DNA of 64,000 nucleotides, from the NCBI RefSeq assembly GCF_029958905.1, contig NZ_CP124614.1, positions 1,116,001 through 1,180,000 of the forward strand, written 5' to 3'. Below are positions 1-64,000 of the stretch, piece by piece (position 1 is the first letter of the stretch; every line of letters starts with the position of its first letter). The translations under genes were made by a program, and so were the position numbers. A model generated the notes under the pieces. That model was not told where the DNA came from. It worked only from the letters and a program-made list of their open reading frames with translations, and did not search any database. Source of the stretch: Vibrio sp. YMD68 (GTDB lineage Bacteria > Pseudomonadota > Gammaproteobacteria > Enterobacterales > Vibrionaceae).

Positions 1-1
1 T

Positions 2-858
2 ACGCCAGTAGCGTTAGGCAGGACGGTGATTACCGCGACGAAAGATGGCGAGCAAGCGTCCACGGTGAGCTTTGAGGTGACGGCTGCTGAATTGGTGTCT
101 ATCCAATTAGAGCCATCAGTAACGTCGACGCCATTAGGTCAATCGGTTCAGATGATAGCCACGGGTGAATACACGGACGGTACAACGGCTGAGTTAACAG
201 GTGTTTCTTGGGTATCAACAACACCAGCGACAGCGACGGTATCTAACTCTGGTCTTGTTACGCCAGTAGCGTTAGGCACGACGGTGATTACCGCGACGAA
301 AGGTGGCGAGCAAGCCTCCACGGTGAGCTTTGAGGTAACGGCTGCTGAATTGGTGTCTATCCAATTAGAGCCATCAGCAACGTCGACGCCACTGGGTCAA
401 TCGGTTCAGATGATAGCTACGGGTGAATACACGGACGGTACAACGGCTGAGCTAACGGGCGTGTCTTGGGTGTCATCAACACCAGCGACAGCGACGGTAT
501 CGAACTCTGGTCTTGTTACGCCAGTGTCTGTGGGCACAACGGTGATTACCGCAACGAAAGATGGCGAGCAAGCCTCCACGGTGAGCTTTGAGGTAACGGC
601 TGCTGAATTGGTGTCTATCCAATTAGAGCCATCAGTAACGTCGACGCCACTGGATCAATCGGTTCAGATGATAGCCACGGGTGAATACACGGACGGCACA
701 ACGGCTGAGCTAACGGGCGTGTCTTGGGTGTCTTCAGTACCAGCGACAGCGACGGTATCGAACTCAGGTCTTGTCACGCCAGTGTCTGTGGGCACAACGG
801 TGATTACCGCGACGAAAGATGGCGAGCAAGCGTCCACGGTGAGCTTTGAGGTGACGGC
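2..858 (+). repeat. In-frame 258-bp tandem repeats encoding Ig-like domains
   Basis: The sequence starting ACGCCAGT recurs at 2, 260, 518 and 776, exactly 258 bp apart, giving 86-residue units. Copies are nearly identical at DNA level (scattered single changes such as GTAGCGTTAGGC versus GTGTCTGTGGGC). This implies recent duplication or ongoing homogenisation, and probably variable copy number. The array starts before the window. Confidence 0.95.
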
Positions 859-1279
859 GATAGATACAGTCAAATTAGGTAATTTAACATTTCACCGCGC
901 TTTAGCAAAAGCTGAAGCGGTAGCCAAGGGTTTCACTCCAGATGGTTGGCACACAGTAGGTGGAAGTACCGGCCCGGATGGGATGGTGGTTTCAGCTTTT
1001 AACTGGTCAAATGCTGATAATTTTTGTGAAAATGTAGAGATGGGTGGTTATTCAGACTGGCGCTTGCCAAGTCGTGATGAGCTTACTCAGCTTCAAGCTA
1101 GCACTCAGGCGGGTGTGTTCGTTGCCTTTGGTTGGCCGATTTACTACTCCTACTGGTCATCGACGCTAGACACCAGTTACACCGGTACCCGGCACTACAG
1201 CATCAGCCTCACCAATGGCTATGCGTTCAAGAACGGCGACTTGAGCAACAACTATGTTAGCTGCGTGCGTGCGGATTAA
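2..1279 (+). CDS. DGR target: Ig-like repeat surface protein with C-terminal DUF1566 domain (5' end outside window)
   Basis: The frame is open from the first bases, so the gene begins upstream; the GTG at 26 is internal. The visible part holds about 3.3 copies of an 86-residue repeat of bacterial Ig-like group 2 type (Y-T-D-G-T-T, S-G-L-V-T-P, T-V-I-T-A-T-K motifs). A domain of about 135 residues follows with LTFHRAL, FNWSNADNFC and DWRLPSRDEL, typical of DUF1566, ending WSST...CVRAD. The last 49 codons match the adenine-rich template at 2163-2300, and variable residues sit where the template has AAC/AAT codons. This identifies it as the diversified target of a DGR. Such proteins are usually exported ligand-binding proteins; the signal sequence and total repeat number cannot be seen. 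Ig repeats would act as a stalk presenting the variable lectin-like tip (inference). A terminator-like hairpin follows the stop. Confidence 0.9.
   Translation, partial: TPVALGRTVITATKDGEQASTVSFEVTAAELVSIQLEPSVTSTPLGQSVQMIATGEYTDGTTAELTGVSWVSTTPATATVSNSGLVTPVALGTTVITATKGGEQASTVSFEVTAAELVSIQLEPSATSTPLGQSVQMIATGEYTDGTTAELTGVSWVSSTPATATVSNSGLVTPVSVGTTVITATKDGEQASTVSFEVTAAELVSIQLEPSVTSTPLDQSVQMIATGEYTDGTTAELTGVSWVSSVPATATVSNSGLVTPVSVGTTVITATKDGEQASTVSFEVTAIDTVKLGNLTFHRALAKAEAVAKGFTPDGWHTVGGSTGPDGMVVSAFNWSNADNFCENVEMGGYSDWRLPSRDELTQLQASTQAGVFVAFGWPIYYSYWSSTLDTSYTGTRHYSISLTNGYAFKNGDLSNNYVSCVRAD
1127..1273 (+). other. DGR variable repeat (VR) with GC-rich IMH-like end
   Basis: This 147-bp stretch aligns codon by codon with the template repeat at 2163-2300. 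Invariant blocks include TTTGGTTGGCCG, TACTGGTCATCG, ACCAGT, AATGGC, AACTATGTT and the closing TGCGTGCGTGCG. By hand alignment about 19 of roughly 30 substitutions fall on template adenines (for example AAC to TAC, TAC, TCC, TTC, GGC, AGC). The rest are at non-adenine positions, and the VR has three extra codons (GGT ACC CGG region). The closing G/C/T-only stretch resembles an initiation-of-mutagenic-homing site. The VR ends two codons before the stop. Confidence 0.87.
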
Positions 1280-1312
1280 CATTTAACATTTAACATTTAA
1301 CATTTAACATTT
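1278..1312. repeat. Five tandem 7-bp repeats (AACATTT)
   Basis: Five perfect copies of AACATTT start at the stop codon of the DGR target gene and separate the variable repeat from the following hairpin. This is one of several short-unit arrays in the window. Confidence 0.95.
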
Positions 1313-1315
1313 ATC

Positions 1316-1342
1316 CCCGGCAGCTTGCTGCCGGGTGTTTTT
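1316..1342 (+). terminator. Perfect 9-bp GC-rich hairpin and T-run after the VR
   Basis: The arms CCCGGCAGC and GCTGCCGGG enclose a two-base loop and are followed by TGTTTTTA. It reads as a rho-independent terminator for the target gene. Known DGRs often carry a GC-rich hairpin or cruciform just downstream of the VR that stimulates retrohoming, so it may have both roles (inference). It lies about 40 bp past the IMH-like end, further than in the Bordetella phage. Confidence 0.85.
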
Positions 1343-1360
1343 ATTTTCAAGTGACAGTTA

Positions 1361-1918
1361 ATGAATATAGAGCAAAAGTTAGCACTGATAAAGAAAGAGG
1401 GCGGTCGTTACATAGTGTGCTTTAAGGAGGGGCTATTTGTTCGTTTCTATAATCAGTCGCTTTATTTATGCAATCAAGCACTTGTAGCGCGCAATCAAAA
1501 GGCATTATGCATTCGCAGTAAGCCCTTAAAAGTACTTGAAAACCAGTATGTAGTATCAGGAGGTTTTCCTCAAACGCATTTGATGAAAAAGCTAGGGGAG
1601 GCAGTAATTGATAAAGGCCAAGGGTGTTACTATATTGAGCATGCTTTTGAGTTGAGCGGTTATCAAAGTTGGTTTGTAAATAACGTGGCGCATGAAGAGT
1701 CTCGACTTGTCACTGAGAATGGTTGCTCCTTCGCTGCTAACCAAGCGGCCCAACAAAGCAGCCAAATTAACAATCACGATATCAGCGTAAAAATAACATC
1801 AGAATTGGTAAATAAAATAATTCTTATAGATTACTGGCATGCAACACCTTATGACATGATAAGTCTTTTGGCAGAATTAAAACGGCTTATTATTCAATTA
1901 ACGCCTAATGGAAAATAA
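1361..1918 (+). CDS. Small MutS-domain-I-like protein, probable DGR accessory (Msl-like)
   Basis: A 185-residue protein lying between the VR and the TR. Residues about 15-100 resemble the N-terminal mismatch-recognition domain of MutS. A strand-rich start (GGRYIVCFKEGLFVRFYN) sits where MutS has its phenylalanine-containing segment. The segment GGFPQTHLMKKLGEAVIDKG then parallels the MutS pattern AGVPxHxxxxYLxKLVxxG. No MutS ATPase or other domains are present. MutS-like small ORFs have been reported as DGR accessory genes, and the position supports this, but the similarity is from memory by eye. The C-terminal 80 residues are unassigned. The ribosome binding site is weak, and the gene begins about 20 bp after the upstream terminator. 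Confidence 0.62.
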   Translation: MNIEQKLALIKKEGGRYIVCFKEGLFVRFYNQSLYLCNQALVARNQKALCIRSKPLKVLENQYVVSGGFPQTHLMKKLGEAVIDKGQGCYYIEHAFELSGYQSWFVNNVAHEESRLVTENGCSFAANQAAQQSSQINNHDISVKITSELVNKIILIDYWHATPYDMISLLAELKRLIIQLTPNGK

Positions 1919-2162
1919 AGAGCAAGATGAATAGAGAGTTTTATTAAGGTAGGGGCTTTAGGGTAAAGCAGCTTAATGTGTATGTTGCGCTTAGTGTGGA
2001 TAAGTCAGTATCTGTTATCTGCCAAGCTGAAAAAGCGAGTGGCTAAGGCTTTTCGTTAAAGGCCCAGCGCGTTATCGGCACAACTCACACATTAATTGTG
2101 TTATAGAGGGGTGAATGTCGCGAGGCAGTAAACCGTTAAAAGAAGGTGTGCAAACATGTGCT
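1919..2162 (+). other. Leader region upstream of the DGR template repeat
   Basis: No convincing gene. The stretch contains several short complementary segments and ends with the start of a short open frame (ATG at 2115) that runs through the template. In DGRs the template is transcribed as a non-coding RNA with structured flanks, and this interval is the natural place for its promoter and 5' part (inference). Confidence 0.4.
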
Positions 2163-2300
2163 TTTGGTTGGCCGACGAACAACAACTACTGGTCATCGAC
2201 AACAAACACCAGTAGCAACCACTACAACGTCAACCTCAACAATGGCAATGTGAACAACAACAACGACAGCAACCACAACTATGTTGGCTGCGTGCGTGCG
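2163..2300 (+). ncRNA. DGR template repeat (TR)
   Basis: 138 bp matching the VR at 1127-1273. It is strikingly rich in AAC codons if read in the target frame (runs such as AACAACAAC and a conceptual peptide dominated by Asn), the hallmark of an adenine-mutagenised template. Both ends match the VR (TTTTGGTTGGCCGA at the start, TGCGTGCGTGCG at the end). It lies in the same orientation as the target gene. It is 9 nt shorter than the VR and differs from it at some non-adenine sites, so it may have changed since the last homing event. The open frame through it (2115-2375) is not believed to be a protein gene. Exact RNA ends are unknown. Confidence 0.87.
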
Positions 2301-2488
2301 GTGAACGCAAAGCCCCTACACTCAATAGAATTTAAGTTAGGTCTTTACGTGTTAATACGCAAAAAGGTGATTTAAGTTTAATGGAAGTATAATCGCTATT
2401 TTTAGGGATAAAATAAGTCTTTAAATGATTAAAATGGTGGTGATATAACGCTTTACGTAAACGAATGTGTTGTGCGTGACTTAGTAAG
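2301..2488 (+). other. Region between template repeat and IS5-type element
   Basis: AT-rich non-coding sequence directly 3' of the template. In intact DGRs the equivalent spacer carries structure needed for cDNA priming and leads to the reverse transcriptase gene. Here it is interrupted by the insertion sequence that starts at 2489. Confidence 0.4.
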
Positions 2489-3236
2489 GGCTTTGTTGCG
2501 TAATTCAATGGAACTAAATCCAGAGCCTACGATCTGATCAGTTACATCCACTATCTCTCGTAGCCTCATGCCTAAACCTCTTTACAAAACAACCAACTGG
2601 AAGCAATACAACCAATCACTCATTAATCGAGGCTCTCTGACCTTTTGGATTGATGAAGAGGCGATAAGCGGGTGGGCGCAAAGCAAACAGAATAAGCGCG
2701 GGAGGCCACGTCGATTCAGTGACTTAGCTATCACGACAGCGCTCATGGTAAAACGAGTTTTTTCTATGCCACTGAGAGCGCTGCAAGGATTTATCGACTC
2801 GGTATTTAGACTTGCCCATGTTCCATTGAGTTGTCCACATTACACCAGTATAAGCCGCCGAGCTAAGGAAGTTGAGGTTTCATTTAAAACCAAAACCAGA
2901 GGAGCAATACAACACCTGGCAATTGATGCCACTGGCCTCAAGGTTTATGGCGAAGGTGAATGGAAAGTCAAAAAACACGGGGCAGATGGCAAGCGGAGAG
3001 TTTGGCGAAAGCTGCATATTGCAGTCGATACAAGCACTCACGAGATCATTGCAGCCGAGCTAAGTTTATCGACGGTTACAGATGGAGAGGTCCTCCCGAA
3101 CTTACTGAAACAAACACGCCGAAGTATCCTTGAGGTGTCTGGTGATGGCGCTTACGACACGAGAGCGTGTCACGCTGCTATTAAGATTAAGCGAGCCGTT
3201 GCGCTTATTCCCCCAAGAGAAGGGGCACTGGCCTCA
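2489..3236 (+). mobile_element. Truncated IS5-family element (right end missing)
   Basis: The left end begins with GGCTTTGTTGCGTAATTC, which resembles the terminal repeats of IS5/IS903-type elements. It is followed 60 bp later by the transposase start. Element sequence stops near 3236, where the reading frame passes into a DUF1566 gene fragment. No right inverted repeat was found, so the element is a dead remnant left by deletion or recombination. Confidence 0.75.
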
Positions 3237-3275
3237 TTTTGGTTTGACCGAAAGTGCATACCATTATCAAGATAA
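2568..3275 (+). pseudogene. IS5-family transposase, 3'-truncated
   Basis: The protein starts MPKPLYKTTNWKQYN and contains an SRRAKEVEV region, the first catalytic Asp in AIDATGLKVYG and the second in SGDGAYDTRACH. It reaches IPPREGA and then runs into foreign sequence (about residue 223). Full-length relatives are about 300 residues and carry the catalytic Glu in the missing part, so the product should be inactive. The last 40 bp belong to the adjoining DUF1566 fragment in another frame. Confidence 0.85.
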
Positions 3276-3798
3276 TGATGAGAGTTACGCCATAGCGCCA
3301 GATGGGTTTACAGCGGTTATTTCAGACAACCAAGCCTATTTACCGTCTTGCCAGTCGTTTATTCAAGATAGTGGAGTTACATTCGATACTGTTAGTTTTG
3401 AAGGGCTTACATTCCATCGACCTCTGAGTGAGTCAGAAGCATTATCTTTAGCAATTGTACCTGATGAGTTAAAAACAGAAGACGGCTCTCGAGGGCCAAA
3501 AGATATGATAGTAAGTAAATTCAACTGGGATAATGCCAAAAGCTTTTGTGAAAGCAGCAATCATATGAATTTTGGGGATTGGCGGCTACCAGAATTAATT
3601 GAATTGGAGAGATTATTTAGCTCTACTAATGAGTTGGGTATGTACCTTAAATATAATTGGGCTACAGATCGTGGGTTTTGGTCGAGTACACCAAGCCAAG
3701 GTGGCATGTATCATTATATGTTTTTAAGTAGTGGTAATAAGTATGAAACTAACAAACGCAATCCTCAGTATGTTACATGCATTCGTTCAGATACTTAG
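3237..3798 (+). pseudogene. 3' fragment of a second DUF1566 (DGR-target-like) gene
   Basis: The open frame crosses from the IS5 transposase into a protein of about 185 residues ending in a DUF1566 domain: LTFHRPLSE, FNWDNAKSFC, DWRLPELIEL, FWSSTPSQGG and a final TCIRSDT. It parallels the first target at protein level. Its DNA uses AT-rich codons and does not match the template closely, so it is a paralogue or former target rather than a current VR. The 5' part, including any signal peptide, was lost at the IS5 junction. It ends about 50 bp before the IS66 element. Confidence 0.75.
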
Positions 3799-3845
3799 AT
3801 GTGAAGATTTTCTTCTTTTCGTTTATACACTTTATTACAACTGCC

Positions 3846-5389
3846 GTAACTATTCACCCGCGAGCTATTGACGACGGTTTACGATAAAAACGGGGGCGTT
3901 TGATAATCCACTTTGAGCATATGATGTTCGACGATTTCACGCAGCCATTTATACGCGGAGATCTGTTGAAGTTTAGCTGTCTCGATAAGCGAGAACATCC
4001 GCTCACGGAACAGGTCTCCTCGATATGAACGAGTTACATAACAGCACTTTCTCATCAAGATGTAATTTCGGAGAACTCGCTCGGCAGCGTTATTTGTTAA
4101 CGGACATTTGGAGTCATCCATAAAACGCCAGACCATAGCATCGTCAGCGATGAGATTACGGCACCGACCTCGATATCGTTTAGAGCATTGATAACTGCCT
4201 AGTTTAAGCCAATGAAGCCAGCTCTGTCTTAATCGCCGGAGTCGACGATAATATTGGTTTTCGCTAATTTTGCTCTCAATATATCGATGGTGGCCCCTGA
4301 ATACGCTATGAGCGACTAATGCGAGTTTTTCTCCTATTTTTTGATTTCCAGGGCAAACACTCTCCTCGATAGCTATAACGTTTCTCAAGATGTGTGCCCA
4401 GCATAACTGTCGTTTGGAGTCATCAATATATTTATAGGCTGAGTATTGGTCAGTCACTAAAAGGTGTGAGACAGCCTCACCGAGCAGTCGTTTGGCAGCA
4501 TGTTGATTTCTACCGCTATTAATCTGGAAAAAGGCTACGTCATTACTCAGTGCAGCCCACATCCAACGTTTATCATTATTACGTTGATGTGAGGTTTCAT
4601 CAGCCATAATCAGTTGAGAGGCTTTGACGGTTTCATGAATTTGTACATGAGTATCAGCTAGATATTCAGTCACTCGTCCCTGTACCGCTGATATCGCACC
4701 AGTAGAGAAGTTCAGCTGAAAGACATCTTTCAGCATAGACTGTATTTTACCTATACTTTGATGATGCTGCGTTGCTTGGATTGCGATAAAGCTATGCAGA
4801 TTTGGGCCCATCTGAACGTCAGGCACATACTCTGGAAGCTCAGCTTGGTGTTTATCACCACACCATGAGCATTCGCCTTTGAAGACTTGATGTTCAACAA
4901 GCGTGTATGAGATATCGGGTAAATCAAAAATTTGGTGTCGTTTATAAGGTTTTCGATTTGGAATCACGCAACCACCGCAGTGGCATGTTTTATTTGGTAA
5001 GTATTGCTCAACCGAGGCACTATCTTCTACAGGATGAAGTAGTCGGCGATGGCCTTTATGTCCGGGTTGAGCTCCTTGCTTTTTTCCAGATTTCTTCCGA
5101 TTAGGCGAAGGTATTCTTGGCTTTGTTGTGCAAAGGCTGCTGTGATGATAGTACAGAAGAGTTTCGACTATTTTGATTTAGCCGGTCTTCAAGCTCTGCC
5201 AGCTTATTCCACAAAAAGTGGATGATATCTTTCGCCTCTTCAGGCGAATCGAAATCTGGCGGTGGAGGTAATGTTTTCTTATTCATACCTCCAGATTGCC
5301 ATCACAAAAAGATCACTCAAGTCGAATATGGGATCAAGTTAACTAGGTCACAGAACTTTGGTGTCAACACCTCGTGGGTGAACAGTTAC
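3846..5389 (-). mobile_element. IS66-family insertion sequence (single-transposase type)
   Basis: Imperfect terminal inverted repeats (17 of 19 match) bound the element: GTAACTATTCACCCGCGAG at 3846-3864 and the complement of CTCGTGGGTGAACAGTTAC at 5371-5389. Ends beginning GTAA are characteristic of IS66. It carries only a tnpC-like transposase, as in the ISBst12 subgroup. The 8 bp on each side (CAACTGCC and GGTTTGAC) differ, so there is no target-site duplication. This suggests a deletion or recombination next to the element after insertion. The right end lies inside the DGR reverse transcriptase gene. Confidence 0.85.
3879..5286 (-). pseudogene. IS66-family transposase with internal frameshift
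   Basis: The first 61 codons (from 5286) give the IS66 N-terminus with the helix LWNKLAELEDRLNQNSRNSS and stop at 5101. The following frame, open from about 5108 to 3879, continues with RKKSGKKQGAQPGHKGH, a zinc-binding C-x2-C segment, and the catalytic core: Asp in IMADETSH, Asp in VTDQYSAYK, Glu in NNAAERVLRN. A one-base frame change near 5105-5115 separates the halves. Whether it is a mutation or a programmed shift cannot be told; no classic slippery heptamer is evident, so a disrupting mutation is likelier. Confidence 0.85.
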
Positions 5390-6425
5390 GGTTTGACCCC
5401 ATAAATCTTGGCCAGAAACCTCTGCTGGGTATGTGTTCGGCATTGATATGATTATCTTCGAGCAATGCATTAAAGAAGACTAGTCTTTTCTTTAGGTTTT
5501 TTAAAGTGTTGTTTCGAATGTGCTTGTAGTGAGGATAAATAATATAACCTAAATAGTTAGCACCGAGACTAACTGGTTGAAGTGCTTGCTTTGTTGGGTG
5601 GAGGCTTAACTTTAAATTGCTATCAAGAAAGTGAGCAATTTTATTTTTCCAATTGATTAAGGTGGGGCGCTCATTAGAAAATAATATAGGGTCATCCATA
5701 TACCTGACATAACCTTTAACTTTTAAATCATGCTTTATGAAGTGGTCTAATGAATTAAGGTAAAAGTTGGCAAACATTTGGCTTGTGACACTGCCTATGG
5801 GTAAACCGATTCCATTAGGACTAAAGGTTAATAATTTATGCTTGGGAATGGTAATTAGCAGTGTTCGCTGGCCGCTGAGAGTAAAAGACTCCCTTGCTGT
5901 ATCATGGTTAATAATGCGATCGACTAAGTAAATAATGGTGTATTTCCTCAAGGGCGACCAATCCGCTTTTCGCTCAATTAGCTCATATAATTTTGCTTTA
6001 AGTCTATTTTTATCTATGTGATTAAAAAAGCTTTGAATATCAAGCTGTAAGTAAAATTTATGAGTGGGTTGACGCATGATTTTCTGAACTTTATTAATAG
6101 CGGCTAATGTCCCCTTTTTTTCACGACTTGCATAAGTGTCATCAATTAATACACGGTTCATTAAGGGTTTAAACTGATTGGCTAGCCATAAATGTACTAT
6201 TCTGTCACTAAAAGAAGGTGCATAAATTTCGCGTAATTTAGGGTCCTTAACAGCAAAGCGCGTATAATTTTGTGGTTTATATTTTTCTGTTAGTATGTTT
6301 TCACTTAAATCACGACAGATTGAAAGGATATCAGGTTTTGCGATAGCTTTTTGTATGCTTCTACTACAAAGGTATGCACAGTGTAAAAGTTCGTGCTCTA
6401 ACTTTTTAACTTGGTGTTTTTTCAT
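5364..6425 (-). CDS. DGR-type reverse transcriptase, C-terminus replaced by IS66 end
   Basis: The protein carries reverse-transcriptase motifs in order: YLQLDIQSFFNHID (Asp129), GLPIGSVTSQ at 207-216 (the SQ-ending motif 4 typical of DGR enzymes), YMDD at 242-245, LQPVSLGANYLGYI near 282-295. Retron and group II enzymes lack this combination. Codons up to about 345 are native; the last eight come from the IS66 inverted repeat that begins at 5389. The SYLGHxxHA-type tail I expect in full DGR enzymes is missing, so the thumb is truncated although the catalytic core is intact. Its job would be error-prone copying of the template RNA opposite adenines. It is on the strand opposite to target and template, divergent from avd with a 37-bp gap. 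Activity is uncertain. Confidence 0.88.
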   Translation of the reverse strand: MKKHQVKKLEHELLHCAYLCSRSIQKAIAKPDILSICRDLSENILTEKYKPQNYTRFAVKDPKLREIYAPSFSDRIVHLWLANQFKPLMNRVLIDDTYASREKKGTLAAINKVQKIMRQPTHKFYLQLDIQSFFNHIDKNRLKAKLYELIERKADWSPLRKYTIIYLVDRIINHDTARESFTLSGQRTLLITIPKHKLLTFSPNGIGLPIGSVTSQMFANFYLNSLDHFIKHDLKVKGYVRYMDDPILFSNERPTLINWKNKIAHFLDSNLKLSLHPTKQALQPVSLGANYLGYIIYPHYKHIRNNTLKNLKKRLVFFNALLEDNHINAEHIPSRGFWPRFMGSNRNCSPTRC

Positions 6426-6462
6426 AAGTTAAACCGATAATTTAAAATGAAGGTTAATTATA

Positions 6463-6843
6463 ATGAAACAGCAAACAAGACACATTAAAATATTTGATGA
6501 TATAATGCAATTATATAAAGTATATATTAATTGTTATCAAAATTTCTCTAAAGGTTTCCGTTATACGACTGGAAAAGCAATATATGACGAGCTCACATTA
6601 TGTATGAAAATGATATCGAAAATCAATTATTTAATGCGCGAAGGGGCTGAGACACTCCAATCAATGTTTTTGGAAGCGATGGCATCGTTACAAGTTATCG
6701 AGTCGTATCTTATACTTGCTTGGGAGTTAAAATATATCTCCCATGCTAAGGCTTCCGAACTTAAAGAGAAACTAACTACGATTCAAATGCAACTTCATGG
6801 TTGGTTTAGGTGGTATAAAAAGAATTATACGGTCAAAAATTAA
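6463..6843 (+). CDS. avd: Avd-like DGR accessory variability determinant
   Basis: A 126-residue, almost entirely helical protein with basic character, of four-helix-bundle type: a helix near FDDIMQLYKVYINCYQNF, then KGFRYTTGKAIYDELTLCM, a long central helix, and a C-terminal HGWFRWYKK. Length and the KGFRYTTG-type element fit Avd, the pentameric partner that binds the reverse transcriptase and template RNA in DGRs. It sits 37 bp from the reverse transcriptase gene in divergent orientation, which is unusual since avd and RT normally run together. A GAAGG sequence 9 bp upstream of ATG can serve as ribosome binding site. The gene looks intact. Confidence 0.82.
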   Translation: MKQQTRHIKIFDDIMQLYKVYINCYQNFSKGFRYTTGKAIYDELTLCMKMISKINYLMREGAETLQSMFLEAMASLQVIESYLILAWELKYISHAKASELKEKLTTIQMQLHGWFRWYKKNYTVKN

Positions 6844-7073
6844 TAAATACTACAGTTCGCTGTCACCCTCAACAGGTCTAAATCTGGCGATTTATCGCTC
6901 TTTTCAGGTAGGTCGATACCAATAATAAACTTATATATCTTATCGTTGTTAGTTAAAAATTAATGATGCAGTTTTGATACAATAAAAATTTTTAAATAAG
7001 GATAATAAACATTACAAGGATGGTTGTAGGTAATCAATGATAGTCTTTAAACACCAGATTTAGGTATGTTTTG

Positions 7074-7889
7074 ATGAACGTAAAATTAACAACGTGTGTC
7101 AGGGTTTTTGTAGCGTTATTCTCTCTAAATTCTTCTTATATGCAAGCTGATACATTTGACTATGTTACGGTTAGTTTAGATAAACCCTTCTATTTTTTTG
7201 ATAGCAGCAGTAAAAAAGATAGAAACATGGGTATTGTGGTCACTAACGAGTCCAAAAATGTATCAGGTGTCAGCATCTCTTTGTATGGGTCATCTATTGT
7301 GGATGAAAAGGTCATGTTTAACCTAGAAGAAAACAATCTTGATATCGATCTGTATCCCAAAGCATTCATTTTACCCCCAGCTAGGAAGCTTTCAATTAAA
7401 GCGATCCCATATATTGATAACAGCCAAAGTGAAAGCATCTATCGAATAAGAGCTTTACCCAAATCACCGAAGTCGCTTATAAAAGAAAATCCTAAATTAG
7501 CACAAACCCTCGCTAGTTCAAAAGATGACCTACTAGATGATGACTCTTCAATAGGAGAAGTAATGGTAGGGATTGGTAATGGCAGTATTATTATTGTTCA
7601 GCCATTCAATAGTGTGGATGTCAAGTCAATAAATCTAGTTACCAATAATGAAAATGAATTAAAAATTATTAATGATGGCGATTACTCTATACAAGTAAAA
7701 AATATGGTAATTAATAAAAATGTTAGAGCTAAAGAATTTGTTGTATTGGGGAAAAAATCCAAAATAAAGAAAGTTGATGTGGGGGTAAATCCAATATCCA
7801 CCATATCATTTGAAGACCAGCTTGGTAATAATTATTTATATAAATGTAATGAAAAAGGATGCACTAATGAAAATAAAAAACACGGCTAA
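7074..7889 (+). CDS. Fimbrial chaperone, alternate (CS1-type) chaperone-usher family
   Basis: A secreted protein of about 271 residues with an N-terminal hydrophobic signal ending near residue 25 (Y-M-Q-A-D). The body is beta-rich with two immunoglobulin-like halves, as in periplasmic pilus chaperones (strand pattern RNMGIVVTNES, then a basic-residue segment PPARKLSIKAIPY). It is the first gene of a four-gene run with pilin, usher and tip adhesin, which matches the alternate chaperone-usher order. Sequence similarity to known chaperones is weak and context carries much of the call. The ATG at 7074 was chosen over an adjoining TTG. Its 3' end overlaps the pilin gene by 23 bp. The AT-rich composition is shared with the operon. 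Confidence 0.68.
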   Translation: MNVKLTTCVRVFVALFSLNSSYMQADTFDYVTVSLDKPFYFFDSSSKKDRNMGIVVTNESKNVSGVSISLYGSSIVDEKVMFNLEENNLDIDLYPKAFILPPARKLSIKAIPYIDNSQSESIYRIRALPKSPKSLIKENPKLAQTLASSKDDLLDDDSSIGEVMVGIGNGSIIIVQPFNSVDVKSINLVTNNENELKIINDGDYSIQVKNMVINKNVRAKEFVVLGKKSKIKKVDVGVNPISTISFEDQLGNNYLYKCNEKGCTNENKKHG

Positions 7890-8421
7890 AATTTTGGCTT
7901 TTACAATGCTTATTTCTAGTGGTTTTGCTGTACAAGCGACGACCATTAAACAGAGTATTGATATAACTGCCGAAATTCTAGACTTAAATTCAACATTCAA
8001 AGTACTGCCTACTGCTGGCAGCTGGCCAGTAAATACATTGAGGTTTGTTTGGGATGACAATACAAGTCAATTTCAAAGCCCCGCCGGAATTGGTTTCACT
8101 GTTGAATCTTCAGCAGATGTTACGGTTGCATTAACATCGTCTTCAGACCTTTATTCAGGGAGCTCATTAATTCCTGTTGATGTGTCAGTTCAAAATACAG
8201 CAGGTAATGGTATTGATGTTACCTCAGTCACTATGTTGCCAGAAACTCTATATGAAACCACTCAGAACCCAACAGGTGAAAAAGCGGCATTTCAACTAAA
8301 TTTTGCTGCTGACAGCAATAATATGCTGGATTCGAATGGTGACCCTATCACTCCGGGTAGCCGACCTGAACCAGGAACTTATTCGGGGAGCGTGAATCTA
8401 GTGTTTGAATCCAACATTTGA
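7867..8421 (+). CDS. CS1/CFA-I-type major fimbrial subunit
   Basis: A 184-residue protein with signal peptide (LAFTMLISSGFAVQA) and a mature start TTIKQSIDITAEI. It continues with LRFVWDDNTSQFQ and ends GTYSGSVNLVFESNI, the pattern of CFA/I-family pilins (PF04449), in which the N-terminal strand is donated to the neighbouring subunit. An internal start at 7867 is chosen over the upstream in-frame ATG at 7810 because it begins exactly at the signal peptide. A strong 11-bp hairpin follows the stop, as often found between abundant pilin and low-abundance usher genes. Confidence 0.85.
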   Translation: MKIKNTAKILAFTMLISSGFAVQATTIKQSIDITAEILDLNSTFKVLPTAGSWPVNTLRFVWDDNTSQFQSPAGIGFTVESSADVTVALTSSSDLYSGSSLIPVDVSVQNTAGNGIDVTSVTMLPETLYETTQNPTGEKAAFQLNFAADSNNMLDSNGDPITPGSRPEPGTYSGSVNLVFESNI

Positions 8422-8424
8422 AAA

Positions 8425-8452
8425 GTTAACTCGGCCAATCAGCCGAGTTAAC
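8425..8452 (+). promoter_or_regulatory. Intercistronic hairpin between pilin and usher genes
   Basis: A perfect 11-bp stem (GTTAACTCGGC / GCCGAGTTAAC) with a 6-base loop just after the pilin stop. No T-run follows, so it is more likely an mRNA-stabilising or attenuating structure that gives high pilin and low usher expression than a full terminator. Confidence 0.7.
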
Positions 8453-8486
8453 ATCAAACTCAGTTAATTTAACTTCAAGGTTAATT

Positions 8487-10724
8487 ATGTTATTACTCGC
8501 TTTATCATTAACTTTATTATCGGTTGGATATAGTGATACTAGCTCTGCGTCATTAATATCCAATGATATTAATGACTCTATTCAATCTGAGAGTGGTGAT
8601 AAAGCATACCCGTTAAATTTACTCATGAATAATAACGAATTTGATAATCTAATTTATTTAGATAGTGATTTAAATTTTGTTTCGGATTCAGATAGTTTAA
8701 CGTTAACTCACTCCATTGAAGCACTGAATTCTTTGGATTTTAAACTTTTTTTAAATTTTTCTTGCAAAGAAAGTGATATGTCATTTTGCGCTTTATATCA
8801 AAGCTTTGATTTATCATTCGATTTTTATAGTGCATCAGTTCAACTCTATTATAAAAAAATGCAACATGAAAAAACATCGGAAAATACTAATGCATTATTA
8901 ATGCTTGAAAACAATCTATTGATTTCTGAATCTAAATCTAATAATTTTGATTCATATTATTCGTATGCAATCAACACAGATTTGGGTTTGGGATTAACTG
9001 ATAACTCATACATAACAAGTTCTCTACGATACTCTAACAATGATGATTTCTTATTAGATGATTTGTTTTATAATCTTAATTTAGACTCACATGCTTATAC
9101 CATAGGTTATTCAAGCAACACAAATTACTTCAAAGCTTATAATGGTGAGTCTATGTATCAATTTTCATTAGCTAATAAATCTAATGCATCAAATTTTAGC
9201 TTACCTATCACAACAATTTATGAAACTTCTAGTGATGTCGGTATCATTGAAATTTACGATCGAAATGGCGACTTAAAGTCAGCATCACAATTAATTCGAG
9301 GAATTAATGAGATTGTTCTTGATCCTTCAATCGTTGAGAGTGATATTGCAACAGTTAAGTTAATAGTAGATGGAGAGGTTGTGAGTGAGAATAGTTATTT
9401 TATTGGAGAGAGTAGTGATTTTTTAGACTCATTTAATTATAAATTTGTAACTGGTAAAGTCATTAATCAATACGGTGATGATTCTGTTTTTATTGCGAGC
9501 GAACTAAGTTTGAGTCAATCAAATTTGAATTTTAAAATAATACCACAGCATGATTACTACTCAATTGAAGCTGCTCACTTCGCGTTAAATGCACTAAACA
9601 TACGAGGAAACTATACAATTTATGATGATGTATGGACTTATGATTTCGGCCTTTCTTCATATAAAAAATTAAAAAATAATAATTTAGGCATATCAGTTTA
9701 CAATTCAAAAAAACAAGATTCAAAGAGTCGCATCAATACAAATATATATTTAAAACATTATTTTAATCGAACGACACTTGCGTCTATTTCGCATCAATCA
9801 AGATTTGAAGATTCGCATAGTATAAGTAACCAAATTATAAGTGGTATTAATGGAAGCAATGCGTTCTTTAAAACTAATTTTGACTGGTCTTTAACCTTGT
9901 CTCATGACTTTTTTGATAACAGTTCATTTATAGGTGCAAGCGTTTCATTAGATTTCGATAAGATTTTTTACGGCAAATCTATTAGACCTAAAGCAAGTTT
10001 TAATTATATGAATGGTAATAAAAATACCTTGATTGCAACTGATATCGCTAATGAAGATAATAGTTTTGTTATTTCTCCTGAAGTAAATATTTCTGATGAT
10101 TATAATGCGATTGGTGTTAATGTTTATAATGTCAATAATGTTTATGAGTTTAATGGGTTTTATTCTCAATCAAGTCGACTTAGAAATCAATCATATACGT
10201 TAAGAAGCAGTAGCTATGTTACTAAAGAGGGGGTTTTTAATTCATCACAATCTGAACCATCTTTAGTTTTTTTTGCTGATGAACAAATATCGAATAATGC
10301 GTCTATCAATAATAGTTATCATAATGATGATAAAGTACATTATATAAACCCAACAGGAAAAACTAATATTTCACCAATGCTTACTGCTAATCAAAATCTC
10401 GAAGAGCAATCAGTAATACTTGGTAAGTATCGTTCTACTAAATATGAAATTAATAAGGATAATGACACTGGGGTTAATGTGTTAGGAAGAATAATCAATA
10501 ACAATATTCCAGGTGATAGATATCAACTTATTAATCATTTATCTAGTTCAGTTAGCAATGGTAGTGGTTACTTCGAGTTATTGGTTAGCAAACTAGAGCC
10601 TCAAATAATTATTACCGATAACGAAGGAGAGCACTGCACCACACTGAATGTCACTGATTTTGTTGCTGATGTTAATAATATCTCACAGCCTCTATATTTA
10701 GGTAGAATAGAATGCGCATACTAA
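8487..10724 (+). CDS. Outer-membrane usher of the CS1-type fimbria
   Basis: A 745-residue exported protein with an N-terminal hydrophobic segment and a large beta-strand-rich, Ser/Asn-rich body. A short C-terminal domain ends RIECAY with a Cys pair (GEHCTTL...IECAY). Size, position between pilin and tip gene, and the segment VGIIEIYDRNGDLKSA (like the plug/strand region of ushers) indicate the CfaC/CooC/TcfC usher class, which forms the secretion pore and orders subunit assembly. AAGG 7 bp upstream supports the ATG at 8487. It overlaps the next gene by 13 bp, implying translational coupling. Strongly AT-rich codon use suggests acquisition from elsewhere. Confidence 0.8.
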   Translation: MLLLALSLTLLSVGYSDTSSASLISNDINDSIQSESGDKAYPLNLLMNNNEFDNLIYLDSDLNFVSDSDSLTLTHSIEALNSLDFKLFLNFSCKESDMSFCALYQSFDLSFDFYSASVQLYYKKMQHEKTSENTNALLMLENNLLISESKSNNFDSYYSYAINTDLGLGLTDNSYITSSLRYSNNDDFLLDDLFYNLNLDSHAYTIGYSSNTNYFKAYNGESMYQFSLANKSNASNFSLPITTIYETSSDVGIIEIYDRNGDLKSASQLIRGINEIVLDPSIVESDIATVKLIVDGEVVSENSYFIGESSDFLDSFNYKFVTGKVINQYGDDSVFIASELSLSQSNLNFKIIPQHDYYSIEAAHFALNALNIRGNYTIYDDVWTYDFGLSSYKKLKNNNLGISVYNSKKQDSKSRINTNIYLKHYFNRTTLASISHQSRFEDSHSISNQIISGINGSNAFFKTNFDWSLTLSHDFFDNSSFIGASVSLDFDKIFYGKSIRPKASFNYMNGNKNTLIATDIANEDNSFVISPEVNISDDYNAIGVNVYNVNNVYEFNGFYSQSSRLRNQSYTLRSSSYVTKEGVFNSSQSEPSLVFFADEQISNNASINNSYHNDDKVHYINPTGKTNISPMLTANQNLEEQSVILGKYRSTKYEINKDNDTGVNVLGRIINNNIPGDRYQLINHLSSSVSNGSGYFELLVSKLEPQIIITDNEGEHCTTLNVTDFVADVNNISQPLYLGRIECAY

Positions 10725-11860
10725 TAGTATTAGTTTTATTTTCTCGGCTTTGCTTTGCCCAAGTTTATATATCAAATTCTGATAGTGGCTTTCAAATTAA
10801 AACTTTAGGTAATGCAGACGGTGTTGCGATAGGAATCAGGAAAGATGCAAATCTATCACCAGTCTTTTTAGAATGGGGTGCTGATTGTTCAGCACCATCT
10901 AATGACTATGTATGTTATCTAAATTCTTCAGATGACAAAGTTCCTTTTATTGTCGATAGCGCTTCGACTAGTTTCACTATTGAACATACAACAGGTACTG
11001 GTTATGGGACTGGTTATGTAACAGGAGAAAATATATCTTTTTCTTTACACTCTTATGCAAACACTATCACACGTAATTATAGAATTGAATTTCCTTCGCT
11101 GATTTCACCGCTTGCATTTAGTGTCGATAGCCCTAATTGTACTGCTCAATGGGTAGCTAGAAGAGGTATCGAGCAGGGACAAGTGCTTAGTTTACTCATG
11201 GGTGAAAGATGGAAATCCTGTAACATCAAGTTTGATGGTCTTTCATTAAATAATGATTTAGTAGGGAAGATCGGTATTGGTTCTGTTAGGTGGCGTTATG
11301 ACCCAGAAATATATAATGTCCTTAGTTCTGGTTTGTGGAATGTAACCGCACCTTATAGCGATAGTTTTTCTTTAATTCAATATAACGGTCAAATAGAGTC
11401 CCGTTCAATAATCATATCGTCAGTGGTTCTTAATACGAATATTGATATCCTAGGATATTTAGATTTTTCGCTTGTAGGTAAAACTGATGTTGATCTTACA
11501 TTAGACCCTAATAAAGATGCGGTTCATCGTTTGTGGTATGATTTACAAACTAATGGAGATAAAGCATCAATTTCGCTCCTTTGTGACCAGCCTCAAAACA
11601 GTAAATGTACCATTAGTAATGGTAACGCACTTTTGGAATTTAGTACTGAAATACTTTTTTCTAGATCTGGTAGTAAGGGCAGTAGACTTGAACCTTTGTT
11701 ACCATTTTTTCTAGACCATTCTAATGGGTTATTAATTAACAAGAAAGTAGAAGGTAGCTTTCTTTTAAAATTTAATAGATTAGATATTCAAAAAGTAGCA
11801 TCAGATGCGAATAAAGTTTTTTCTGGTGAACTTATTTTTTCAGTTGATGTTGAATTTTAA
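10712..11860 (+). CDS. Tip adhesin/minor subunit of the CS1-type fimbria
   Basis: A 382-residue protein with signal peptide ending LCFA-Q. It has an N-terminal region rich in aromatic residues and Cys pairs (about residues 55-68 and 143-170) and a C-terminal pilin-like half ending VFSGELIFSVDVEF. This two-domain size is that of CfaE/CooD-type tip adhesins (PF07434). They initiate fibre assembly through the usher and bind host receptors. It is the last gene of the operon, and the downstream 90 bp contain only AT-rich sequence. Confidence 0.82.
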   Translation: MRILIVLVLFSRLCFAQVYISNSDSGFQIKTLGNADGVAIGIRKDANLSPVFLEWGADCSAPSNDYVCYLNSSDDKVPFIVDSASTSFTIEHTTGTGYGTGYVTGENISFSLHSYANTITRNYRIEFPSLISPLAFSVDSPNCTAQWVARRGIEQGQVLSLLMGERWKSCNIKFDGLSLNNDLVGKIGIGSVRWRYDPEIYNVLSSGLWNVTAPYSDSFSLIQYNGQIESRSIIISSVVLNTNIDILGYLDFSLVGKTDVDLTLDPNKDAVHRLWYDLQTNGDKASISLLCDQPQNSKCTISNGNALLEFSTEILFSRSGSKGSRLEPLLPFFLDHSNGLLINKKVEGSFLLKFNRLDIQKVASDANKVFSGELIFSVDVEF

Positions 11861-11949
11861 TTATTAAGTTTATTTACTAAATAAAAACAATTATTATATA
11901 TTAATTGTATTTTTTATCATTTATTATGCTGATTAGGGTTAAATAGATC

Positions 11950-12354
11950 GTGCGTAGTGTCAAATACTATTTGTTGATTTTTACGGTATTGTTTTTTGCC
12001 GATGGTTTCGTTGTTAAAAAAAATCATGCCTATGATAAGAAAATGTGTTACGAAAATAGACATGGCGTGCCCCCTTTGATAGATTATGAAATACTTTGGT
12101 TTACTCTAAGCAATAATATTGTAAAAGGAGAGTTTAATTGGTTACCCGCTTTAAAGGATAGACGAATAGGCTCATTCAATGGGCATAAAATTAATGATAA
12201 TTCATTAGATGTTGTTTATTCTTTTTATCAAGAAGGATTCAATAGCCAAATTAAACTAACAATAAAATTTGACGAGAATCAGGTTATGATTGAAGGAGAA
12301 AGGCCTTCTTTAGGTTTGAACAGAACTCTCGCTCGGGTTAATTGTATATCTTAA
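11950..12354 (+). CDS. Small secreted protein of unknown function
   Basis: A 134-residue protein beginning at a GTG with a hydrophobic N-terminal segment (YYLLIFTVLFFADGF), a likely signal peptide or anchor. The rest has alternating hydrophobic strands and two Cys residues (C44-like in KKMCYENRHG, and C near the end), which may form a disulfide. I do not recognise a family. It follows the fimbrial genes in the same orientation and shares their AT-rich composition, so it may be an accessory of the island. The upstream spacer is 89 bp. Confidence 0.55.
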   Translation: MRSVKYYLLIFTVLFFADGFVVKKNHAYDKKMCYENRHGVPPLIDYEILWFTLSNNIVKGEFNWLPALKDRRIGSFNGHKINDNSLDVVYSFYQEGFNSQIKLTIKFDENQVMIEGERPSLGLNRTLARVNCIS

Positions 12355-12623
12355 TCAATAGATTTTAGTGTGGTTGTATTTAGAATTTTTTATTAATCAG
12401 TGATATTAAAACTGACAGTCTTTTATTTTTGTAATGTAAATTATAATCTGAAACCTTTTTAATAATATTTTTTTGATTATGCGTAAAAAGTTTTAAACAA
12501 AAATGGTGAGTTCGTAATAGTTGAGGCGAATATTTAAAATATCACAACTTATAATTTCTATAAAGTAGTGATGATACGTTATAAATTTATTATCATTTTA
12601 AGACTAATATTAAAGGAACAGTT

Positions 12624-14198
12624 ATGGTATCGACCTTATGTGAAAAAATGATAAAAAACTCCATTAAATTAAGTCATTACGATTTAACAGAAGAAGATAT
12701 CTTTATAAATATTCTGAACTCTATAGAAGCTGTTGTATGTGTTAAGGATGTCCTGGGGAACCATATATTTGTAAATGACTGTTATCTATCGACAGTTGGA
12801 GTTAAATTACATGATGTTATCGGAAAAAACGATAACGAGATATTTCGTTGTTTCCCAGAGACTGCAAAAGCAATTATAGAGATAGATGAGCATGTAAAGC
12901 GTACAAAAGTTAAAAAAATTTTCCAAGAATCAGTACCAACAGCGAATGGAGAAATACGGCACTTTAAAACAGCAAAGACGCCTCTAGTTATTAATGATAT
13001 GGTCATTGGCGTGGTCTGTTTGGCTGTTGACATAACTGAAAGGGTAAACGCGGAAACGCGGCTTAAAGAAATATCACTTTTAAAAGCACATATTTTATCG
13101 AAAATGACCCATGAGATTCGAACTCCTCTCAATGCTATCATAGGATTTTCAGATCTGATTTTAAACAACGATAAAAATAAATTGGAAGCTAAGAATGATA
13201 CATTGAGTTTATTAAAACACATTAATTTGGCATCAAAACACTTGGTAGATGTTGTTAACGATGTACTCGATATGTCGAAGATTGATGCTAATAAAATCGA
13301 AATAGAAATGAAAAGTTTCAATATCGAACAGTTAGTAAAAGATACAACTATTATCAATCAATCCCTAGCTGATGAAAAAGAAATTACACTAAAACATAGT
13401 CTACAAGGTTTTAAAAATAGCTTTCGAGTTGGAGACTCAACAAAGTTATCACAAATATTGGTTAATTTGGTTAATAACGCTCTTAAGTTTACAAAAAAAG
13501 GTGGAGAAGTTTTACTTCGCGTAAAGGCTTATAGTAACGGTAATGTAGTCAGATTTACTGTGGTTGATAACGGCATAGGTATAGCTAAAGAAAATCAAAA
13601 TAAAATATTTAATATTTTCACACAGGAAAATAATTCTATTAGTCGGGAATTTGGCGGGACAGGATTAGGCCTATCAATATCTTCCGGTTTGGTTAAGTCG
13701 TTAGGGGGTCACCTGAAAGTAAAAAGCCTTGAGAGTGTAGGTAGCATATTCTCATTTAAAATTGGGTTAGATGTTGATCAAAATGTCAAAAAAAAACATC
13801 CTATTCACATAGATAGAAAGTCCTTAACTTGTTTAATCAACAAACGATGTTTATTAGTCGAAGATTTTCCATTAAATCAAAAAGTAGCTTCAATGTATTT
13901 AGAACAAGTAGGTATAATAGTCGATTATGCCCATAATGGTATCGAAGCGTTAGCTAAATTAAATGAAAACCAATATGACGTTGTATTGATGGATATTCAA
14001 ATGCCTATTATGGATGGATTAGAAGCAACAAGAATATATAGGGAGAATAATAATGATGACATTATAATCGCTTTGACCGCAAACGTAACGACTGAAAACG
14101 TTAATAAATGTTATGATGTAGGATGCAACGATTTCATATCCAAGCCATTTGATAAAGATCTTTTATTTAAAACATTAATTAAGTGGTTATCGTTATGA
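12624..14198 (+). CDS. Cytoplasmic PAS hybrid sensor histidine kinase with receiver domain
   Basis: A 524-residue protein. Residues about 25-145 form a PAS domain (VKDVLGNHIFVND, VCLAVDITER). A HisKA domain follows with phospho-acceptor His163 in KMTHEIRTPLN. The ATPase domain has N-box LVNNALKF (about 282-289), G1 VDNGIGIA and G2 EFGGTGLGLS. A C-terminal receiver (about 407-522) carries the phospho-Asp457 in VLMDIQMP and Lys in SKPFDK. No transmembrane segment is visible, so it senses a cytoplasmic signal or one relayed by another protein. There is no partner response regulator nearby and no HPt domain, so its output is unknown. AAAGGA lies just upstream of the ATG. Confidence 0.93.
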   Translation: MVSTLCEKMIKNSIKLSHYDLTEEDIFINILNSIEAVVCVKDVLGNHIFVNDCYLSTVGVKLHDVIGKNDNEIFRCFPETAKAIIEIDEHVKRTKVKKIFQESVPTANGEIRHFKTAKTPLVINDMVIGVVCLAVDITERVNAETRLKEISLLKAHILSKMTHEIRTPLNAIIGFSDLILNNDKNKLEAKNDTLSLLKHINLASKHLVDVVNDVLDMSKIDANKIEIEMKSFNIEQLVKDTTIINQSLADEKEITLKHSLQGFKNSFRVGDSTKLSQILVNLVNNALKFTKKGGEVLLRVKAYSNGNVVRFTVVDNGIGIAKENQNKIFNIFTQENNSISREFGGTGLGLSISSGLVKSLGGHLKVKSLESVGSIFSFKIGLDVDQNVKKKHPIHIDRKSLTCLINKRCLLVEDFPLNQKVASMYLEQVGIIVDYAHNGIEALAKLNENQYDVVLMDIQMPIMDGLEATRIYRENNNDDIIIALTANVTTENVNKCYDVGCNDFISKPFDKDLLFKTLIKWLSL

Positions 14199-14895
14199 GT
14201 TCAAATGTTAAAATAGTTCCTGTTAATAATTATAGGTAACGTCTGTTGGTTACAAGTAATCCTTTAATCATTGTTCAAATATAATCATAAATCGATCTAG
14301 GGTTTGCTCTCATTGATGGATGGTGTTGATGCATATCCTTAGCGATATCCATAATCGCTCTATACGTCTAATTAAGCAGTGAAGTCTTCACTCGGCCTCA
14401 TCGATTTCCAAGCCCTCGGTATAAGATCACTTGGTAAAGGTTACAAAAACACCCGTTATTTTCTTCTCATCATCGCGCTTTACCACTGAGTTTTATTGTA
14501 TTACCCGTTTAAAATCCTATTAGCCGTTTCCACTTTGCGATGAGAAATGGCTTTGAGTTACTTAGATCTAATCCTTCTGTTCGGTTTCGTTTATGTTTAG
14601 CTCAGCAATTTCTGCAAGTATATCTAAAATTTTTTCTACATATCTACCTTCTCTTGTAGAGCTGTATCAGTATTGGCTTTAATGGTGTCGTCGATCTTAA
14701 AGCCGATTTGATCAATAACGCTCACTATATAGCTCATTTATCTAACTACAACGCCTGCGCCGAATGGTAAAGAATACCTTTCATTGCTATAAGCATAGGC
14801 GAGTTACTGACAAATGCCTTTAAAAAATCCATATAAATGTTGACTATTTGAAATTTCTACTACAATGAAAATATGTGAACAAGGAAGGATAGATT
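14199..14895. other. Gene-poor stretch with possible decayed coding remnant
   Basis: No intact gene. On the minus strand around 14580-14740 two short frames give helix-rich peptide pieces (for example VSVIDQIGFKIDDTIKANTD and, in another frame, EKILDILAEIAELNINET). They could be remnants of a lost gene broken by frameshifts. The last 40 bp before the protease gene contain its ribosome binding site (AAGGAAGG). Confidence 0.4.
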
Positions 14896-15918
14896 ATGTC
14901 ATTTCGAAAGTTAAAATGTTTATTGCTGCTGATTATGAATCTAGAGTTAGCATTTGCTGCTGAAATCACACCGTATATAATAAATGGACAAGACGCCAAT
15001 ATAGACAATTTCCCATCTTTTGCAAGTCTATTTTATAAAAATGGCAATGTGTATTCTACTAGAAGTTTTTGTGGTGCTACTATAATAAATCAAGAATACG
15101 TACTAACAGCAGCACATTGCGTGTACGATGACGATTTAATGCTTCATATGATTGTTATACCAAATTTAAATGATGAATTAGATCTTTTTACGAAAGAAGG
15201 AATAAGAGCAAAAGAGTTCTACTATTTGGATACTTTTAGAAATACTTCAGATACGTTATGGAAGGATGATATTGCAATCATCAAGCTAGAAAAACCCGTA
15301 TTATCAATGAACTACTACAACCTTATTAATAAATCTGAAACGAACCTCAACTCAAACGAAAAATATATAGCTATAGGGCATGGGGACACTAACAGTGAAG
15401 GCGAGAATGGTACGAAATTGAAAAAAACTGAATTAAGTTTTGTAGATAATGACGAATGTAAAAATATTTATGGTTCATTAATTACGAGAAATCACCTTTG
15501 CTTTGAAGGAAACCTATTGGGTAAATCGAGAAATTCTATTTGTGATGGTGATTCTGGTGGGCCCATTTATTTAAATAATGGCAATGAATATATTCAAATT
15601 GGAATAGCAAGTTTTGGTCCAATAGTATGTGGTGACCAGAAAATAAATATAACCTCAGTGTTCACTAATCTTTATGAATATCAATCATGGATAGAACAGG
15701 TTTTAAATAATAAAATCCCCCCTCAAGTTTATATAAATACAAAAGATGGTAGTAGAGTTTTGAACTACAACGATAAAAAAACTGATAAAAAAATCCAAAA
15801 AGTTTCTGCAGGATCATTCAATTCTATAACTATTATAGTGTTGTTTTTTCTACTTATTTTGTCTAATGATAGGACGAAACTATATGAATATTATTTATGG
15901 GTTAAATGCAAAGATTGA
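14896..15918 (+). CDS. Secreted trypsin-like serine protease (S1) with C-terminal membrane tail
   Basis: A 340-residue protein with a signal peptide (ends near residue 21, AFA-A) and an activation-type start YIINGQD around residue 28. The catalytic triad is His74 in LTAAHC, Asp125 in KDDIAIIKL and Ser220 in CDGDSGGP. Cysteines pair as in trypsins. After the protease domain (to about residue 273) there is a linker and a C-terminal hydrophobic helix (SITIIVLFFLLILS) followed by a charged tail. Vibrio proteases of the VesB kind have a GlyGly-CTERM tail processed by rhombosortase. The layout here is similar but I see no Gly-Gly before the helix, so anchoring or processing is uncertain. It stands alone, in AT-rich DNA. 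Confidence 0.88.
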   Translation: MSFRKLKCLLLLIMNLELAFAAEITPYIINGQDANIDNFPSFASLFYKNGNVYSTRSFCGATIINQEYVLTAAHCVYDDDLMLHMIVIPNLNDELDLFTKEGIRAKEFYYLDTFRNTSDTLWKDDIAIIKLEKPVLSMNYYNLINKSETNLNSNEKYIAIGHGDTNSEGENGTKLKKTELSFVDNDECKNIYGSLITRNHLCFEGNLLGKSRNSICDGDSGGPIYLNNGNEYIQIGIASFGPIVCGDQKINITSVFTNLYEYQSWIEQVLNNKIPPQVYINTKDGSRVLNYNDKKTDKKIQKVSAGSFNSITIIVLFFLLILSNDRTKLYEYYLWVKCKD

Positions 15919-16110
15919 GCAACGATTTTATCTTTTATTCTACATTGCAGAGTATATTTTTCACAGTTTAATTATTTATTTAAATCTTATTACCCCTGAC
16001 GAAGAGAGGGCAAGGAGGGGTTATATCCTATCATTACCTTTCTTATGAAATCAGATGTTGTTAAATGATATTTTGTATTTCTGATTAGATTGTTTTTAAC
16101 AGATAGATAT

Positions 16111-16419
16111 CTAACGAAAGACACTTAACAACTCCTCCCTATAAAAATCCTTGGTATTATGAATGGCGTTGTTGTATTTCTTTCTCCATTGATTTTGGTA
16201 TTTACCTATTACTTCCTTATAACACAAAGGACAACAATGATGTTTAACAGCAAAATGGGCTTTAGGCGTTTGATAAAAAAAGTGATTATGTTTGTTACAT
16301 AATATTTTAACTGGAGTTCTAGAGTTTATATAAATGACTTCACTATAACTATATCGAGGCCCCCAGCGTTTCTTTGCTTTATTAATGAATGATTCTTTAG
16401 TATCTTTTTTGAAAGGCAT
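16111..16419 (-). CDS. Small zinc-finger protein, DUF723-like
   Basis: A 102-residue basic protein. It begins with a segment of type FINKAKKRWGPRYSYSEVIY, then INSRTPVKILCNKHNHFF and HHCCPLCYKEV. Repeats of this type (F-x-x-A-x-x-x-x-G-x-x-Y-x-Y, then C-x2-H and C-x2-C) occur in DUF723 proteins and next to homing or restriction endonucleases and are thought to bind DNA. No nuclease motif is visible in this short version, so it may be a stand-alone DNA-binding protein or the remnant of a larger one. It is isolated and AT-rich. Confidence 0.6.
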   Translation of the reverse strand: MPFKKDTKESFINKAKKRWGPRYSYSEVIYINSRTPVKILCNKHNHFFYQTPKAHFAVKHHCCPLCYKEVIGKYQNQWRKKYNNAIHNTKDFYREELLSVFR

Positions 16420-16529
16420 TATATCCCCCTATAATATAATCAAACTATAGGTTAAATTTTCACTTTATCAAGTCACTTTATCAAGTCACTTTTTAACAAA
16501 CTGTTTTGTGATTAAATTCTAGACATTAT

Positions 16530-17600
16530 TCAGGAATTTTTCAAATTTTTGTATGTTATCTTGTTTTTACCATTAGATTTACTTACATAAAGTAACTTAT
16601 CAGCTTCGAAACACAAATTATCAAAATCATTATCTTTGTTAACCTTTCCGTGTGAAATTCCTATTGATAATGTAATAATACCGTAGCTTTCATTTTCTTT
16701 ATGTACTATGGCTGCTTTATCTACAGCAAGCTGAACTTTTTCCATTAACATCTTCATTTCTTCAAGTGTTTTGGTAAAAGATACTCCTACAAACTCTTCC
16801 CCTCCTACTCTGAAAAAACACGCATTATCATCACTATAGCTTTTTAGTATATTACCTATTTCTTTAAGCGCATCATCGCCTTTTTTATGTCCATATAAAT
16901 CATTATATTTTTTAAAGTTATCAATATCGATCATTGATAGAGAAATGTTAGAGCTAGCAGGTAAACTATTAGTGAATTTGTCATACATTCTTCTGCTATA
17001 AACTTTTGTCAATGAATCAATATATGCTATAGATAACATTTTTGTTTTTTCTTTCTTATATCCATAATATATATATATTATAAGCATCAAATTAAAAAAT
17101 AAAAAACTCAAAATAATCAGATCGATTTTTTCATTTAAATCCATTTGGTTGTTTAATCGTTTTGCATAACGAGATATTAACAAAAATAGTTCACTTCGAT
17201 TAAGGTCAATACTAACGTAATATTGATTTAATAGCTCTATAGCTTTAGGGTGTATGTTATTATTTTCGAGCAATTCGGATTTAATTGTATCTAATGCGTT
17301 GTTTCTTTGTTCATTATTAGTCTGAACGCCAATAAGTTTATCAGACATAGAATTTAATATGGAATCAAAGTCTTTTTTGAATTCCATGTCATTATCTAAA
17401 TCTGATCCGATGAATTTTTCCATTATTGAATAGCTAGCGTATAAATATAGAATTTCATCTAGATTATTTTTTCTATTTTCATGTATTGAATAGGTTAACT
17501 TTAAAAAGAAAGTAATTATAACTACTAATGAAATCATGACGCATTTATAAATTGTTTTGTCATTTGATGAGCTGTTTCTATCGTCACCGTATTTTATCAT
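16530..17600 (-). CDS. Membrane-bound GGDEF diguanylate cyclase
   Basis: A 356-residue protein. Two transmembrane segments (about residues 19-37 and 162-180) bracket a helical periplasmic region of about 120 residues. The GGDEF domain (about 190-352) has SLTKVYSRRMYD, SMIDIDNFKKYND and the active-site motif GGEEF (in FRVGGEEFVGV), so it should make cyclic di-GMP. The inhibitory RxxD site is absent upstream of the active motif. Signals sensed in the periplasm are unknown. In Vibrio such enzymes regulate motility, biofilm and adhesins; nearness to the fimbrial and DGR-target genes is suggestive only. Confidence 0.9.
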   Translation of the reverse strand: MIKYGDDRNSSSNDKTIYKCVMISLVVIITFFLKLTYSIHENRKNNLDEILYLYASYSIMEKFIGSDLDNDMEFKKDFDSILNSMSDKLIGVQTNNEQRNNALDTIKSELLENNNIHPKAIELLNQYYVSIDLNRSELFLLISRYAKRLNNQMDLNEKIDLIILSFLFFNLMLIIYIYYGYKKEKTKMLSIAYIDSLTKVYSRRMYDKFTNSLPASSNISLSMIDIDNFKKYNDLYGHKKGDDALKEIGNILKSYSDDNACFFRVGGEEFVGVSFTKTLEEMKMLMEKVQLAVDKAAIVHKENESYGIITLSIGISHGKVNKDNDFDNLCFEADKLLYVSKSNGKNKITYKNLKNS

Positions 17601-18246
17601 TATGTCTATACCATTTTGTTTTAATATTAAGCTTATTACTTACTTAAAATTATTGAGTGGTTATCCTTAAAGTTCTTTGATTTCCCATCCTTGTTGAGTC
17701 GATTTTAGTTGTGTATTTTCTACGAAAAAAAGCCTTTGTTTGTATCGTTACGGTTTCAATCTGGAATGGTCATTAATAGAAAAATCTTCAGTATTAACTC
17801 AAGGCTACCCATTGAATTGGCTTAATAATCAATTGTTTATGTTTATTTGGTTTTGCTATTAACTGTATCTCCTAATTCTCTTCATTAAATAATTTAATTG
17901 AAAATCCACAAAAACCTTTATCACGACTTATGTGAAACTCATCAATAATGTTGAAATGTTGAAATGTTGAAATGTTGAAATGTTGAAATGTTGAAATGTT
18001 GAAATGTTGAAATGTTGAAATGTTGAGTTGTATTTTTCCACTTTTACGCACTGTACCTTTTTCAGCCTGTACCTCTGTACCCCTGTACCTATGTTGCATA
18101 ATTAAAAAGTTAGATGATTAAAAAGGCTGATGATTCAAAACCGTTAAGCCTTGAGCGGTTGAGTCACATATTGGAGCAATAGCGGCGTTAAGGGCAGAAG
18201 CGTTATGCTTTCCTTCCGAAGGAACAGTTACTCAATTTAGTCATTT
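17601..18246. other. Non-coding stretch with 8-bp repeat array
   Basis: No believable gene. It contains the TTGAAATG array (17951-18022) and AT-rich sequence on both sides. Its last 120 bp may belong to a small transcript ending at the terminator at 18250-18282. Confidence 0.5.
17951..18022. repeat. Nine tandem 8-bp repeats (TTGAAATG)
   Basis: Nine perfect copies, with no spacers. The minus-strand open frame through the array is a product of the repeat, not a gene. Confidence 0.97.
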
Positions 18247-18249
18247 CAA

Positions 18250-18282
18250 AGCGCTCAGATCTCAAGTCTGAGCGCTTTTTTA
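18250..18282 (+). terminator. Strong rho-independent terminator without a visible upstream gene
   Basis: Arms AGCGCTCAGA and TCTGAGCGCT with a 7-base loop, followed by TTTTTTA on the plus strand. No plus-strand gene lies within several hundred bases upstream. A smaller hairpin (TTCCTTCCGAAGGAA) sits about 35 bp before it, so the terminator may close a small RNA. Confidence 0.85.
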
Positions 18283-18341
18283 TTTGAGTTTCTAATCCAA
18301 AAGATCATAATCAGAAAGCACACAATAAGAAGGAATCAAAA

Positions 18342-18662
18342 GTGGCTGAATTTAAATACAAAAACCTATCTCAACAAGATCAAGACAAATTGGATGCGGC
18401 GGTATTTCGTCGTTTGCTTTCTCATCTAGATGATAATAAAGACGTTCAAAACATCGACCTTATGGTTTTGGCGGGCTTTTGCCGCAACTGTTTTAGTAAA
18501 TGGTATAAAGCGGAAGCAGAGCAAAGCGGTTTGGATCTCGATATCGATGATGCTCGCGAGCGTGTCTACGGCATGACTTACGATGAGTGGAAACAAAACC
18601 ATCAGCCGAAAGCCACCCCAGAGCAGTTGGCTGCTTTTGAAGCAAAGCAGAACAAAGTTTAA
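18342..18662 (+). CDS. DUF1244 family protein
   Basis: A 106-residue protein that matches the DUF1244 pattern: AAVFRRLLSHL, then LAGFCRNCFSKWY with paired cysteines, and YGMTYDEWKQNHQ. The family is small, helical and widespread in proteobacteria, with no firmly established function. It starts at GTG preceded by GAAGGAA. Its end overlaps the convergent cysteine-cluster gene by 4 bp. Confidence 0.88.
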   Translation: MAEFKYKNLSQQDQDKLDAAVFRRLLSHLDDNKDVQNIDLMVLAGFCRNCFSKWYKAEAEQSGLDLDIDDARERVYGMTYDEWKQNHQPKATPEQLAAFEAKQNKV

Positions 18663-18907
18663 GTGAGTCGTTCCAGCTCGGTCAGCAATTTGATGGCATG
18701 ATGGTTTGTCGTGCCACAAATGTCCGGGCAAGGCTTAAATAGATGACACACCTTTGGACGTTCTGGCTTGCCAAATAATTTACAAAGGTTGTCTTCATTG
18801 AGCTGAATGCAGCGCTCTCCCGCTGGCTTCCCCTTTGGCATCCCAGGAATAGCAGACGATATACTCGGTGCTATACAGCAAGCACCACAACCAAGACGAC
18901 AATCCAT
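18659..18907 (-). CDS. YkgJ-type cysteine cluster protein
   Basis: An 82-residue protein with the cluster CRLGCGACC near the start and further cysteines in GERCIQL, DNLCKLF and VCHLFKPCPDIC. This pattern is that of the UPF0153/YkgJ family, presumed to bind Zn or Fe. The ATG at 18907 is taken rather than an upstream TTG. It is convergent with the DUF1244 gene. Confidence 0.85.
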   Translation of the reverse strand: MDCRLGCGACCIAPSISSAIPGMPKGKPAGERCIQLNEDNLCKLFGKPERPKVCHLFKPCPDICGTTNHHAIKLLTELERLT

Positions 18908-19068
18908 AGTAAAAACACCCAATGAAAAAAGGGAGCGGATGATAGCAAATAATCATGCTACGAGCATCCATTACTTCAACGAAAAGGCTCCCTGAATAAG
19001 AATAAGCTTGAAGTTTTGGGTGAGCAGCGGTATAAAACGCCTCCAATGATAATCGATGATAATGAGCT

Positions 19069-19518
19069 ATGACTTCTCCTTTTTGGCAATCAAAATCCCT
19101 CACCGAAATGACCGAGCAAGAGTGGGAATCTCTCTGTGATGGTTGTGGTAAATGTTGCCTACATAAGCTTATGGATGAAGACAGTGACGAAGTGTATTAC
19201 ACCAACGTTGCTTGCAGTTGGCTTAATGATAAAACGTGTTCGTGCAAAGATTACCCTAATCGCTTTGATTCCGGTGAAGAATGCCTAAAGCTGACACGAG
19301 ACAAAATCGACGAGTTTCACTGGTTACCTGATACCTGTGCGTATCGCTTATTAGCGGAAGATAAACCGCTCCCTGCTTGGCACCCGTTAATCACGGGTTC
19401 GAAAGCCGAGATGCACGCCGAAGGTGAAAGCGTCCGTAATAAAGTTGTGTATGAGATTGATGTTATCGACTGGGAAGACCACATTCAAAACTTACCTGAA
19501 TGGGCTAAAAAGAGTTAA
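19069..19518 (+). CDS. ycgN: YcgN family cysteine cluster protein (UPF0260)
   Basis: A 149-residue protein beginning with [20 protein letters not shown], then [11 protein letters not shown] and further Cys ([31 protein letters not shown]). These are the eight or so conserved cysteines of YcgN, related to the YkgJ cluster family. The enterobacterial homologue is of unknown function. It stands as a single gene divergent from the YkgJ-type gene. Confidence 0.92.
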
Positions 19519-19585
19519 TTATCACTCTATTTCTAATGAAAATAAGCGGATATTTTGTACCGAGCCGAGTTTTTTTGAATCAACT

Positions 19586-20338
19586 TCAGCTCGATTTCAA
19601 ACACAGATCTCCTAGCGAAGCAGTGCTGAGAAGCTTGAACTTTTTAACTTGAAGTATAAAGAGTTCCGCGCAAGCAACGGCATCGCTGGCTGCCGAGTGA
19701 GAATAATAAGCGGGCAGATTATGGTGACGTCGAAGATCATCTAATTGATAACTAGTGTGATGATTACTTTTGCCTTCATAACTGAATTGCTTCTCGATTT
19801 TCAGTGTATCGACGAAGTAGCAAGGAAATGCTGGCAAGTTATATTTTTGACTTAAGTAACGTTCGATAAACCGCCGTTCAATACTGGCACTGTGAGCGAC
19901 AATGACCTTACCTTTGATTTGTGTCAGTAACCAATTCATCGCAGTATCGAGATCCACACCTTGTATCAACTGCTTAGGGGTTATCTCATTGATTTGAGCG
20001 GTTTCAGCTTTAATAAATTGACCGTGTTTAATAAAGACTTCTTCGCTACTTGCTAGGTCAACACTCTCTAGAGTGACGTTGACAATGCCAATGGATAGGA
20101 CTTTGTCTTTGTTAAAATCTAGCCCCGTCGCTTCAAAGTCGAGCGAAATAAACTCAATGCCGGTTAAGGAATGCTTTGGCTCTGGTTGAGGCGTTTCTAG
20201 ATAGGCCTGCAATGGGGCGCTCCAGTGCGAATTCGAACCAAGATTACGCCTTACTGTTTCTTGAGAAAGCCCTTTAGAGCTTGGCAGTATTGAGGTTGAC
20301 CACTTTGTCAGCCATTTTCCAAAGCATTTCTTAAGCAT
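19586..20338 (-). CDS. DEDD-family 3'-5' exonuclease (DNA polymerase III epsilon-like)
   Basis: A 250-residue protein with the exonuclease motifs: ExoI SLDFEATGLDFNKD (Asp, Glu), ExoII VIVAHSASIERRFIER, ExoIII HSAASDAVACAEL. The motif III His makes it DEDDh. The N-terminal 50 residues are a helical extension. It is 5 bp downstream of the DUF294/CBS gene, so the two are an operon; this pair recurs in Vibrio and relatives, often near acetate-use genes. The substrate is unknown; it is not the replicative epsilon subunit. Confidence 0.87.
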   Translation of the reverse strand: MLKKCFGKWLTKWSTSILPSSKGLSQETVRRNLGSNSHWSAPLQAYLETPQPEPKHSLTGIEFISLDFEATGLDFNKDKVLSIGIVNVTLESVDLASSEEVFIKHGQFIKAETAQINEITPKQLIQGVDLDTAMNWLLTQIKGKVIVAHSASIERRFIERYLSQKYNLPAFPCYFVDTLKIEKQFSYEGKSNHHTSYQLDDLRRHHNLPAYYSHSAASDAVACAELFILQVKKFKLLSTASLGDLCLKSS

Positions 20339-20343
20339 AGCGA

Positions 20344-22212
20344 TTAAGCACCTTTAACGAAGCGAAGTTTGGCGACATCTTGCAGTTCATTGATGATCTT
20401 AAACGCTTCTTTAAGGTGCTTACGTTCAAAGCTACTGATTTCATCTGGGTAGATATGATTGTTCGGTTCCTTACTCATATTGATTGCGTTAAGTTGATGC
20501 CTAAAACGAACTTGAGTAATAAAGCGAAATGCACCGATGATGTTGTCACAGCTGTCTTGTGACATCGTTCCGTGTTTTGCTGCAAAACGAAAACGCTCTT
20601 CGGTACCCGTGAGTGAGCCACCCGCCGCTAGGCTAAAGATTCTTGCCAAATCAATGATCAGATTAAGCGCATATTTCTTAATATTCAGTGTGTTGCTGTT
20701 TTCGCCCCCTTTTTCGAGTACCAAGTTGTTAAAAATACCTAGCGGGGGTTGGGTTTCAATGGCGTCACGTACCAAAGCGGGAATGAATCTTGGGTTGTTG
20801 TGTATACATTCATGCATGTAGTTTTGAATGTTCTCCACAAAGTCTGAATTACCGTGGATGGCGCGAACCTCAAGAAAAACACTGATGCTTAATAGTTTGT
20901 TGTATTCAGGGCTCGATACCCACTTATGGTAATACTCTTTCCAACGAGAAATAGGTTGACACCATTTTGGCGTAGCTGCCATGTACTTGCCATCACACAG
21001 CGGGTAACCGCATGCAGCAAGGCCATTGCACACACGCATTGCTAAATGGACGAAATAGAGCTTATGGTCGTCTGTCGCATCCTCAGATAAAACAATGGCA
21101 CTGTCTTGGTCTGAAAGCATATGAACTTCATTACGAGCGTGTGATCCGGCAACGATCCAAGCGTAATCACATGGCGCTGGGCCGAGTAGATCTTCGGTGA
21201 GCTGAATGATTCGTCTAGTAAAGGCGTCCATGATCATTGACATCACTTGACCTTGGATTTCAGCACTCACTCCACTTTCAACTAATGCTTGGAAGATGAT
21301 TTGCTTTTCATCTTTTAGAGCCGCAAGTGCGCTCACTGAGTTCGCGTATTTTATTTTCTCAATAAGGAACAGCGACTGAGTCTTATGGTTGTGAACTAAG
21401 TGAGTCGTCGTTAATAGCCCGGTGACTTTGCCTTCGTTAATGACGGGTAGGCAACGAACATTGTATTGCAGCATTAAAGAGATGGCTTGGATGACCTTAT
21501 CATCGCGTTGGATTAATACTGGCGAGGTATTCATGACTTGTGAGATTGGCTGGTTGGTATCAATTTCAGCCGCAACAACATTTCTTGTCATATCTCGGTC
21601 GGTGACCATGCCAACAATATCACCCTCTTTCATTACAACGGCACATGAGCTGCGCTGATCGCCACACATGGATTTTGCGACTTCTTTAATTGAAGTATCG
21701 TGTTCAATAATAGTGATGTTTTCACTGGCGACTTCCCCGACGCTTCGGAAAAACAACCCTTTCTCTTCTTTTCGGCAAACAAAATCAACCGCTGAACTTA
21801 AGCGCACGTTGGCCTGTGATGCAAAGTAGTTAGCAAACTCTGGGTAGTTAGCGCACGCTTTTTTCACTTCTTGGTGAGGAAGAAGATAGAGCAAGGTATC
21901 TTCAATCGCTTGGGCTTGGTAGCCATCTTCTGCATTTTTCAGAGGTTCCAAAAAGGTAAAACCAAATTGATCTTCTTCACCTAGGCGCGCACGAAGCTCG
22001 CCGTTGGGTGTCTTTTGCTCAATGGCGCCAGTGCGAATAATGTAGAGGTGTCGCTTCTGACATAGTGCACTGAATTCAATGATCTCTCCTTCAGTAAGAT
22101 ATTTAACCACGACACAGCCCGCGAGCGTTTGCATTAACGAAGCTGGGAGCTTATCGAACGGATCAATTCGGCTTAAGAAATCACTCACATTTGGTGTGAC
22201 AGAAGTACCCAT
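20344..22212 (-). CDS. cNMP-binding / CBS-pair / DUF294 nucleotidyltransferase-like protein
   Basis: A 622-residue cytoplasmic protein. Residues about 10-140 form a cyclic-nucleotide-binding-like fold (GEIIEFSALCQKRHLYIIR). Residues 155-275 hold two CBS domains (VGMVTDRDMTRNV, VTGLLTTTHLV). From about 300 the DUF294 nucleotidyltransferase domain has GSHARNEVHMLSDQDSAIVL (G-S then D-x-D metal site). A helical DUF294 C-terminal domain follows. Similar proteins are thought to be signal-responsive regulators. A KdgR-like box lies 17 bp upstream of the start. Confidence 0.9.
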   Translation of the reverse strand: MGTSVTPNVSDFLSRIDPFDKLPASLMQTLAGCVVVKYLTEGEIIEFSALCQKRHLYIIRTGAIEQKTPNGELRARLGEEDQFGFTFLEPLKNAEDGYQAQAIEDTLLYLLPHQEVKKACANYPEFANYFASQANVRLSSAVDFVCRKEEKGLFFRSVGEVASENITIIEHDTSIKEVAKSMCGDQRSSCAVVMKEGDIVGMVTDRDMTRNVVAAEIDTNQPISQVMNTSPVLIQRDDKVIQAISLMLQYNVRCLPVINEGKVTGLLTTTHLVHNHKTQSLFLIEKIKYANSVSALAALKDEKQIIFQALVESGVSAEIQGQVMSMIMDAFTRRIIQLTEDLLGPAPCDYAWIVAGSHARNEVHMLSDQDSAIVLSEDATDDHKLYFVHLAMRVCNGLAACGYPLCDGKYMAATPKWCQPISRWKEYYHKWVSSPEYNKLLSISVFLEVRAIHGNSDFVENIQNYMHECIHNNPRFIPALVRDAIETQPPLGIFNNLVLEKGGENSNTLNIKKYALNLIIDLARIFSLAAGGSLTGTEERFRFAAKHGTMSQDSCDNIIGAFRFITQVRFRHQLNAINMSKEPNNHIYPDEISSFERKHLKEAFKIINELQDVAKLRFVKGA

Positions 22213-22228
22213 AATATCTCTCTATTAT

Positions 22229-22243
22229 AAAACGCTGTTTCAG
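22229..22243. promoter_or_regulatory. KdgR-like operator upstream of the DUF294 gene
   Basis: AAAACGCTGTTTCAG matches the AAAACnnnGTTTC box found before the pectin genes. It lies 17 bp upstream of the DUF294/exonuclease start codon and just downstream of the regulator gene. Confidence 0.5.
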
Positions 22244-22257
22244 TATGGATTTATAGC

Positions 22258-22284
22258 CCAAAAAAAGCAGCTGAACCAGCTGCT
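22258..22284 (-). terminator. Terminator of the IclR-type regulator gene
   Basis: Read on the minus strand: arms AGCAGCTG and CAGCTGCT with a 3-base loop, followed by TTTTTTTGGG. It starts 20 bp after the regulator stop codon. Confidence 0.85.
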
Positions 22285-22303
22285 CTATCGTGACAACACT
22301 AAA

Positions 22304-23089
22304 TTAGTTGCTTTGGTAGTGCTTATACCCCAGCTTTTCAGAAATGTTCTCGCCTGCTTTATGCAGTAAGCCAACATAGTACGACATGCGTTTTTCGTCG
22401 AAACGAATGGTTGGGAATGAGATAGAAACACCGGCAATCACAGTGCCAAAACGGTCGTAGATTGGCGCTGCAATACAGCGTAATCCCGGCTCTTGCTCTT
22501 CGTTATCTTCCGCATAATGCTGCTCTTTAACGACTTTCAGTTCAGACAATAGCTGGTCAGTATTCTCTAATGTTTTGTCTGTGTGTTTAATAAACTCGAC
22601 ATTGGAGAGCGTTTGACGAACTACGTCTTCGTCACGATCGGCCAATAGAACCTTACCAATAGCAGTACTATAAAGAGGATTGCGACGGCCAATTCGAGAT
22701 TGCATTCTTAAATTGTAGCCAGAATCAATCTTATGGATGTAAATGATGGCGTTTTCGTCCAATGCCCCAAGGTGCAAGGCCTCGTTAGTCTCTTCGGAGA
22801 TGGCTCTCATCTCTTTGTCTGCTAATGCAATTAGATCAACATACTCTAAAGACTTTGCGCCCAATTCAAACAGCTTTAATGTTAGAGAGTACTTATCTGC
22901 TTCGCCGTCTTGGGAGACATAGCCAAGTGTCTTCATTGTCTGAAGAAAGCGATAAGTTGTCGCCTTTGACATCATTAAACGTTGTGATAGCTCAGAGACG
23001 CCAATTTCCTTTTGCTCGCCAAGAGCATCAAGAATACTGAACACCTTCAATACTGAAGAGACTGCCTCTGGCTGAGTCGACTTTTCCAT
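22304..23089 (-). CDS. kdgR: IclR-family transcriptional regulator, KdgR-like
   Basis: A 261-residue protein with an N-terminal winged helix (about 10-75; GVSELSQRLMMSKATTYRFL) and a C-terminal IclR effector domain (SRIGRRNPLYSTAIGKVLLA, EPGLRCIAAPIYD, AGVSISFPTIRF). KdgR of pectin degraders is the IclR member that represses kdu/kdg/pel/ogl genes until 2-keto-3-deoxygluconate binds. The position, divergent from kduD in a pectin locus with repeated operator-like boxes, supports this assignment. The 257-bp divergent interval includes such a box at 23229. Confidence 0.85.
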   Translation of the reverse strand: MEKSTQPEAVSSVLKVFSILDALGEQKEIGVSELSQRLMMSKATTYRFLQTMKTLGYVSQDGEADKYSLTLKLFELGAKSLEYVDLIALADKEMRAISEETNEALHLGALDENAIIYIHKIDSGYNLRMQSRIGRRNPLYSTAIGKVLLADRDEDVVRQTLSNVEFIKHTDKTLENTDQLLSELKVVKEQHYAEDNEEQEPGLRCIAAPIYDRFGTVIAGVSISFPTIRFDEKRMSYYVGLLHKAGENISEKLGYKHYQSN

Positions 23090-23228
23090 TCTTCTACCTT
23101 AATTGATTTTCTTTTGGCTATTATACCTAGTGAGATGCTATCCACCAGTATTTTTAAAATCGCTTTTTAAAATTTTGAAACCAGACAGTGCTACGGTTCA
23201 TTAAAATATGAGGTTAATCTATTTTTTT

Positions 23229-23245
23229 AAAACGTTATTTCAAAA
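23229..23245. promoter_or_regulatory. KdgR-like operator upstream of kduD
   Basis: AAAACGTTATTTCAAAA in the regulator/kduD divergent region, one base off the common box. A plausible promoter (TTGCGT, about 15 bp, TATGTT) lies just downstream at 23261-23280. Confidence 0.55.
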
Positions 23246-23346
23246 AAAATTGCATCAGGTTGCGTTTTTCTGTTATGTTATCGACATCAACGGTGAGCCT
23301 GCTTTTGAAAAGAGCCACCATATCGGACACGTTTGAGGAAATAATT

Positions 23347-24108
23347 ATGATACTTGATTCATTTAATCTTAAAGGCAAAGTAGCCATTGTTACTGGTTGT
23401 GACACTGGTCTTGGTCAGGGAATGGCACTGGGTCTGGCGGAAGCTGGCTGTAAAGTGGTAGGCGTTAACTACGTTGAGCCTACAGAAACAATTGAGAAAA
23501 TGAATCAAGCTGGACATACTTTTCTAGATGTTCGCGCGAATCTTTTGAAACAAGAAGATATCCCAACAATTATCGACAAGACTCTAACTGAGTTTGGTCA
23601 AGTTGACATTCTAGTAAACAATGCTGGAATCATTCGTCGTGAAGATGCTGTCGAGTTTTCAGAGCAAAACTGGGACGACGTAATGAACATCAACTCAAAG
23701 ACAGTTTTCTTCATGTCACAAGCGGTTGCTAAGCAATTTATGGCTCAAGGGAAGGGTGGTAAGATCGTTAATATCGCATCTATGCTGTCGTACCAAGGTG
23801 GCATTCGTGTTCCTTCTTACACGGCTTCGAAAAGTGCAGTAATGGGTATTACACGTGCAATGGCAAATGAGTGGGCTCGCCACAACATCAACGTCAATGC
23901 AATTGCACCTGGCTACATGGCTACAAATAATACTCAGGCTCTACGTGAAGATGCTGATAGAAATCAAGCAATTCTAGAGCGTATTCCAGCAGACCGTTGG
24001 GGCACACCAACAGACGTTGCGGGTCCTTGTGTATTCCTAGCATCAAGCGCGTCTGATTACATTAATGGCTATACAGTTGCTGTTGACGGCGGTTGGTTAG
24101 CTCGCTAA
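23347..24108 (+). CDS. kduD: 2-dehydro-3-deoxy-D-gluconate 5-dehydrogenase
   Basis: A 253-residue short-chain dehydrogenase. The NAD site is TGCDTGLGQGMA, the NNAG motif is VNNAGIIRRED, and the active site has Ser in NIASMLSYQGG and Y-x3-K in PSYTASKSAVMG. This size and the N-terminal LDSFNLKGKVAIVTG are typical of KduD. It reduces 2,5-diketo-3-deoxygluconate to 2-keto-3-deoxygluconate. The ATG at 23347 is chosen because it begins the family's usual N-terminus and has GAGGAAATAATT upstream; an in-frame start at 23260 would add 29 unlikely residues. It is the first gene of the operon kduD-ygjV-like-kdgF-isomerase. Confidence 0.93.
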   Translation: MILDSFNLKGKVAIVTGCDTGLGQGMALGLAEAGCKVVGVNYVEPTETIEKMNQAGHTFLDVRANLLKQEDIPTIIDKTLTEFGQVDILVNNAGIIRREDAVEFSEQNWDDVMNINSKTVFFMSQAVAKQFMAQGKGGKIVNIASMLSYQGGIRVPSYTASKSAVMGITRAMANEWARHNINVNAIAPGYMATNNTQALREDADRNQAILERIPADRWGTPTDVAGPCVFLASSASDYINGYTVAVDGGWLAR

Positions 24109-24140
24109 CAACCTAGATAAATTAGGTAATGGAGTAACAA

Positions 24141-24638
24141 TTGGAATATCTGAATTTGGCTCAAGTTGTCGGCTATATTAGTTTCATTCTAGGTATTTCA
24201 ACGTTCTATCAGAAAGACGATAGGAAACTAAAAATCGTTATGGTTGTGTTTAATCTCAATCATATGCTTCATTACTTATTGTTAGGCTCGATAGTTTCAG
24301 CGTTGAGAAGTGCAACTGCCATATATGTTTCATCTAAAGTGGTTGCCGGAATATTTATTTTTATAAGCTTGGTCAGTGGCGTTTGGTTATCGAACTCCAT
24401 TTGGGAATTCTGGCCAATATTAGGGACGATAATTGGGACTTATTCTGTCTTTATACTGAAAGGTATTCAGATGAGAATCGGCTTTTTAATTGGCGCAACG
24501 TGTTGGTTAGTCAACAATATGTTAGTAGGCTCGATAGGTGGGACGTTACTTGAAGTGACCCTTATCAGCGTGAATGTAATGACAATATTTCGCCTACTTA
24601 AAGATCAACAGCAAACACTTGCGACAAGTAAACAATAA
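24141..24638 (+). CDS. YgjV-family inner-membrane protein
   Basis: A 165-residue protein with about five or six hydrophobic helices and the motifs VGYISFILGISTF and LNHMLHYLLLG typical of the YgjV family. It starts at TTG, supported by GGAG 6 bp upstream. The function is unknown; some family members have been linked to sugar or imidazole transport by annotation only. In E. coli, as I recall, ygjV lies beside the hexuronate genes uxaCA. The position here inside a uronate operon therefore suggests a role in uronate uptake or sensing (inference). Confidence 0.75.
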   Translation: MEYLNLAQVVGYISFILGISTFYQKDDRKLKIVMVVFNLNHMLHYLLLGSIVSALRSATAIYVSSKVVAGIFIFISLVSGVWLSNSIWEFWPILGTIIGTYSVFILKGIQMRIGFLIGATCWLVNNMLVGSIGGTLLEVTLISVNVMTIFRLLKDQQQTLATSKQ

Positions 24639-24653
24639 ACAATTAGGTGACTC

Positions 24654-24974
24654 ATGTTTGTATACAACAATGATGTTCAATTAGAAGATCTTGGCGATGG
24701 TATTTCTCGCAAAGTTCTTGCTCACAACGACAATATGATGGCTGTCGAAGTGCACTTTGAAAGAGGCGCTATTGGCGCAATGCATAACCACCCTCATGAG
24801 CAGCTAACTTACGTTCTTTCTGGTGAGTTCGAATTTACGATCGGTGATGAAACCAAAATCGTAAAAGCGGGCGATACTATGTACAAAAAGCCGAGCATTG
24901 AACATGGCTGTGTATGCCTAGAAGCGGGAGTACTGATCGATAACTTTACTCCAATGCGCAAAGACTTCGTTTAA
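24654..24974 (+). CDS. kdgF: KdgF, linearises unsaturated uronate monomers
   Basis: A 106-residue single cupin. The metal-binding motif is HNHPHEQLTYVLSGE with a second His in SIEHGCVC. Length and sequence match KdgF, which converts 4,5-unsaturated galacturonate (from pectin, and also alginate-derived uronate) to the linear 4-deoxy-5-hexosulose uronate. It lies 15 bp after the YgjV-like gene and 44 bp before the isomerase, in one operon. Confidence 0.93.
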   Translation: MFVYNNDVQLEDLGDGISRKVLAHNDNMMAVEVHFERGAIGAMHNHPHEQLTYVLSGEFEFTIGDETKIVKAGDTMYKKPSIEHGCVCLEAGVLIDNFTPMRKDFV

Positions 24975-25018
24975 TTTACAAATTTAATTTATCGCAGTGT
25001 GAACTGCAGGAGAAACCC

Positions 25019-25654
25019 ATGAAAATCGCTCTAATGATGGAAAACAGCCAAGCACCAAAAAACGCGATGGTTGCAGGTGAACTAAACAACGTTGCTGGTG
25101 GTCTTGGTCACGATGTATTCAACGTAGGCATGACAGATGAAAACGATCACCACCTAACTTACGTTCACCTAGGTATTCTAGCTAGCCTTGTACTTAACTC
25201 AAAAGCAGCGGATTTCGTTGTAACAGGTTGTGGTACAGGTCAAGGCGCAATGATGGCAAGCAACCTACACCCAGGTGTTGTTTGTGGTTACGCACTAGAG
25301 CCATCTGATGCTTTCTTATTTAACCAAATCAACAATGGTAACGCGATTTCTTTAGCATTCGCTAAAGGCTTTGGTTGGGCTGGTGAACTAAACGTTCGCT
25401 ACATCTTTGAAAAAGCATTTACAGGTAACCGTGGTGAAGGCTACCCAATTGAGCGTGCAGCTCCGCAACAAGCAAACGCAGCCATTCTAAACGACGTAAA
25501 AGCAGCAGTTGCAAAAGACGTGGTTGAAGGTCTTCGCTCTCTCGATCAAGACCTAGTTAAAGCCGCTATCGGTGGTGCACACTTCCAAGAGTTTTTCTTC
25601 GCAAACTGCCAAGTTTCTGAGATTGCTGAGTACGTGAAGTCTCTGCTGGACTAA
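25019..25654 (+). CDS. RpiB/LacAB-fold sugar isomerase, probable DhuI-type ketol-isomerase
   Basis: A 211-residue protein of the RpiB/LacA/LacB family: MKIALMMENSQAPKNAMVAG at the start and the catalytic Cys loop VVTGCGTGQGAMMASNLHPG (about residues 65-84). Streptococcal DhuI, of this family and about this size, isomerises 4-deoxy-5-hexosulose uronate to 2,5-diketo-3-deoxygluconate, the step usually done by KduI. No KduI is in the window. The gene sits exactly between KdgF and KduD functions, so a DhuI-type role is likely (inference). AGGAG precedes the ATG. A terminator follows at 25697. Confidence 0.8.
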   Translation: MKIALMMENSQAPKNAMVAGELNNVAGGLGHDVFNVGMTDENDHHLTYVHLGILASLVLNSKAADFVVTGCGTGQGAMMASNLHPGVVCGYALEPSDAFLFNQINNGNAISLAFAKGFGWAGELNVRYIFEKAFTGNRGEGYPIERAAPQQANAAILNDVKAAVAKDVVEGLRSLDQDLVKAAIGGAHFQEFFFANCQVSEIAEYVKSLLD

Positions 25655-25696
25655 TCACGACCGAACTCATTTATCGGGAAATAAGTTGAGTTATGA

Positions 25697-25726
25697 AAGC
25701 TAGCCTTGATCGGCTGGCTTTTTTTT
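25697..25726 (+). terminator. Terminator of the kduD-isomerase operon
   Basis: Arms AAGCTAGCC and GGCTGGCTT (one G-T pair) followed by eight T residues, 43 bp after the isomerase stop. Confidence 0.85.
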
Positions 25727-25741
25727 AAATAATCAATTAAA

Positions 25742-25760
25742 AATGAACCATCGTTTTATT
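25742..25760. promoter_or_regulatory. KdgR-like operator upstream of kdgK
   Basis: AATGAACCATCGTTTTATT. Read on the minus strand it contains AAAACGATGGTTCATT, close to the AAAACnnnGTTTC box. It lies about 65 bp before kdgK. Confidence 0.45.
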
Positions 25761-25823
25761 ATTTATTTTATTGTGCTTGTTGATGTGTAATAATGGGCTT
25801 AATAAATGTTGAGGAGATTTCCT

Positions 25824-26753
25824 ATGAGCCCAATTACTCGTGTCGCTATAATCGGCGAATGCATGGTTGAATTAACCAAAAATCAAGGTGAGCTAAAACA
25901 GAGCTTTGGTGGTGATACACTAAATACGGCGGTTTACCTGTCCAGATTAACCGAGAGGCATGGAGTGACCACGTCATACGTGACTGGGTTAGGGCAGGAC
26001 TCGTTCAGCCAAGAAATGTTAACTGCTTGGCAACAAGAGAAGATCAATACAGAGATGGTCTACTTATCGAAAGACAAGTTACCCGGTATGTATGCGATTG
26101 AAACTGAGGACGATGGTGAGCGCAGCTTCCATTACTGGAGAAATGACTCAGCGGCGAAATATTGGTTACGAGATCATTCAATCGAAGCATTAGCCAATCA
26201 ATTTTGTCAGCATCAAATGATCTACTTAAGTGGCATCAGTTTAGCGATTTTGCCGCAGGATTGTTTAGAGTCTCTTATTAAATTACTGAAGATTTGTCGC
26301 AATGAAGGTGTGAAGATCGCGTTTGATAATAACTTCCGACCTGCACTATGGAGTGATTTGGATGTGGCTCGCTCTGTATATAAAGAGATTCTATCGATCA
26401 CTGATATGGCGTTTTTAACGTTTGATGATGAAGTGCTGCTTTGGGGTGATGACACCGAACAGCAAGCCATTGATCGTACACAGGCGCTTGGCGTAGAAGA
26501 GATTGTGGTGAAACGTGGTGGTGCAGAGTGCTTTGTTGTGAATCAAGAAACGTTTGAGTCAGTTGCTGCCAATAAAATTGACAAAATCGTTGATACCACA
26601 GCAGCGGGTGACTCATTCAGTGCTGGTTATCTTGCAAAACGTATTCTTGGTGGTGAAATGGCGGCGTCTGCAAGCTCCGGGCACCTACTCGCTGGGACAG
26701 TGATTCAACATCGCGGTGCGATTATTCCAACAGATGTCATGCCGACTATCTAA
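25824..26753 (+). CDS. kdgK: 2-keto-3-deoxygluconate kinase
   Basis: A 309-residue PfkB-family sugar kinase. N-terminal RVAIIGECMVELTK and GGDTLNTAVYLSRL are typical of KdgK. The C-terminal anion-hole and catalytic Asp motif is DTTAAGDSFSAGYLA. It phosphorylates 2-keto-3-deoxygluconate to KDPG. The ATG at 25824 has GAGGAG 7 bp upstream; the ATG at 25806 would overlap that site. It is followed 31 bp later by eda, forming an operon. Confidence 0.93.
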   Translation: MSPITRVAIIGECMVELTKNQGELKQSFGGDTLNTAVYLSRLTERHGVTTSYVTGLGQDSFSQEMLTAWQQEKINTEMVYLSKDKLPGMYAIETEDDGERSFHYWRNDSAAKYWLRDHSIEALANQFCQHQMIYLSGISLAILPQDCLESLIKLLKICRNEGVKIAFDNNFRPALWSDLDVARSVYKEILSITDMAFLTFDDEVLLWGDDTEQQAIDRTQALGVEEIVVKRGGAECFVVNQETFESVAANKIDKIVDTTAAGDSFSAGYLAKRILGGEMAASASSGHLLAGTVIQHRGAIIPTDVMPTI

Positions 26754-26784
26754 ATGAATTAAAGTGAAAATTAAGGGAAGCAGA

Positions 26785-27408
26785 ATGAAAACGCTTAATG
26801 AAAGACTATCTGAAATTAAAGTGGTACCTGTCATTGCAATCAAAGACGCGTCTAAAGCATCTAAGCTAGCTGAAGTATTGATTGAAAATGGGTTGCCGTG
26901 CGCTGAAGTCACTTTTCGCACTGAGCAAGCATTCGATGCCATCAGAGCAATGCGAGAAGCGTATCCGGAAATGCTGATCGGCTCAGGCACAGTACTGACA
27001 ACAGAACAAGTTGATCAGTCTATTGAAGCGGGTGTTGATTTCGTGGTTAGCCCAGGCTTTAACCCGACAACCGTTAAGTACTGTCAACAACGTAACATAA
27101 CGATTGTTCCAGGTGTCAACAACCCAAGTCTCGTTGAGCAAGCAATGGAGATGGGCTTACGTACATTGAAGTTCTTCCCTGCGGAACCTTCTGGTGGCGT
27201 TAACATGCTGAAAGCGTTAACCGCGGTTTATCCGGTTAAATTTATGCCTACTGGTGGTGTCAGCCCTAAGAACGTGAAAGATTATCTAGCCATTCCAAGC
27301 GTATTGGCTTGCGGTGGGACATGGATGGTGCCCAATGCGTTGATTGATAATGAAAAGTGGGATGAGCTTGCGACCTTAGTTCGTGAAGTCGCTGGCATTA
27401 TTGATTAA
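26785..27408 (+). CDS. eda: KDPG/KHG aldolase
   Basis: A 207-residue class I aldolase. The Schiff-base Lys is in TLKFFPAEPSGG, the catalytic Glu in CAEVTFRT, and substrate binding in SGTVLT and PTGGVS. It splits 2-keto-3-deoxy-6-phosphogluconate into pyruvate and glyceraldehyde-3-phosphate, completing the uronate route. The ATG at 26785 (after GGGAAGC) fits the family start; the GTG at 26764 is rejected. Confidence 0.94.
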   Translation: MKTLNERLSEIKVVPVIAIKDASKASKLAEVLIENGLPCAEVTFRTEQAFDAIRAMREAYPEMLIGSGTVLTTEQVDQSIEAGVDFVVSPGFNPTTVKYCQQRNITIVPGVNNPSLVEQAMEMGLRTLKFFPAEPSGGVNMLKALTAVYPVKFMPTGGVSPKNVKDYLAIPSVLACGGTWMVPNALIDNEKWDELATLVREVAGIID

Positions 27409-27492
27409 GAATAAAAGAAAACAACGTCGGTCGCTTTCTTAGGCAAATAGGCTTTATTTAAATTAAACATAAAAAAATAGACGAATAAGAGC

Positions 27493-27521
27493 AAGCGCCT
27501 AGCCCCCATAGGCGCTTTTTT
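27493..27521 (+). terminator. Terminator of kdgK-eda
   Basis: Arms AAGCGCCT and AGGCGCTT flank a 9-base loop and are followed by TTTT, 85 bp after the eda stop. Confidence 0.85.
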
Positions 27522-27606
27522 ATGGGGTTAGCATAATGATAATTTATAAGGTCGGTTTCTCAAGTAGAGCAACTATCTAACAGTTTAACTACCTACCTAA
27601 CAGTTT

Positions 27607-27654
27607 AACTACCTAACTACCTAACTACCTAACTACCTAACTACCTAACTATCT
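27607..27654. repeat. Tandem 8-bp repeats (AACTACCT)
   Basis: Five perfect copies and one with a single change. Degenerate copies extend upstream to about 27570. Confidence 0.95.
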
Positions 27655-27841
27655 AATTAGCTAGCTAAGCCTCTGCCTTGGCTAAATACCCAATAAGTTG
27701 CTGCAAAAATCAGCTCGAAAGATCAACACGCCCTAGTTCAGTTTTCGGCTCTCTTTGTACAATTGATGGTGATTTTACTCTTCTGCTTCACCACCTTTAT
27801 TGCAGTACATTATCTGTATCACACTTTTTATCCATAATTTT

Positions 27842-27856
27842 AAAACGCCGTTTCAA
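27842..27856. promoter_or_regulatory. KdgR-like operator, distal, upstream of porin
   Basis: AAAACGCCGTTTCAA, the best match among the boxes in this locus, 92 bp before the porin start. Confidence 0.6.
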
Positions 27857-27931
27857 AGATCACATTTCAATCAGTCTTCGCTTTCGTTTTTCGTATCAAT
27901 CTATATATTAAACCGAAATTCAATATAAAAT

Positions 27932-27948
27932 AAAACGGTGTTTTGAAA
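27932..27948. promoter_or_regulatory. KdgR-like operator overlapping the porin start
   Basis: AAAACGGTGTTTTGAAA reaches the ATG at 27948. Bound protein here would block transcription or translation initiation; with the box at 27842 it could allow looping (inference). It leaves little room for a conventional ribosome binding site. Confidence 0.55.
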
Positions 27949-28643
27949 TGAAAGTTAAACTGTTGATATCTTCTCTACTGCTTGCTTTGACATCCGCTTC
28001 GGCGTCAGCTGCGTCAATAAACTTACGCCATGAATACATGCCAGATCGTGATGGCGATCAGCATCGCGACCGAATTACTGTGTCCCACCGCTTTGCAAAC
28101 GGTATTGGATTCTCTGTGGAGGCAAAGTGGAAGCATGACGATGATAATTTTCTTGGTGGATTGAAGAGTGGTGGCCATGAAGTGGGTGTGAGCTACAACT
28201 ATAAAATAAACGATACATTCACACTGCAACCATCTTATGCCGCTGATGTATCTAGCACGTCGGCGACGCATAAATACAACATCCGTGCTATCGCTAAGAT
28301 TACCGATAATTGGGGCGCTAACGTGCGATACCGTTATGGTGATCAACGTCGTGTAAATAGCGATAACTCTAGTTACCACCAGATCAACGTTGTAACAGAT
28401 TACCGTTTGAGCTGGGGTAAAGTAGGTGTTGACCTAGAATATAAAGATTTAGAGTCAGGCCAAGGTGGTTGGAAGGATAAAGACCAAGATCACCTAGTGA
28501 ACTTCTTTGGTGAATACAGCCTGTTAGAAAGTGGTTGGGTACCGTTTGCAGAAATCGGTTTTGTCACTAATGACAAGAACGATAACGGAGTGAAAGATGA
28601 TCATTCAATCCGTTATCGTGTCGGCGTTAAATACAGCTTCTAA
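27948..28643 (+). CDS. kdgM: KdgM-family oligogalacturonate-specific porin
   Basis: A 231-residue outer-membrane protein. The signal peptide ends SASA-A near residue 22. The mature part starts SINLRHEYMPDR and is built of alternating strands with Arg-rich faces (VRYRYGDQRR, IRYRVGVKYSF). It ends in Phe as outer-membrane barrels do. This matches KdgM, a 12-stranded anion-preferring channel for acidic oligosaccharides. It is followed 11 bp later by the pectate lyase gene, so porin and enzyme are co-transcribed. Confidence 0.92.
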   Translation: MKVKLLISSLLLALTSASASAASINLRHEYMPDRDGDQHRDRITVSHRFANGIGFSVEAKWKHDDDNFLGGLKSGGHEVGVSYNYKINDTFTLQPSYAADVSSTSATHKYNIRAIAKITDNWGANVRYRYGDQRRVNSDNSSYHQINVVTDYRLSWGKVGVDLEYKDLESGQGGWKDKDQDHLVNFFGEYSLLESGWVPFAEIGFVTNDKNDNGVKDDHSIRYRVGVKYSF

Positions 28644-28654
28644 TAGGTGAAAAA

Positions 28655-30883
28655 ATGAAAAAACATACTTTAGCGCTGTGTTTAGCTATCGCCCTTTCTC
28701 CTCAAGCCTTCGCATCTGACATCAACGCTGATGAACTGGTTTGGAAAGCGATGACTTTTGGTCAATCAACTGATCTGAATTTTGGTTCGACAATCCTGCC
28801 TGAAAAAGTAGGTGTGAATCAGGTGACGGTGAACGGTGAATTAGTAGAAGCGGGTCAGGTTGAGTCTCAATTCACCATTGAGAGCCGGGGCGGAAAGCTG
28901 GCGAATTCTCATGAAGGTTTAACGTTCTACTACACTGAGATCCCAACCGATTACAACTTCACCTTGTCTGCGGATATTAACCTTGTTCAGCTTGGCCCAG
29001 AAACGGGTGCAACGCCGAACCGTCAAGAAGGTGCGGGCATCATGGTTCGTGACATTTTGGGCGCTGAGCGTCTAATGCCACAACCAGAAGGCCATGAAGA
29101 GTTTCCGTCAGCGGCGAACATGGTGATGAACTTACTTCGTTCACACACTCGCTCGAATGATGGATTGACCAATGTGAATGCAACTTTCCGTGAAGGTGTC
29201 TATCAACCGTGGGGTACATCAGGTAACCGCCGTAATCAAGTCGACTACGTAGAAGGTGTTCCCTACGTTAACAATGACACTTACCGAATGAGCTTAACTC
29301 GAACGAATGACGGTTTTGAGGTGAGCTATCAACAGGGTGATGTGATCAAGGCCTCAGTGGTTAAAGGAGCAAATGCCAATATCGTAGAGATGCAAGATTC
29401 AGAAAATCAGTACATCGGTTTCTTTGCATCACGTAACGCGAAGATGGATGTTAGCAACGTAGAGCTTTCTCTCACTCCTGCGGACACGATAGACGCACCT
29501 AGGTTTGAAGCGAAACAGGGCGATGTGGTTTTTGAAATCGCTTCGTCTTCAAAGTCAGTGTCAAATGATTACCCAGTTCAAGCTCGCGCGAACTACACCG
29601 GTCAGTTTGAAGTGCGTCAAAATGGCAAAGTGATTGCGACCGAGCAAGTGACGGCAGGCGATCTTCTTAAACATACAGCAACGCTTTCCACGGGAAGCAA
29701 TGAGTTTGCCGTCACCTTTACGGCAATTGAAGGCCCTGATCTGAATGCGAAAACAGAAACGTTTTCTGTAGAAAAAGCATCAGTGAGCAACGTAAATGCC
29801 ATTTATGTCGCGCCAAACGGTACAGCAGAAGGCACGGGCAGCCAAGCACAACCTCTTGATCTAGCGACTGCTATCGAGTTGGTGCCCGCTGGCGGCACCA
29901 TTAAGCTGACGAAAGGTGATTACCAGAGCCTAACGCTTCCAATCTCAGTGAGCGGTACGGCAGAACAACCTAAATCACTAAAAGCGGTGGAAGAGGGGGT
30001 ACGTTTTGTTGGTCAACTTGAGCACAATGCCAATTACTGGCACTACGAAGATATTGAAGTTGCGGGTGCACGTTTCATTGTACACGGTAGCCACAATACG
30101 TTTGAAAGAATGACGACACACGGTGCACCAGATACAGGTTTCCAGATCACGTCACCTGAAGACATTGGCCGCGCACTATGGGCAAGTTACAACACCGTTA
30201 TTGATAGCGAAAGCTACAACAACATGGACCCATCTCAAATTAACGCGGATGGTTTTGCAGCCAAGATGCGTATTGGTGATGGCAACACCTTCATTCGCTG
30301 TATCGCCCACCACAACATCGATGATGGTTGGGACCTGTTCAATAAAGTAGAAGATGGCCCAAATGGTGCGGTAACGATCAAAGATTCAATCGCATTCAAT
30401 AATGGTCGCACGTTAGAGGTTGCTAACAAGGGTGGCACGATTGGTAATGGCTTTAAGTTGGGTGGCGAAGGCATTCCAGTGCCTCACGTGATTACTAATA
30501 GCTTATCTTTCAATAACAATATGGACGGCTTTACCGACAACTTTAACCCAGGAGCGGTTACCGTTAAAAACAACGTCTCTATCGACAATAAGCGCTTTAA
30601 CTACTTGTTCCGTCAAAGCCCATATTCAGATGAGATTAAGCAAGGCAACTTTGTTAATAATGCTTCATACCGTTTTAACGTTGAAAGTCACTACGATGAT
30701 GTCGTAAATAGCGAAGTCTCTGAGGGAAACATTTTTATTCAAGGCGGTCAGTCAATGGATAATAATAACAAGGTAATCGATATGACGCCGCTTGCTCCAT
30801 TGAAAAAAATCTCAGTAATTGACCTCGACCAGCCTGTTCCAGGTATGGAAGAAGCACTCAAACTGAAAGAGATGATGAACTAA
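28655..30883 (+). CDS. PL9 pectate lyase, PelX-like exopolygalacturonate lyase
   Basis: A 742-residue protein with signal peptide (ends AFA-S near residue 20). The N-terminal half is a beta-sandwich-like region with an Ig-like part. From about residue 390 a right-handed beta-helix begins IYVAPNGTAEGTGS. The PL9 catalytic Lys537 lies in NADGFAAKMRIGDGN, with Ca-binding Asp residues in NIDDGWDLFNK. Length and layout match Dickeya PelX (about 750 residues), a periplasmic exo-lyase releasing unsaturated digalacturonate. Alginate or other uronans as substrate is less likely given the neighbouring PL22 gene. A terminator follows. Confidence 0.88.
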   Translation: MKKHTLALCLAIALSPQAFASDINADELVWKAMTFGQSTDLNFGSTILPEKVGVNQVTVNGELVEAGQVESQFTIESRGGKLANSHEGLTFYYTEIPTDYNFTLSADINLVQLGPETGATPNRQEGAGIMVRDILGAERLMPQPEGHEEFPSAANMVMNLLRSHTRSNDGLTNVNATFREGVYQPWGTSGNRRNQVDYVEGVPYVNNDTYRMSLTRTNDGFEVSYQQGDVIKASVVKGANANIVEMQDSENQYIGFFASRNAKMDVSNVELSLTPADTIDAPRFEAKQGDVVFEIASSSKSVSNDYPVQARANYTGQFEVRQNGKVIATEQVTAGDLLKHTATLSTGSNEFAVTFTAIEGPDLNAKTETFSVEKASVSNVNAIYVAPNGTAEGTGSQAQPLDLATAIELVPAGGTIKLTKGDYQSLTLPISVSGTAEQPKSLKAVEEGVRFVGQLEHNANYWHYEDIEVAGARFIVHGSHNTFERMTTHGAPDTGFQITSPEDIGRALWASYNTVIDSESYNNMDPSQINADGFAAKMRIGDGNTFIRCIAHHNIDDGWDLFNKVEDGPNGAVTIKDSIAFNNGRTLEVANKGGTIGNGFKLGGEGIPVPHVITNSLSFNNNMDGFTDNFNPGAVTVKNNVSIDNKRFNYLFRQSPYSDEIKQGNFVNNASYRFNVESHYDDVVNSEVSEGNIFIQGGQSMDNNNKVIDMTPLAPLKKISVIDLDQPVPGMEEALKLKEMMN

Positions 30884-30921
30884 TCACTCTTCGTCACATT
30901 TTGTTGTATATATGCGAATTC

Positions 30922-30948
30922 AAAGGCTCTTCGGAGCCTTTTTATTTT
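30922..30948 (+). terminator. Terminator of the porin-lyase operon
   Basis: AAAGGCTC, a 3-base loop, GGAGCCTTTTTATTTTT, 40 bp after the lyase stop. Confidence 0.88.
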
Positions 30949-31059
30949 TCTTTTGTATATACGGCGAGCCCTATGGTTTCGGTCTACTTATTCGGTTTTA
31001 TTCAAAAATGATCAAGTGAGAGCTATGGAATCATTGAAGGTCTGAATACCGGAAATTAT

Positions 31060-31077
31060 AAGTGATCTGGATCATGA
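31060..31077. promoter_or_regulatory. Possible CRP site upstream of the symporter
   Basis: AAGTGATCTGGATCATGA has the GTGA-N6-TCA(T) layout of a CRP half-symmetric site, 112 bp before the start codon. Catabolite control of pectin genes is usual. It is a single-site guess. Confidence 0.35.
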
Positions 31078-31098
31078 AAACCCAATAAATTACATTAT

Positions 31099-31114
31099 TG
31101 AACCATTGTTTCGA
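31099..31114. promoter_or_regulatory. KdgR-like operator, distal, upstream of symporter
   Basis: TGAACCATTGTTTCGA, a degenerate match to the locus box; a second copy lies at 31165. Confidence 0.4.
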
Positions 31115-31164
31115 TTTAAGTCACGGACTGGTTTGTTTTTTTAAAATTATAATTTAATCAAATT

Positions 31165-31179
31165 AAAACATCGTTTCGG
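31165..31179. promoter_or_regulatory. KdgR-like operator next to the symporter start
   Basis: AAAACATCGTTTCGG ends 10 bp before the ATG; its last bases overlap the GGAG ribosome binding site. Confidence 0.55.
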
Positions 31180-31188
31180 AGTTTAACT

Positions 31189-32958
31189 ATGGAATATGAT
31201 TACCTTGTAATAGCAGGCTACTTTGCACTTATGGTTGCAATTAGTGTGCTATTCAAAAAAATGGCAAGTAACAGCACCAGTGATTACTTTCGTGGGGGCG
31301 GTAAAATGCTCTGGTGGATGGTAGGTGCAACAGCCTTCATGACACAATTCTCTGCATGGACCTTCACAGGTGCTGCAGGTAAAGCGTTTAACGATGGCTT
31401 TGCGGTATTAGCCGTATTCATGGGTAACATGGTAGCTTACGTATTTGCTATCTATTACTTTGCTCGTCGCTTCCGCCAAATGCGAGTAGATACACCAACT
31501 GAAGGTGTTCGTCGTCGATTTGGTTCGGTAAACGAACAGTTCTTCACATGGGTAATTATCCCTTTAAGTGTGATCAACGCCGGTGTTTGGCTAAATGGCC
31601 TAGGTGTCTTTGCATCAGCGGTATTCGATGCAGACATTAACACGACGATTTATGTGACGGGTGCAGCTGTACTTGCTATCTCACTGATAAGTGGAGCATG
31701 GGGTGTTGTAGCGTCTGATTTCATTCAAACTCTGGTTGTCGCGGTTATCTCAATTGCGTGTGCGGGTGTTGCACTGTACTTTGTTGGTGGCCCAAGCGAG
31801 ATCGTGAATGAGTTCCCTGGTGGTTTCATCATGGGTCCAGACATGAACTACCCACTACTACTTGTATGTACGTTCCTATTCTTTGTGGTAAAACAGCTGC
31901 AAAGTATCAACAACATGCAAGAATCTTATCGTTTCCTAAACGCAAAAGACTCTAAGAACGCAACGAAAGCAGCGGCAATGGCGCTAGCGATGATGTTCTT
32001 TGGCGCAATCATTTGGTTCATCCCACCTTGGGCATCTGCAATTATGTATCCAGATGCGGCGGCGGCTTACCCTAATTTAGGTGCCAAAGCGAGTGACGCG
32101 GTATACCTCGTGTTTGCACGTGAAACAATGCCTCTTGGTACTGTCGGTCTGTTAATGGCAGGTCTATTTGCTGCAACCATGTCTTCTATGGATTCAGCAC
32201 TCAACCGTAACTCTGGTATTTTTGTACGTAGCTTCTACTCCACTGTTGTACGTAAAGGTAAAGCAAGCGATAAAGAACTGCTTCGCGCAGGTCAGGCTGC
32301 ATGTTTGATTAACGGTATTTTGGTTATCTTTATGGCTCAGTTCTTCAACTCATTGAAGCACCTAAGCTTGTTTGACCTAATGATGCAAGTAGCAACACTG
32401 CTTCAATCGCCAATCCTAGTTCCGTTATTCCTGGGTATTATTATCCGTAAAACGCCGAAATGGGCGCCATGGGCAACGGTTGTCGTTGGTATGGGTGTAT
32501 CTTGGGCTGTAGTTAACGTATTTACACCTCAATTTGTTGCTGGCTGGTTCGGTATCGAAGAGCTAACAGGTCGTGAAGCGGGTGAAATGCGCACGATGAT
32601 TACTATCGCGGCTCACCTAGTGTTTACTGCTGGTTTCTTCTGTCTAACAACTCTATTTTACAATGAAGCGAAAGACCCATACGTAGAAACGACGAAAGAG
32701 TTCTTCGAAGATGTAGATACAGAGTGTGTTGCTGAAGAAGGCCAAGATGTTGTTGATCGTATGCAACGCGCAAAACTGGGTACGCTCGTAATTTACATGG
32801 CGGCGGGTTTGACACTGATGGTGCTAATTCCTAACCCATTGTGGGGTCGACTACTCTTCTTAGGCTGTGCCGCGGCTGTCTTTGCTGTAGGTTATGGTTT
32901 GAAGAAAAGTGCTCAGCTAACCAATGAAGAGCAAAAAGCAGCAACATCGATCAGCTAG
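31189..32958 (+). CDS. Sodium:solute symporter, probable oligogalacturonide importer
   Basis: A 589-residue integral membrane protein with about 14 hydrophobic helices, of the SSS family: YFRGGGKMLWWMVGATAF near the start, QFSAWTFTGAAG, and GLFAATMSSMDSALNRNSG (the conserved S-S-x-D-S-x-L-N region). A charged cytoplasmic loop lies at about 495-530. Close relatives in marine Vibrio import oligo-uronides. Here the neighbours (porin, PL9, cytoplasmic PL22) suggest oligogalacturonides (inference); no TogMNAB-type ABC system is in the window. Confidence 0.85.
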   Translation: MEYDYLVIAGYFALMVAISVLFKKMASNSTSDYFRGGGKMLWWMVGATAFMTQFSAWTFTGAAGKAFNDGFAVLAVFMGNMVAYVFAIYYFARRFRQMRVDTPTEGVRRRFGSVNEQFFTWVIIPLSVINAGVWLNGLGVFASAVFDADINTTIYVTGAAVLAISLISGAWGVVASDFIQTLVVAVISIACAGVALYFVGGPSEIVNEFPGGFIMGPDMNYPLLLVCTFLFFVVKQLQSINNMQESYRFLNAKDSKNATKAAAMALAMMFFGAIIWFIPPWASAIMYPDAAAAYPNLGAKASDAVYLVFARETMPLGTVGLLMAGLFAATMSSMDSALNRNSGIFVRSFYSTVVRKGKASDKELLRAGQAACLINGILVIFMAQFFNSLKHLSLFDLMMQVATLLQSPILVPLFLGIIIRKTPKWAPWATVVVGMGVSWAVVNVFTPQFVAGWFGIEELTGREAGEMRTMITIAAHLVFTAGFFCLTTLFYNEAKDPYVETTKEFFEDVDTECVAEEGQDVVDRMQRAKLGTLVIYMAAGLTLMVLIPNPLWGRLLFLGCAAAVFAVGYGLKKSAQLTNEEQKAATSIS

Positions 32959-32975
32959 TTATCATTTTTAAGCTT

Positions 32976-33003
32976 GGCTGCTAGGATAACTAGCAGCCTT
33001 TTG
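32976..33003 (+). terminator. Hairpin between symporter and ogl
   Basis: Arms GGCTGCTAG and CTAGCAGCC with a short loop, followed by TTTTGT. It may terminate part of the transcripts; ogl starts 24 bp later with no clear promoter, so read-through is expected. Confidence 0.7.
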
Positions 33004-33026
33004 TAAGAAGTTCGTAGGAGAAAATT

Positions 33027-34193
33027 ATGGCCAAAGGTAATGTTATTCAGCTAGGTTTTGAAACTTTTGTTGATAGCGATACCCAAGTAAAGGTAACGCG
33101 ACTGACACCTAAAGATGTCACCTGTCACCGTAACTACTTTTATCAAAAATGCTTTACCAAGGATGGCTCAAAGCTCCTATTTGCTGGTGATTTCGATGGA
33201 AACCGAAACTACTACTTGGTTGATCTAAAAACTCAAAAAGCAACACAACTGACTGAAGGTGCTGGCGACAACACGTTCGGTGGTTTCATTTCAGACGATG
33301 ATAAATCGTTCTTCTATGTAAAAAATGAACTTCACCTAATGAAGGTGGACCTCGAAACGCTATCTGAGACGGTCATTTATACTGTAGAAGAAGAGTGGAA
33401 AGGTTACGGTACATGGGTAGCAAACTCTGATTGCACCAAGCTTGTTGGTATCGAAATCCTTAAATCTGATTGGAAACCGTTAACTGACTGGAAAAAATTC
33501 CAAGACTTCTACCACACTGAGCCAACGTGTCGCTTAATCAAAGTTAATATTGAAACAGGCGCTCTAGAGGTTGTTCACCAAGACGACGCATGGCTAGGTC
33601 ACCCTATCTATCGTCCTTTTGACGATTCAACGGTGGGTTTCTGTCACGAAGGTCCACATGATCTTGTTGATGCACGTATGTGGTTAGTGAATGAAGACGG
33701 GACGAATGTTCGTAAAATCAAAGAACATGAAGAAGGCGAGTCATGCACCCATGAATTTTGGATCCCAGATGGCAGCGCGATGGCTTACGTTTCTTACTTC
33801 AAAGGTCAAACGGATCGTGTCATTTACAAAGCGAACCCAGATACGTTAGAAAACGAAGAAGTGATGGTCATGCCACCTTGTTCTCACCTCATGAGTAACT
33901 TCGACGGATCGCTAATGGTGGGTGACGGTTGTGATGCACCCGTAGACGTTGCAGACAGCGATGCCTACGACATCGAAAACGACCCGTTTTTGTACGTTCT
34001 GAACACCAAGAAGAAGACATTTGCTAAGTTGGCTAAGCACAACTCTTCTTGGGAAGTGCTTGATGGAGATCGTCAGATTACTCATCCACACCCTTCATTT
34101 ACGCCAAGTGATGATGGCGTGTTATTTACCAGTGATTTCGAAGGCGTACCAGCTATCTATATTGCTGATGTTCCAGAAGAATATAAGGCTTAG
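33027..34193 (+). CDS. ogl: Oligogalacturonate lyase, PL22
   Basis: A 388-residue cytoplasmic protein without signal peptide, of the usual Ogl length. It is a beta-propeller-like repeat protein (LLFAGDFDGNRNYYLVD, VLFTSDFEGVPAIYIAD). The metal site described for the family (His287, Gln350, His353, His355) is present: RQITHPHPSF places Gln350, His353 and His355 exactly, and CSHLMSNFDG supplies a His near 287. It cleaves di- and short oligogalacturonides to unsaturated monomers, the KdgF substrate. AGGAG precedes the ATG. Confidence 0.95.
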   Translation: MAKGNVIQLGFETFVDSDTQVKVTRLTPKDVTCHRNYFYQKCFTKDGSKLLFAGDFDGNRNYYLVDLKTQKATQLTEGAGDNTFGGFISDDDKSFFYVKNELHLMKVDLETLSETVIYTVEEEWKGYGTWVANSDCTKLVGIEILKSDWKPLTDWKKFQDFYHTEPTCRLIKVNIETGALEVVHQDDAWLGHPIYRPFDDSTVGFCHEGPHDLVDARMWLVNEDGTNVRKIKEHEEGESCTHEFWIPDGSAMAYVSYFKGQTDRVIYKANPDTLENEEVMVMPPCSHLMSNFDGSLMVGDGCDAPVDVADSDAYDIENDPFLYVLNTKKKTFAKLAKHNSSWEVLDGDRQITHPHPSFTPSDDGVLFTSDFEGVPAIYIADVPEEYKA

Positions 34194-34684
34194 TTTAGAA
34201 AGGGCTGGCTAAGGATCAGGATAGATAACCTTACGATGGTTAATTCTATGTAGTTTGTCCTGATTGATGATTTGTCTTTCGACAGAGATTGTCGGAAGAC
34301 AAGTTTGTAATGATGTGTCCTTATCATTTCCTGCATAGCATCCTACATAGCTTCCTTCGGCTTTCGACACTCAAAGTTTTAGGTTGCTTAAAATGCTAGG
34401 AATTAAAAATACGCCCAAGTATTCACCCAACAACACCCCAACCCCAATCATCAAAAGGCGGTTCTTTGTGGCCTTTGGTGCCGAGCGTAGTATCTATGTT
34501 GTTTTGAACGAAATCGTTTTGAACGAAAGCGTTTGAACGAAAGCGTTTGAACGAAAACGTCTGGCTCTGGTCGTTCTCTTTCGTCGCAATGAGATTGTTT
34601 TACGTACCCCTAACCTTTAAACGAGTGGGGTACACAGTCTAGTTAGTGGGCTTCACCACTCCAAATCGTAGTGGGCTTTTCTGC
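34194..34684. other. Intergenic region downstream of ogl
   Basis: No gene supported. It contains imperfect 14-15-bp repeats (34503-34560). Possible weak hairpins near 34200-34300 were not convincing. Confidence 0.5.
34503..34560. repeat. Four imperfect 14-15-bp tandem repeats
   Basis: Unit close to TTGAACGAAAGCGT, four copies with small changes. Confidence 0.9.
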
Positions 34685-34900
34685 CTATTTATCGACACTT
34701 TCCGTCGTACTTGGTTCATTGTCAAAGTGGGGAAGTTTATAGCGTTTACAAAGGGCTCTTTGTTTCTCTTCAGACAAATTGCCTTCTGCGACGAGCTGTT
34801 GCCAATACTTAGGCTCAACAAGCCGTTCACGAAACTTCTTTTGTTGCATCTTATACAAAATGTACAGTACCAGAATACCGACAAATCCAAACAGTTCCAT
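34685..34900 (-). CDS. Small single-span membrane protein, unknown
   Basis: A 71-residue protein: an N-terminal transmembrane helix (LFGFVGILVLYILYKM), then a basic, helical cytoplasmic part with YWQQLVAEGNLSEEKQRALC. A strong ribosome binding site (AAGGGAGAG, 4 bp spacing) selects ATG 34900 over the earlier 34933. I do not recognise the family. A plus-strand frame over the same region lacks such support. Confidence 0.6.
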   Translation of the reverse strand: MELFGFVGILVLYILYKMQQKKFRERLVEPKYWQQLVAEGNLSEEKQRALCKRYKLPHFDNEPSTTESVDK

Positions 34901-35463
34901 TTTACTCTCCCTTAATGAATTGGGTTTACTCACCTTTCTTTATGTTGAATGCAAGTGATTGATAAGTAGTGGTTGATAAGTAGTGAGTGTAATGGGTTGG
35001 CTCATGTTTTTAAAGTGTAAAACACTCACTTCAAGCTCAATTGGTTGAATTTGAATGTACTCAGTCAGTGAGTGTATCAAAGGCGTGGAACCAGTAATTG
35101 ACATTGTTTTTCTTCTTTAAATGATGGTCGCAATAGCGCTGTTTCTATTCCCACTATTTTTCATTCCATTTACCCTCCTTACTAAAAAAAGTGACTGCTG
35201 ATCTCTAGAGCAAAGGCAACTGAACATGTTGTTCCGTTTTATTTATTGGTTCAATAAGGCTAAATGCTCATCCGCTATATGTAGAGCCATTCACTTGAGT
35301 TCTGCAGCGGACGTGAGATTGCTGAGTGTTGAGGTTAACTGGATGACAGAAAGTGATACTGCTTTCCTCTAGTAATGAATCTAGTTTTTCTTCATGGATG
35401 CACTCTCACAACCTATTGATTATAAATGATAAATATTTAAATTAGACATGAGTATGTACAACC
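34901..35463. other. Promoter region of the chitinase gene
   Basis: 563 bp without a gene. AT-rich near the chitinase start; no operator was recognised. Confidence 0.5.
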
Positions 35464-38385
35464 ATGATGAACCAGAATAAGAAAAGTGTTTCAGAAAAAA
35501 GTACCCACGCCTTTCGAGCTGTCGGGCTAGCGGTACTTTTTTCAGGATTTTTGTTAAGCCCAATTTCTCAAGCGATGGCATCCGAATTTAGTACGGGAGT
35601 GGATTCCCAGTCTGAGAGTGAGTGGTGGAGTAGTTATCAACTCGAGGTGAAAAACACCGGTTCTGATGCGGCGAATATGCATGAGGCCGTGATTGAGTTT
35701 GTATTACCGGTTGCGATTAACGACATCGGGTGGTCATCTTCTGATTTGTCTTATCCTTCATGGCAAATATCACACACGCCACAATCAAACGGCGTGCTTA
35801 ACTCAGTGAAACTCAAGTTTTCAGATGGCTCGTGGGTAGACAACGCGTTGGCACCAGGTGAATCGGCTCAATTGACCATCGCGTTTGGTGGTTCATTGAC
35901 AGACTTGAACGCCTTCGAAGATTCTGTTGTGGTGAAAACCCAAGGCACGGGTGATGGCGGGAGTGGTGAAGTTACTCCTTCCCCTGAATTCTCTCTAGAC
36001 ATCCTTTCTCCGGCTTCCAACTCCGTTGTTTATACTGGATCGTATGTCGATATTGTTACGCGAATTAAAGAGGAAGGGGCAGATAAACTCGAGTTTTGGG
36101 CGAATAACACCAAGATCGGGCAGCAGTTTGTTACAGAAGGGACAAACGAGTACCTGCAAGCATGGCAACCAACCGAAGTTGGGGCGGCCACTATTTCTGT
36201 GATGGCCTTTGATGATGACGGTGAGAAACTGACCGAGGAAACGGTAGAACTGTCGGTTGAGACTGAGTCGACAGCCGCTAACCCTCCAATCGTGGATTTT
36301 ATTTCTCCGGAAGCGGGATCTACTCATCAAAAAGGAGAAACCGTCACGATCGAAGCGAATGTCGTGGATGACGATAATGACCTGGCCAGTGTTAAATTTT
36401 TTGCGAACGATGTCGAAGTCTGTCACCTAAATGGGCAAACCAACCACGATTTGTCTTGTGATTGGACGCCTCAAACGGCAGGTACAGCGTCAATTCGAGT
36501 TGAAGCAGAGGACGATGAACAACATGTCACTCGTGAAAGTTTAACCATCACAGTAACGGACACGAGCAACAGTTGTGGCGATGTTCCCCAGTACGAAAAT
36601 GGTGTGGCTTATCAAGTGGGTGATGAAGTCACTAACATTGGCAATATTTACTCTTGTGATGTCGCGGGGTGGTGTGGTAACTCGGTTTGGACTCCAGGCA
36701 CTGGCGATCCTAATTACCCAGATGCATGGAAAGATGCTTGGAATGAAGTCGGCCAATGCGACCATAACCCTGTCCCAGAAGTGCGTGTACAATCGCCACA
36801 AAGTGGTAACAAATTATCGCCTAATCAGCCATTTGATGTGGTTGTCGAAGCGACAGACGATACCCAAGTAGAGCGTGTTGAAGTAAAGCTGAACGGTAAA
36901 GTGGTGAAAACGTCGACAACCCCTTCGGATGATGATGTGTATACCATTACGATACCAGCACAAAAAGAAGGCCAATACACACTCACGGTTGTCGCTTATG
37001 ATGATCAAGAGGCAAGCGCAGAAACCGCGCCGATGTCTATTGCAATTACCGACAAAGATCTGACGGTCTCACTCTCTTCACCAGCAGATGGTTCAAGCTT
37101 CGTTGAAGGGCGTGCTATTTCAATAAAAGCGGATGCAAAGAGCTACGAAGGTGATATTGCGTCGGTAACCTTTATGTCAAATGGCAACACGCTATTTAAA
37201 GACACAGAGGCCCCTTACGAATACGAATGGTTAGGCGCTCAGTCGGGCAGTTACGCTATTTCAGCTAAAGCGGTGAACACTGCGAATCAAGAGCAGACTT
37301 CTGCACAATCGAACATTACAGTGGAAGAAAGTACCAGTGGCGGCGGTGGCGGTAGCCTAGTGGGTAATCCAGACCGTTCAATCAGTTACCTCACATCATG
37401 GGGATTAAACGACTATGAAGAACTGTTTAATTCGAAAGGTGATGGCTACTTGTTGTCATTTGGTCAGTGGGATGCCAGCGGTAATATTACTATCTCAGAT
37501 GGTATGGTCTCAGTGCCCAATTATAACTCAGATTGGATGCCTTCCCAGTACTTGTCGTGGACGACCTTAAAACATGAGCATAGCAATGCTACTATGATGG
37601 TTGCATTCGGTGGTCAAACGTATGAAAGCATTTGGTCGGCAATCAGTACAGAGCAAAGCCGAGAAGCGGTCGCCAACGGTCTGGTAGAGTTAGCCAATAC
37701 CCCATTCCCTGTTTACAAGAAAAACCTGAAGCCTGAAGAGGTCGTGGGCGAATGTTTGGCAACAGATTGGAGTGGTGACTGTGATTACAGTAAATACCAA
37801 TTAGCGGGTTATGTTCAAATTGATGGTTTGGATTTCGACTTCGAAAAAGCGGCTCGAATCACCGACAAAGAGAACCAAGATCTCGCGGCGCTGATAAAAC
37901 GGGTCCGTCAAAAGGTAGGCGATAGAAAAGTGTTGTCTTTAACCACTTACCACGTAGGCGCCGATCCAGTTGAGTGCGAGGATGACAGTGTATTTGAACA
38001 TTGTTCTTATGTGGAACCATCTGGTCGTTCCTCTCACCACGGCGAAGTGATTGAACTGTTGGAAGACACGAAGCATGACTTTGATTTCTTTAACGTAATG
38101 ACTTACGACGCAGGTGAAAACTTCCTCTATAAAGTGGCTATGGAGAACTATGCGAGACACATTGGAGATAAATCGAAAATTGTTTTAGGCAATACGATCA
38201 ACAGCCAATGGGGACCTGATGGCAATTTCGTGGAAACTCGTGAAAACAACCTAGAGCGAGCAGCATGGCAGAAAGACAACGGCTATGGCGGCTTCTTCAT
38301 GTGGACGCTTGGTGCAAGTAATCAAGGGCTATCGATGTCTGAGCAAGTAGATTACTTTAACGATATGATTGACGTCAGCAAGTGA
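35464..38385 (+). CDS. Multidomain GH18 chitinase
   Basis: A 973-residue secreted protein. The signal peptide ends near residue 39 (AMAS-E). In order: a beta-sandwich domain (40-165), two Ig-like domains (about 175-270 and 275-365), a CBM5/12-type chitin-binding domain (about 372-430; YENGVAYQVGDEVTNIGNIY with Trp residues), two more Ig-like domains (about 435-620) and a Ser/Gly linker. A GH18 catalytic domain (about 635-973) completes it. The catalytic motif DxxDxDxE is D787-G-L-D-F-D-F-E794. It hydrolyses chitin outside the cell, a core Vibrio trait. A terminator follows. Confidence 0.93.
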   Translation: MMNQNKKSVSEKSTHAFRAVGLAVLFSGFLLSPISQAMASEFSTGVDSQSESEWWSSYQLEVKNTGSDAANMHEAVIEFVLPVAINDIGWSSSDLSYPSWQISHTPQSNGVLNSVKLKFSDGSWVDNALAPGESAQLTIAFGGSLTDLNAFEDSVVVKTQGTGDGGSGEVTPSPEFSLDILSPASNSVVYTGSYVDIVTRIKEEGADKLEFWANNTKIGQQFVTEGTNEYLQAWQPTEVGAATISVMAFDDDGEKLTEETVELSVETESTAANPPIVDFISPEAGSTHQKGETVTIEANVVDDDNDLASVKFFANDVEVCHLNGQTNHDLSCDWTPQTAGTASIRVEAEDDEQHVTRESLTITVTDTSNSCGDVPQYENGVAYQVGDEVTNIGNIYSCDVAGWCGNSVWTPGTGDPNYPDAWKDAWNEVGQCDHNPVPEVRVQSPQSGNKLSPNQPFDVVVEATDDTQVERVEVKLNGKVVKTSTTPSDDDVYTITIPAQKEGQYTLTVVAYDDQEASAETAPMSIAITDKDLTVSLSSPADGSSFVEGRAISIKADAKSYEGDIASVTFMSNGNTLFKDTEAPYEYEWLGAQSGSYAISAKAVNTANQEQTSAQSNITVEESTSGGGGGSLVGNPDRSISYLTSWGLNDYEELFNSKGDGYLLSFGQWDASGNITISDGMVSVPNYNSDWMPSQYLSWTTLKHEHSNATMMVAFGGQTYESIWSAISTEQSREAVANGLVELANTPFPVYKKNLKPEEVVGECLATDWSGDCDYSKYQLAGYVQIDGLDFDFEKAARITDKENQDLAALIKRVRQKVGDRKVLSLTTYHVGADPVECEDDSVFEHCSYVEPSGRSSHHGEVIELLEDTKHDFDFFNVMTYDAGENFLYKVAMENYARHIGDKSKIVLGNTINSQWGPDGNFVETRENNLERAAWQKDNGYGGFFMWTLGASNQGLSMSEQVDYFNDMIDVSK

Positions 38386-38454
38386 TGTTCGTTTTTTGAG
38401 CGACTGTAGTAAAAGTGCGTATAAGCGCATTCTACTCTAGAGGGGTGGCACTAA

Positions 38455-38483
38455 AAAAGGCTCACAGCAATGTGAGCCTTTTG
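38455..38483 (+). terminator. Terminator of the chitinase gene
   Basis: AAAAGGCTCACA, a 5-base loop, TGTGAGCCTTTTGG; it can work on both strands, between the chitinase and the convergent transporter gene. Confidence 0.85.
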
Positions 38484-38554
38484 GCGTTAGGGTAAGTGCC
38501 AAGTTTTAGATAGTTAACATCAATCTAAATGAATGGATCTCGTCATGGCGATGC

Positions 38555-40441
38555 TCAAACGAGTGGCAGATCTGCGACCACTTGATCGAACGCAATTCGA
38601 GCTTTTTGTGCTTGTTCAGACAACTCAATCTTTTTCGCTTGAGCGGCACTTAGGTTACTTTGCGCCGCTTCAAGTGTTTGTTGGAGCCGTTCCGGAAGTT
38701 CATGCTCATCCATTTGGGCACCTTGTTCAAGAACATAGGCGCGGATCTCTTTTTTCACATTCATGAGCACGCTGTAAGCCTCACGTTCAAGCTCTGCCGC
38801 TTGTTGTGCCGCATCTTTCTCTTTTTCAAACCGAGCCAGTGCGATACCTTCCGAAGACCAAGGATCCATATCTGGCAGTTCTTCAATATTAATCGTAGGT
38901 TCCATGTAATCATCTTGGTGGCGCAAGTCTAGGCTGGTCGCTCGAACCGCAGAAACCATCAACATGACAGAAATAACCAACAGCGGTAAACCACCGACTA
39001 TTGCCGCGGTTTGCAGCGTACTTAGCCCACCTAAAAACATCAGCGTCGTTGGCAAGAATGACAGGGTAAACGCCCAAAACATACGGTTCCAACGCATTGG
39101 CTCTTCGGTGACATTATTTTGAACGACAGAAGCCAAAATGTAAGAGATGGAATCGAAAGTTGTCGCTGTGAAAATGATACATAGCAGCGTAAATACCGCG
39201 ATAACTAATGTGCTCATTGGTAACTCGGCAAGCATAGAAAAGATGGCTTTAGTTGCTCCCTCCTCATTGAGAATGGCGACTACGTCGAGCTGTCCTGAAA
39301 GTTGCAGTGACAACCCATAATTACCCAGAATCATGAAAAACAAGAAACAGCCCATCGAACCGAAGAAAATTGAACCTGCGACCATCTGTTTTATGGTTCT
39401 TCCGCGTGATATCCGCGCAACAAATAATCCCATACTTGGAGCAAACACCAGCCACCATGCCCAGTAGAAAATAGTCCAATCTTGTGGGAAGTGGGTATTT
39501 TCAAAAGTACCGTAACCACCAAACGGTTCTGCCCATGTTGCCATAACAAAGAAGTTAGACATCAGTCGTCCGATGGAATCTAAACCCGTTTCAAGCATGA
39601 AGATAGTGGGCCCGGCAGCCAGCACAAAAGCGAGTAAGCCCATCGCACCCCAGAAATTGATGTTACTTAAAATTTTGATGCCTTTTTCGAGACCCGCGTA
39701 AGAAGAATACGCAAAAATCGCAGTACAAAGTAACAGCACACTGACCTGGGTGACATTATTTTTTGGCAACCCAAACAGGTGGCTAAGCCCTTCTGTAATA
39801 AGAGGTGCTGCTAACCCTAACGTTGTTGCTGCGCCGCCAAGTAAACCAAAGATAAATAAGACATCAACTATTTTCCCAGCAGCGCCACGGCTCCGGTGTT
39901 CCCCCAAAACAGGCATTAATGCACTAGAGATTTTGAGTACTGTTTGTTTACGAACATAGAAGAAGTAAGCGATGGGAATGGCAGGAATAAGGTAGATAGA
40001 CCAAGCAATTGGCCCCCAATGGAACAACCCGTAGGTGACCGCCCAGCGAACGGCTTCTTCACTTCCTGGTTCTAATTGAAAAGGAGGCGATTGGTAGTAG
40101 TAGGCCCACTCAATACAACCCCAATAAAGAATGCTCGCGCCTATACCTCCACAAAATAGCATGGCTGCCCATGAAGCGGTGGCAAACTCTGGCTTTTCGT
40201 CAGCGTCACCTAATTTGATTTGCCCCATATCGCTGAAGATAACGTAGACCATAAAAGCACACGCTGCTAAGCCAAGAGCAAGGTACAGAAAACCGAGTTG
40301 ATCGGTCATAAATGTTTTAGCGATCGCTATCCAATCCGCGCCTTGATCAGGAAACAGTATTAGCGGGAAGACTATTGAGAGTAGAAGTGCAATGGCACCA
40401 AAGAAAGTGGGCTTATCGATAAGCTCAAAAGCGTGTTTCAC
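38555..40441 (-). CDS. BCCT-family betaine/choline/carnitine transporter
   Basis: A 628-residue membrane protein with about 12 helices. The BCCT signature WAWWLVFAPSMGLFVARISRGRTIKQ is abbreviated here: Trp-rich helix 8 (about residues 322-331) followed by ARISRGRTIK. CWGCIEWAYYY-like aromatic residues (ILYWGCIEWAYYYQ) sit in helix 3-4. The last 110 residues form a long cytoplasmic, coiled-coil tail rich in Glu, Ala and Gln. Na+- or H+-driven uptake of osmoprotectants such as glycine betaine is the family role. The substrate is not decided by sequence. Confidence 0.9.
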   Translation of the reverse strand: MKHAFELIDKPTFFGAIALLLSIVFPLILFPDQGADWIAIAKTFMTDQLGFLYLALGLAACAFMVYVIFSDMGQIKLGDADEKPEFATASWAAMLFCGGIGASILYWGCIEWAYYYQSPPFQLEPGSEEAVRWAVTYGLFHWGPIAWSIYLIPAIPIAYFFYVRKQTVLKISSALMPVLGEHRSRGAAGKIVDVLFIFGLLGGAATTLGLAAPLITEGLSHLFGLPKNNVTQVSVLLLCTAIFAYSSYAGLEKGIKILSNINFWGAMGLLAFVLAAGPTIFMLETGLDSIGRLMSNFFVMATWAEPFGGYGTFENTHFPQDWTIFYWAWWLVFAPSMGLFVARISRGRTIKQMVAGSIFFGSMGCFLFFMILGNYGLSLQLSGQLDVVAILNEEGATKAIFSMLAELPMSTLVIAVFTLLCIIFTATTFDSISYILASVVQNNVTEEPMRWNRMFWAFTLSFLPTTLMFLGGLSTLQTAAIVGGLPLLVISVMLMVSAVRATSLDLRHQDDYMEPTINIEELPDMDPWSSEGIALARFEKEKDAAQQAAELEREAYSVLMNVKKEIRAYVLEQGAQMDEHELPERLQQTLEAAQSNLSAAQAKKIELSEQAQKARIAFDQVVADLPLV

Positions 40442-40615
40442 GAGTGTTGCTCCATAAAAATTAAGGAAAAGATTATGGAGGGAACTCTATTTTGAGGACA
40501 AATCAGGTCCTTTGTCGTGATGACAAATCTGATTCACAGACTCTCTATGGTGAGATGTCCGATTGTAACGAAGCGAACGCTCTATCCATGTAAAACGCTC
40601 TATCAAGGCAAAACG

Positions 40616-40963
40616 TTATAATATAGCTAAAAGAATGCCGCCAATGGTTGCCGCTGCGGAAAGGTATTGCCCCGCTGAATAAGAACCGTCATCTTCTTCT
40701 TTGATTTTATCCGGGTGATCCATCCCCAAAGCGCCGTGAGCAAAAGACTCGACCTTTGACGTTGTTGTCTTTTCAGACTCAGTGCCTTCTTTTTCTAGCT
40801 CCTTAAGCGCCGCGAGCAAAGCCTTGCCCTCTTCAGACAACGTAACTTTATTTTGTTCGACTTTTAGTGGGGCAGGGCCCTTGTTTTCGGTTGCCTGGCT
40901 ATTTTGAGGCTTGACCTGTTGGGCTTGGGTCAGCTTGGCTGGCTCCATTCCTACTGGTGTCAT
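40616..40963 (-). CDS. Conserved small protein with C-terminal hydrophobic segment, unknown
   Basis: A 115-residue protein: a Gln/Lys-rich disordered N-terminus, a helix VTLSEEGKALLAALKEL, a Lys/Glu linker and a C-terminal hydrophobic stretch (SAAATIGGILLAIL) that may insert in a membrane. AGGAGAG precedes the ATG. The VTLSEEGKALL segment resembles one seen in small Vibrio proteins of unknown role. No function assigned. Confidence 0.65.
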   Translation of the reverse strand: MTPVGMEPAKLTQAQQVKPQNSQATENKGPAPLKVEQNKVTLSEEGKALLAALKELEKEGTESEKTTTSKVESFAHGALGMDHPDKIKEEDDGSYSAGQYLSAAATIGGILLAIL

Positions 40964-41134
40964 ACATCTCTCCTTTACACGCCTACAATCAGTATATCGA
41001 CCAAGGTATGAAAAACTTGTGTAAAATTATCCATAATTTGTATGACTATCAGTTAAGCAAAAACCAAGCCTATTTTTGAGTGTTTATTGGCCTTTTACGT
41101 AATATCTGAATATTGAGTGAACTTTGCGATGTGG

Positions 41135-41953
41135 CTATCGTTTTTTATACACACGAAAAATGAAATCGGCTTCACACTGAAAAACATCAAGTTCAGCCAG
41201 TTCTGCTTTTAATTCTTCCGTGGCTTTCCATGCGAACGGTGTCATTTGCAGTAGTGGTAATCCATCGCCTTTTGCGAGTTCCATGGTGTAATTCAGTTTC
41301 TGTTGGTGCACTAAATCAAACCCTTCTAAATGCTCTTCTTCCTCACTATGAAGGTGAACATCGGTATAGATCTTTTTTCTGAGCTGGTACAGGTGCCTCG
41401 CCGCTGGCGTAACGGTGATCACTTTTCCTGAATCGACCAAGCAACGCGACAGTTCTTCGGCTTTGCAAGGTGCGTAGATTCTTAAAATAGCGTCTAGTGA
41501 ATGGTCGGCAAAAGGTAGTCGATGACTGGATGCAACACTGAAGTCGCACTGCGGATACTGTTTTGCCGCGTAGCGAATGGCCACTTTTGAAATATCTAAG
41601 CCGTAGATGTGCGCCTGCGGGTGTATCTGTTTGAGTGACGTGGCAACTTGATCGGTGTAATAGCCCTCACCACATCCAATATCAAGTAAATGAGCGTGCT
41701 CTGACTCTACTTGATCCTGACATAATGCCGCGACTGCTTGGCGCATTGGTTCATAATACCCAGCTTGCAGGAATGAACGACGAGCCTGCATCATTTCTTT
41801 ATTGTCGCCAGGATCTTTAGAACGCTTATGGTGAGCGGGCATGAGGTTGACATAACCTTCTTTGGCCAAATCGAAACGGTGGTTGTTGTCACAGGCGAAA
41901 GTACGCTGATCTTGATGAAGCGGACGGTGGCAAAGGGGGCAAGTGTAAGCCAT
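41135..41953 (-). CDS. rlmA: 23S rRNA (guanine-N1)-methyltransferase RlmA
   Basis: A 272-residue protein. The N-terminal zinc site uses CPLCHRPL and FACDNNHRFD. The segment AKEGYVNLMP is typical of RlmA. The SAM site is LLDIGCGEGYYT (about 89-100) in a Rossmann methyltransferase fold. It methylates G745 of 23S rRNA. It is a single gene, with the malic-enzyme remnant upstream on the same strand. Confidence 0.94.
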   Translation of the reverse strand: MAYTCPLCHRPLHQDQRTFACDNNHRFDLAKEGYVNLMPAHHKRSKDPGDNKEMMQARRSFLQAGYYEPMRQAVAALCQDQVESEHAHLLDIGCGEGYYTDQVATSLKQIHPQAHIYGLDISKVAIRYAAKQYPQCDFSVASSHRLPFADHSLDAILRIYAPCKAEELSRCLVDSGKVITVTPAARHLYQLRKKIYTDVHLHSEEEEHLEGFDLVHQQKLNYTMELAKGDGLPLLQMTPFAWKATEELKAELAELDVFQCEADFIFRVYKKR

Positions 41954-42048
41954 AAGAGATTCTAAAATAGAGCAGATAAAGAGCTACAAGGATACAGAGG
42001 TTTAGTATCGGTTGCCAGAATAATCCTAGTTCTGATGAGGCACGACAC

Positions 42049-42075
42049 AAAGAGCCAATAGAAATGGCTCTTTGT
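42049..42075 (-). terminator. Terminator of the degraded malic-enzyme locus
   Basis: Arms AAAGAGCCA and TGGCTCTTT enclose a 7-base loop just after the remnant stop codon on the minus strand. It survives although the gene is broken. Confidence 0.75.
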
Positions 42076-42103
42076 GTCAGCACGCTGAACGTAGCTCGTA
42101 GAA

Positions 42104-42345
42104 TTAGAAGGACGTTCTTCTGTACTCACGATATTCAGGGTGCCAGAACGTTGAATCGATACGCTGCTGAAGTGCCTCGTCAGAGATAGGGGTAGCCAGC
42201 CCTTCTTGCATGGCCTGTTTAGCCACGGCAAAAGCGATGTCACGGCTGATTGTTTTGCTCTCCCCCAGTGGTGGTAACACGGCTCCAAATGTTAAGCTCG
42301 TTCTATTGGCACATTCTGCAAGCGCTCGACTGGTATCATAAATGC
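42104..42345 (-). pseudogene. Malic enzyme (MaeA-type) 3' remnant
   Basis: Minus-strand translation gives SRALAECANRTSL, then LPPLGESKTISRDIAFAVAK, SDEALQQRID and FWHPEYREYRRTSF. This is the C-terminal end of NAD-dependent malic enzyme. Only about 70-80 residues remain. Upstream the reading frame switches directly into a transporter-like sequence, so an internal deletion removed most of the enzyme gene. Confidence 0.75.
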
Positions 42346-42790
42346 GCAACTTGCAGCAATAGCCGCAGGGATGACCCAAACCATCGGTGTTCCTGTGATG
42401 GATTCCGCGAAAAGACCAAGCAAGAGGCAGGAAGCCAGCCGCGGTTGCTGTATTACTGGTTATTTCTGTCAAGAAAGTAGATCAGAGTGGTCACAATTAA
42501 AATCCTCACTACTAACGACACGGTATCAGCAGATTGGATTTGTAGAGCAATGAACTCTGCCAAGCCGGATGACTTAATCTTAGCTGCCGAGTGCTAGACC
42601 ACTACCAAACAGTAGCAAGATACCCCAAGGTACTTTCTTCGCACTTTCCCAGTCGAGAATAGGCAATGATTTTGTCGCATAAACATAATGGCCGTCGTGC
42701 GCCAGGCTGCGGGCAATTTTCGCTTTGGTTGCATCCTTTTGTCCTTCAGTCTGTGGCAGAGTCGATACGCCTAGCCGGGGAATATAACAA
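42346..42790 (-). pseudogene. SLC13/DASS-type sodium:dicarboxylate symporter remnant
   Basis: Reading minus-strand pieces in several frames gives SLPILDWESAKKVPWGILLL then FGSGLALGS. After interruptions TEITSNTATAAGFLPL and then TGTPMVWVIPAAIAASCAFM appear. These are conserved segments of the divalent-anion:Na+ symporter family (DWxxAxxxPWGxLLLFGGGxAL and TEITSNTATA). Stop codons and frameshifts interrupt it and both ends are missing. It abuts the malic enzyme remnant, and together they may once have been a dicarboxylate uptake and use unit. Confidence 0.75.
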
Positions 42791-43082
42791 ATAGCGTTCT
42801 CGGACCAATAGCGCTAACATTGTAACAATGTTGCAAACTTGTGAGATTGGCGACAGAAAAGGTGAGGGTGAAAAGGTCGCTATGCGGTGAACCAAGAACG
42901 CTAATGGAGATAACGGACTTACGGCTCAAGGCTCAGGATTCAAGGCCAGCTGAGGTCTGCTCGAATGTTGATTCGCTTAAGGCGTCTTTAATGGGGGGCG
43001 AAAAATAGGGCGAGTGTTGTTCAAGAAGGAGGGCAATAATGGGCAGCAAGTGCGTCAACTTTACTACCCCATTTATGGTCAG
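42791..43082. other. Intergenic region, no feature recognised
   Basis: Nothing gene-like is seen; it may contain further remnant of the deleted dicarboxylate locus. Confidence 0.4.
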
Positions 43083-43967
43083 TTACTGAGCACGAATCCT
43101 GGTACAAAGTTGATGTGACTCACCCGGTGCCAGTGTTTTTCCTTCATCCAAACTTGGTGCGTGTAAGGTTGATTCAACACACAGGAAGGTTTTGTAGCCG
43201 TCATCTTGCATATCACCCATGGCTTGCGCACCTTCGGCCCAAGGATTCCATAGTACTGCGGAGTTGTGGCCGTTGTTTTCGATGCTTAATGTGCGGTTAA
43301 GTATCGGGTCTTTTACCAAGATCTCAGTTTCAGGCTGAGTGTATACACGATCAATCGTGTCGATCAGTTGCAGCACGTCGTCACCTTGGCAGGTTTGATC
43401 TTGCTTAAGCCCGTCAATATAAGATTTGCCCATGCCCGTTGTCTGAACTTTCTCGATATCACCCACGTTTAAGTAAGTGTGCAGTGCCCCAGAAAAGCGC
43501 CAGGCTTTATCATCAACATTGTCGACCTGTAGGGTAACGGTCAGTTCATCACTGATTTCCACGCGCAGTCGAGCTTCAAAAAGGTATGGCCATATCTTTT
43601 GAGTCGCTTCACTAGTAAAAAGACCCAGTTCAATGATCACGCCTCGGTCGTTTTCTCGGTGTTCAATCAAAGACCATTCAGAGGTTCGAGCAAAACCATG
43701 AGCCGGTGCGGCGACTCGGCCAAACCATGGCCAACAAACAGGGATACCGCCTCGTAGTGCGGCTTTGCCATCGAAAATGGCGTTGTCACTCATCCAAATA
43801 AGATCTTCTTGACCATTTGGTTTGAATGAAATGACGTGTCCGCCGTGCAGCGCAATGCCTGCTGTTGCTTTATCGTGAATGACACGCAGTACTTTGATGC
43901 CTTCTATTTCAACAACAGTGATGTTATCGGAGAGTACGGTAAGAGTGGGTAGAGATAATAAATCCAT
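43083..43967 (-). CDS. yeaD: D-hexose-6-phosphate mutarotase, YeaD
   Basis: A 294-residue aldose-1-epimerase-like protein. Motifs: HGGHVISFKPNGQEDLIWMS, RGGIPVCWPWFGR, catalytic His in FSGALHTYLNVGD and Glu in FLCVESTLHAPS. It interconverts anomers of glucose-6-phosphate. In many gammaproteobacteria it lies beside gapA, as here (178 bp, same strand, separated by a terminator). Confidence 0.94.
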   Translation of the reverse strand: MDLLSLPTLTVLSDNITVVEIEGIKVLRVIHDKATAGIALHGGHVISFKPNGQEDLIWMSDNAIFDGKAALRGGIPVCWPWFGRVAAPAHGFARTSEWSLIEHRENDRGVIIELGLFTSEATQKIWPYLFEARLRVEISDELTVTLQVDNVDDKAWRFSGALHTYLNVGDIEKVQTTGMGKSYIDGLKQDQTCQGDDVLQLIDTIDRVYTQPETEILVKDPILNRTLSIENNGHNSAVLWNPWAEGAQAMGDMQDDGYKTFLCVESTLHAPSLDEGKTLAPGESHQLCTRIRAQ

Positions 43968-44067
43968 TGATTTGTCCTCAACTAGAGAAAATGACAGTCT
44001 GATATCGAATCGTAGAGAGGCTCTAGAACGAGATATGGGACTGCAATCTATTCACAAAATACAGATA

Positions 44068-44097
44068 ACAAAAAGGCGACTCAAGAGCCGCCTTTTT
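44068..44097 (-). terminator. Terminator of gapA
   Basis: AAAAAGGCGACTC, a short loop, GAGCCGCCTTTTT; nearly symmetric, with T-runs on both strands, about 50 bp after the gapA stop. Confidence 0.85.
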
Positions 44098-44145
44098 AAA
44101 ATCTTATTTTCACAAACAAGCTTTACTAGTTACTTACAAATCTAA

Positions 44146-45474
<1,329 letters not shown>

Positions 45475-45897
45475 ATGGAAAAAGGCAATCAGGAATTTTT
45501 GAGAAAGTCTGATGAGGACTGGCGTGAGCAGCTCTCTGACGTAGAGTTTGAGGTGTGTAGACTGAGTGCTACAGAAGCGCCGTTTAGCGGTACGTTACTG
45601 CATAATAAAGAGACTGGAATGTACCAGTGCACTTGTTGTCAAGCTCCGTTATTTAACTCAGAGAATAAATACGATTCAGGCTGCGGTTGGCCAAGCTTCG
45701 ATGCCCCCATTAATGACGACGCCATTCGTTACATTGAAGACCTGAGTCACGGTATGAAGCGGGTAGAGATAAAATGTAACCAATGTGATAGCCATTTAGG
45801 TCATGTTTTTCCTGATGGACCGGCGACAACAGGCGAACGCTATTGTGTCAATTCTGTGTCGTTAATTTTCAACAAAAGTAATAAAAGCGGTGAATAG
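45475..45897 (+). CDS. msrB: Peptide-methionine (R)-S-oxide reductase MsrB
   Basis: A 140-residue enzyme. Zinc-binding pairs are CTCCQAPLF and [10 protein letters not shown]; the substrate motif is [11 protein letters not shown]; the catalytic Cys is in RYCVNSVSL. It repairs methionine-R-sulfoxide. ATG 45475 matches the family start ([16 protein letters not shown]) better than GTG 45463. The terminator overlaps the stop codon. Confidence 0.95.
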
Positions 45898-45910
45898 CCA
45901 CCGCTTTTTG
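45883..45910 (+). terminator. Terminator overlapping the msrB stop
   Basis: AAAGCGGTG, a 6-base loop, CACCGCTTTTTG. Confidence 0.85.
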
Positions 45911-45967
45911 TTTCATAGTTACACTATTTTTAATGGCTGCTTAATGTAAGACTGGAAAAGAAGCAAT

Positions 45968-46789
45968 TTACTTCAGGTCTTTGGGGATCATCTTGCTATC
46001 AAAAGAAGCAGAGCCAAGCGCGTCCTCAATTGAATCGGCAATATCATCCAGCCTGTTGTATTTTTCTTTAGAGAAACCATATAGAAGTTGAAGCTCTTTA
46101 TCGGAAGCAATATCTACATCATAGCGCTTTGCGACCATGGCCCAGATGTAGGCGAGTTCTTTCTTGTCTACTCGATAATAGGTACTGGCCAGCGTTTTTA
46201 AAATCTCCGTGTTCACCTTGTCTGTCTTGGTCAACTCCAGTGCTCGGTTAAGCAGCTCCAGGGTCTTGAGTTGGTTTCGATTGGTATAAAACGTGGCGAG
46301 GGCGTATTGCATCTCAGCGGTTTGGAGTTTTTTTGTTCCTTCAAGCTGAAGAAATGCTCTTCTAGATGGTTCATCACCGATTTGGCTCCACAAGAAGTAA
46401 AGTGCTTCCGGTGAGTCTGATTGTTTAAGTTGGCTAACAATACGTTCTAGCTCTTCCCCAGAATGCATCAGAGCATTAAAGCGTTGCTGTTTAAGAGCGG
46501 ATTGATCGATCGGTTGTATTTGTGCCGCAAGTTCTAAACATCGTCGATACAGTCGTCCAAGCTCATATTCTTGAATAATGTTTTCATCGGATGGGTTTTT
46601 GAACACTTCGAATCGGTGCCAGATAAGATCAGTTCGCGGAACTCGGCACTGCCCATCGTCCATGTTTAGCAATTCACAACGAAGTTCTGGCGTGTCTTTG
46701 CAGAGCCGATCGGTATTTTTGTTGATTTCAAAACAGCCGGTCAAAGCGAGGGCTGTTAGGGCAATAGTGAATAGTTTAGATAATTTCAT
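45968..46789 (-). CDS. DUF2989-type lipoprotein
   Basis: A 273-residue protein with a lipoprotein signal (KLFTIALTALALTGC, lipobox LTGC). The body is helical, TPR-like (EMQYALATFYTNRNQ, ILKTLASTYYRVDKKELAY). It matches the Vibrio/Shewanella DUF2989 family in length and start. A membrane-bound protein-interaction role is plausible but unproven. The start at 46789 places the signal at the N-terminus; the frame's first ATG is six codons earlier. Confidence 0.82.
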   Translation of the reverse strand: MKLSKLFTIALTALALTGCFEINKNTDRLCKDTPELRCELLNMDDGQCRVPRTDLIWHRFEVFKNPSDENIIQEYELGRLYRRCLELAAQIQPIDQSALKQQRFNALMHSGEELERIVSQLKQSDSPEALYFLWSQIGDEPSRRAFLQLEGTKKLQTAEMQYALATFYTNRNQLKTLELLNRALELTKTDKVNTEILKTLASTYYRVDKKELAYIWAMVAKRYDVDIASDKELQLLYGFSKEKYNRLDDIADSIEDALGSASFDSKMIPKDLK

Positions 46790-46889
46790 AAAGTCGCTTG
46801 TGATCAATTACACTTATTTTTCTATCTAGCCTTGACTCAACAGGATAGCGTTATATTTTTGTTACTGTTTCTTTAAGTAAGGGTAGAAC

Positions 46890-47174
46890 ATGGATGCTGA
46901 AAGTTTATTAGAGGCGATAACGCCAGAAGTTTATCAGCGATTAACTTACGCTGTTGAAACTGGAAAGTGGCCTGAAGGTACGCGTCTTTCTCAATCTCAA
47001 CGAGATTCATGTATGCAAGCCGTCATGCTTTACCAATCTAAGCATAATGTAGACGCGGCACATATGACAGTCGCAGCAGGAGGCGAGATAAGCTTTAAGT
47101 CAAAGTCTGAACTAAAAAAGCAGTTTAGTAACAACGAAAGTGACATTTTGCGAGTAAATCCGAACAAAGAGTGA
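46890..47174 (+). CDS. yeaC: YeaC family protein (DUF1315)
   Basis: A 94-residue protein with VYQRLTYAVETGKWPEGTRL and CMQAVMLYQSKHN, diagnostic of YeaC. The function is unknown. In E. coli it lies in the same neighbourhood as msrB, gapA and ansA, as here. Confidence 0.92.
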   Translation: MDAESLLEAITPEVYQRLTYAVETGKWPEGTRLSQSQRDSCMQAVMLYQSKHNVDAAHMTVAAGGEISFKSKSELKKQFSNNESDILRVNPNKE

Positions 47175-47266
47175 TAATTCTAAGCTTTGTCAGTGAGTCG
47201 ATAAGTCTTAGATTTTGCACCATGATAAGCCGTTAATCTAACACAAAAAAAGAAGTAGAAAAAACA

Positions 47267-47303
47267 AAAGCTATCTTAGTGTCTGACTAAGATAGCTTTT
47301 TCG
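47267..47303. terminator. Bidirectional terminator between yeaC and ansA
   Basis: AAAAGCTATCTTAG, a 7-base loop, CTAAGATAGCTTTTT; it serves the two convergent genes. Confidence 0.9.
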
Positions 47304-47317
47304 TTTCTGAGTGCTGA

Positions 47318-48334
47318 TTACAAACTCATTTCGCCATGGAGTACTTTCTGCATTTGTTCTTTCACTTCTTCGTAGGATAGCCCCTGGCTCAACAAATAAT
47401 GTAACTTCGCTAACGCGGCTTCTGGAGTCATATCGAAACCACTAATGACACCTGCATCTTGCAGAGCACATCCCGTCGCATACCCACCCATGTTTACTTT
47501 TCCTGCTAGGCATTGTGTCAAGTTAACCACAATAACACCTCGTTCAGATGCTTCTTTTAAATGCGCTAACAATTCCGGGTTTTGTGGGGCGTTGCCGACA
47601 CCGAAGGTCAGCAAAATCATGGCATTCACAGGTTGAAGCAGTGTATTTCGGATCACTTCGTGTGAAATGCCTGGGTACATGGTGATCACCCCAATCGGTT
47701 GTGGGGTGATGTTATGAACCTTGAAGGTACCCTGTGGTTTTTGGTCAACAACAACGCCGTTACTGACTTTTATACTGATTCCAGCTTCAAGCAGTGGCGG
47801 CATGTTTGGCGAGGTAAACGCACTAAAACCATCGGCGTGAGATTTAGTACTGCGATTTCCACGCATTAACTGATTATTGAAGAAAAGGGTGACTTCATTG
47901 ATCGGGTAGTTGGCTGCAATGTGCAGCGCATTAAGAAGGTTGGCCTGACCGTCTGAGCGCAGTTCGGCTAAGGGAATTTGCGACCCTGTAACGATGACGG
48001 GTTTGCCTAGGTTCTCAAGCATAAACGATAATGCTGATGCTGTGTACGCCATGGTATCGGTTCCATGCAGTATCACAAAGCCATCGTATTTATCATAGTT
48101 ATCACTGATGTCATTAGCGATTTGTTGCCAGTCCATAGGCGTCATGTCTGACGAGTCAATTAATGGCTCATACTCATGAATAGTGAACTCTGGCATTTCT
48201 GGGCGGTGAAATTCTGGCATTCCCGCTAATTGTTTTTCCATAAATCCAGCGACAGGAATGTAACCGTGATTAGACTTTTGCATACCAATGGTACCGCCAG
48301 TATAGGCGATATAGATGTGTTTTCTTGTCATCAT
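47318..48334 (-). CDS. ansA: Cytoplasmic L-asparaginase I
   Basis: A 338-residue enzyme without signal peptide. The first nucleophile Thr is in IAYTGGTIGMQ and the second in LHGTDTMAYTASAL. It hydrolyses asparagine to aspartate and ammonia. The ansA-sppA order is conserved with E. coli. It is separated from sppA by a terminator at 48521. Confidence 0.95.
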   Translation of the reverse strand: MMTRKHIYIAYTGGTIGMQKSNHGYIPVAGFMEKQLAGMPEFHRPEMPEFTIHEYEPLIDSSDMTPMDWQQIANDISDNYDKYDGFVILHGTDTMAYTASALSFMLENLGKPVIVTGSQIPLAELRSDGQANLLNALHIAANYPINEVTLFFNNQLMRGNRSTKSHADGFSAFTSPNMPPLLEAGISIKVSNGVVVDQKPQGTFKVHNITPQPIGVITMYPGISHEVIRNTLLQPVNAMILLTFGVGNAPQNPELLAHLKEASERGVIVVNLTQCLAGKVNMGGYATGCALQDAGVISGFDMTPEAALAKLHYLLSQGLSYEEVKEQMQKVLHGEMSL

Positions 48335-48520
48335 GAAAGTCGTACAGTGAATTAGGAACAGGGGGCGATTATAGACCCTTGCTCGTGATAAATTCTATCT
48401 ATTGACGCACATTTTATCGGTTACTGTTCTGAATTTATTTCTCACTGCTATTTAAAGGGGGAGGGAGTGCGAGCATTGAACTGTGCAGTGAGTCGTGCGG
48501 ATGATCGGTCTGAAAATAAA

Positions 48521-48557
48521 ATAGGCTAACAATCAAATGATCATTAGCCTATGTTTT
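48521..48557 (-). terminator. Terminator of sppA
   Basis: Arms ATAGGCTAA and TTAGCCTAT with a 14-base loop. On the minus strand it is followed by TTTTATTTT, about 65 bp after the sppA stop. Confidence 0.8.
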
Positions 48558-48621
48558 TAATCTCTCTGCGGTCTGCTTATCTATCTGCTTATGCGTCTAC
48601 CATCTAACTCGACAGAAACAG

Positions 48622-50487
48622 TTATTGAACTTGGCAGGTTAAGCAAAAGGCGTATTGCCCCTTGGGATCATTAAAACTGTCCAGCAACGTTATGTCAGCA
48701 GTAACTTGGTTCATCAGCGGTTTCCATGTGTCTGGAATCCATGAAGCTGGAATCAAGGTAGAAGCGTCAATATTCAACATCACGGACACCTGATTCATCA
48801 TTTCTTGGAAGAACTGCTGTGCTGGAGATAAAGATTCTTCGACCCAATAGACGTTGTAAGCCTCGAGTTCCGCCAACTCTGCTGCCAGCGATATGGCGTC
48901 ATCGAAATCCCCCATTTTATCGACGAGTCCATGTGCCATTGCGTCTTTACCTGTCCACACTCGCCCTTCAGCAATGGTTTCGAGTGCGTCTAGTGAAAGA
49001 TTACGGTGAGTACTCACTAGCCCAACAAAACGTTTATAGCCATGTTCAATACCGAGTTGGAATGCATCGGAAGCACCTTCCGACATACCCGTTGTGACAC
49101 CCACGCCGGAAAACGGAGAGGTGCCGATACCATCACTGTAAACGCCAAGGCTATTTAGCCCTTTCTCAAAGGTCGTGATGACACTAAAGATGCCAATGGA
49201 GCCGGTTAACGTAGTTGGCTGAGCAACGATTTTATCTGCGCTCATCGAAATCCAATAACCGCCAGAGGCGGCAAGGCTAGACATAGACACAACCACGGGT
49301 TTGTTTGCAGCACGCAGTGCATCGATTTCGTTGCGAATAACCTCAGAAGCAAACGCACTGCCACCTGGGCTGTCTACTCGTAAAACAACCGCTTTGACCT
49401 TACTATCATTGCGCGCTTGTCTTAGCAGGTTCGCTGTGGTGTCACCACCAACATTATTACGTGACTGCTCGCCATCCATGATCGCGCCACTGGCAACTAC
49501 AACCGCAATATCATTGGCTTCGATATTAAATTGAGGTGACATAGTGCTGCGGTACTCGTAATACCCCATGGCTTTGTAACTGTCTTTGCCATTGCTGCCA
49601 AAGACATCCGCGAGCTGTGTACGAATTTGTTGTCTGGTGGCAAGTTCATCGACCAGCTCTAACTGAAGAGAAAGCTCTGCAAGATTGCCATCAACGGATT
49701 TAAGCTGTGCAAGAAACTCATCCATTGATGGGTTCAGTGTTTTTGCATCAATCTGACGGTTGGTCGCTACGTCCTCAACGTAAGCACCCCACAGTTGAGT
49801 GAGCCAACGAGCGGCAGACTCTTTTGCCTCATCAGACATATCATCGCGGACAAAGGGTTCAATTGCCGATTTATACGTGCCTACACGGAAAACATGCGTA
49901 TTAACATCAAGTTTTTCCAGCAAGGTTTTATAGTAAAGAGAATAAGCGCTGTAACCTTTTAACAATACGGCGCCATCCGGGGACATATACACTTTGTTCG
50001 CATAGCTTGCGAGATAGTACTGGCTTTGATTGTATATCTCGCCAGTCGCATAAATCGGTTTTCCGGACGCTTTAAACTCATTGAGTGCTTTCGCGATGTA
50101 TCTCAACTTGGTTAAATTGGTTTCAGGCAGATGACGCAGCGATAACACGATCCCTTGGATTTGGTCGTCCGTTTGAGCATGTCTGATGGTTTCAACAATA
50201 TCAAATAGGACATTCTCTTTAGGGAGTTCCTGACCAAAGAGTGAGCCGGTCAATGAATCCATTGGGTTGTTGTAGGTTCTTTGCTCGACAATCGGGCCAG
50301 AAAGATTGAGTACAAGCGCTGATTGCTCTTTTACCGTCGGGGTAGGTGTTTCGATACTCGTGAATAAAAAGTAGATAACGGCCAGGCTGAGGATAAAAAT
50401 CAGGTTCGTTAATGCAAGACGAATAAAGGTAATGAGTTTCCATAATCCTTTAAAAATCATTCCAATAAATTTGAATAGTTTTTTCAT
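48622..50487 (-). CDS. sppA: Signal peptide peptidase SppA (protease IV)
   Basis: A 621-residue protein with an N-terminal transmembrane helix (about 25-45). It has the duplicated S49 architecture of the long SppA type. The catalytic Lys is in RVGTYKSAIEPF (N-terminal half) and the Ser in SLAASGGYWISM (C-terminal half). It degrades signal peptides left in the inner membrane. Confidence 0.95.
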   Translation of the reverse strand: MKKLFKFIGMIFKGLWKLITFIRLALTNLIFILSLAVIYFLFTSIETPTPTVKEQSALVLNLSGPIVEQRTYNNPMDSLTGSLFGQELPKENVLFDIVETIRHAQTDDQIQGIVLSLRHLPETNLTKLRYIAKALNEFKASGKPIYATGEIYNQSQYYLASYANKVYMSPDGAVLLKGYSAYSLYYKTLLEKLDVNTHVFRVGTYKSAIEPFVRDDMSDEAKESAARWLTQLWGAYVEDVATNRQIDAKTLNPSMDEFLAQLKSVDGNLAELSLQLELVDELATRQQIRTQLADVFGSNGKDSYKAMGYYEYRSTMSPQFNIEANDIAVVVASGAIMDGEQSRNNVGGDTTANLLRQARNDSKVKAVVLRVDSPGGSAFASEVIRNEIDALRAANKPVVVSMSSLAASGGYWISMSADKIVAQPTTLTGSIGIFSVITTFEKGLNSLGVYSDGIGTSPFSGVGVTTGMSEGASDAFQLGIEHGYKRFVGLVSTHRNLSLDALETIAEGRVWTGKDAMAHGLVDKMGDFDDAISLAAELAELEAYNVYWVEESLSPAQQFFQEMMNQVSVMLNIDASTLIPASWIPDTWKPLMNQVTADITLLDSFNDPKGQYAFCLTCQVQ

Positions 50488-50507
50488 CGAATCTTCACTG
50501 CAGTTGA

Positions 50508-52730
<2,223 letters not shown>

Positions 52731-52790
52731 TCCACATTTGTAACTCATGTTTGTCGTCATCCACAAACAGATAGCTTCATCAAAAACAAA

Positions 52791-52820
52791 AAATGGCGCA
52801 TTAATTGCGCCATTTTTATT
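52791..52820 (+). terminator. Terminator of fadH
   Basis: AAATGGCGCA, a 5-base loop, TGCGCCATTTTTATT; strong, 60 bp after the stop. Confidence 0.9.
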
Positions 52821-52860
52821 GTCTATTTATCACCACTGTCTTTGTATCCCGCACATTCAA

Positions 52861-52884
52861 TACTCAAATACTCAAATACTCAAG
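52861..52884. repeat. Three tandem 8-bp repeats (TACTCAAA)
   Basis: Two perfect copies and one with a changed last base, between convergent fadH and purU. Confidence 0.85.
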
Positions 52885-52995
52885 TTTTAAGCATCTGGTT
52901 TGCGGGACCATTCTGCTAACTTTGTCTGCAGCTTAGGCAGTCAACCGCTAAAGCCGTCAATAACTGAATCGGTCAAAAATTACATCTGTCAAAAA

Positions 52996-53829
52996 TTAAA
53001 GAATGACCGTCTTGTTTCCGTAAACAAAAACGTGGTCATTTAACACTTTGTTGAGCGCTTTGCTTAGCACATTTTTCTCTACATCTCGACCTGCTCGTGC
53101 CATGTCTTGTGCGCTAAAGTTGTGGTCGACTGGGATAACATCTTGCTTGATGATGGGCCCTTCATCTAAATCATTGGTGACAAAGTGAGCCGTTGCACCA
53201 ATGATTTTTACACCGCGTTCGTAAGCTTGCTGGTATGGCTTCGCACCGATAAACGCGGGTAAGAAACTATGGTGGATATTAATGATTTTATGGTGGTATT
53301 TTTCCACAAATCCAGGGGTCAATACACGCATGTATTTGGCCAATACCAAATAATCAGCATCATATTTCTCAATCACTTCAAGCATCTCTTGCTCATGTTC
53401 TTCTCTATTGAGACCTTCATGAGAGACAGTATGGTAAGGGATATCGAAGCGTTCAGTGAGCGTTTTTAGGGTGTCGTAGTTACCGACTACCGCCGCAATG
53501 TCGACATCTAAACTGCCATCGTAGTTCTTCATTAGAATATCACCCAAGCAGTGAGACTCTTTGGTCACAAGAATAACAATACGCTTACGGGTAGAGCTGA
53601 CTAAACGACGTTTTGTGCCCTCAGGAAGCGCTTGGTCAAGGTCGGCGAGCAATGTTTGATCGTTAAAGTAGCCTTCCAATTCAGTACGCATAAAGAAATG
53701 CCCACTGGTGTTATCTACAAACTCATTGTTATGGATGATATTGAGTTGATGTTTGTAACAAATATTGGTGATTTTTGAGATCAGCCCAGGTGCATCTTTG
53801 CTATGGGTTAGGAGTGTTTTTTTTTCCAT
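52996..53829 (-). CDS. purU: Formyltetrahydrofolate deformylase
   Basis: A 277-residue protein. An N-terminal ACT domain (LLTHSKDAPGLISKITNICY) is followed by a formyltransferase-type domain with INIHHSFLPAFIGAKPYQQ and LDEGPIIKQD (catalytic Asn/His/Asp set). It makes formate for PurT and balances one-carbon units. ATG 53829, after GGAAGC, gives the usual family length; the 26-codon longer frame is rejected. Confidence 0.95.
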   Translation of the reverse strand: MEKKTLLTHSKDAPGLISKITNICYKHQLNIIHNNEFVDNTSGHFFMRTELEGYFNDQTLLADLDQALPEGTKRRLVSSTRKRIVILVTKESHCLGDILMKNYDGSLDVDIAAVVGNYDTLKTLTERFDIPYHTVSHEGLNREEHEQEMLEVIEKYDADYLVLAKYMRVLTPGFVEKYHHKIINIHHSFLPAFIGAKPYQQAYERGVKIIGATAHFVTNDLDEGPIIKQDVIPVDHNFSAQDMARAGRDVEKNVLSKALNKVLNDHVFVYGNKTVIL

Positions 53830-54025
53830 TTGTGGTTTGCTTCCATTAATTATTTTTTTGGGCTTAAAACTAATTTCAGGTTCCGTGAACGGTGACGTAA
53901 CCCTCAATATACCTGCTATAATTAATCTATTATCGACTATGTTTCAACAAAAGATGTTGCCAAGAAGCTAGGTTTATTCTTTGTTGTTGTCGATTCTATC
54001 GTTAGAAGTAATAGAGGTGCTGTAT

Positions 54026-54226
54026 ATGGATAAAGAATTACTAGCGCGTAAATTGTATGTTGAACGAGTCAATGCCCTTATGGGCGATTGCGAAATCAAC
54101 GAAACAGTTTTGACCGAAATGTGGGAAAGCAAAGCGTCTCCTGCTGATGCTGCCAAAGCTATGCTGAATGAAGACAACGGATTCGATGGGCCAGCTTGGC
54201 TCTCTCGATACCTCAATAGAAAATAA
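54026..54226 (+). CDS. Small conserved protein, unknown
   Basis: A 66-residue acidic helical protein (KLYVERVNALMGDCEINET, SPADAAKAMLNED). AGAGGTG lies 6 bp before the ATG at 54026. It is placed just upstream of yoaA. No family recognised with confidence. Confidence 0.6.
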   Translation: MDKELLARKLYVERVNALMGDCEINETVLTEMWESKASPADAAKAMLNEDNGFDGPAWLSRYLNRK

Positions 54227-54333
54227 GCCCTCCTAAGATTTAGCAAACACCTCCGGCGAGGATCACAATCTGATTCGCGCCGGCTCACTAAAACTGACAT
54301 AATCTATCCATCTCTTTTTGCCAGTTTATTCAC

Positions 54334-56292
54334 ATGATTCTAAAAACCTTCTCTGCTGATGGTGCGCTGGGTAAAGCGATTCCCGGTTTTCAACCACGGC
54401 AACCCCAACTCGATATGGCGCAAGCTGTCTATGAGGCAATTGCACAGCAGAGTCAACTGGTCGTTGAGGCGGGTACGGGGACAGGCAAAACTTTTGCGTA
54501 TCTTGTTCCCGCATTGCTCAGCGGTAAGAAAGTGATCATCAGTACTGGATCTAAAAACCTTCAAGAACAACTCTTTCACCGAGACTTACCATTAATGGTT
54601 GAAGCCCTTGGATTTTATGGTCAAGTGGCGCTGCTTAAAGGTCGTTCCAATTATCTCTGTTTAGATCGCTTGAGTCGTCAAATGGTCGAAAGCCACACCA
54701 ATACCGCAGATCCTACGTTACTCACTCAATTAATCAAAGTGCGCAGCTGGGTATCGCAAACTCAAAGTGGTGATTTAGGGGATTGTGATGAAATCGCTGA
54801 AGACAGCCCGATAATTCCGACCATCACATCAACCAATGACAATTGCCTTGGAAAAGAGTGCCCAAGCTATACAGATTGTTTTGTACTCAAAGCCAGAAAA
54901 AGAGCGATGGATTCAGACGTTGTGGTGGTGAACCATCACTTGTTTCTTGCCGATTTGGCTATCAAAGAGACAGGTTTTGGAGAGCTGATCCCAGAGGCGG
55001 AAGTGTTCATTTTTGATGAAGCGCACCAATTGCCAGACATCGCAAGCCAATATTTTGGTCAGTCAGTGTCAAGCCGGCAGGTTCAAGAGTTGGCTAAAGA
55101 CATAGAAATCGCGTATCGAACAGAAGCGAAAGATATGCGACAGCTGCAAAAAGTGGGCGACAGTCTCGTTCAATCGGCCATGGATATGCGGATTGTTCTT
55201 GGCGACGCGAACTTTCGCGGTAACTGGCGTGAAGCGGTGGGCTCTCCAATAATAGCTCGCGAATTACGCCGTTTACAAGACGCATTAGATTTTGCTATTG
55301 AAGTGCTAAAACTCGCATTAGGTCGAAGCCAATTGCTTGATACCGCCTTTGAACGTGCCAATCTCATCAAGGCAAGACTTGAACGCGTCTGTGATGTGTC
55401 GATAACGGGTTATTCCTACTGGTTTGATACCACGCCGCGCCACTTCACTCTGCACATTACGCCGCTTTCGGTTGCCGATAAGTTCCAAGAACAAATCGAG
55501 CAAAAACAGGGCGCCTGGATTTTCACTTCGGCTACGCTCGCGGTTAACGAAGACTTCGGTCACTTTACTTCGCGTCTTGGCATCGAACCCAAGCAAAAAC
55601 TGGCCTTGCCAAGTCCGTTCGATTACCAAACTCAAGCTAAACTTTGTGTACCTCGCTACTTGCCTGAGCCCAATAGCCCAGGGATGGCCGATAAACTGGT
55701 TGAAGTGCTTGGGCCTGTTATTGAAGAGAATCAAGGACGCTGCTTTTTCTTGTGTACCTCACACAGCATGATGAGAGAGCTTGGAGAACGATTCAGAGAA
55801 ACATTAAGTGTGCCGGTGTTGCTTCAAGGTGAAACCAGCAAGCAAAAAACGTTAGCCGAATTTATGGAATTGGGTAATGCATTACTGGTTGCAACGGGGG
55901 CATTTTGGGAGGGGATAGATGTTAGAGGAGACGCATTAAGCTGTGTTATCATCGACAAATTACCCTTTACTGCCCCTGATGACCCATTATTAAAGGCACG
56001 TATTGAAGATTGTCGCGAGAAAGGGGGCGATCCTTTTGCACAAGTCCAACTGCCAGATGCGGTCATTACTTTGAAGCAGGGCGTCGGGCGTTTGATACGA
56101 GATAAAAAAGACCATGGTGCGTTGATTATCTGTGACAATCGCCTAGTCACCAAAGAGTATGGCCGGCTGTTTTTAGCCAGCTTACCGCCAATTCCTAGAA
56201 CGCGGGATTTAGACAGTGTTCAAGCTTTTTTACGAGGGCTTGACCAACCAACACCTAGTGATATGAATAACCAAGCTAGTGACATTAATTAA
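54334..56292 (+). CDS. yoaA: DinG-family ATP-dependent helicase YoaA
   Basis: A 652-residue XPD/DinG-like helicase. Walker A is EAGTGTGKTFAYL; the FeS-cluster Cys are in YLCLDRL, NCLGKECPSYTDCF; the DEAH box is FIFDEAHQLPD. The C-terminal motifs ATGAFWEGIDVRG and QGVGRLIRDKKDHG complete it. In E. coli YoaA works with HolC in tolerance of replication-blocking damage. The gene order yoaA-tsaB-slp is conserved. Confidence 0.95.
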   Translation: MILKTFSADGALGKAIPGFQPRQPQLDMAQAVYEAIAQQSQLVVEAGTGTGKTFAYLVPALLSGKKVIISTGSKNLQEQLFHRDLPLMVEALGFYGQVALLKGRSNYLCLDRLSRQMVESHTNTADPTLLTQLIKVRSWVSQTQSGDLGDCDEIAEDSPIIPTITSTNDNCLGKECPSYTDCFVLKARKRAMDSDVVVVNHHLFLADLAIKETGFGELIPEAEVFIFDEAHQLPDIASQYFGQSVSSRQVQELAKDIEIAYRTEAKDMRQLQKVGDSLVQSAMDMRIVLGDANFRGNWREAVGSPIIARELRRLQDALDFAIEVLKLALGRSQLLDTAFERANLIKARLERVCDVSITGYSYWFDTTPRHFTLHITPLSVADKFQEQIEQKQGAWIFTSATLAVNEDFGHFTSRLGIEPKQKLALPSPFDYQTQAKLCVPRYLPEPNSPGMADKLVEVLGPVIEENQGRCFFLCTSHSMMRELGERFRETLSVPVLLQGETSKQKTLAEFMELGNALLVATGAFWEGIDVRGDALSCVIIDKLPFTAPDDPLLKARIEDCREKGGDPFAQVQLPDAVITLKQGVGRLIRDKKDHGALIICDNRLVTKEYGRLFLASLPPIPRTRDLDSVQAFLRGLDQPTPSDMNNQASDIN

Positions 56293-56308
56293 ATAGATAG
56301 AGACATCA

Positions 56309-57016
56309 ATGAGTGTGAAAATTCTTGCTTTAGATACCGCAACCGAAAACTGTTCTGTTGCCCTTATTGTTGGCGAACGCGTATTCGCAAGAAGTGAAGT
56401 GGCGCCTAGAGACCATACCAAGAAGATTTTACCTATGGTTGATGACGTATTAAAAGAAGCAGGCCTTACCCTGGGAGAACTTGATGCGCTTGCTTTTGGC
56501 AGGGGGCCAGGTAGCTTTACCGGAGTGCGTATTGGCATTGGTATTGCACAGGGTTTAGCATTTGGTGCGGAATTACCGATGATTGGTATTTCAACCTTAG
56601 CGGCGATGGCACAAGGCAGTTACCGCAAGTATGGCTATAGCCAGGTTGCTTGTGCTATTGATGCTCGAATGAGTGAAGTGTATTGGGGGCGATACAGCCG
56701 TCAAGAAAACGGCACTTGGCTAGAAACCGATGCCGAATGCGTGATTGCACCGGATGAATTGGTCAAACAGGTTCCAAGTGATGATGCTATTTGGAATGCC
56801 GCGGGCACTGGTTGGGATGCCTATGAAGAAGCATTACAAGCACTGCCTTTGGATCGAGATAATGAAAAAGGTGTGGTGTTGTATCCTGAAGCGGTTGATA
56901 TCGCTTATCTGGCTCAGATTGAATGGAACAATGGCAATACGGTAGACGCTGAGAATGCAAGCCCCGTTTACCTACGTGATAAAGTCACTTGGAAAAAGCT
57001 ACCGGGTAGAGAATAA
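56309..57016 (+). CDS. tsaB: tRNA t6A modification protein TsaB
   Basis: A 235-residue ASKHA-fold protein starting [15 protein letters not shown], with [20 protein letters not shown] (about 72-91). It is the TsaB subunit of the TsaBDE complex that makes threonylcarbamoyl-adenosine at tRNA position 37. It lies 16 bp after yoaA. Confidence 0.96.
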
Positions 57017-57041
57017 ACACTCGTCAGTCAACAACCGAGAT

Positions 57042-57068
57042 AAGGCTAGCGTGCTAGCCTTTAAAAAG
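57042..57068 (+). terminator. Hairpin after tsaB
   Basis: A perfect stem (AAGGCTAGC / GCTAGCCTT) with a 2-base loop but only a weak tail (TAAAAAGG). Probably partial termination or RNA processing; the next gene starts 8 bp later. Confidence 0.55.
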
Positions 57069-57075
57069 GAACAGT

Positions 57076-57381
57076 ATGGTATCGATAAATGGTTTACCTC
57101 CTTCGATTGTCCCGGGCAGTACTAAAACGAACAAGACGAACAAGAAAAATGAGGTAAAAAAAGGGCAAGTCAACACATCGGTTGGTCAACCTACTCAGGT
57201 CGCGAATGCCGTTGCGAATTCAATTCGTCATGTCAACGAATCAGACATCCATCGCGCCCAAGTTCAATACGATTTACCTGAGGGGCAAAGTCGAAAAGCC
57301 ATGCAAGAATACTTATCTGTGATGACTCAATCTAAGCGAGATGAACTTGCCAAGCTGCTTGGTGTCGATATCTATATCTAA
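57076..57381 (+). CDS. Small conserved protein, unknown
   Basis: A 101-residue protein with a basic, low-complexity N-terminus (KTNKTNKKNEVKKGQ) and a C-terminal helical part (SRKAMQEYLSVMTQSKRDEL). AAAGGAAC precedes the ATG. It lies between tsaB and slp in the same direction. No function assigned; the C-terminal half resembles small Vibrio proteins of unknown role. Confidence 0.65.
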   Translation: MVSINGLPPSIVPGSTKTNKTNKKNEVKKGQVNTSVGQPTQVANAVANSIRHVNESDIHRAQVQYDLPEGQSRKAMQEYLSVMTQSKRDELAKLLGVDIYI

Positions 57382-57413
57382 CGTTGTTTTCTCTCTTCAT
57401 TAAAGAGCTCACT

Positions 57414-58028
57414 ATGAATCTATTATTCTCAAGATCGCTCCTAAGCTCGTTCTCTGCGTTGTTCTCTGTATTGTTACCAAGAGTAAGAGTGGTCACCATT
57501 TTTGTGGCAATGTCATTGTTGAGTGCGTGTTCAACGTTGCCTGAATCTCTTAGTACTGCCCCTGAGGAAACGGTGATTTCAGACTACTCTGTTTGGATGA
57601 ATGCCGAACCTCAAACCGGGCAGTTAGTGCGTCTTGGTGGCGTTATTGCGAGCACCACCAACCTGGCGAATAAAACACGCATTGAAGTGGTGAATTTACC
57701 GATTAACTCATCAGGGAAGCCAGATATTAATCTAGCGCCTAACGGTCGGTTTGTTGGGTATATCGATGGTTTTGTAGAGCCACTGGCGTATCAAAAGGGC
57801 CAGCTGATTACCGTCTTAGGGCAAAGTGATAGCCATGAAAAAATCATGGTGGGTGAATTTGAACAAGTGGTACCGGTTATCAGTATCACTGGGCATCATT
57901 TATGGAAAATTCAAGAAAGAGTCGTTATTGATGAAGTGAGGATTTCCCCATATTCATGCTTTAGCCTTTATTGTCGTCAGGTGGAATTTTCTCCTCGTCA
58001 CGGAAGAGTGATCCAAGAAGTTAGATAG
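57414..58028 (+). CDS. slp: Slp-family outer membrane lipoprotein
   Basis: A 204-residue protein with a lipoprotein signal (VAMSLLSACS, lipobox LSAC near residue 39) after an unusually long N-terminus. The body has VRLGGVIASTTNLANKTRIE and FVGYIDGFVEPLAYQKG, typical of the Slp/YeaY family. ATG 57414 is taken; even so the signal is longer than usual, and a later start could be real. Location after tsaB matches E. coli yeaY. Confidence 0.88.
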   Translation: MNLLFSRSLLSSFSALFSVLLPRVRVVTIFVAMSLLSACSTLPESLSTAPEETVISDYSVWMNAEPQTGQLVRLGGVIASTTNLANKTRIEVVNLPINSSGKPDINLAPNGRFVGYIDGFVEPLAYQKGQLITVLGQSDSHEKIMVGEFEQVVPVISITGHHLWKIQERVVIDEVRISPYSCFSLYCRQVEFSPRHGRVIQEVR

Positions 58029-58062
58029 CGTCGATTGGGATAAATAGAAGCGGATTGACTTG

Positions 58063-58137
58063 GTTCGTTTTAGGCATAACTGTTCGTTTAGGGTATGACT
58101 GTTCGTTTAGGGCATAATTATTAGTTTAGGGCTTAAC
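58063..58137. repeat. Degenerate 19-20-bp tandem repeats
   Basis: About four copies of a unit like GTTCGTTTAGGGCATAACT between slp and the hydrolase gene. Confidence 0.85.
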
Positions 58138-58138
58138 C

Positions 58139-59014
58139 ATGCGCCACAATACAATCAATATTGCCGACGGAGAGATCGCCACTCTGGAGTTAGGGTGCGC
58201 CGAAACTGCGCATACCACCGTTGTATTTGTTCATGGTTGGCTTGATAACGCAGCCAGCTTTAGTTCTATCCTACCTATGCTAGCCAATCTTGATTACGGA
58301 CTGCATCTTTGCGCCATTGATCTTCCCGGGCATGGTTTGTCTAGCCATAAGGGAGCGGGCAATTTTTACCCATTTCATGACTACATCGATGATCTTCACC
58401 AGATATTGACTACTTTGTCATCAAACAGGTTGGTGTTGGTGGGACATTCACTTGGTGCATTGATAGCAAGTTGCTATAGTGCTGCGTTTCCTGAACACGT
58501 TGCAGGATTGGTTCAGATTGAAGGCTTTGGCCCTCTTGCTGAATCTGCCGACAAAAGCGTCGAACGATTACGTCAAGGCGTGCTAAGCCGACAAAGACTT
58601 AGACGCAAACCCAAAAGAACGATAAGTAATCTAGAAGAGATGACCATGCGTCGGGCAACCCTCAATGGGCTCGATACCCGCTTAATCAGACCCGTGGTTG
58701 AGCGTGGAATGATTTGCCACCGGGGAGAGTGGCATTGGCGACACGATAGCCGATTACAAAGTGATTCGTTATATCGTATGTCACTGGAACACGCCGCCGC
58801 CGTGATTCAGAAGATTCATTGCCCTCAATTGGTTATTTTGGGGGATCAAGGATATGCCCATTTAAAAGACTTACTGCGCATTTCGAATCCGTTGGACGAC
58901 GTTGAGGCAATGACTAAAGTGAGTGTTGAGGTCACCAATGGGGCTCATCACTGTCATTTGCAGTCGCCTTCTAGTGTCACCGCTCTAATATTTGGTTTGC
59001 TTAACAAAATTTAA
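58139..59014 (+). CDS. Alpha/beta hydrolase, unknown substrate
   Basis: A 291-residue alpha/beta-fold hydrolase. The oxyanion region is VFVHGWLDNAASF, the nucleophile Ser is in LVGHSLGALIAS, and the acid and His are in the C-terminal part (ILGDQGYAHLKD, NGAHHCHLQSP). Similar to MhpC/YcdJ-like esterases. The repeat-bearing spacer separates it from slp. Substrate cannot be told. Confidence 0.88.
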   Translation: MRHNTINIADGEIATLELGCAETAHTTVVFVHGWLDNAASFSSILPMLANLDYGLHLCAIDLPGHGLSSHKGAGNFYPFHDYIDDLHQILTTLSSNRLVLVGHSLGALIASCYSAAFPEHVAGLVQIEGFGPLAESADKSVERLRQGVLSRQRLRRKPKRTISNLEEMTMRRATLNGLDTRLIRPVVERGMICHRGEWHWRHDSRLQSDSLYRMSLEHAAAVIQKIHCPQLVILGDQGYAHLKDLLRISNPLDDVEAMTKVSVEVTNGAHHCHLQSPSSVTALIFGLLNKI

Positions 59015-59114
59015 ACAAGTGTTTGAGTGTTACGTGCTCAAGTGCTTTGGCTGTGCTGTAATAGACGAATAATAATAACGGTCAATCAGCTTGCCGATAA
59101 TGAGGAACAATACC

Positions 59115-60809
59115 GTGGAAAAACCTTGGCTCACACGCTACCCAACAGACGTACCTGAAAACATTAACCCTGATCAGTACGCATCTCTCGTTGAGATGTT
59201 TGAACAGTCGGTGCAAAAGTTTGCCGATCAACCCGCCTTTATGAATATGGGCTCGGTGATGACATTCCGCAAACTTGAAGAGCGGAGCCGTGCTTTTTCA
59301 GCGTACCTACAAAATGAACTTAAGCTAAAAAAAGGCGATCGTGTCGCACTGATGATGCCAAACCTGCTTCAATATCCAGTCGCGCTATTTGGTGTATTGA
59401 GAGCCGGTATGATTGCCGTTAATGTGAACCCACTTTACACCCCACGAGAGCTCGAACATCAGCTAAATGATGCCGACGCAAAAGCCATAGTGATTGTCTC
59501 TAACTTTGCGAATACCCTAGAGCAGGTTGTCGACAAAACACCAGTGAAGCATGTGGTATTGACCAGTTTGGGTCAAATGCTCCCTCGCGCAAAAGGGACC
59601 ATTGTTGATTTTGTGGTTAAGTACGTAAAAGGCATGGTACCGAAATACAATTTGCCGGGTGCTATTTCTATGCGTCAAGCTCTTCACAAAGGACGCAGAC
59701 TTCAATACGTGAAGCCTCATATGTCGGGTGAAGATATCGCATTCTTGCAATACACGGGTGGTACGACCGGTGTTGCTAAAGGGGCGATTTTGACCCATCG
59801 CAATATGATCGCCAATGTCATGCAGGCAAAAGGCGCGTATGGTCCCGTATTGGCAGACGGTCGTGAACTGGTTGTGACTGCACTACCGCTTTACCATATT
59901 TTTGCGCTTACAGTGAACTGTTTACTATTTTTGGAAATTGGTGGAAGCAACCTTCTTATCACCAATCCACGAGACATTCCGGGCTTTATTAAAGAGCTTC
60001 AGAAATATCAGTTCACTGCGATCACAGGCGTAAACACGTTATTCAATGCGTTAGTCAATAATGAAGACTTTAACGAACTCGATTTCAGCAATTTACGATT
60101 GTCTGTTGGTGGCGGCATGGCGGTTCAACGCGTCGTGGCCGAAAAATGGAAGAAGATATCGGGTTGTTACTTACTGGAAGGTTACGGCTTGACAGAATGT
60201 GCCCCACTGGTGGCGGCATACCCTTACGACCTGACTGAGTACAATGGTTCTATTGGCCTACCGGTACCGTCGACGGAAGTTCGTATTGTGGACGACGAAG
60301 GCAAACTACTGGCAAATACGGAAGTTGGGGAACTGCAAGTTCGAGGCCCACAGGTTATGCAAGGCTACTGGCAGCGTCCGGAAGCAACCAAAGAGGTGAT
60401 TAACGCTGAAGGTTGGTTATCAACCGGTGATATCGTTAAGTTCGATGATCAAGGCTTCCTACATATTGTTGACCGAAAGAAAGACATGATTTTGGTGTCT
60501 GGCTTTAACGTCTATCCAAATGAGATTGAAGATGTTGTCGCGTCTCATGGCAAGGTATTAGAAGTGGCGGCGATAGGCCAAGAGCATGAAGTATCAGGCG
60601 AAATAGTGAAAATCTATGTTGTGAAGCGTGATCCTAGCTTAACCAAAGAGGAAGTGATTGCTCACTGTCGTGAACAGCTGACAGGTTATAAAGTCCCTAA
60701 GTTGGTGGAGTTTAAAGAAGAACTACCGAAAACGAACGTCGGTAAAATACTGCGTCGTGTTTTACGCGAAGAAAATGATGCTCAATTAGCTCAAAGAGAA
60801 AGTGCGTAA
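59115..60809 (+). CDS. fadD: Long-chain fatty acid-CoA ligase
   Basis: A 564-residue adenylate-forming enzyme. The AMP-binding P-loop is [18 protein letters not shown]. Motif II is [12 protein letters not shown], and the FACS signature is [18 protein letters not shown] with [16 protein letters not shown]. It activates fatty acids for beta-oxidation. The GTG at 59115 is chosen because the product starts like E. coli FadD ([12 protein letters not shown]) and GAGGAA lies 7 bp upstream; the frame opens earlier at 59091. Confidence 0.95.
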
Positions 60810-60852
60810 TAACCCAGATCTCTGGCGATAACTTGTCAGAAACTTAATTGGG

Positions 60853-60882
60853 AATAGTGTTAGAATGCCGACATTACTGTCG
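60853..60882 (+). terminator. Terminator of fadD
   Basis: AATGCCGACA, a 4-base loop, TGTCGGCATTTTTATT. It lies inside the upstream extension of the rnd reading frame, which supports the later rnd start. Confidence 0.9.
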
Positions 60883-60921
60883 GCATTTTTATTGCCTCTA
60901 CAAAACATTAGCGAGTACTTT

Positions 60922-62040
60922 GTGAACTATCAAATCATTACCCAACCGTCCGATTTAGAGCGTGTCTGCCAACAAGCACAGCAGTCTGATGTTGTGATGC
61001 TTGATACAGAGTTCGTGAGAGTTCGAACTTTTTACCCTTTATTGGGCTTAATCCAGTTGTTCGATGGAGAGCAGTTGTCTCTGATCGATCCCACGGTTTT
61101 CGATGACATGTCACCATTCGTTGCCTTGTTGAAAGATACTTCTGTACTTAAAGTTCTGCACGCTTGCGGCGAAGATCTTGAGGTGTTCCAGAATGCTTTT
61201 GGTTGCACGCCTTTTCCAATGGTCGATACTCAGATTATGGCGGCGTTCTTGGGGCATGGTTTGTCAACGGGGTTTGCAAGCCTCGTTAACGAGTATATTG
61301 GTGTTGAATTGGATAAAAGTGAGTCACGTACGGATTGGATGGCACGACCATTGAGTGTTAAGCAGCTTGAATACGCGGCCGCTGATGTTTTTTATCTCTT
61401 ACCTCTGTATGAAAAGCTTCAAGAACAAACCATGCATGCTTGTTGGTGGGATGCAGCGTTAGAAGAGTCTGCCCATCTGGTGAGCAAACGAATTAAAGAC
61501 CTTGATAGCAATAACGTTTATCGCGAAATCAAAGGGGCATGGCAGTTGAAACCGAAGCAGCTTGCCATCTTAAAACCGTTAGCGACATGGCGTTACCAAG
61601 AAGCAAAGAAACGAGATTTGGCGTTAAACTTTGTTTTTAAAGAAACCGACTTATTGCTGGTTGCCCGCGATGCTATAACCAGCACACAGCAGATGGAGCA
61701 AGAAGGGATCGATTTTCGTTCGGTACGTCGACATGGGGCGCGTTTAGTGAGCATGGTTAAATCGGCTCAGCAAACCCCAGAAGATGAATATCCAGCAGCT
61801 ATAGACCGCTTAATGGACCACCCTGGATATAAGCAGCTATTCAAACATTTAAAAGATGAAGTCAAAAAAGCCTCGATTCAATCTGGGCTGGCCACTGAAT
61901 TTTTAGCGTCTAAAAAACAGCTGAATCAGTTACTGAGTTGGGTATGGAGAAATGACCGGGATCCGAGTCGATTACCGGATGTGATGCAAGGTTGGCGACT
62001 TGAATTGATGGGAGAAAATCTCAACAAATTGGTTAAGTAG
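60922..62040 (+). CDS. rnd: Ribonuclease D
   Basis: A 372-residue 3'-5' exoribonuclease. DEDDy motifs: VVMLDTEFVRVRTFYP, HACGEDLEVFQ and YAAADVFYLLPLY. A HRDC domain follows (KPKQLAILKPLATWRYQEAK). It trims tRNA and other RNA 3' ends. GTG 60922 gives the E. coli-like start (NYQIITQPSDLE). The longer frame from 60865 would include the fadD terminator and is rejected. The fadD-rnd order is conserved. Confidence 0.94.
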   Translation: MNYQIITQPSDLERVCQQAQQSDVVMLDTEFVRVRTFYPLLGLIQLFDGEQLSLIDPTVFDDMSPFVALLKDTSVLKVLHACGEDLEVFQNAFGCTPFPMVDTQIMAAFLGHGLSTGFASLVNEYIGVELDKSESRTDWMARPLSVKQLEYAAADVFYLLPLYEKLQEQTMHACWWDAALEESAHLVSKRIKDLDSNNVYREIKGAWQLKPKQLAILKPLATWRYQEAKKRDLALNFVFKETDLLLVARDAITSTQQMEQEGIDFRSVRRHGARLVSMVKSAQQTPEDEYPAAIDRLMDHPGYKQLFKHLKDEVKKASIQSGLATEFLASKKQLNQLLSWVWRNDRDPSRLPDVMQGWRLELMGENLNKLVK

Positions 62041-62339
62041 CGAAAGTCGTGAGTATCAACCGATCGCTGATGCAGCGGAGCGTTGTATTACTTTGTAGAT
62101 AAGTAAATAATCAGATAATCAGATAATCAGATAATCAGATAATCAGATAATCAGATAATCAGATAATCAGATAATCAGATAATCAGATAATCAGATAATC
62201 AGATAATCAGATAATCAGATAAGCAAATAAGCAAATAAGCAGTAAGGCAGTTAACGTTCCAAAGTGGGGGCAATGGAACGTTAAGCGCATTAGATGGGCT
62301 TCATGGTGCAGGTGGTAGAAGGATTAACGAAATGAAATG
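62041..62339. other. Intergenic region dominated by 8-bp repeats
   Basis: Between convergent rnd and maoP; no gene. The AGATAATC array makes up more than a third of it. Confidence 0.7.
62113..62220. repeat. Thirteen tandem 8-bp repeats (AGATAATC)
   Basis: Thirteen perfect copies plus a partial one. They are followed directly by two copies of a different 8-mer (AAGCAAAT, 62221-62236). Confidence 0.97.
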
Positions 62340-62705
62340 TTAGGCGACGTCGAGTGCCTCATCATCCATTGAATAATCAGACTCCATCAATGACATTTGA
62401 AACTTGGTGCGACTATTAAGGGTATGAAATGACTTTCGATCCCGTGCCAATCGAATGTATTTTAGCCATACATGTTCAAGTTTAGTTTTCGCTTTAGCTG
62501 GGTGTTTAAGAACCTTTAAAAAGTGTTTTTCGTCTGCGTTTTCAGGCAGTAATTCACCACTTTCAAGCGCTAGCATAGTTTCACCAAACGTCATTAAGAG
62601 TTCGTTTTCAAGTAAAGTGAAATCACCTGACTTGGCAAACCCTCTGGGAAACTTAACCATGTCGAAAAACCGTTTTTTACCGTGGCGAAATTGAATGTCA
62701 GTCAT
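62340..62705 (-). CDS. maoP: Macrodomain Ori organisation protein MaoP (YifE)
   Basis: A 121-residue protein starting MTDIQFRHGKKRFFD, with FPRGFAKSGDFTLLENELL and LEHVWLKYIRLARDRKSFH. This matches YifE/MaoP, which in E. coli acts with the DNA site maoS to define the Ori macrodomain. GAGG precedes the ATG at 62705. It is divergent from hdfR, as in enterobacteria. Confidence 0.94.
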   Translation of the reverse strand: MTDIQFRHGKKRFFDMVKFPRGFAKSGDFTLLENELLMTFGETMLALESGELLPENADEKHFLKVLKHPAKAKTKLEHVWLKYIRLARDRKSFHTLNSRTKFQMSLMESDYSMDDEALDVA

Positions 62706-62931
62706 AGAGACCTCAGAAAGCAACAAATAATGATGGAAAGAGGCTTAAAAGACACGCTGTCATTTAAGCGCCTATTAACTTCAAAGGAAGAATAGGATAT
62801 TGAAGTTAATGATGAAAACGAATTGTTTTTGTCGAATGGATAAAAATTTTTTATGATTTTCTGGCCGTTTACACCCCAGTGAAACAGGTGGTCGTGCCGT
62901 ATAATTCTTTTATTTTAAGTGTGAACAAACT
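62706..62931. promoter_or_regulatory. maoP/hdfR divergent promoter region
   Basis: 226 bp shared by the two divergent genes. In E. coli the maoS site lies in the equivalent interval; I did not identify a specific match. Confidence 0.5.
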
Positions 62932-63819
62932 ATGGATGTGAAAGTATTTCAGACCTTTTTAGAAGTTGCCAAAGAAAAACATTTTGGGCGAGCTTCTGAA
63001 AACCTATATATCACTCAGGCAGCAGTGAGTGCTCGAATTAAACAGCTCGAAGAGTATTTTGACGTTAAACTGTTTATTCGTCACCGTAACAACATCCAAC
63101 TGACTTCTGCGGGCCAGCGCTTGTTGGGTTATGCCGAAACGATGGTTTCCACCTTAAAGCAAGCCAGTTTTGAACTGTCACTTGAGAGTAATAAAACCAA
63201 ACAGTTGCTCATTGGTGGGACGCCCAATATCTGGGATGCGTACTTACAAAATGGTTTAAGTGTATTAACCGGCTCACTGGATGGTTATGGTTTTTCGGCA
63301 GAATCTTTAGGCCGTGAGCAGCTGCATAGAAATTTACTTGAGCATTCTCTAGATATCGCGTTTTCTTTTGACCCATTTAAATTAGAGGAATTCTGTAATC
63401 ATCAAATAGCAGAGCTGACCCTGATTTTGGTCTCGACAGAGCCGTCATCAGCTGAGAGCGCCTTTAGTAATAAATACGTGTATGTTGACTGGGGGACTCG
63501 TTTTACTTTCGAACACGCTGACAGACACCCCAATATCCCAGCCCCTTACCTGAGAACATCGACAGGTAGAATCGCCCTCGACTTTATTTTAGAGAAAGGT
63601 GGATGCGCCTATTTACCGTTGTCTTTGGCGGAGCCGTTCCTTGAGGCTGAGCAGTTATACCGAGTTGAAGAGACCGATGAGTGGTCGCGCCCTATTTATA
63701 TGAATTATAGAAAGAACAGTTATGTGGTTGAGTCTATTGAACGAGTCCGAGCACTCGTCGATACCATTAAGCCAACCAGCTCCTACCTTGTGCAGCAAGT
63801 CGGTGAAGGCATGGAGTAA
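62932..63819 (+). CDS. hdfR: LysR-type regulator HdfR
   Basis: A 295-residue LysR-type protein. The N-terminal helix-turn-helix (about 4-60) has LEVAKEKHFGRASENLYITQ and AAVSARIKQLEEYFDVKLF; the rest is the effector-binding domain. Similarity of the N-terminus and linkage to maoP identify HdfR, a repressor of flhDC in E. coli. A role in Vibrio is unknown. Confidence 0.92.
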   Translation: MDVKVFQTFLEVAKEKHFGRASENLYITQAAVSARIKQLEEYFDVKLFIRHRNNIQLTSAGQRLLGYAETMVSTLKQASFELSLESNKTKQLLIGGTPNIWDAYLQNGLSVLTGSLDGYGFSAESLGREQLHRNLLEHSLDIAFSFDPFKLEEFCNHQIAELTLILVSTEPSSAESAFSNKYVYVDWGTRFTFEHADRHPNIPAPYLRTSTGRIALDFILEKGGCAYLPLSLAEPFLEAEQLYRVEETDEWSRPIYMNYRKNSYVVESIERVRALVDTIKPTSSYLVQQVGEGME

Positions 63820-63899
63820 GGTTCGCTCTCCAAAATATTCGCTCTCCAAAATAAAAGATGAAGCCTGTCGAGGGGACGTTTCGGAAAATACATAAATAA

Positions 63900-63924
63900 A
63901 AGCCTCTAACAAAAGAGGCTCATA
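63900..63924 (-). terminator. Terminator-like hairpin downstream of hdfR
   Basis: AGCCTCT, a 6-base loop, AGAGGCT. The T-run (CTTTTATTTATG) is on the minus strand, so it may serve a convergent gene beyond the window edge as well as hdfR. Confidence 0.65.
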
Positions 63925-63980
63925 AACAGGACACAACAGCATTGAAACAATCACGGGCTAAGTGGCTAGTTTACTATTGA

Positions 63981-64000
63981 ACTAAGTAACTAAGTAACTA
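63981..64000. repeat. Start of an 8-bp tandem repeat array (ACTAAGTA)
   Basis: Two and a half copies are visible; the array runs off the window end. Confidence 0.85.

Follow-up and report, generated by a model that had tools for sequence, protein, structure and literature searches.

Does the chromosome of Vibrio sp. YMD68 carry a working diversity-generating retroelement (DGR)? In such elements the reverse transcriptase (RT) and Avd copy the RNA of a template repeat (TR), making errors at template adenines; the resulting cDNA then takes the place of a variable repeat (VR). A first-pass annotation of a 64,000-nucleotide stretch (contig NZ_CP124614.1, positions 1,116,001 to 1,180,000; hereafter the window) had assigned all four parts to its beginning. 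The element is confirmed as a real DGR and is a damaged member of a known inverted (tail-to-tail) proteobacterial DGR clade; we hold with high confidence the reading of the locus as an inverted DGR, built around a split RT gene, which would have lost diversification of a surface-displayed, ligand-binding protein tip.

Parts of the element and its repeats

VR, TR, RT and Avd were all recovered, the two repeats with refined borders (Table 1). VR2, which stops 5 nt short of the last base of the target gene, aligns with the TR in two direct repeats (1123-1177/2159-2213, 80%; 1179-1274/2206-2301, 77%), and in a gapped comparison 19 of the 48 TR adenines are changed as against 12 of the 95 other bases (Fisher p = 3e-4). 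A second target gene, 7.3 kb upstream, harbours VR1, which differs from the TR at 24/48 adenines and 2/95 other bases (p 6e-12). As a control, part of the third Lcl_C gene fragment (3640-3795) differs at 24/48 adenines and 46/95 other bases (p 0.5) and was, lacking adenine bias, rejected as a current VR. The difference pattern proposed as a check on the annotation is thus adenine-biased in the window, as it is across the plasmid relatives described below. The 12 non-adenine differences and the insertion of VR2 are unexplained by copying from the present TR.

Table 1. Features of the DGR region, in window coordinates.
Feature	Position	Strand	Remarks
Target gene, 3′ part	1..1279	+	258-bp Big_2 Ig-like repeats, then Lcl_C (DUF1566) tip
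Variable repeat VR2	1123..1274	+	9-base insertion relative to TR
Hairpin	1316..1335	+	8-bp G+C-rich stem, 4-base loop CTTG, 3′ of VR2; z -3.4
185-aa ORF between VR2 and TR	1361..1918	+	33% identical to 163-aa ORF at the equivalent place in the plasmid DGR
Template repeat TR	2159..2301	+	rich in adenine (34% A); can be read as a degenerate Lcl_C tip
RT gene, 3′ end	2332..2487	-	over 39 aa, 61.5% identity to the RT tail of Yersinia hibernica (E 3e-12)
IS5-family element	2488..3275	+	transposase lacks 3′ end, 215/289 model positions matched; left border taken from where RT similarity ends
Third Lcl_C gene fragment	3290..3798	+	start inferred
IS66-family element	3845..5389	-	split transposase ORFs; borders from matches to plasmid IS66 copies
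RT gene, 5′ part	5390..6425	-	345 aa; SQ and YMDD motifs
Avd	6463..6843	+	divergent from RT

The target protein comprises 1123 aa and its gene starts about 2.1 kb before the window, which therefore holds the 3′ part only. Besides an N terminus which, read by eye from the translation, is lipobox-like, it has a Lcl_C domain above the Pfam cut-off, and the near-identical Ig-like repeats first noticed here amount to nine copies of the unit across the whole gene, 84-98% identical to the reference copy. The structure of the tip domain, a candidate for the ligand-binding C-type lectin fold of DGR targets, is predicted with pLDDT 87 and pTM 0.82, and a sequence search of this domain against the PDB gave no match. 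Relatives whose targets differ by whole 261-bp units but have the same VR (L017/L018, L020/L032) support the anticipated variable tip on a stalk of changeable length. Following the established mechanism of DGRs, TR RNA would be copied by the RT with Avd, with errors at template adenines, the mutated cDNA would replace the VR at the end of the target gene, and the Lcl_C tip of the surface protein on its Ig-repeat stalk would be altered; surface display of the protein and binding by the tip are what we infer.

The hairpin after VR2, also present 3′ of VR1 (z -3.8), may be comparable to the hairpin/cruciform of DGR targets, a trait that does not strictly define DGRs, but could alternatively be a terminator. 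Positions 900-7000 gave nothing in Rfam at E ≤ 1, and the stretch 3′ of the TR folds no better than its shuffles (z -0.5; 0.3 in the plasmid copy). Avd matches PHROG 3206, ‘Avd protein of DGR’, with E 8e-11 and scores under the curated cut-offs of bAvd (Pfam) and NF033474 (NCBIfam). The 185-aa ORF has no family in NCBIfam, PADLOC or PHROGs and just a sub-cut-off Hce2 match in Pfam (E 0.01); a sequence search at E ≤ 1e-3 returned the ORF alone, and its structure prediction is weak (best pLDDT 73, others 39-56). The fimbrial genes claimed as neighbours found no confirmation, as profile searches of 7071-12354 yielded no fimbrial family, neither in Pfam at E ≤ 0.01 (four proteins, with P11_C as a further, sub-cut-off match) nor among NCBIfam families, none of which was matched at E ≤ 0.1 (five proteins).

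A reverse transcriptase gene in two pieces

The RT was rightly described as DGR-type on its motifs GLPIGSVTSQ and YMDD, but ORF 5364-6425, which had been taken for the enzyme, is a partial gene with IS66-derived final codons, and it lies on the strand opposite TR, VR and target. Both the opposite orientation and the split of the gene had been overlooked. The RT matches PF00078 (E 7e-17), its IGSVTSQ agrees with the DGR motif (I/V/L)GxxxSQ, and among solved structures 8ub7, ‘Reverse transcriptase’, the BPP-1 DGR enzyme, comes closest to its plasmid homologue (E 3e-33).

The protein is also matched by DRT, retron and group II RT models of PADLOC and NCBIfam (best in NCBIfam group II, 99.9 bits), as might be expected of a defence or group II type RT standing beside a Lcl_C family whose members are similar through gene duplication; all seven NCBIfam matches, however, stay below cut-off, and a tree of 98 rows, of the ‘quick’ kind and with long-branch warnings, places the RT with DGR enzymes, a branch (SH-aLRT 91) parting 88 DGR-like rows from seven group II and two retron rows. 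The annotation so passes the other check proposed for it, the grouping of its enzyme among DGR RTs. The presence of Avd and the strong adenine bias at VR1, with none at the third Lcl_C fragment, likewise speak against an RT of another kind, an explanation that is scarcely credible and was rejected on the sub-cut-off profile matches and the tree.

The two halves of the RT gene are about 2.9 kb apart, separated by IS5 and IS66 DNA and the Lcl_C fragment; both are without stops, about 24 codons are absent between them (estimated from match ends), and the stop codon lies 30 nt from the TR end (hand count on the translation). A working DGR at this copy, as first assumed, is hence not supported. Because IS5/IS66 DNA interrupts the RT gene, we infer that the copy no longer diversifies its targets; to judge from sequence, it is probably inactive unless helped in trans. 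An IS-caused inversion of the RT relative to the TR was rejected, since unbroken relatives have the same layout.

It is unlikely that the split is an artefact of assembly or peculiar to the isolate, with a working chromosomal DGR in the species overall. The stop-free RT pieces do abut DGR parts at the expected places, and recently truncated RTs are reported in the passages of PMC3521204 on such elements, but the missing codons do not suit this explanation, and the IS66 and IS5 stretches match only themselves in the three-contig genome, which makes a repeat-driven misjoin improbable. Against an inactive copy stands the near-absence of non-adenine drift between VR1 and TR, which, like the stop-free RT pieces, is easier to reconcile with an element broken very recently or helped in trans than with one that died long ago.

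The inverted clade and its transposon-borne relatives

Within the tree, the window RT belongs to a 19-row clade (SH-aLRT 99), in which all 16 scored rows have the TR opposite the RT, on one side of the branch (SH-aLRT 99); L087, with the TR opposite the RT (18 of 19) yet outside the clade, was excluded from both orientation groups of this count, and no TR/VR pair was recovered by repeat scanning in 7/24 and in 20/66 loci. Along the locus, one or more target lipoprotein genes are followed by the small ORF, the TR, the convergent RT and the divergent Avd. In 11 of 12 inverted loci measured, the TR end lies at -18 to +81 nt relative to the RT stop; in the remaining one, where an IS30 intervenes, the distance is 1204 nt. 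The TR end given for L054 is the edge of the scan window, beyond which the repeat seems to extend. As TR and RT are convergent across Vibrio, Shewanella, Yersinia, Budvicia, Cedecea, Aeromonas and Rhodoferax, the 3′ part of the template RNA is either antisense to the enzyme gene or ends before it. In the last 45 RT codons, five codons have synonymous variation against a mean of 10.5 for codon windows of this length, with 36/389 windows as low; for the last 30 and 60 codons, 58/404 and 139/374 are as low (seven distinct sequences from nine loci, two more loci having given no full-length frame).

The same genome also has an unbroken relative, carried within a Tn3-family transposon of a 168-kb plasmid-like contig (C3). 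The open RT (434 aa) and the Avd (138 aa) of this relative are 50% and 37% identical to those of the window, and its hairpin combines a longer stem with a 6-base loop. Related DGR-bearing transposons occur on Vibrio plasmids. The C3 copy (PF00239) is 97% identical over the transposase end to a V. vulnificus IncC copy (PF01526, E 9e-120, and PF00239); the inverted repeat is found at the left end in 9/9 copies examined and at both ends in 4/4, with a 5-bp duplication in two of those four, C3 included. Transposase, resolvase, terminal inverted repeats and 5-bp duplication, the marks of the Tn3 family, characterize the plasmid relative, and it is to this relative, not to the window, that the assignment applies.

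In V. vulnificus GCU-01, three plasmids carry the same TR and RT and three different VRs, the differences being almost confined to the VR, and the copies L029 and L030 differ at 22 positions, all in a 166-nt window around the VR (about 3.1 kb of the element compared); over the stretch compared, co-resident copies in one strain are identical except for the VR and one small indel, while three V. harveyi copies have a single common VR. These patterns suggest that the plasmid relatives were recently active and that, among closely related transposon-borne DGRs, VR variants arose after the copies had spread. Near-identical copies residing together in this way offer a natural experiment for the study of mutagenic retrohoming beyond phages.

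The intact C3 RT and Avd could in principle serve the chromosomal TR and VRs in trans, so that these would still be used, and the nearly adenine-only VR1 would agree with this; the low identity of both proteins, TR 3′ ends that are unlike by eye and the non-adenine drift of VR2, however, render such help improbable. In BPP-1, an RNA segment between TR and RT is reportedly needed for priming. Tentatively, and with less than even confidence, the tail-to-tail clade might be a mobile diversification cassette which a Tn3-family transposon carries from plasmid to plasmid and from species to species, and which would continue to rewrite its surface lipoprotein following every jump; the template RNA of the clade would run past the TR antisense through the last RT codons, so that the equivalent of the TR-RT segment of BPP-1 would lie inside the enzyme gene, tying template to enzyme.

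Relation to known DGRs

The DGR of the Bordetella phage BPP-1 also has Avd, and its TR is located upstream of the RT on the same strand, unlike the opposite strands of the window. As in the window, TR, VR and RT are accompanied by a G+C-rich hairpin with a 4-base loop after the VR, as described in the relevant part of PMC3240598, the loop being GRNA in BPP-1 and CTTG here.

The type is not as poorly described as first supposed. ‘Inverted’ DGRs were described in 2012; the pertinent passages of PMC3521204 place Shewanella baltica OS155 pSbal02, Vibrio sp. RC586 and Photobacterium angustum S14 in this group 4, and PMC6642488 distinguishes an RT-inverted cassette class, G5, in which, as in the window, the RT is inverted relative to TR and VR; its passages on G5 make no statement on the window's clade or on tail-to-tail spacing. 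As in the window, the inverted DGRs in the cited part of PMC3521204 have the RT on the strand opposite to TR, VR and target, and their repeats are long, with adenine substitutions; the S. baltica copies, of the same layout, have 94.5% RT identity to the C3 copy. The window differs from that type in an RT of about 50% identity, split by IS5/IS66 DNA, in two VR genes and in a divergent small ORF. Those passages mention nearby transposase/integrase or Tn7 sequences; a Tn3-family element with its ends and a target duplication is absent from them. In the IS-truncated DGRs of PMC3521204 (Figure 4 legend), an insertion element interrupts the RT and TR/VR are kept, as here; unlike in the elements of that legend, the window retains the 3′ RT piece next to the TR, with about 2.9 kb between it and the 5′ piece, and thus presents a DGR interrupted by IS insertion with TR, VRs and both RT pieces remaining.

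Components of the window element and its target genes

The element lies on contig C2 (window G000:C2:1116001-1180000) of a three-contig, 4.85-Mb genome; it is a genuine but damaged diversity-generating retroelement (DGR) of an already known type. The parts named in the first-pass annotation were recovered: variable repeat (VR2) and template repeat (TR; Table), a target gene with Big_2 repeats and an Lcl_C domain, a reverse transcriptase (RT) with RVT_1 and an Avd-like gene matching PHROG 3206. The full-length target gene containing VR2 encodes 1123 aa, and nine copies of a 258-bp repeat were found in it; a second, upstream target gene (449 aa, Lcl_C) carries its own variable repeat, VR1, 7.3 kb from VR2.

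Differences from the TR were expected to fall on template adenines. At VR1, 24/48 adenines but 2/95 other bases differ (p 6e-12) and at VR2, which has a 9-base insertion, 19/48 versus 12/95 (p 3e-4), so that the bias holds for both; in the control Lcl_C fragment the figures are 24/48 and 46/95 (p 0.5). One of the two non-adenine differences of VR1, a G to A near its 3' end, is common to VR2. Both variable repeats are followed 3' by a hairpin with an 8-bp stem and a 4-base loop (z -3.4 and -3.8), which may alternatively be a terminator. The upstream target gene is bordered on each side by an additional copy of this hairpin and of the first part of a 185-aa ORF (Table), as would result from duplication of a target together with its ORF.

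The proposed fimbrial neighbourhood was not confirmed, as the stretch beside Avd has no Pfam fimbrial or NCBIfam match; it is an operon-like run encoding secreted-looking proteins. Near the inverted DGR of V. splendidus MOR1 (L043), a weakly chaperone-like gene was seen (E 0.012, below cut-off).

Judged from its sequence, the RT gene of the window is split in two. The 3' piece is matched by the RT tails of Yersinia hibernica (61.5% over 39 aa, E 3e-12), of contig C3 of the same genome (48.7%, E 1e-8) and of Aeromonas caviae (32.6%, E 4e-6). Between the pieces, which together lack about 24 RT codons, lie the IS5 and IS66 stretches, each of which matches only itself within the YMD68 genome.

Features of the YMD68 DGR loci; bare coordinates refer to the window, L005 is the stretch reaching upstream of it (position 12002 = window start)
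Feature	Location	Remarks
VR2	1123-1274
TR	2159-2301
3' RT piece	2487-2371 or 2481-2344, minus strand	matched by tails of relatives' RTs
Truncated IS5 transposase		between RT pieces
Lcl_C fragment	3640-3795	between RT pieces; control
IS66 element	3845-5389	between RT pieces; borders from matches on plasmids
End of matches to 5' RT part	5391-5460	where relatives' matches stop
Operon-like run	7071-12354	beside Avd
Hairpin and 185-aa ORF start	L005:13317-13472	real place
Extra copy	L005:4257-4412	96% identity to real place
Extra copy	L005:6015-6170	63% identity to L005:4257-4412 copy
ImpA-family M60 metalloprotease gene, 927 aa	L005:6698-9481	between both target genes, upstream of window; NF038322, 424 bits; PF13402
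Distant third RT (L006), other contig	G000:C1:949326-949625	529-aa open frame, 28% identity, E 1.5e-6
Tn3-family transposon, about 13.7 kb	C3:140000-166000 (L033, L004)	cargo: unbroken inverted DGR and OmpA-type gene
DGR on C3		target 1411 aa with thirteen 261-bp repeats; 163-aa ORF; TR; RT 434 aa; Avd
ORFs in C3 transposon	L004:2400-3082	look like a putative IS630-type insertion

Inverted layout and RT phylogeny

In the window and its relatives, the RT runs opposite to the TR. A scan for ungapped adenine-biased repeats found a repeat pair in 17 of 24 loci. The TR lies opposite the RT in all of these but L041, where both share a strand; the resulting 16 represent 14 distinct places, since L037/L043 and L039/L044 are one place each. 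Among 66 loci whose RTs fall below 39% identity to the window RT (L056-L121), the TR lies on the RT strand in 45 and opposite in one (L087), and no repeat pair was detected in 20. L087, a Planctomyces DGR outside the clade whose TR is apparently opposite the RT (18/19 mismatches at the template base), is a possible second inversion.

In a quick IQ-TREE phylogeny of 98 RTs (SH-aLRT support only, long-branch warnings), 88 DGR-like rows, including the window RT, separate from seven group II and two retron rows (91), as the DGR assignment had predicted. A branch (99) sets apart the 16 TR-opposite rows, the window among them, for which a single state change suffices, against two for the 46 same-strand rows; L038, L042 and L050 of the 19-row clade were unscored and L087 was left out. 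In the window, 30 nt separate the RT stop codon from the end of the TR (a count made on the translation), and this distance is -18 to +81 nt in 11 of 12 loci measured, the remaining one, L026, having 1204 nt with an IS30 between.

Within a set of 58 proteins at E ≤ 1e-60 that contains the window RT itself, its closest match is a partial Vibrio vulnificus record (62%), and the others stay at 53% or below; with the limit at E ≤ 1e-30, 6/226 other genomes of the genus have a match. The RT of the S. baltica plasmid recurs in identical form on L047, a MAG contig titled Flavobacteriales, for which a binning error is more likely than transfer.

Transposon-borne relatives

Contig C3 (168 kb) is treated as a plasmid on the strength of matches between its DGR and plasmid records. 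This DGR is unbroken and arranged like that of the window, its RT being 50% identical to the window RT. Plasmid records of V. parahaemolyticus, V. mediterranei, V. harveyi, V. vulnificus and Shewanella baltica hold 15 RTs 93.7-97.5% identical to the C3 RT; four from V. parahaemolyticus match in four pieces and therefore may be broken. A Tn3 transposase is present in the stretch in 7/12 records (L017, L018, L020, L021/L028, L030, L031, L032). For L029 and L027, the record's end was reached or annotations were few; in L019, IS6 copies take the resolvase position, and two S. baltica stretches, aligning over about 3.1 kb only, short of the transposon end, show a resolvase and no Tn3 transposase. 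The transposon inverted repeat delimits the left end in 9/9 copies looked at and both ends in 4/4 where both are visible, two of these four with a 5-bp duplication (ATTTT in the C3 copy; TATTG on V. vulnificus plasmid 3, right border shifted one base) and two lacking it.

Thirteen copies comprise three distinct TRs and eight distinct VRs. Compared with its own TR, each of the eight is changed at 16-21 of 40-41 adenines and at 0-2 of 95-96 other bases, and among them 31/40 adenine columns vary versus 8/96 others (p 2e-15), part of these 8 reflecting differences between TRs. Three plasmids of V. vulnificus GCU-01 combine the same TR with three VRs. In pairwise comparisons over 3.16 kb, 22 differences between L029 and L030 fall within a 166-nt interval around the VR and 4 outside the element; for V. 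harveyi L020 against V. vulnificus L029, the corresponding counts are 23 and 3. L021 differs from L029 at 20 positions around the VR and 3 bases outside, from L030 at 22 and 4, each time with the same 7-base indel beside the VR and alignment-end gap. These patterns indicate that the transposon-borne relatives are recently active, although the single VR shared by three plasmids of V. harveyi NH-LM1 counts against it. Target genes with the same VR differ in length by 261 bp (L017 and L018) or 783 bp (L020 and L032), and the stalk, as had been anticipated, therefore changes in length by whole 261-bp units.

Comparison with described DGRs

The suggestion that such a DGR is poorly described is not supported, as the literature already covers the inverted type. 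Inverted DGRs of S. baltica, Vibrio sp. RC586 and P. angustum were presented by Schillinger et al. 2012 (PMC3521204), who propose that a single inversion was disseminated by transfer, mention a transposase/integrase or Tn7-type sequences in the vicinity and also record RTs that are broken; an RT-inverted class is listed in PMC6642488. A description of a DGR as Tn3-family transposon cargo was not found in the literature searched, which covered few subscription papers and so does not prove absence; passages of PMC8987985 mention the two terms separately only. In Guo et al. (PMC3240598), a similar hairpin is reported necessary for efficient retrohoming of BPP-1, with the loop consensus GRNA in phage DGRs, whereas the loop after VR1 and VR2 reads CTTG; in the C3 copy, the stem is longer and the loop has 6 bases. 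To the known inverted type, the present analysis adds the clade-wide tail-to-tail layout and transposon-borne relatives that appear recently active.
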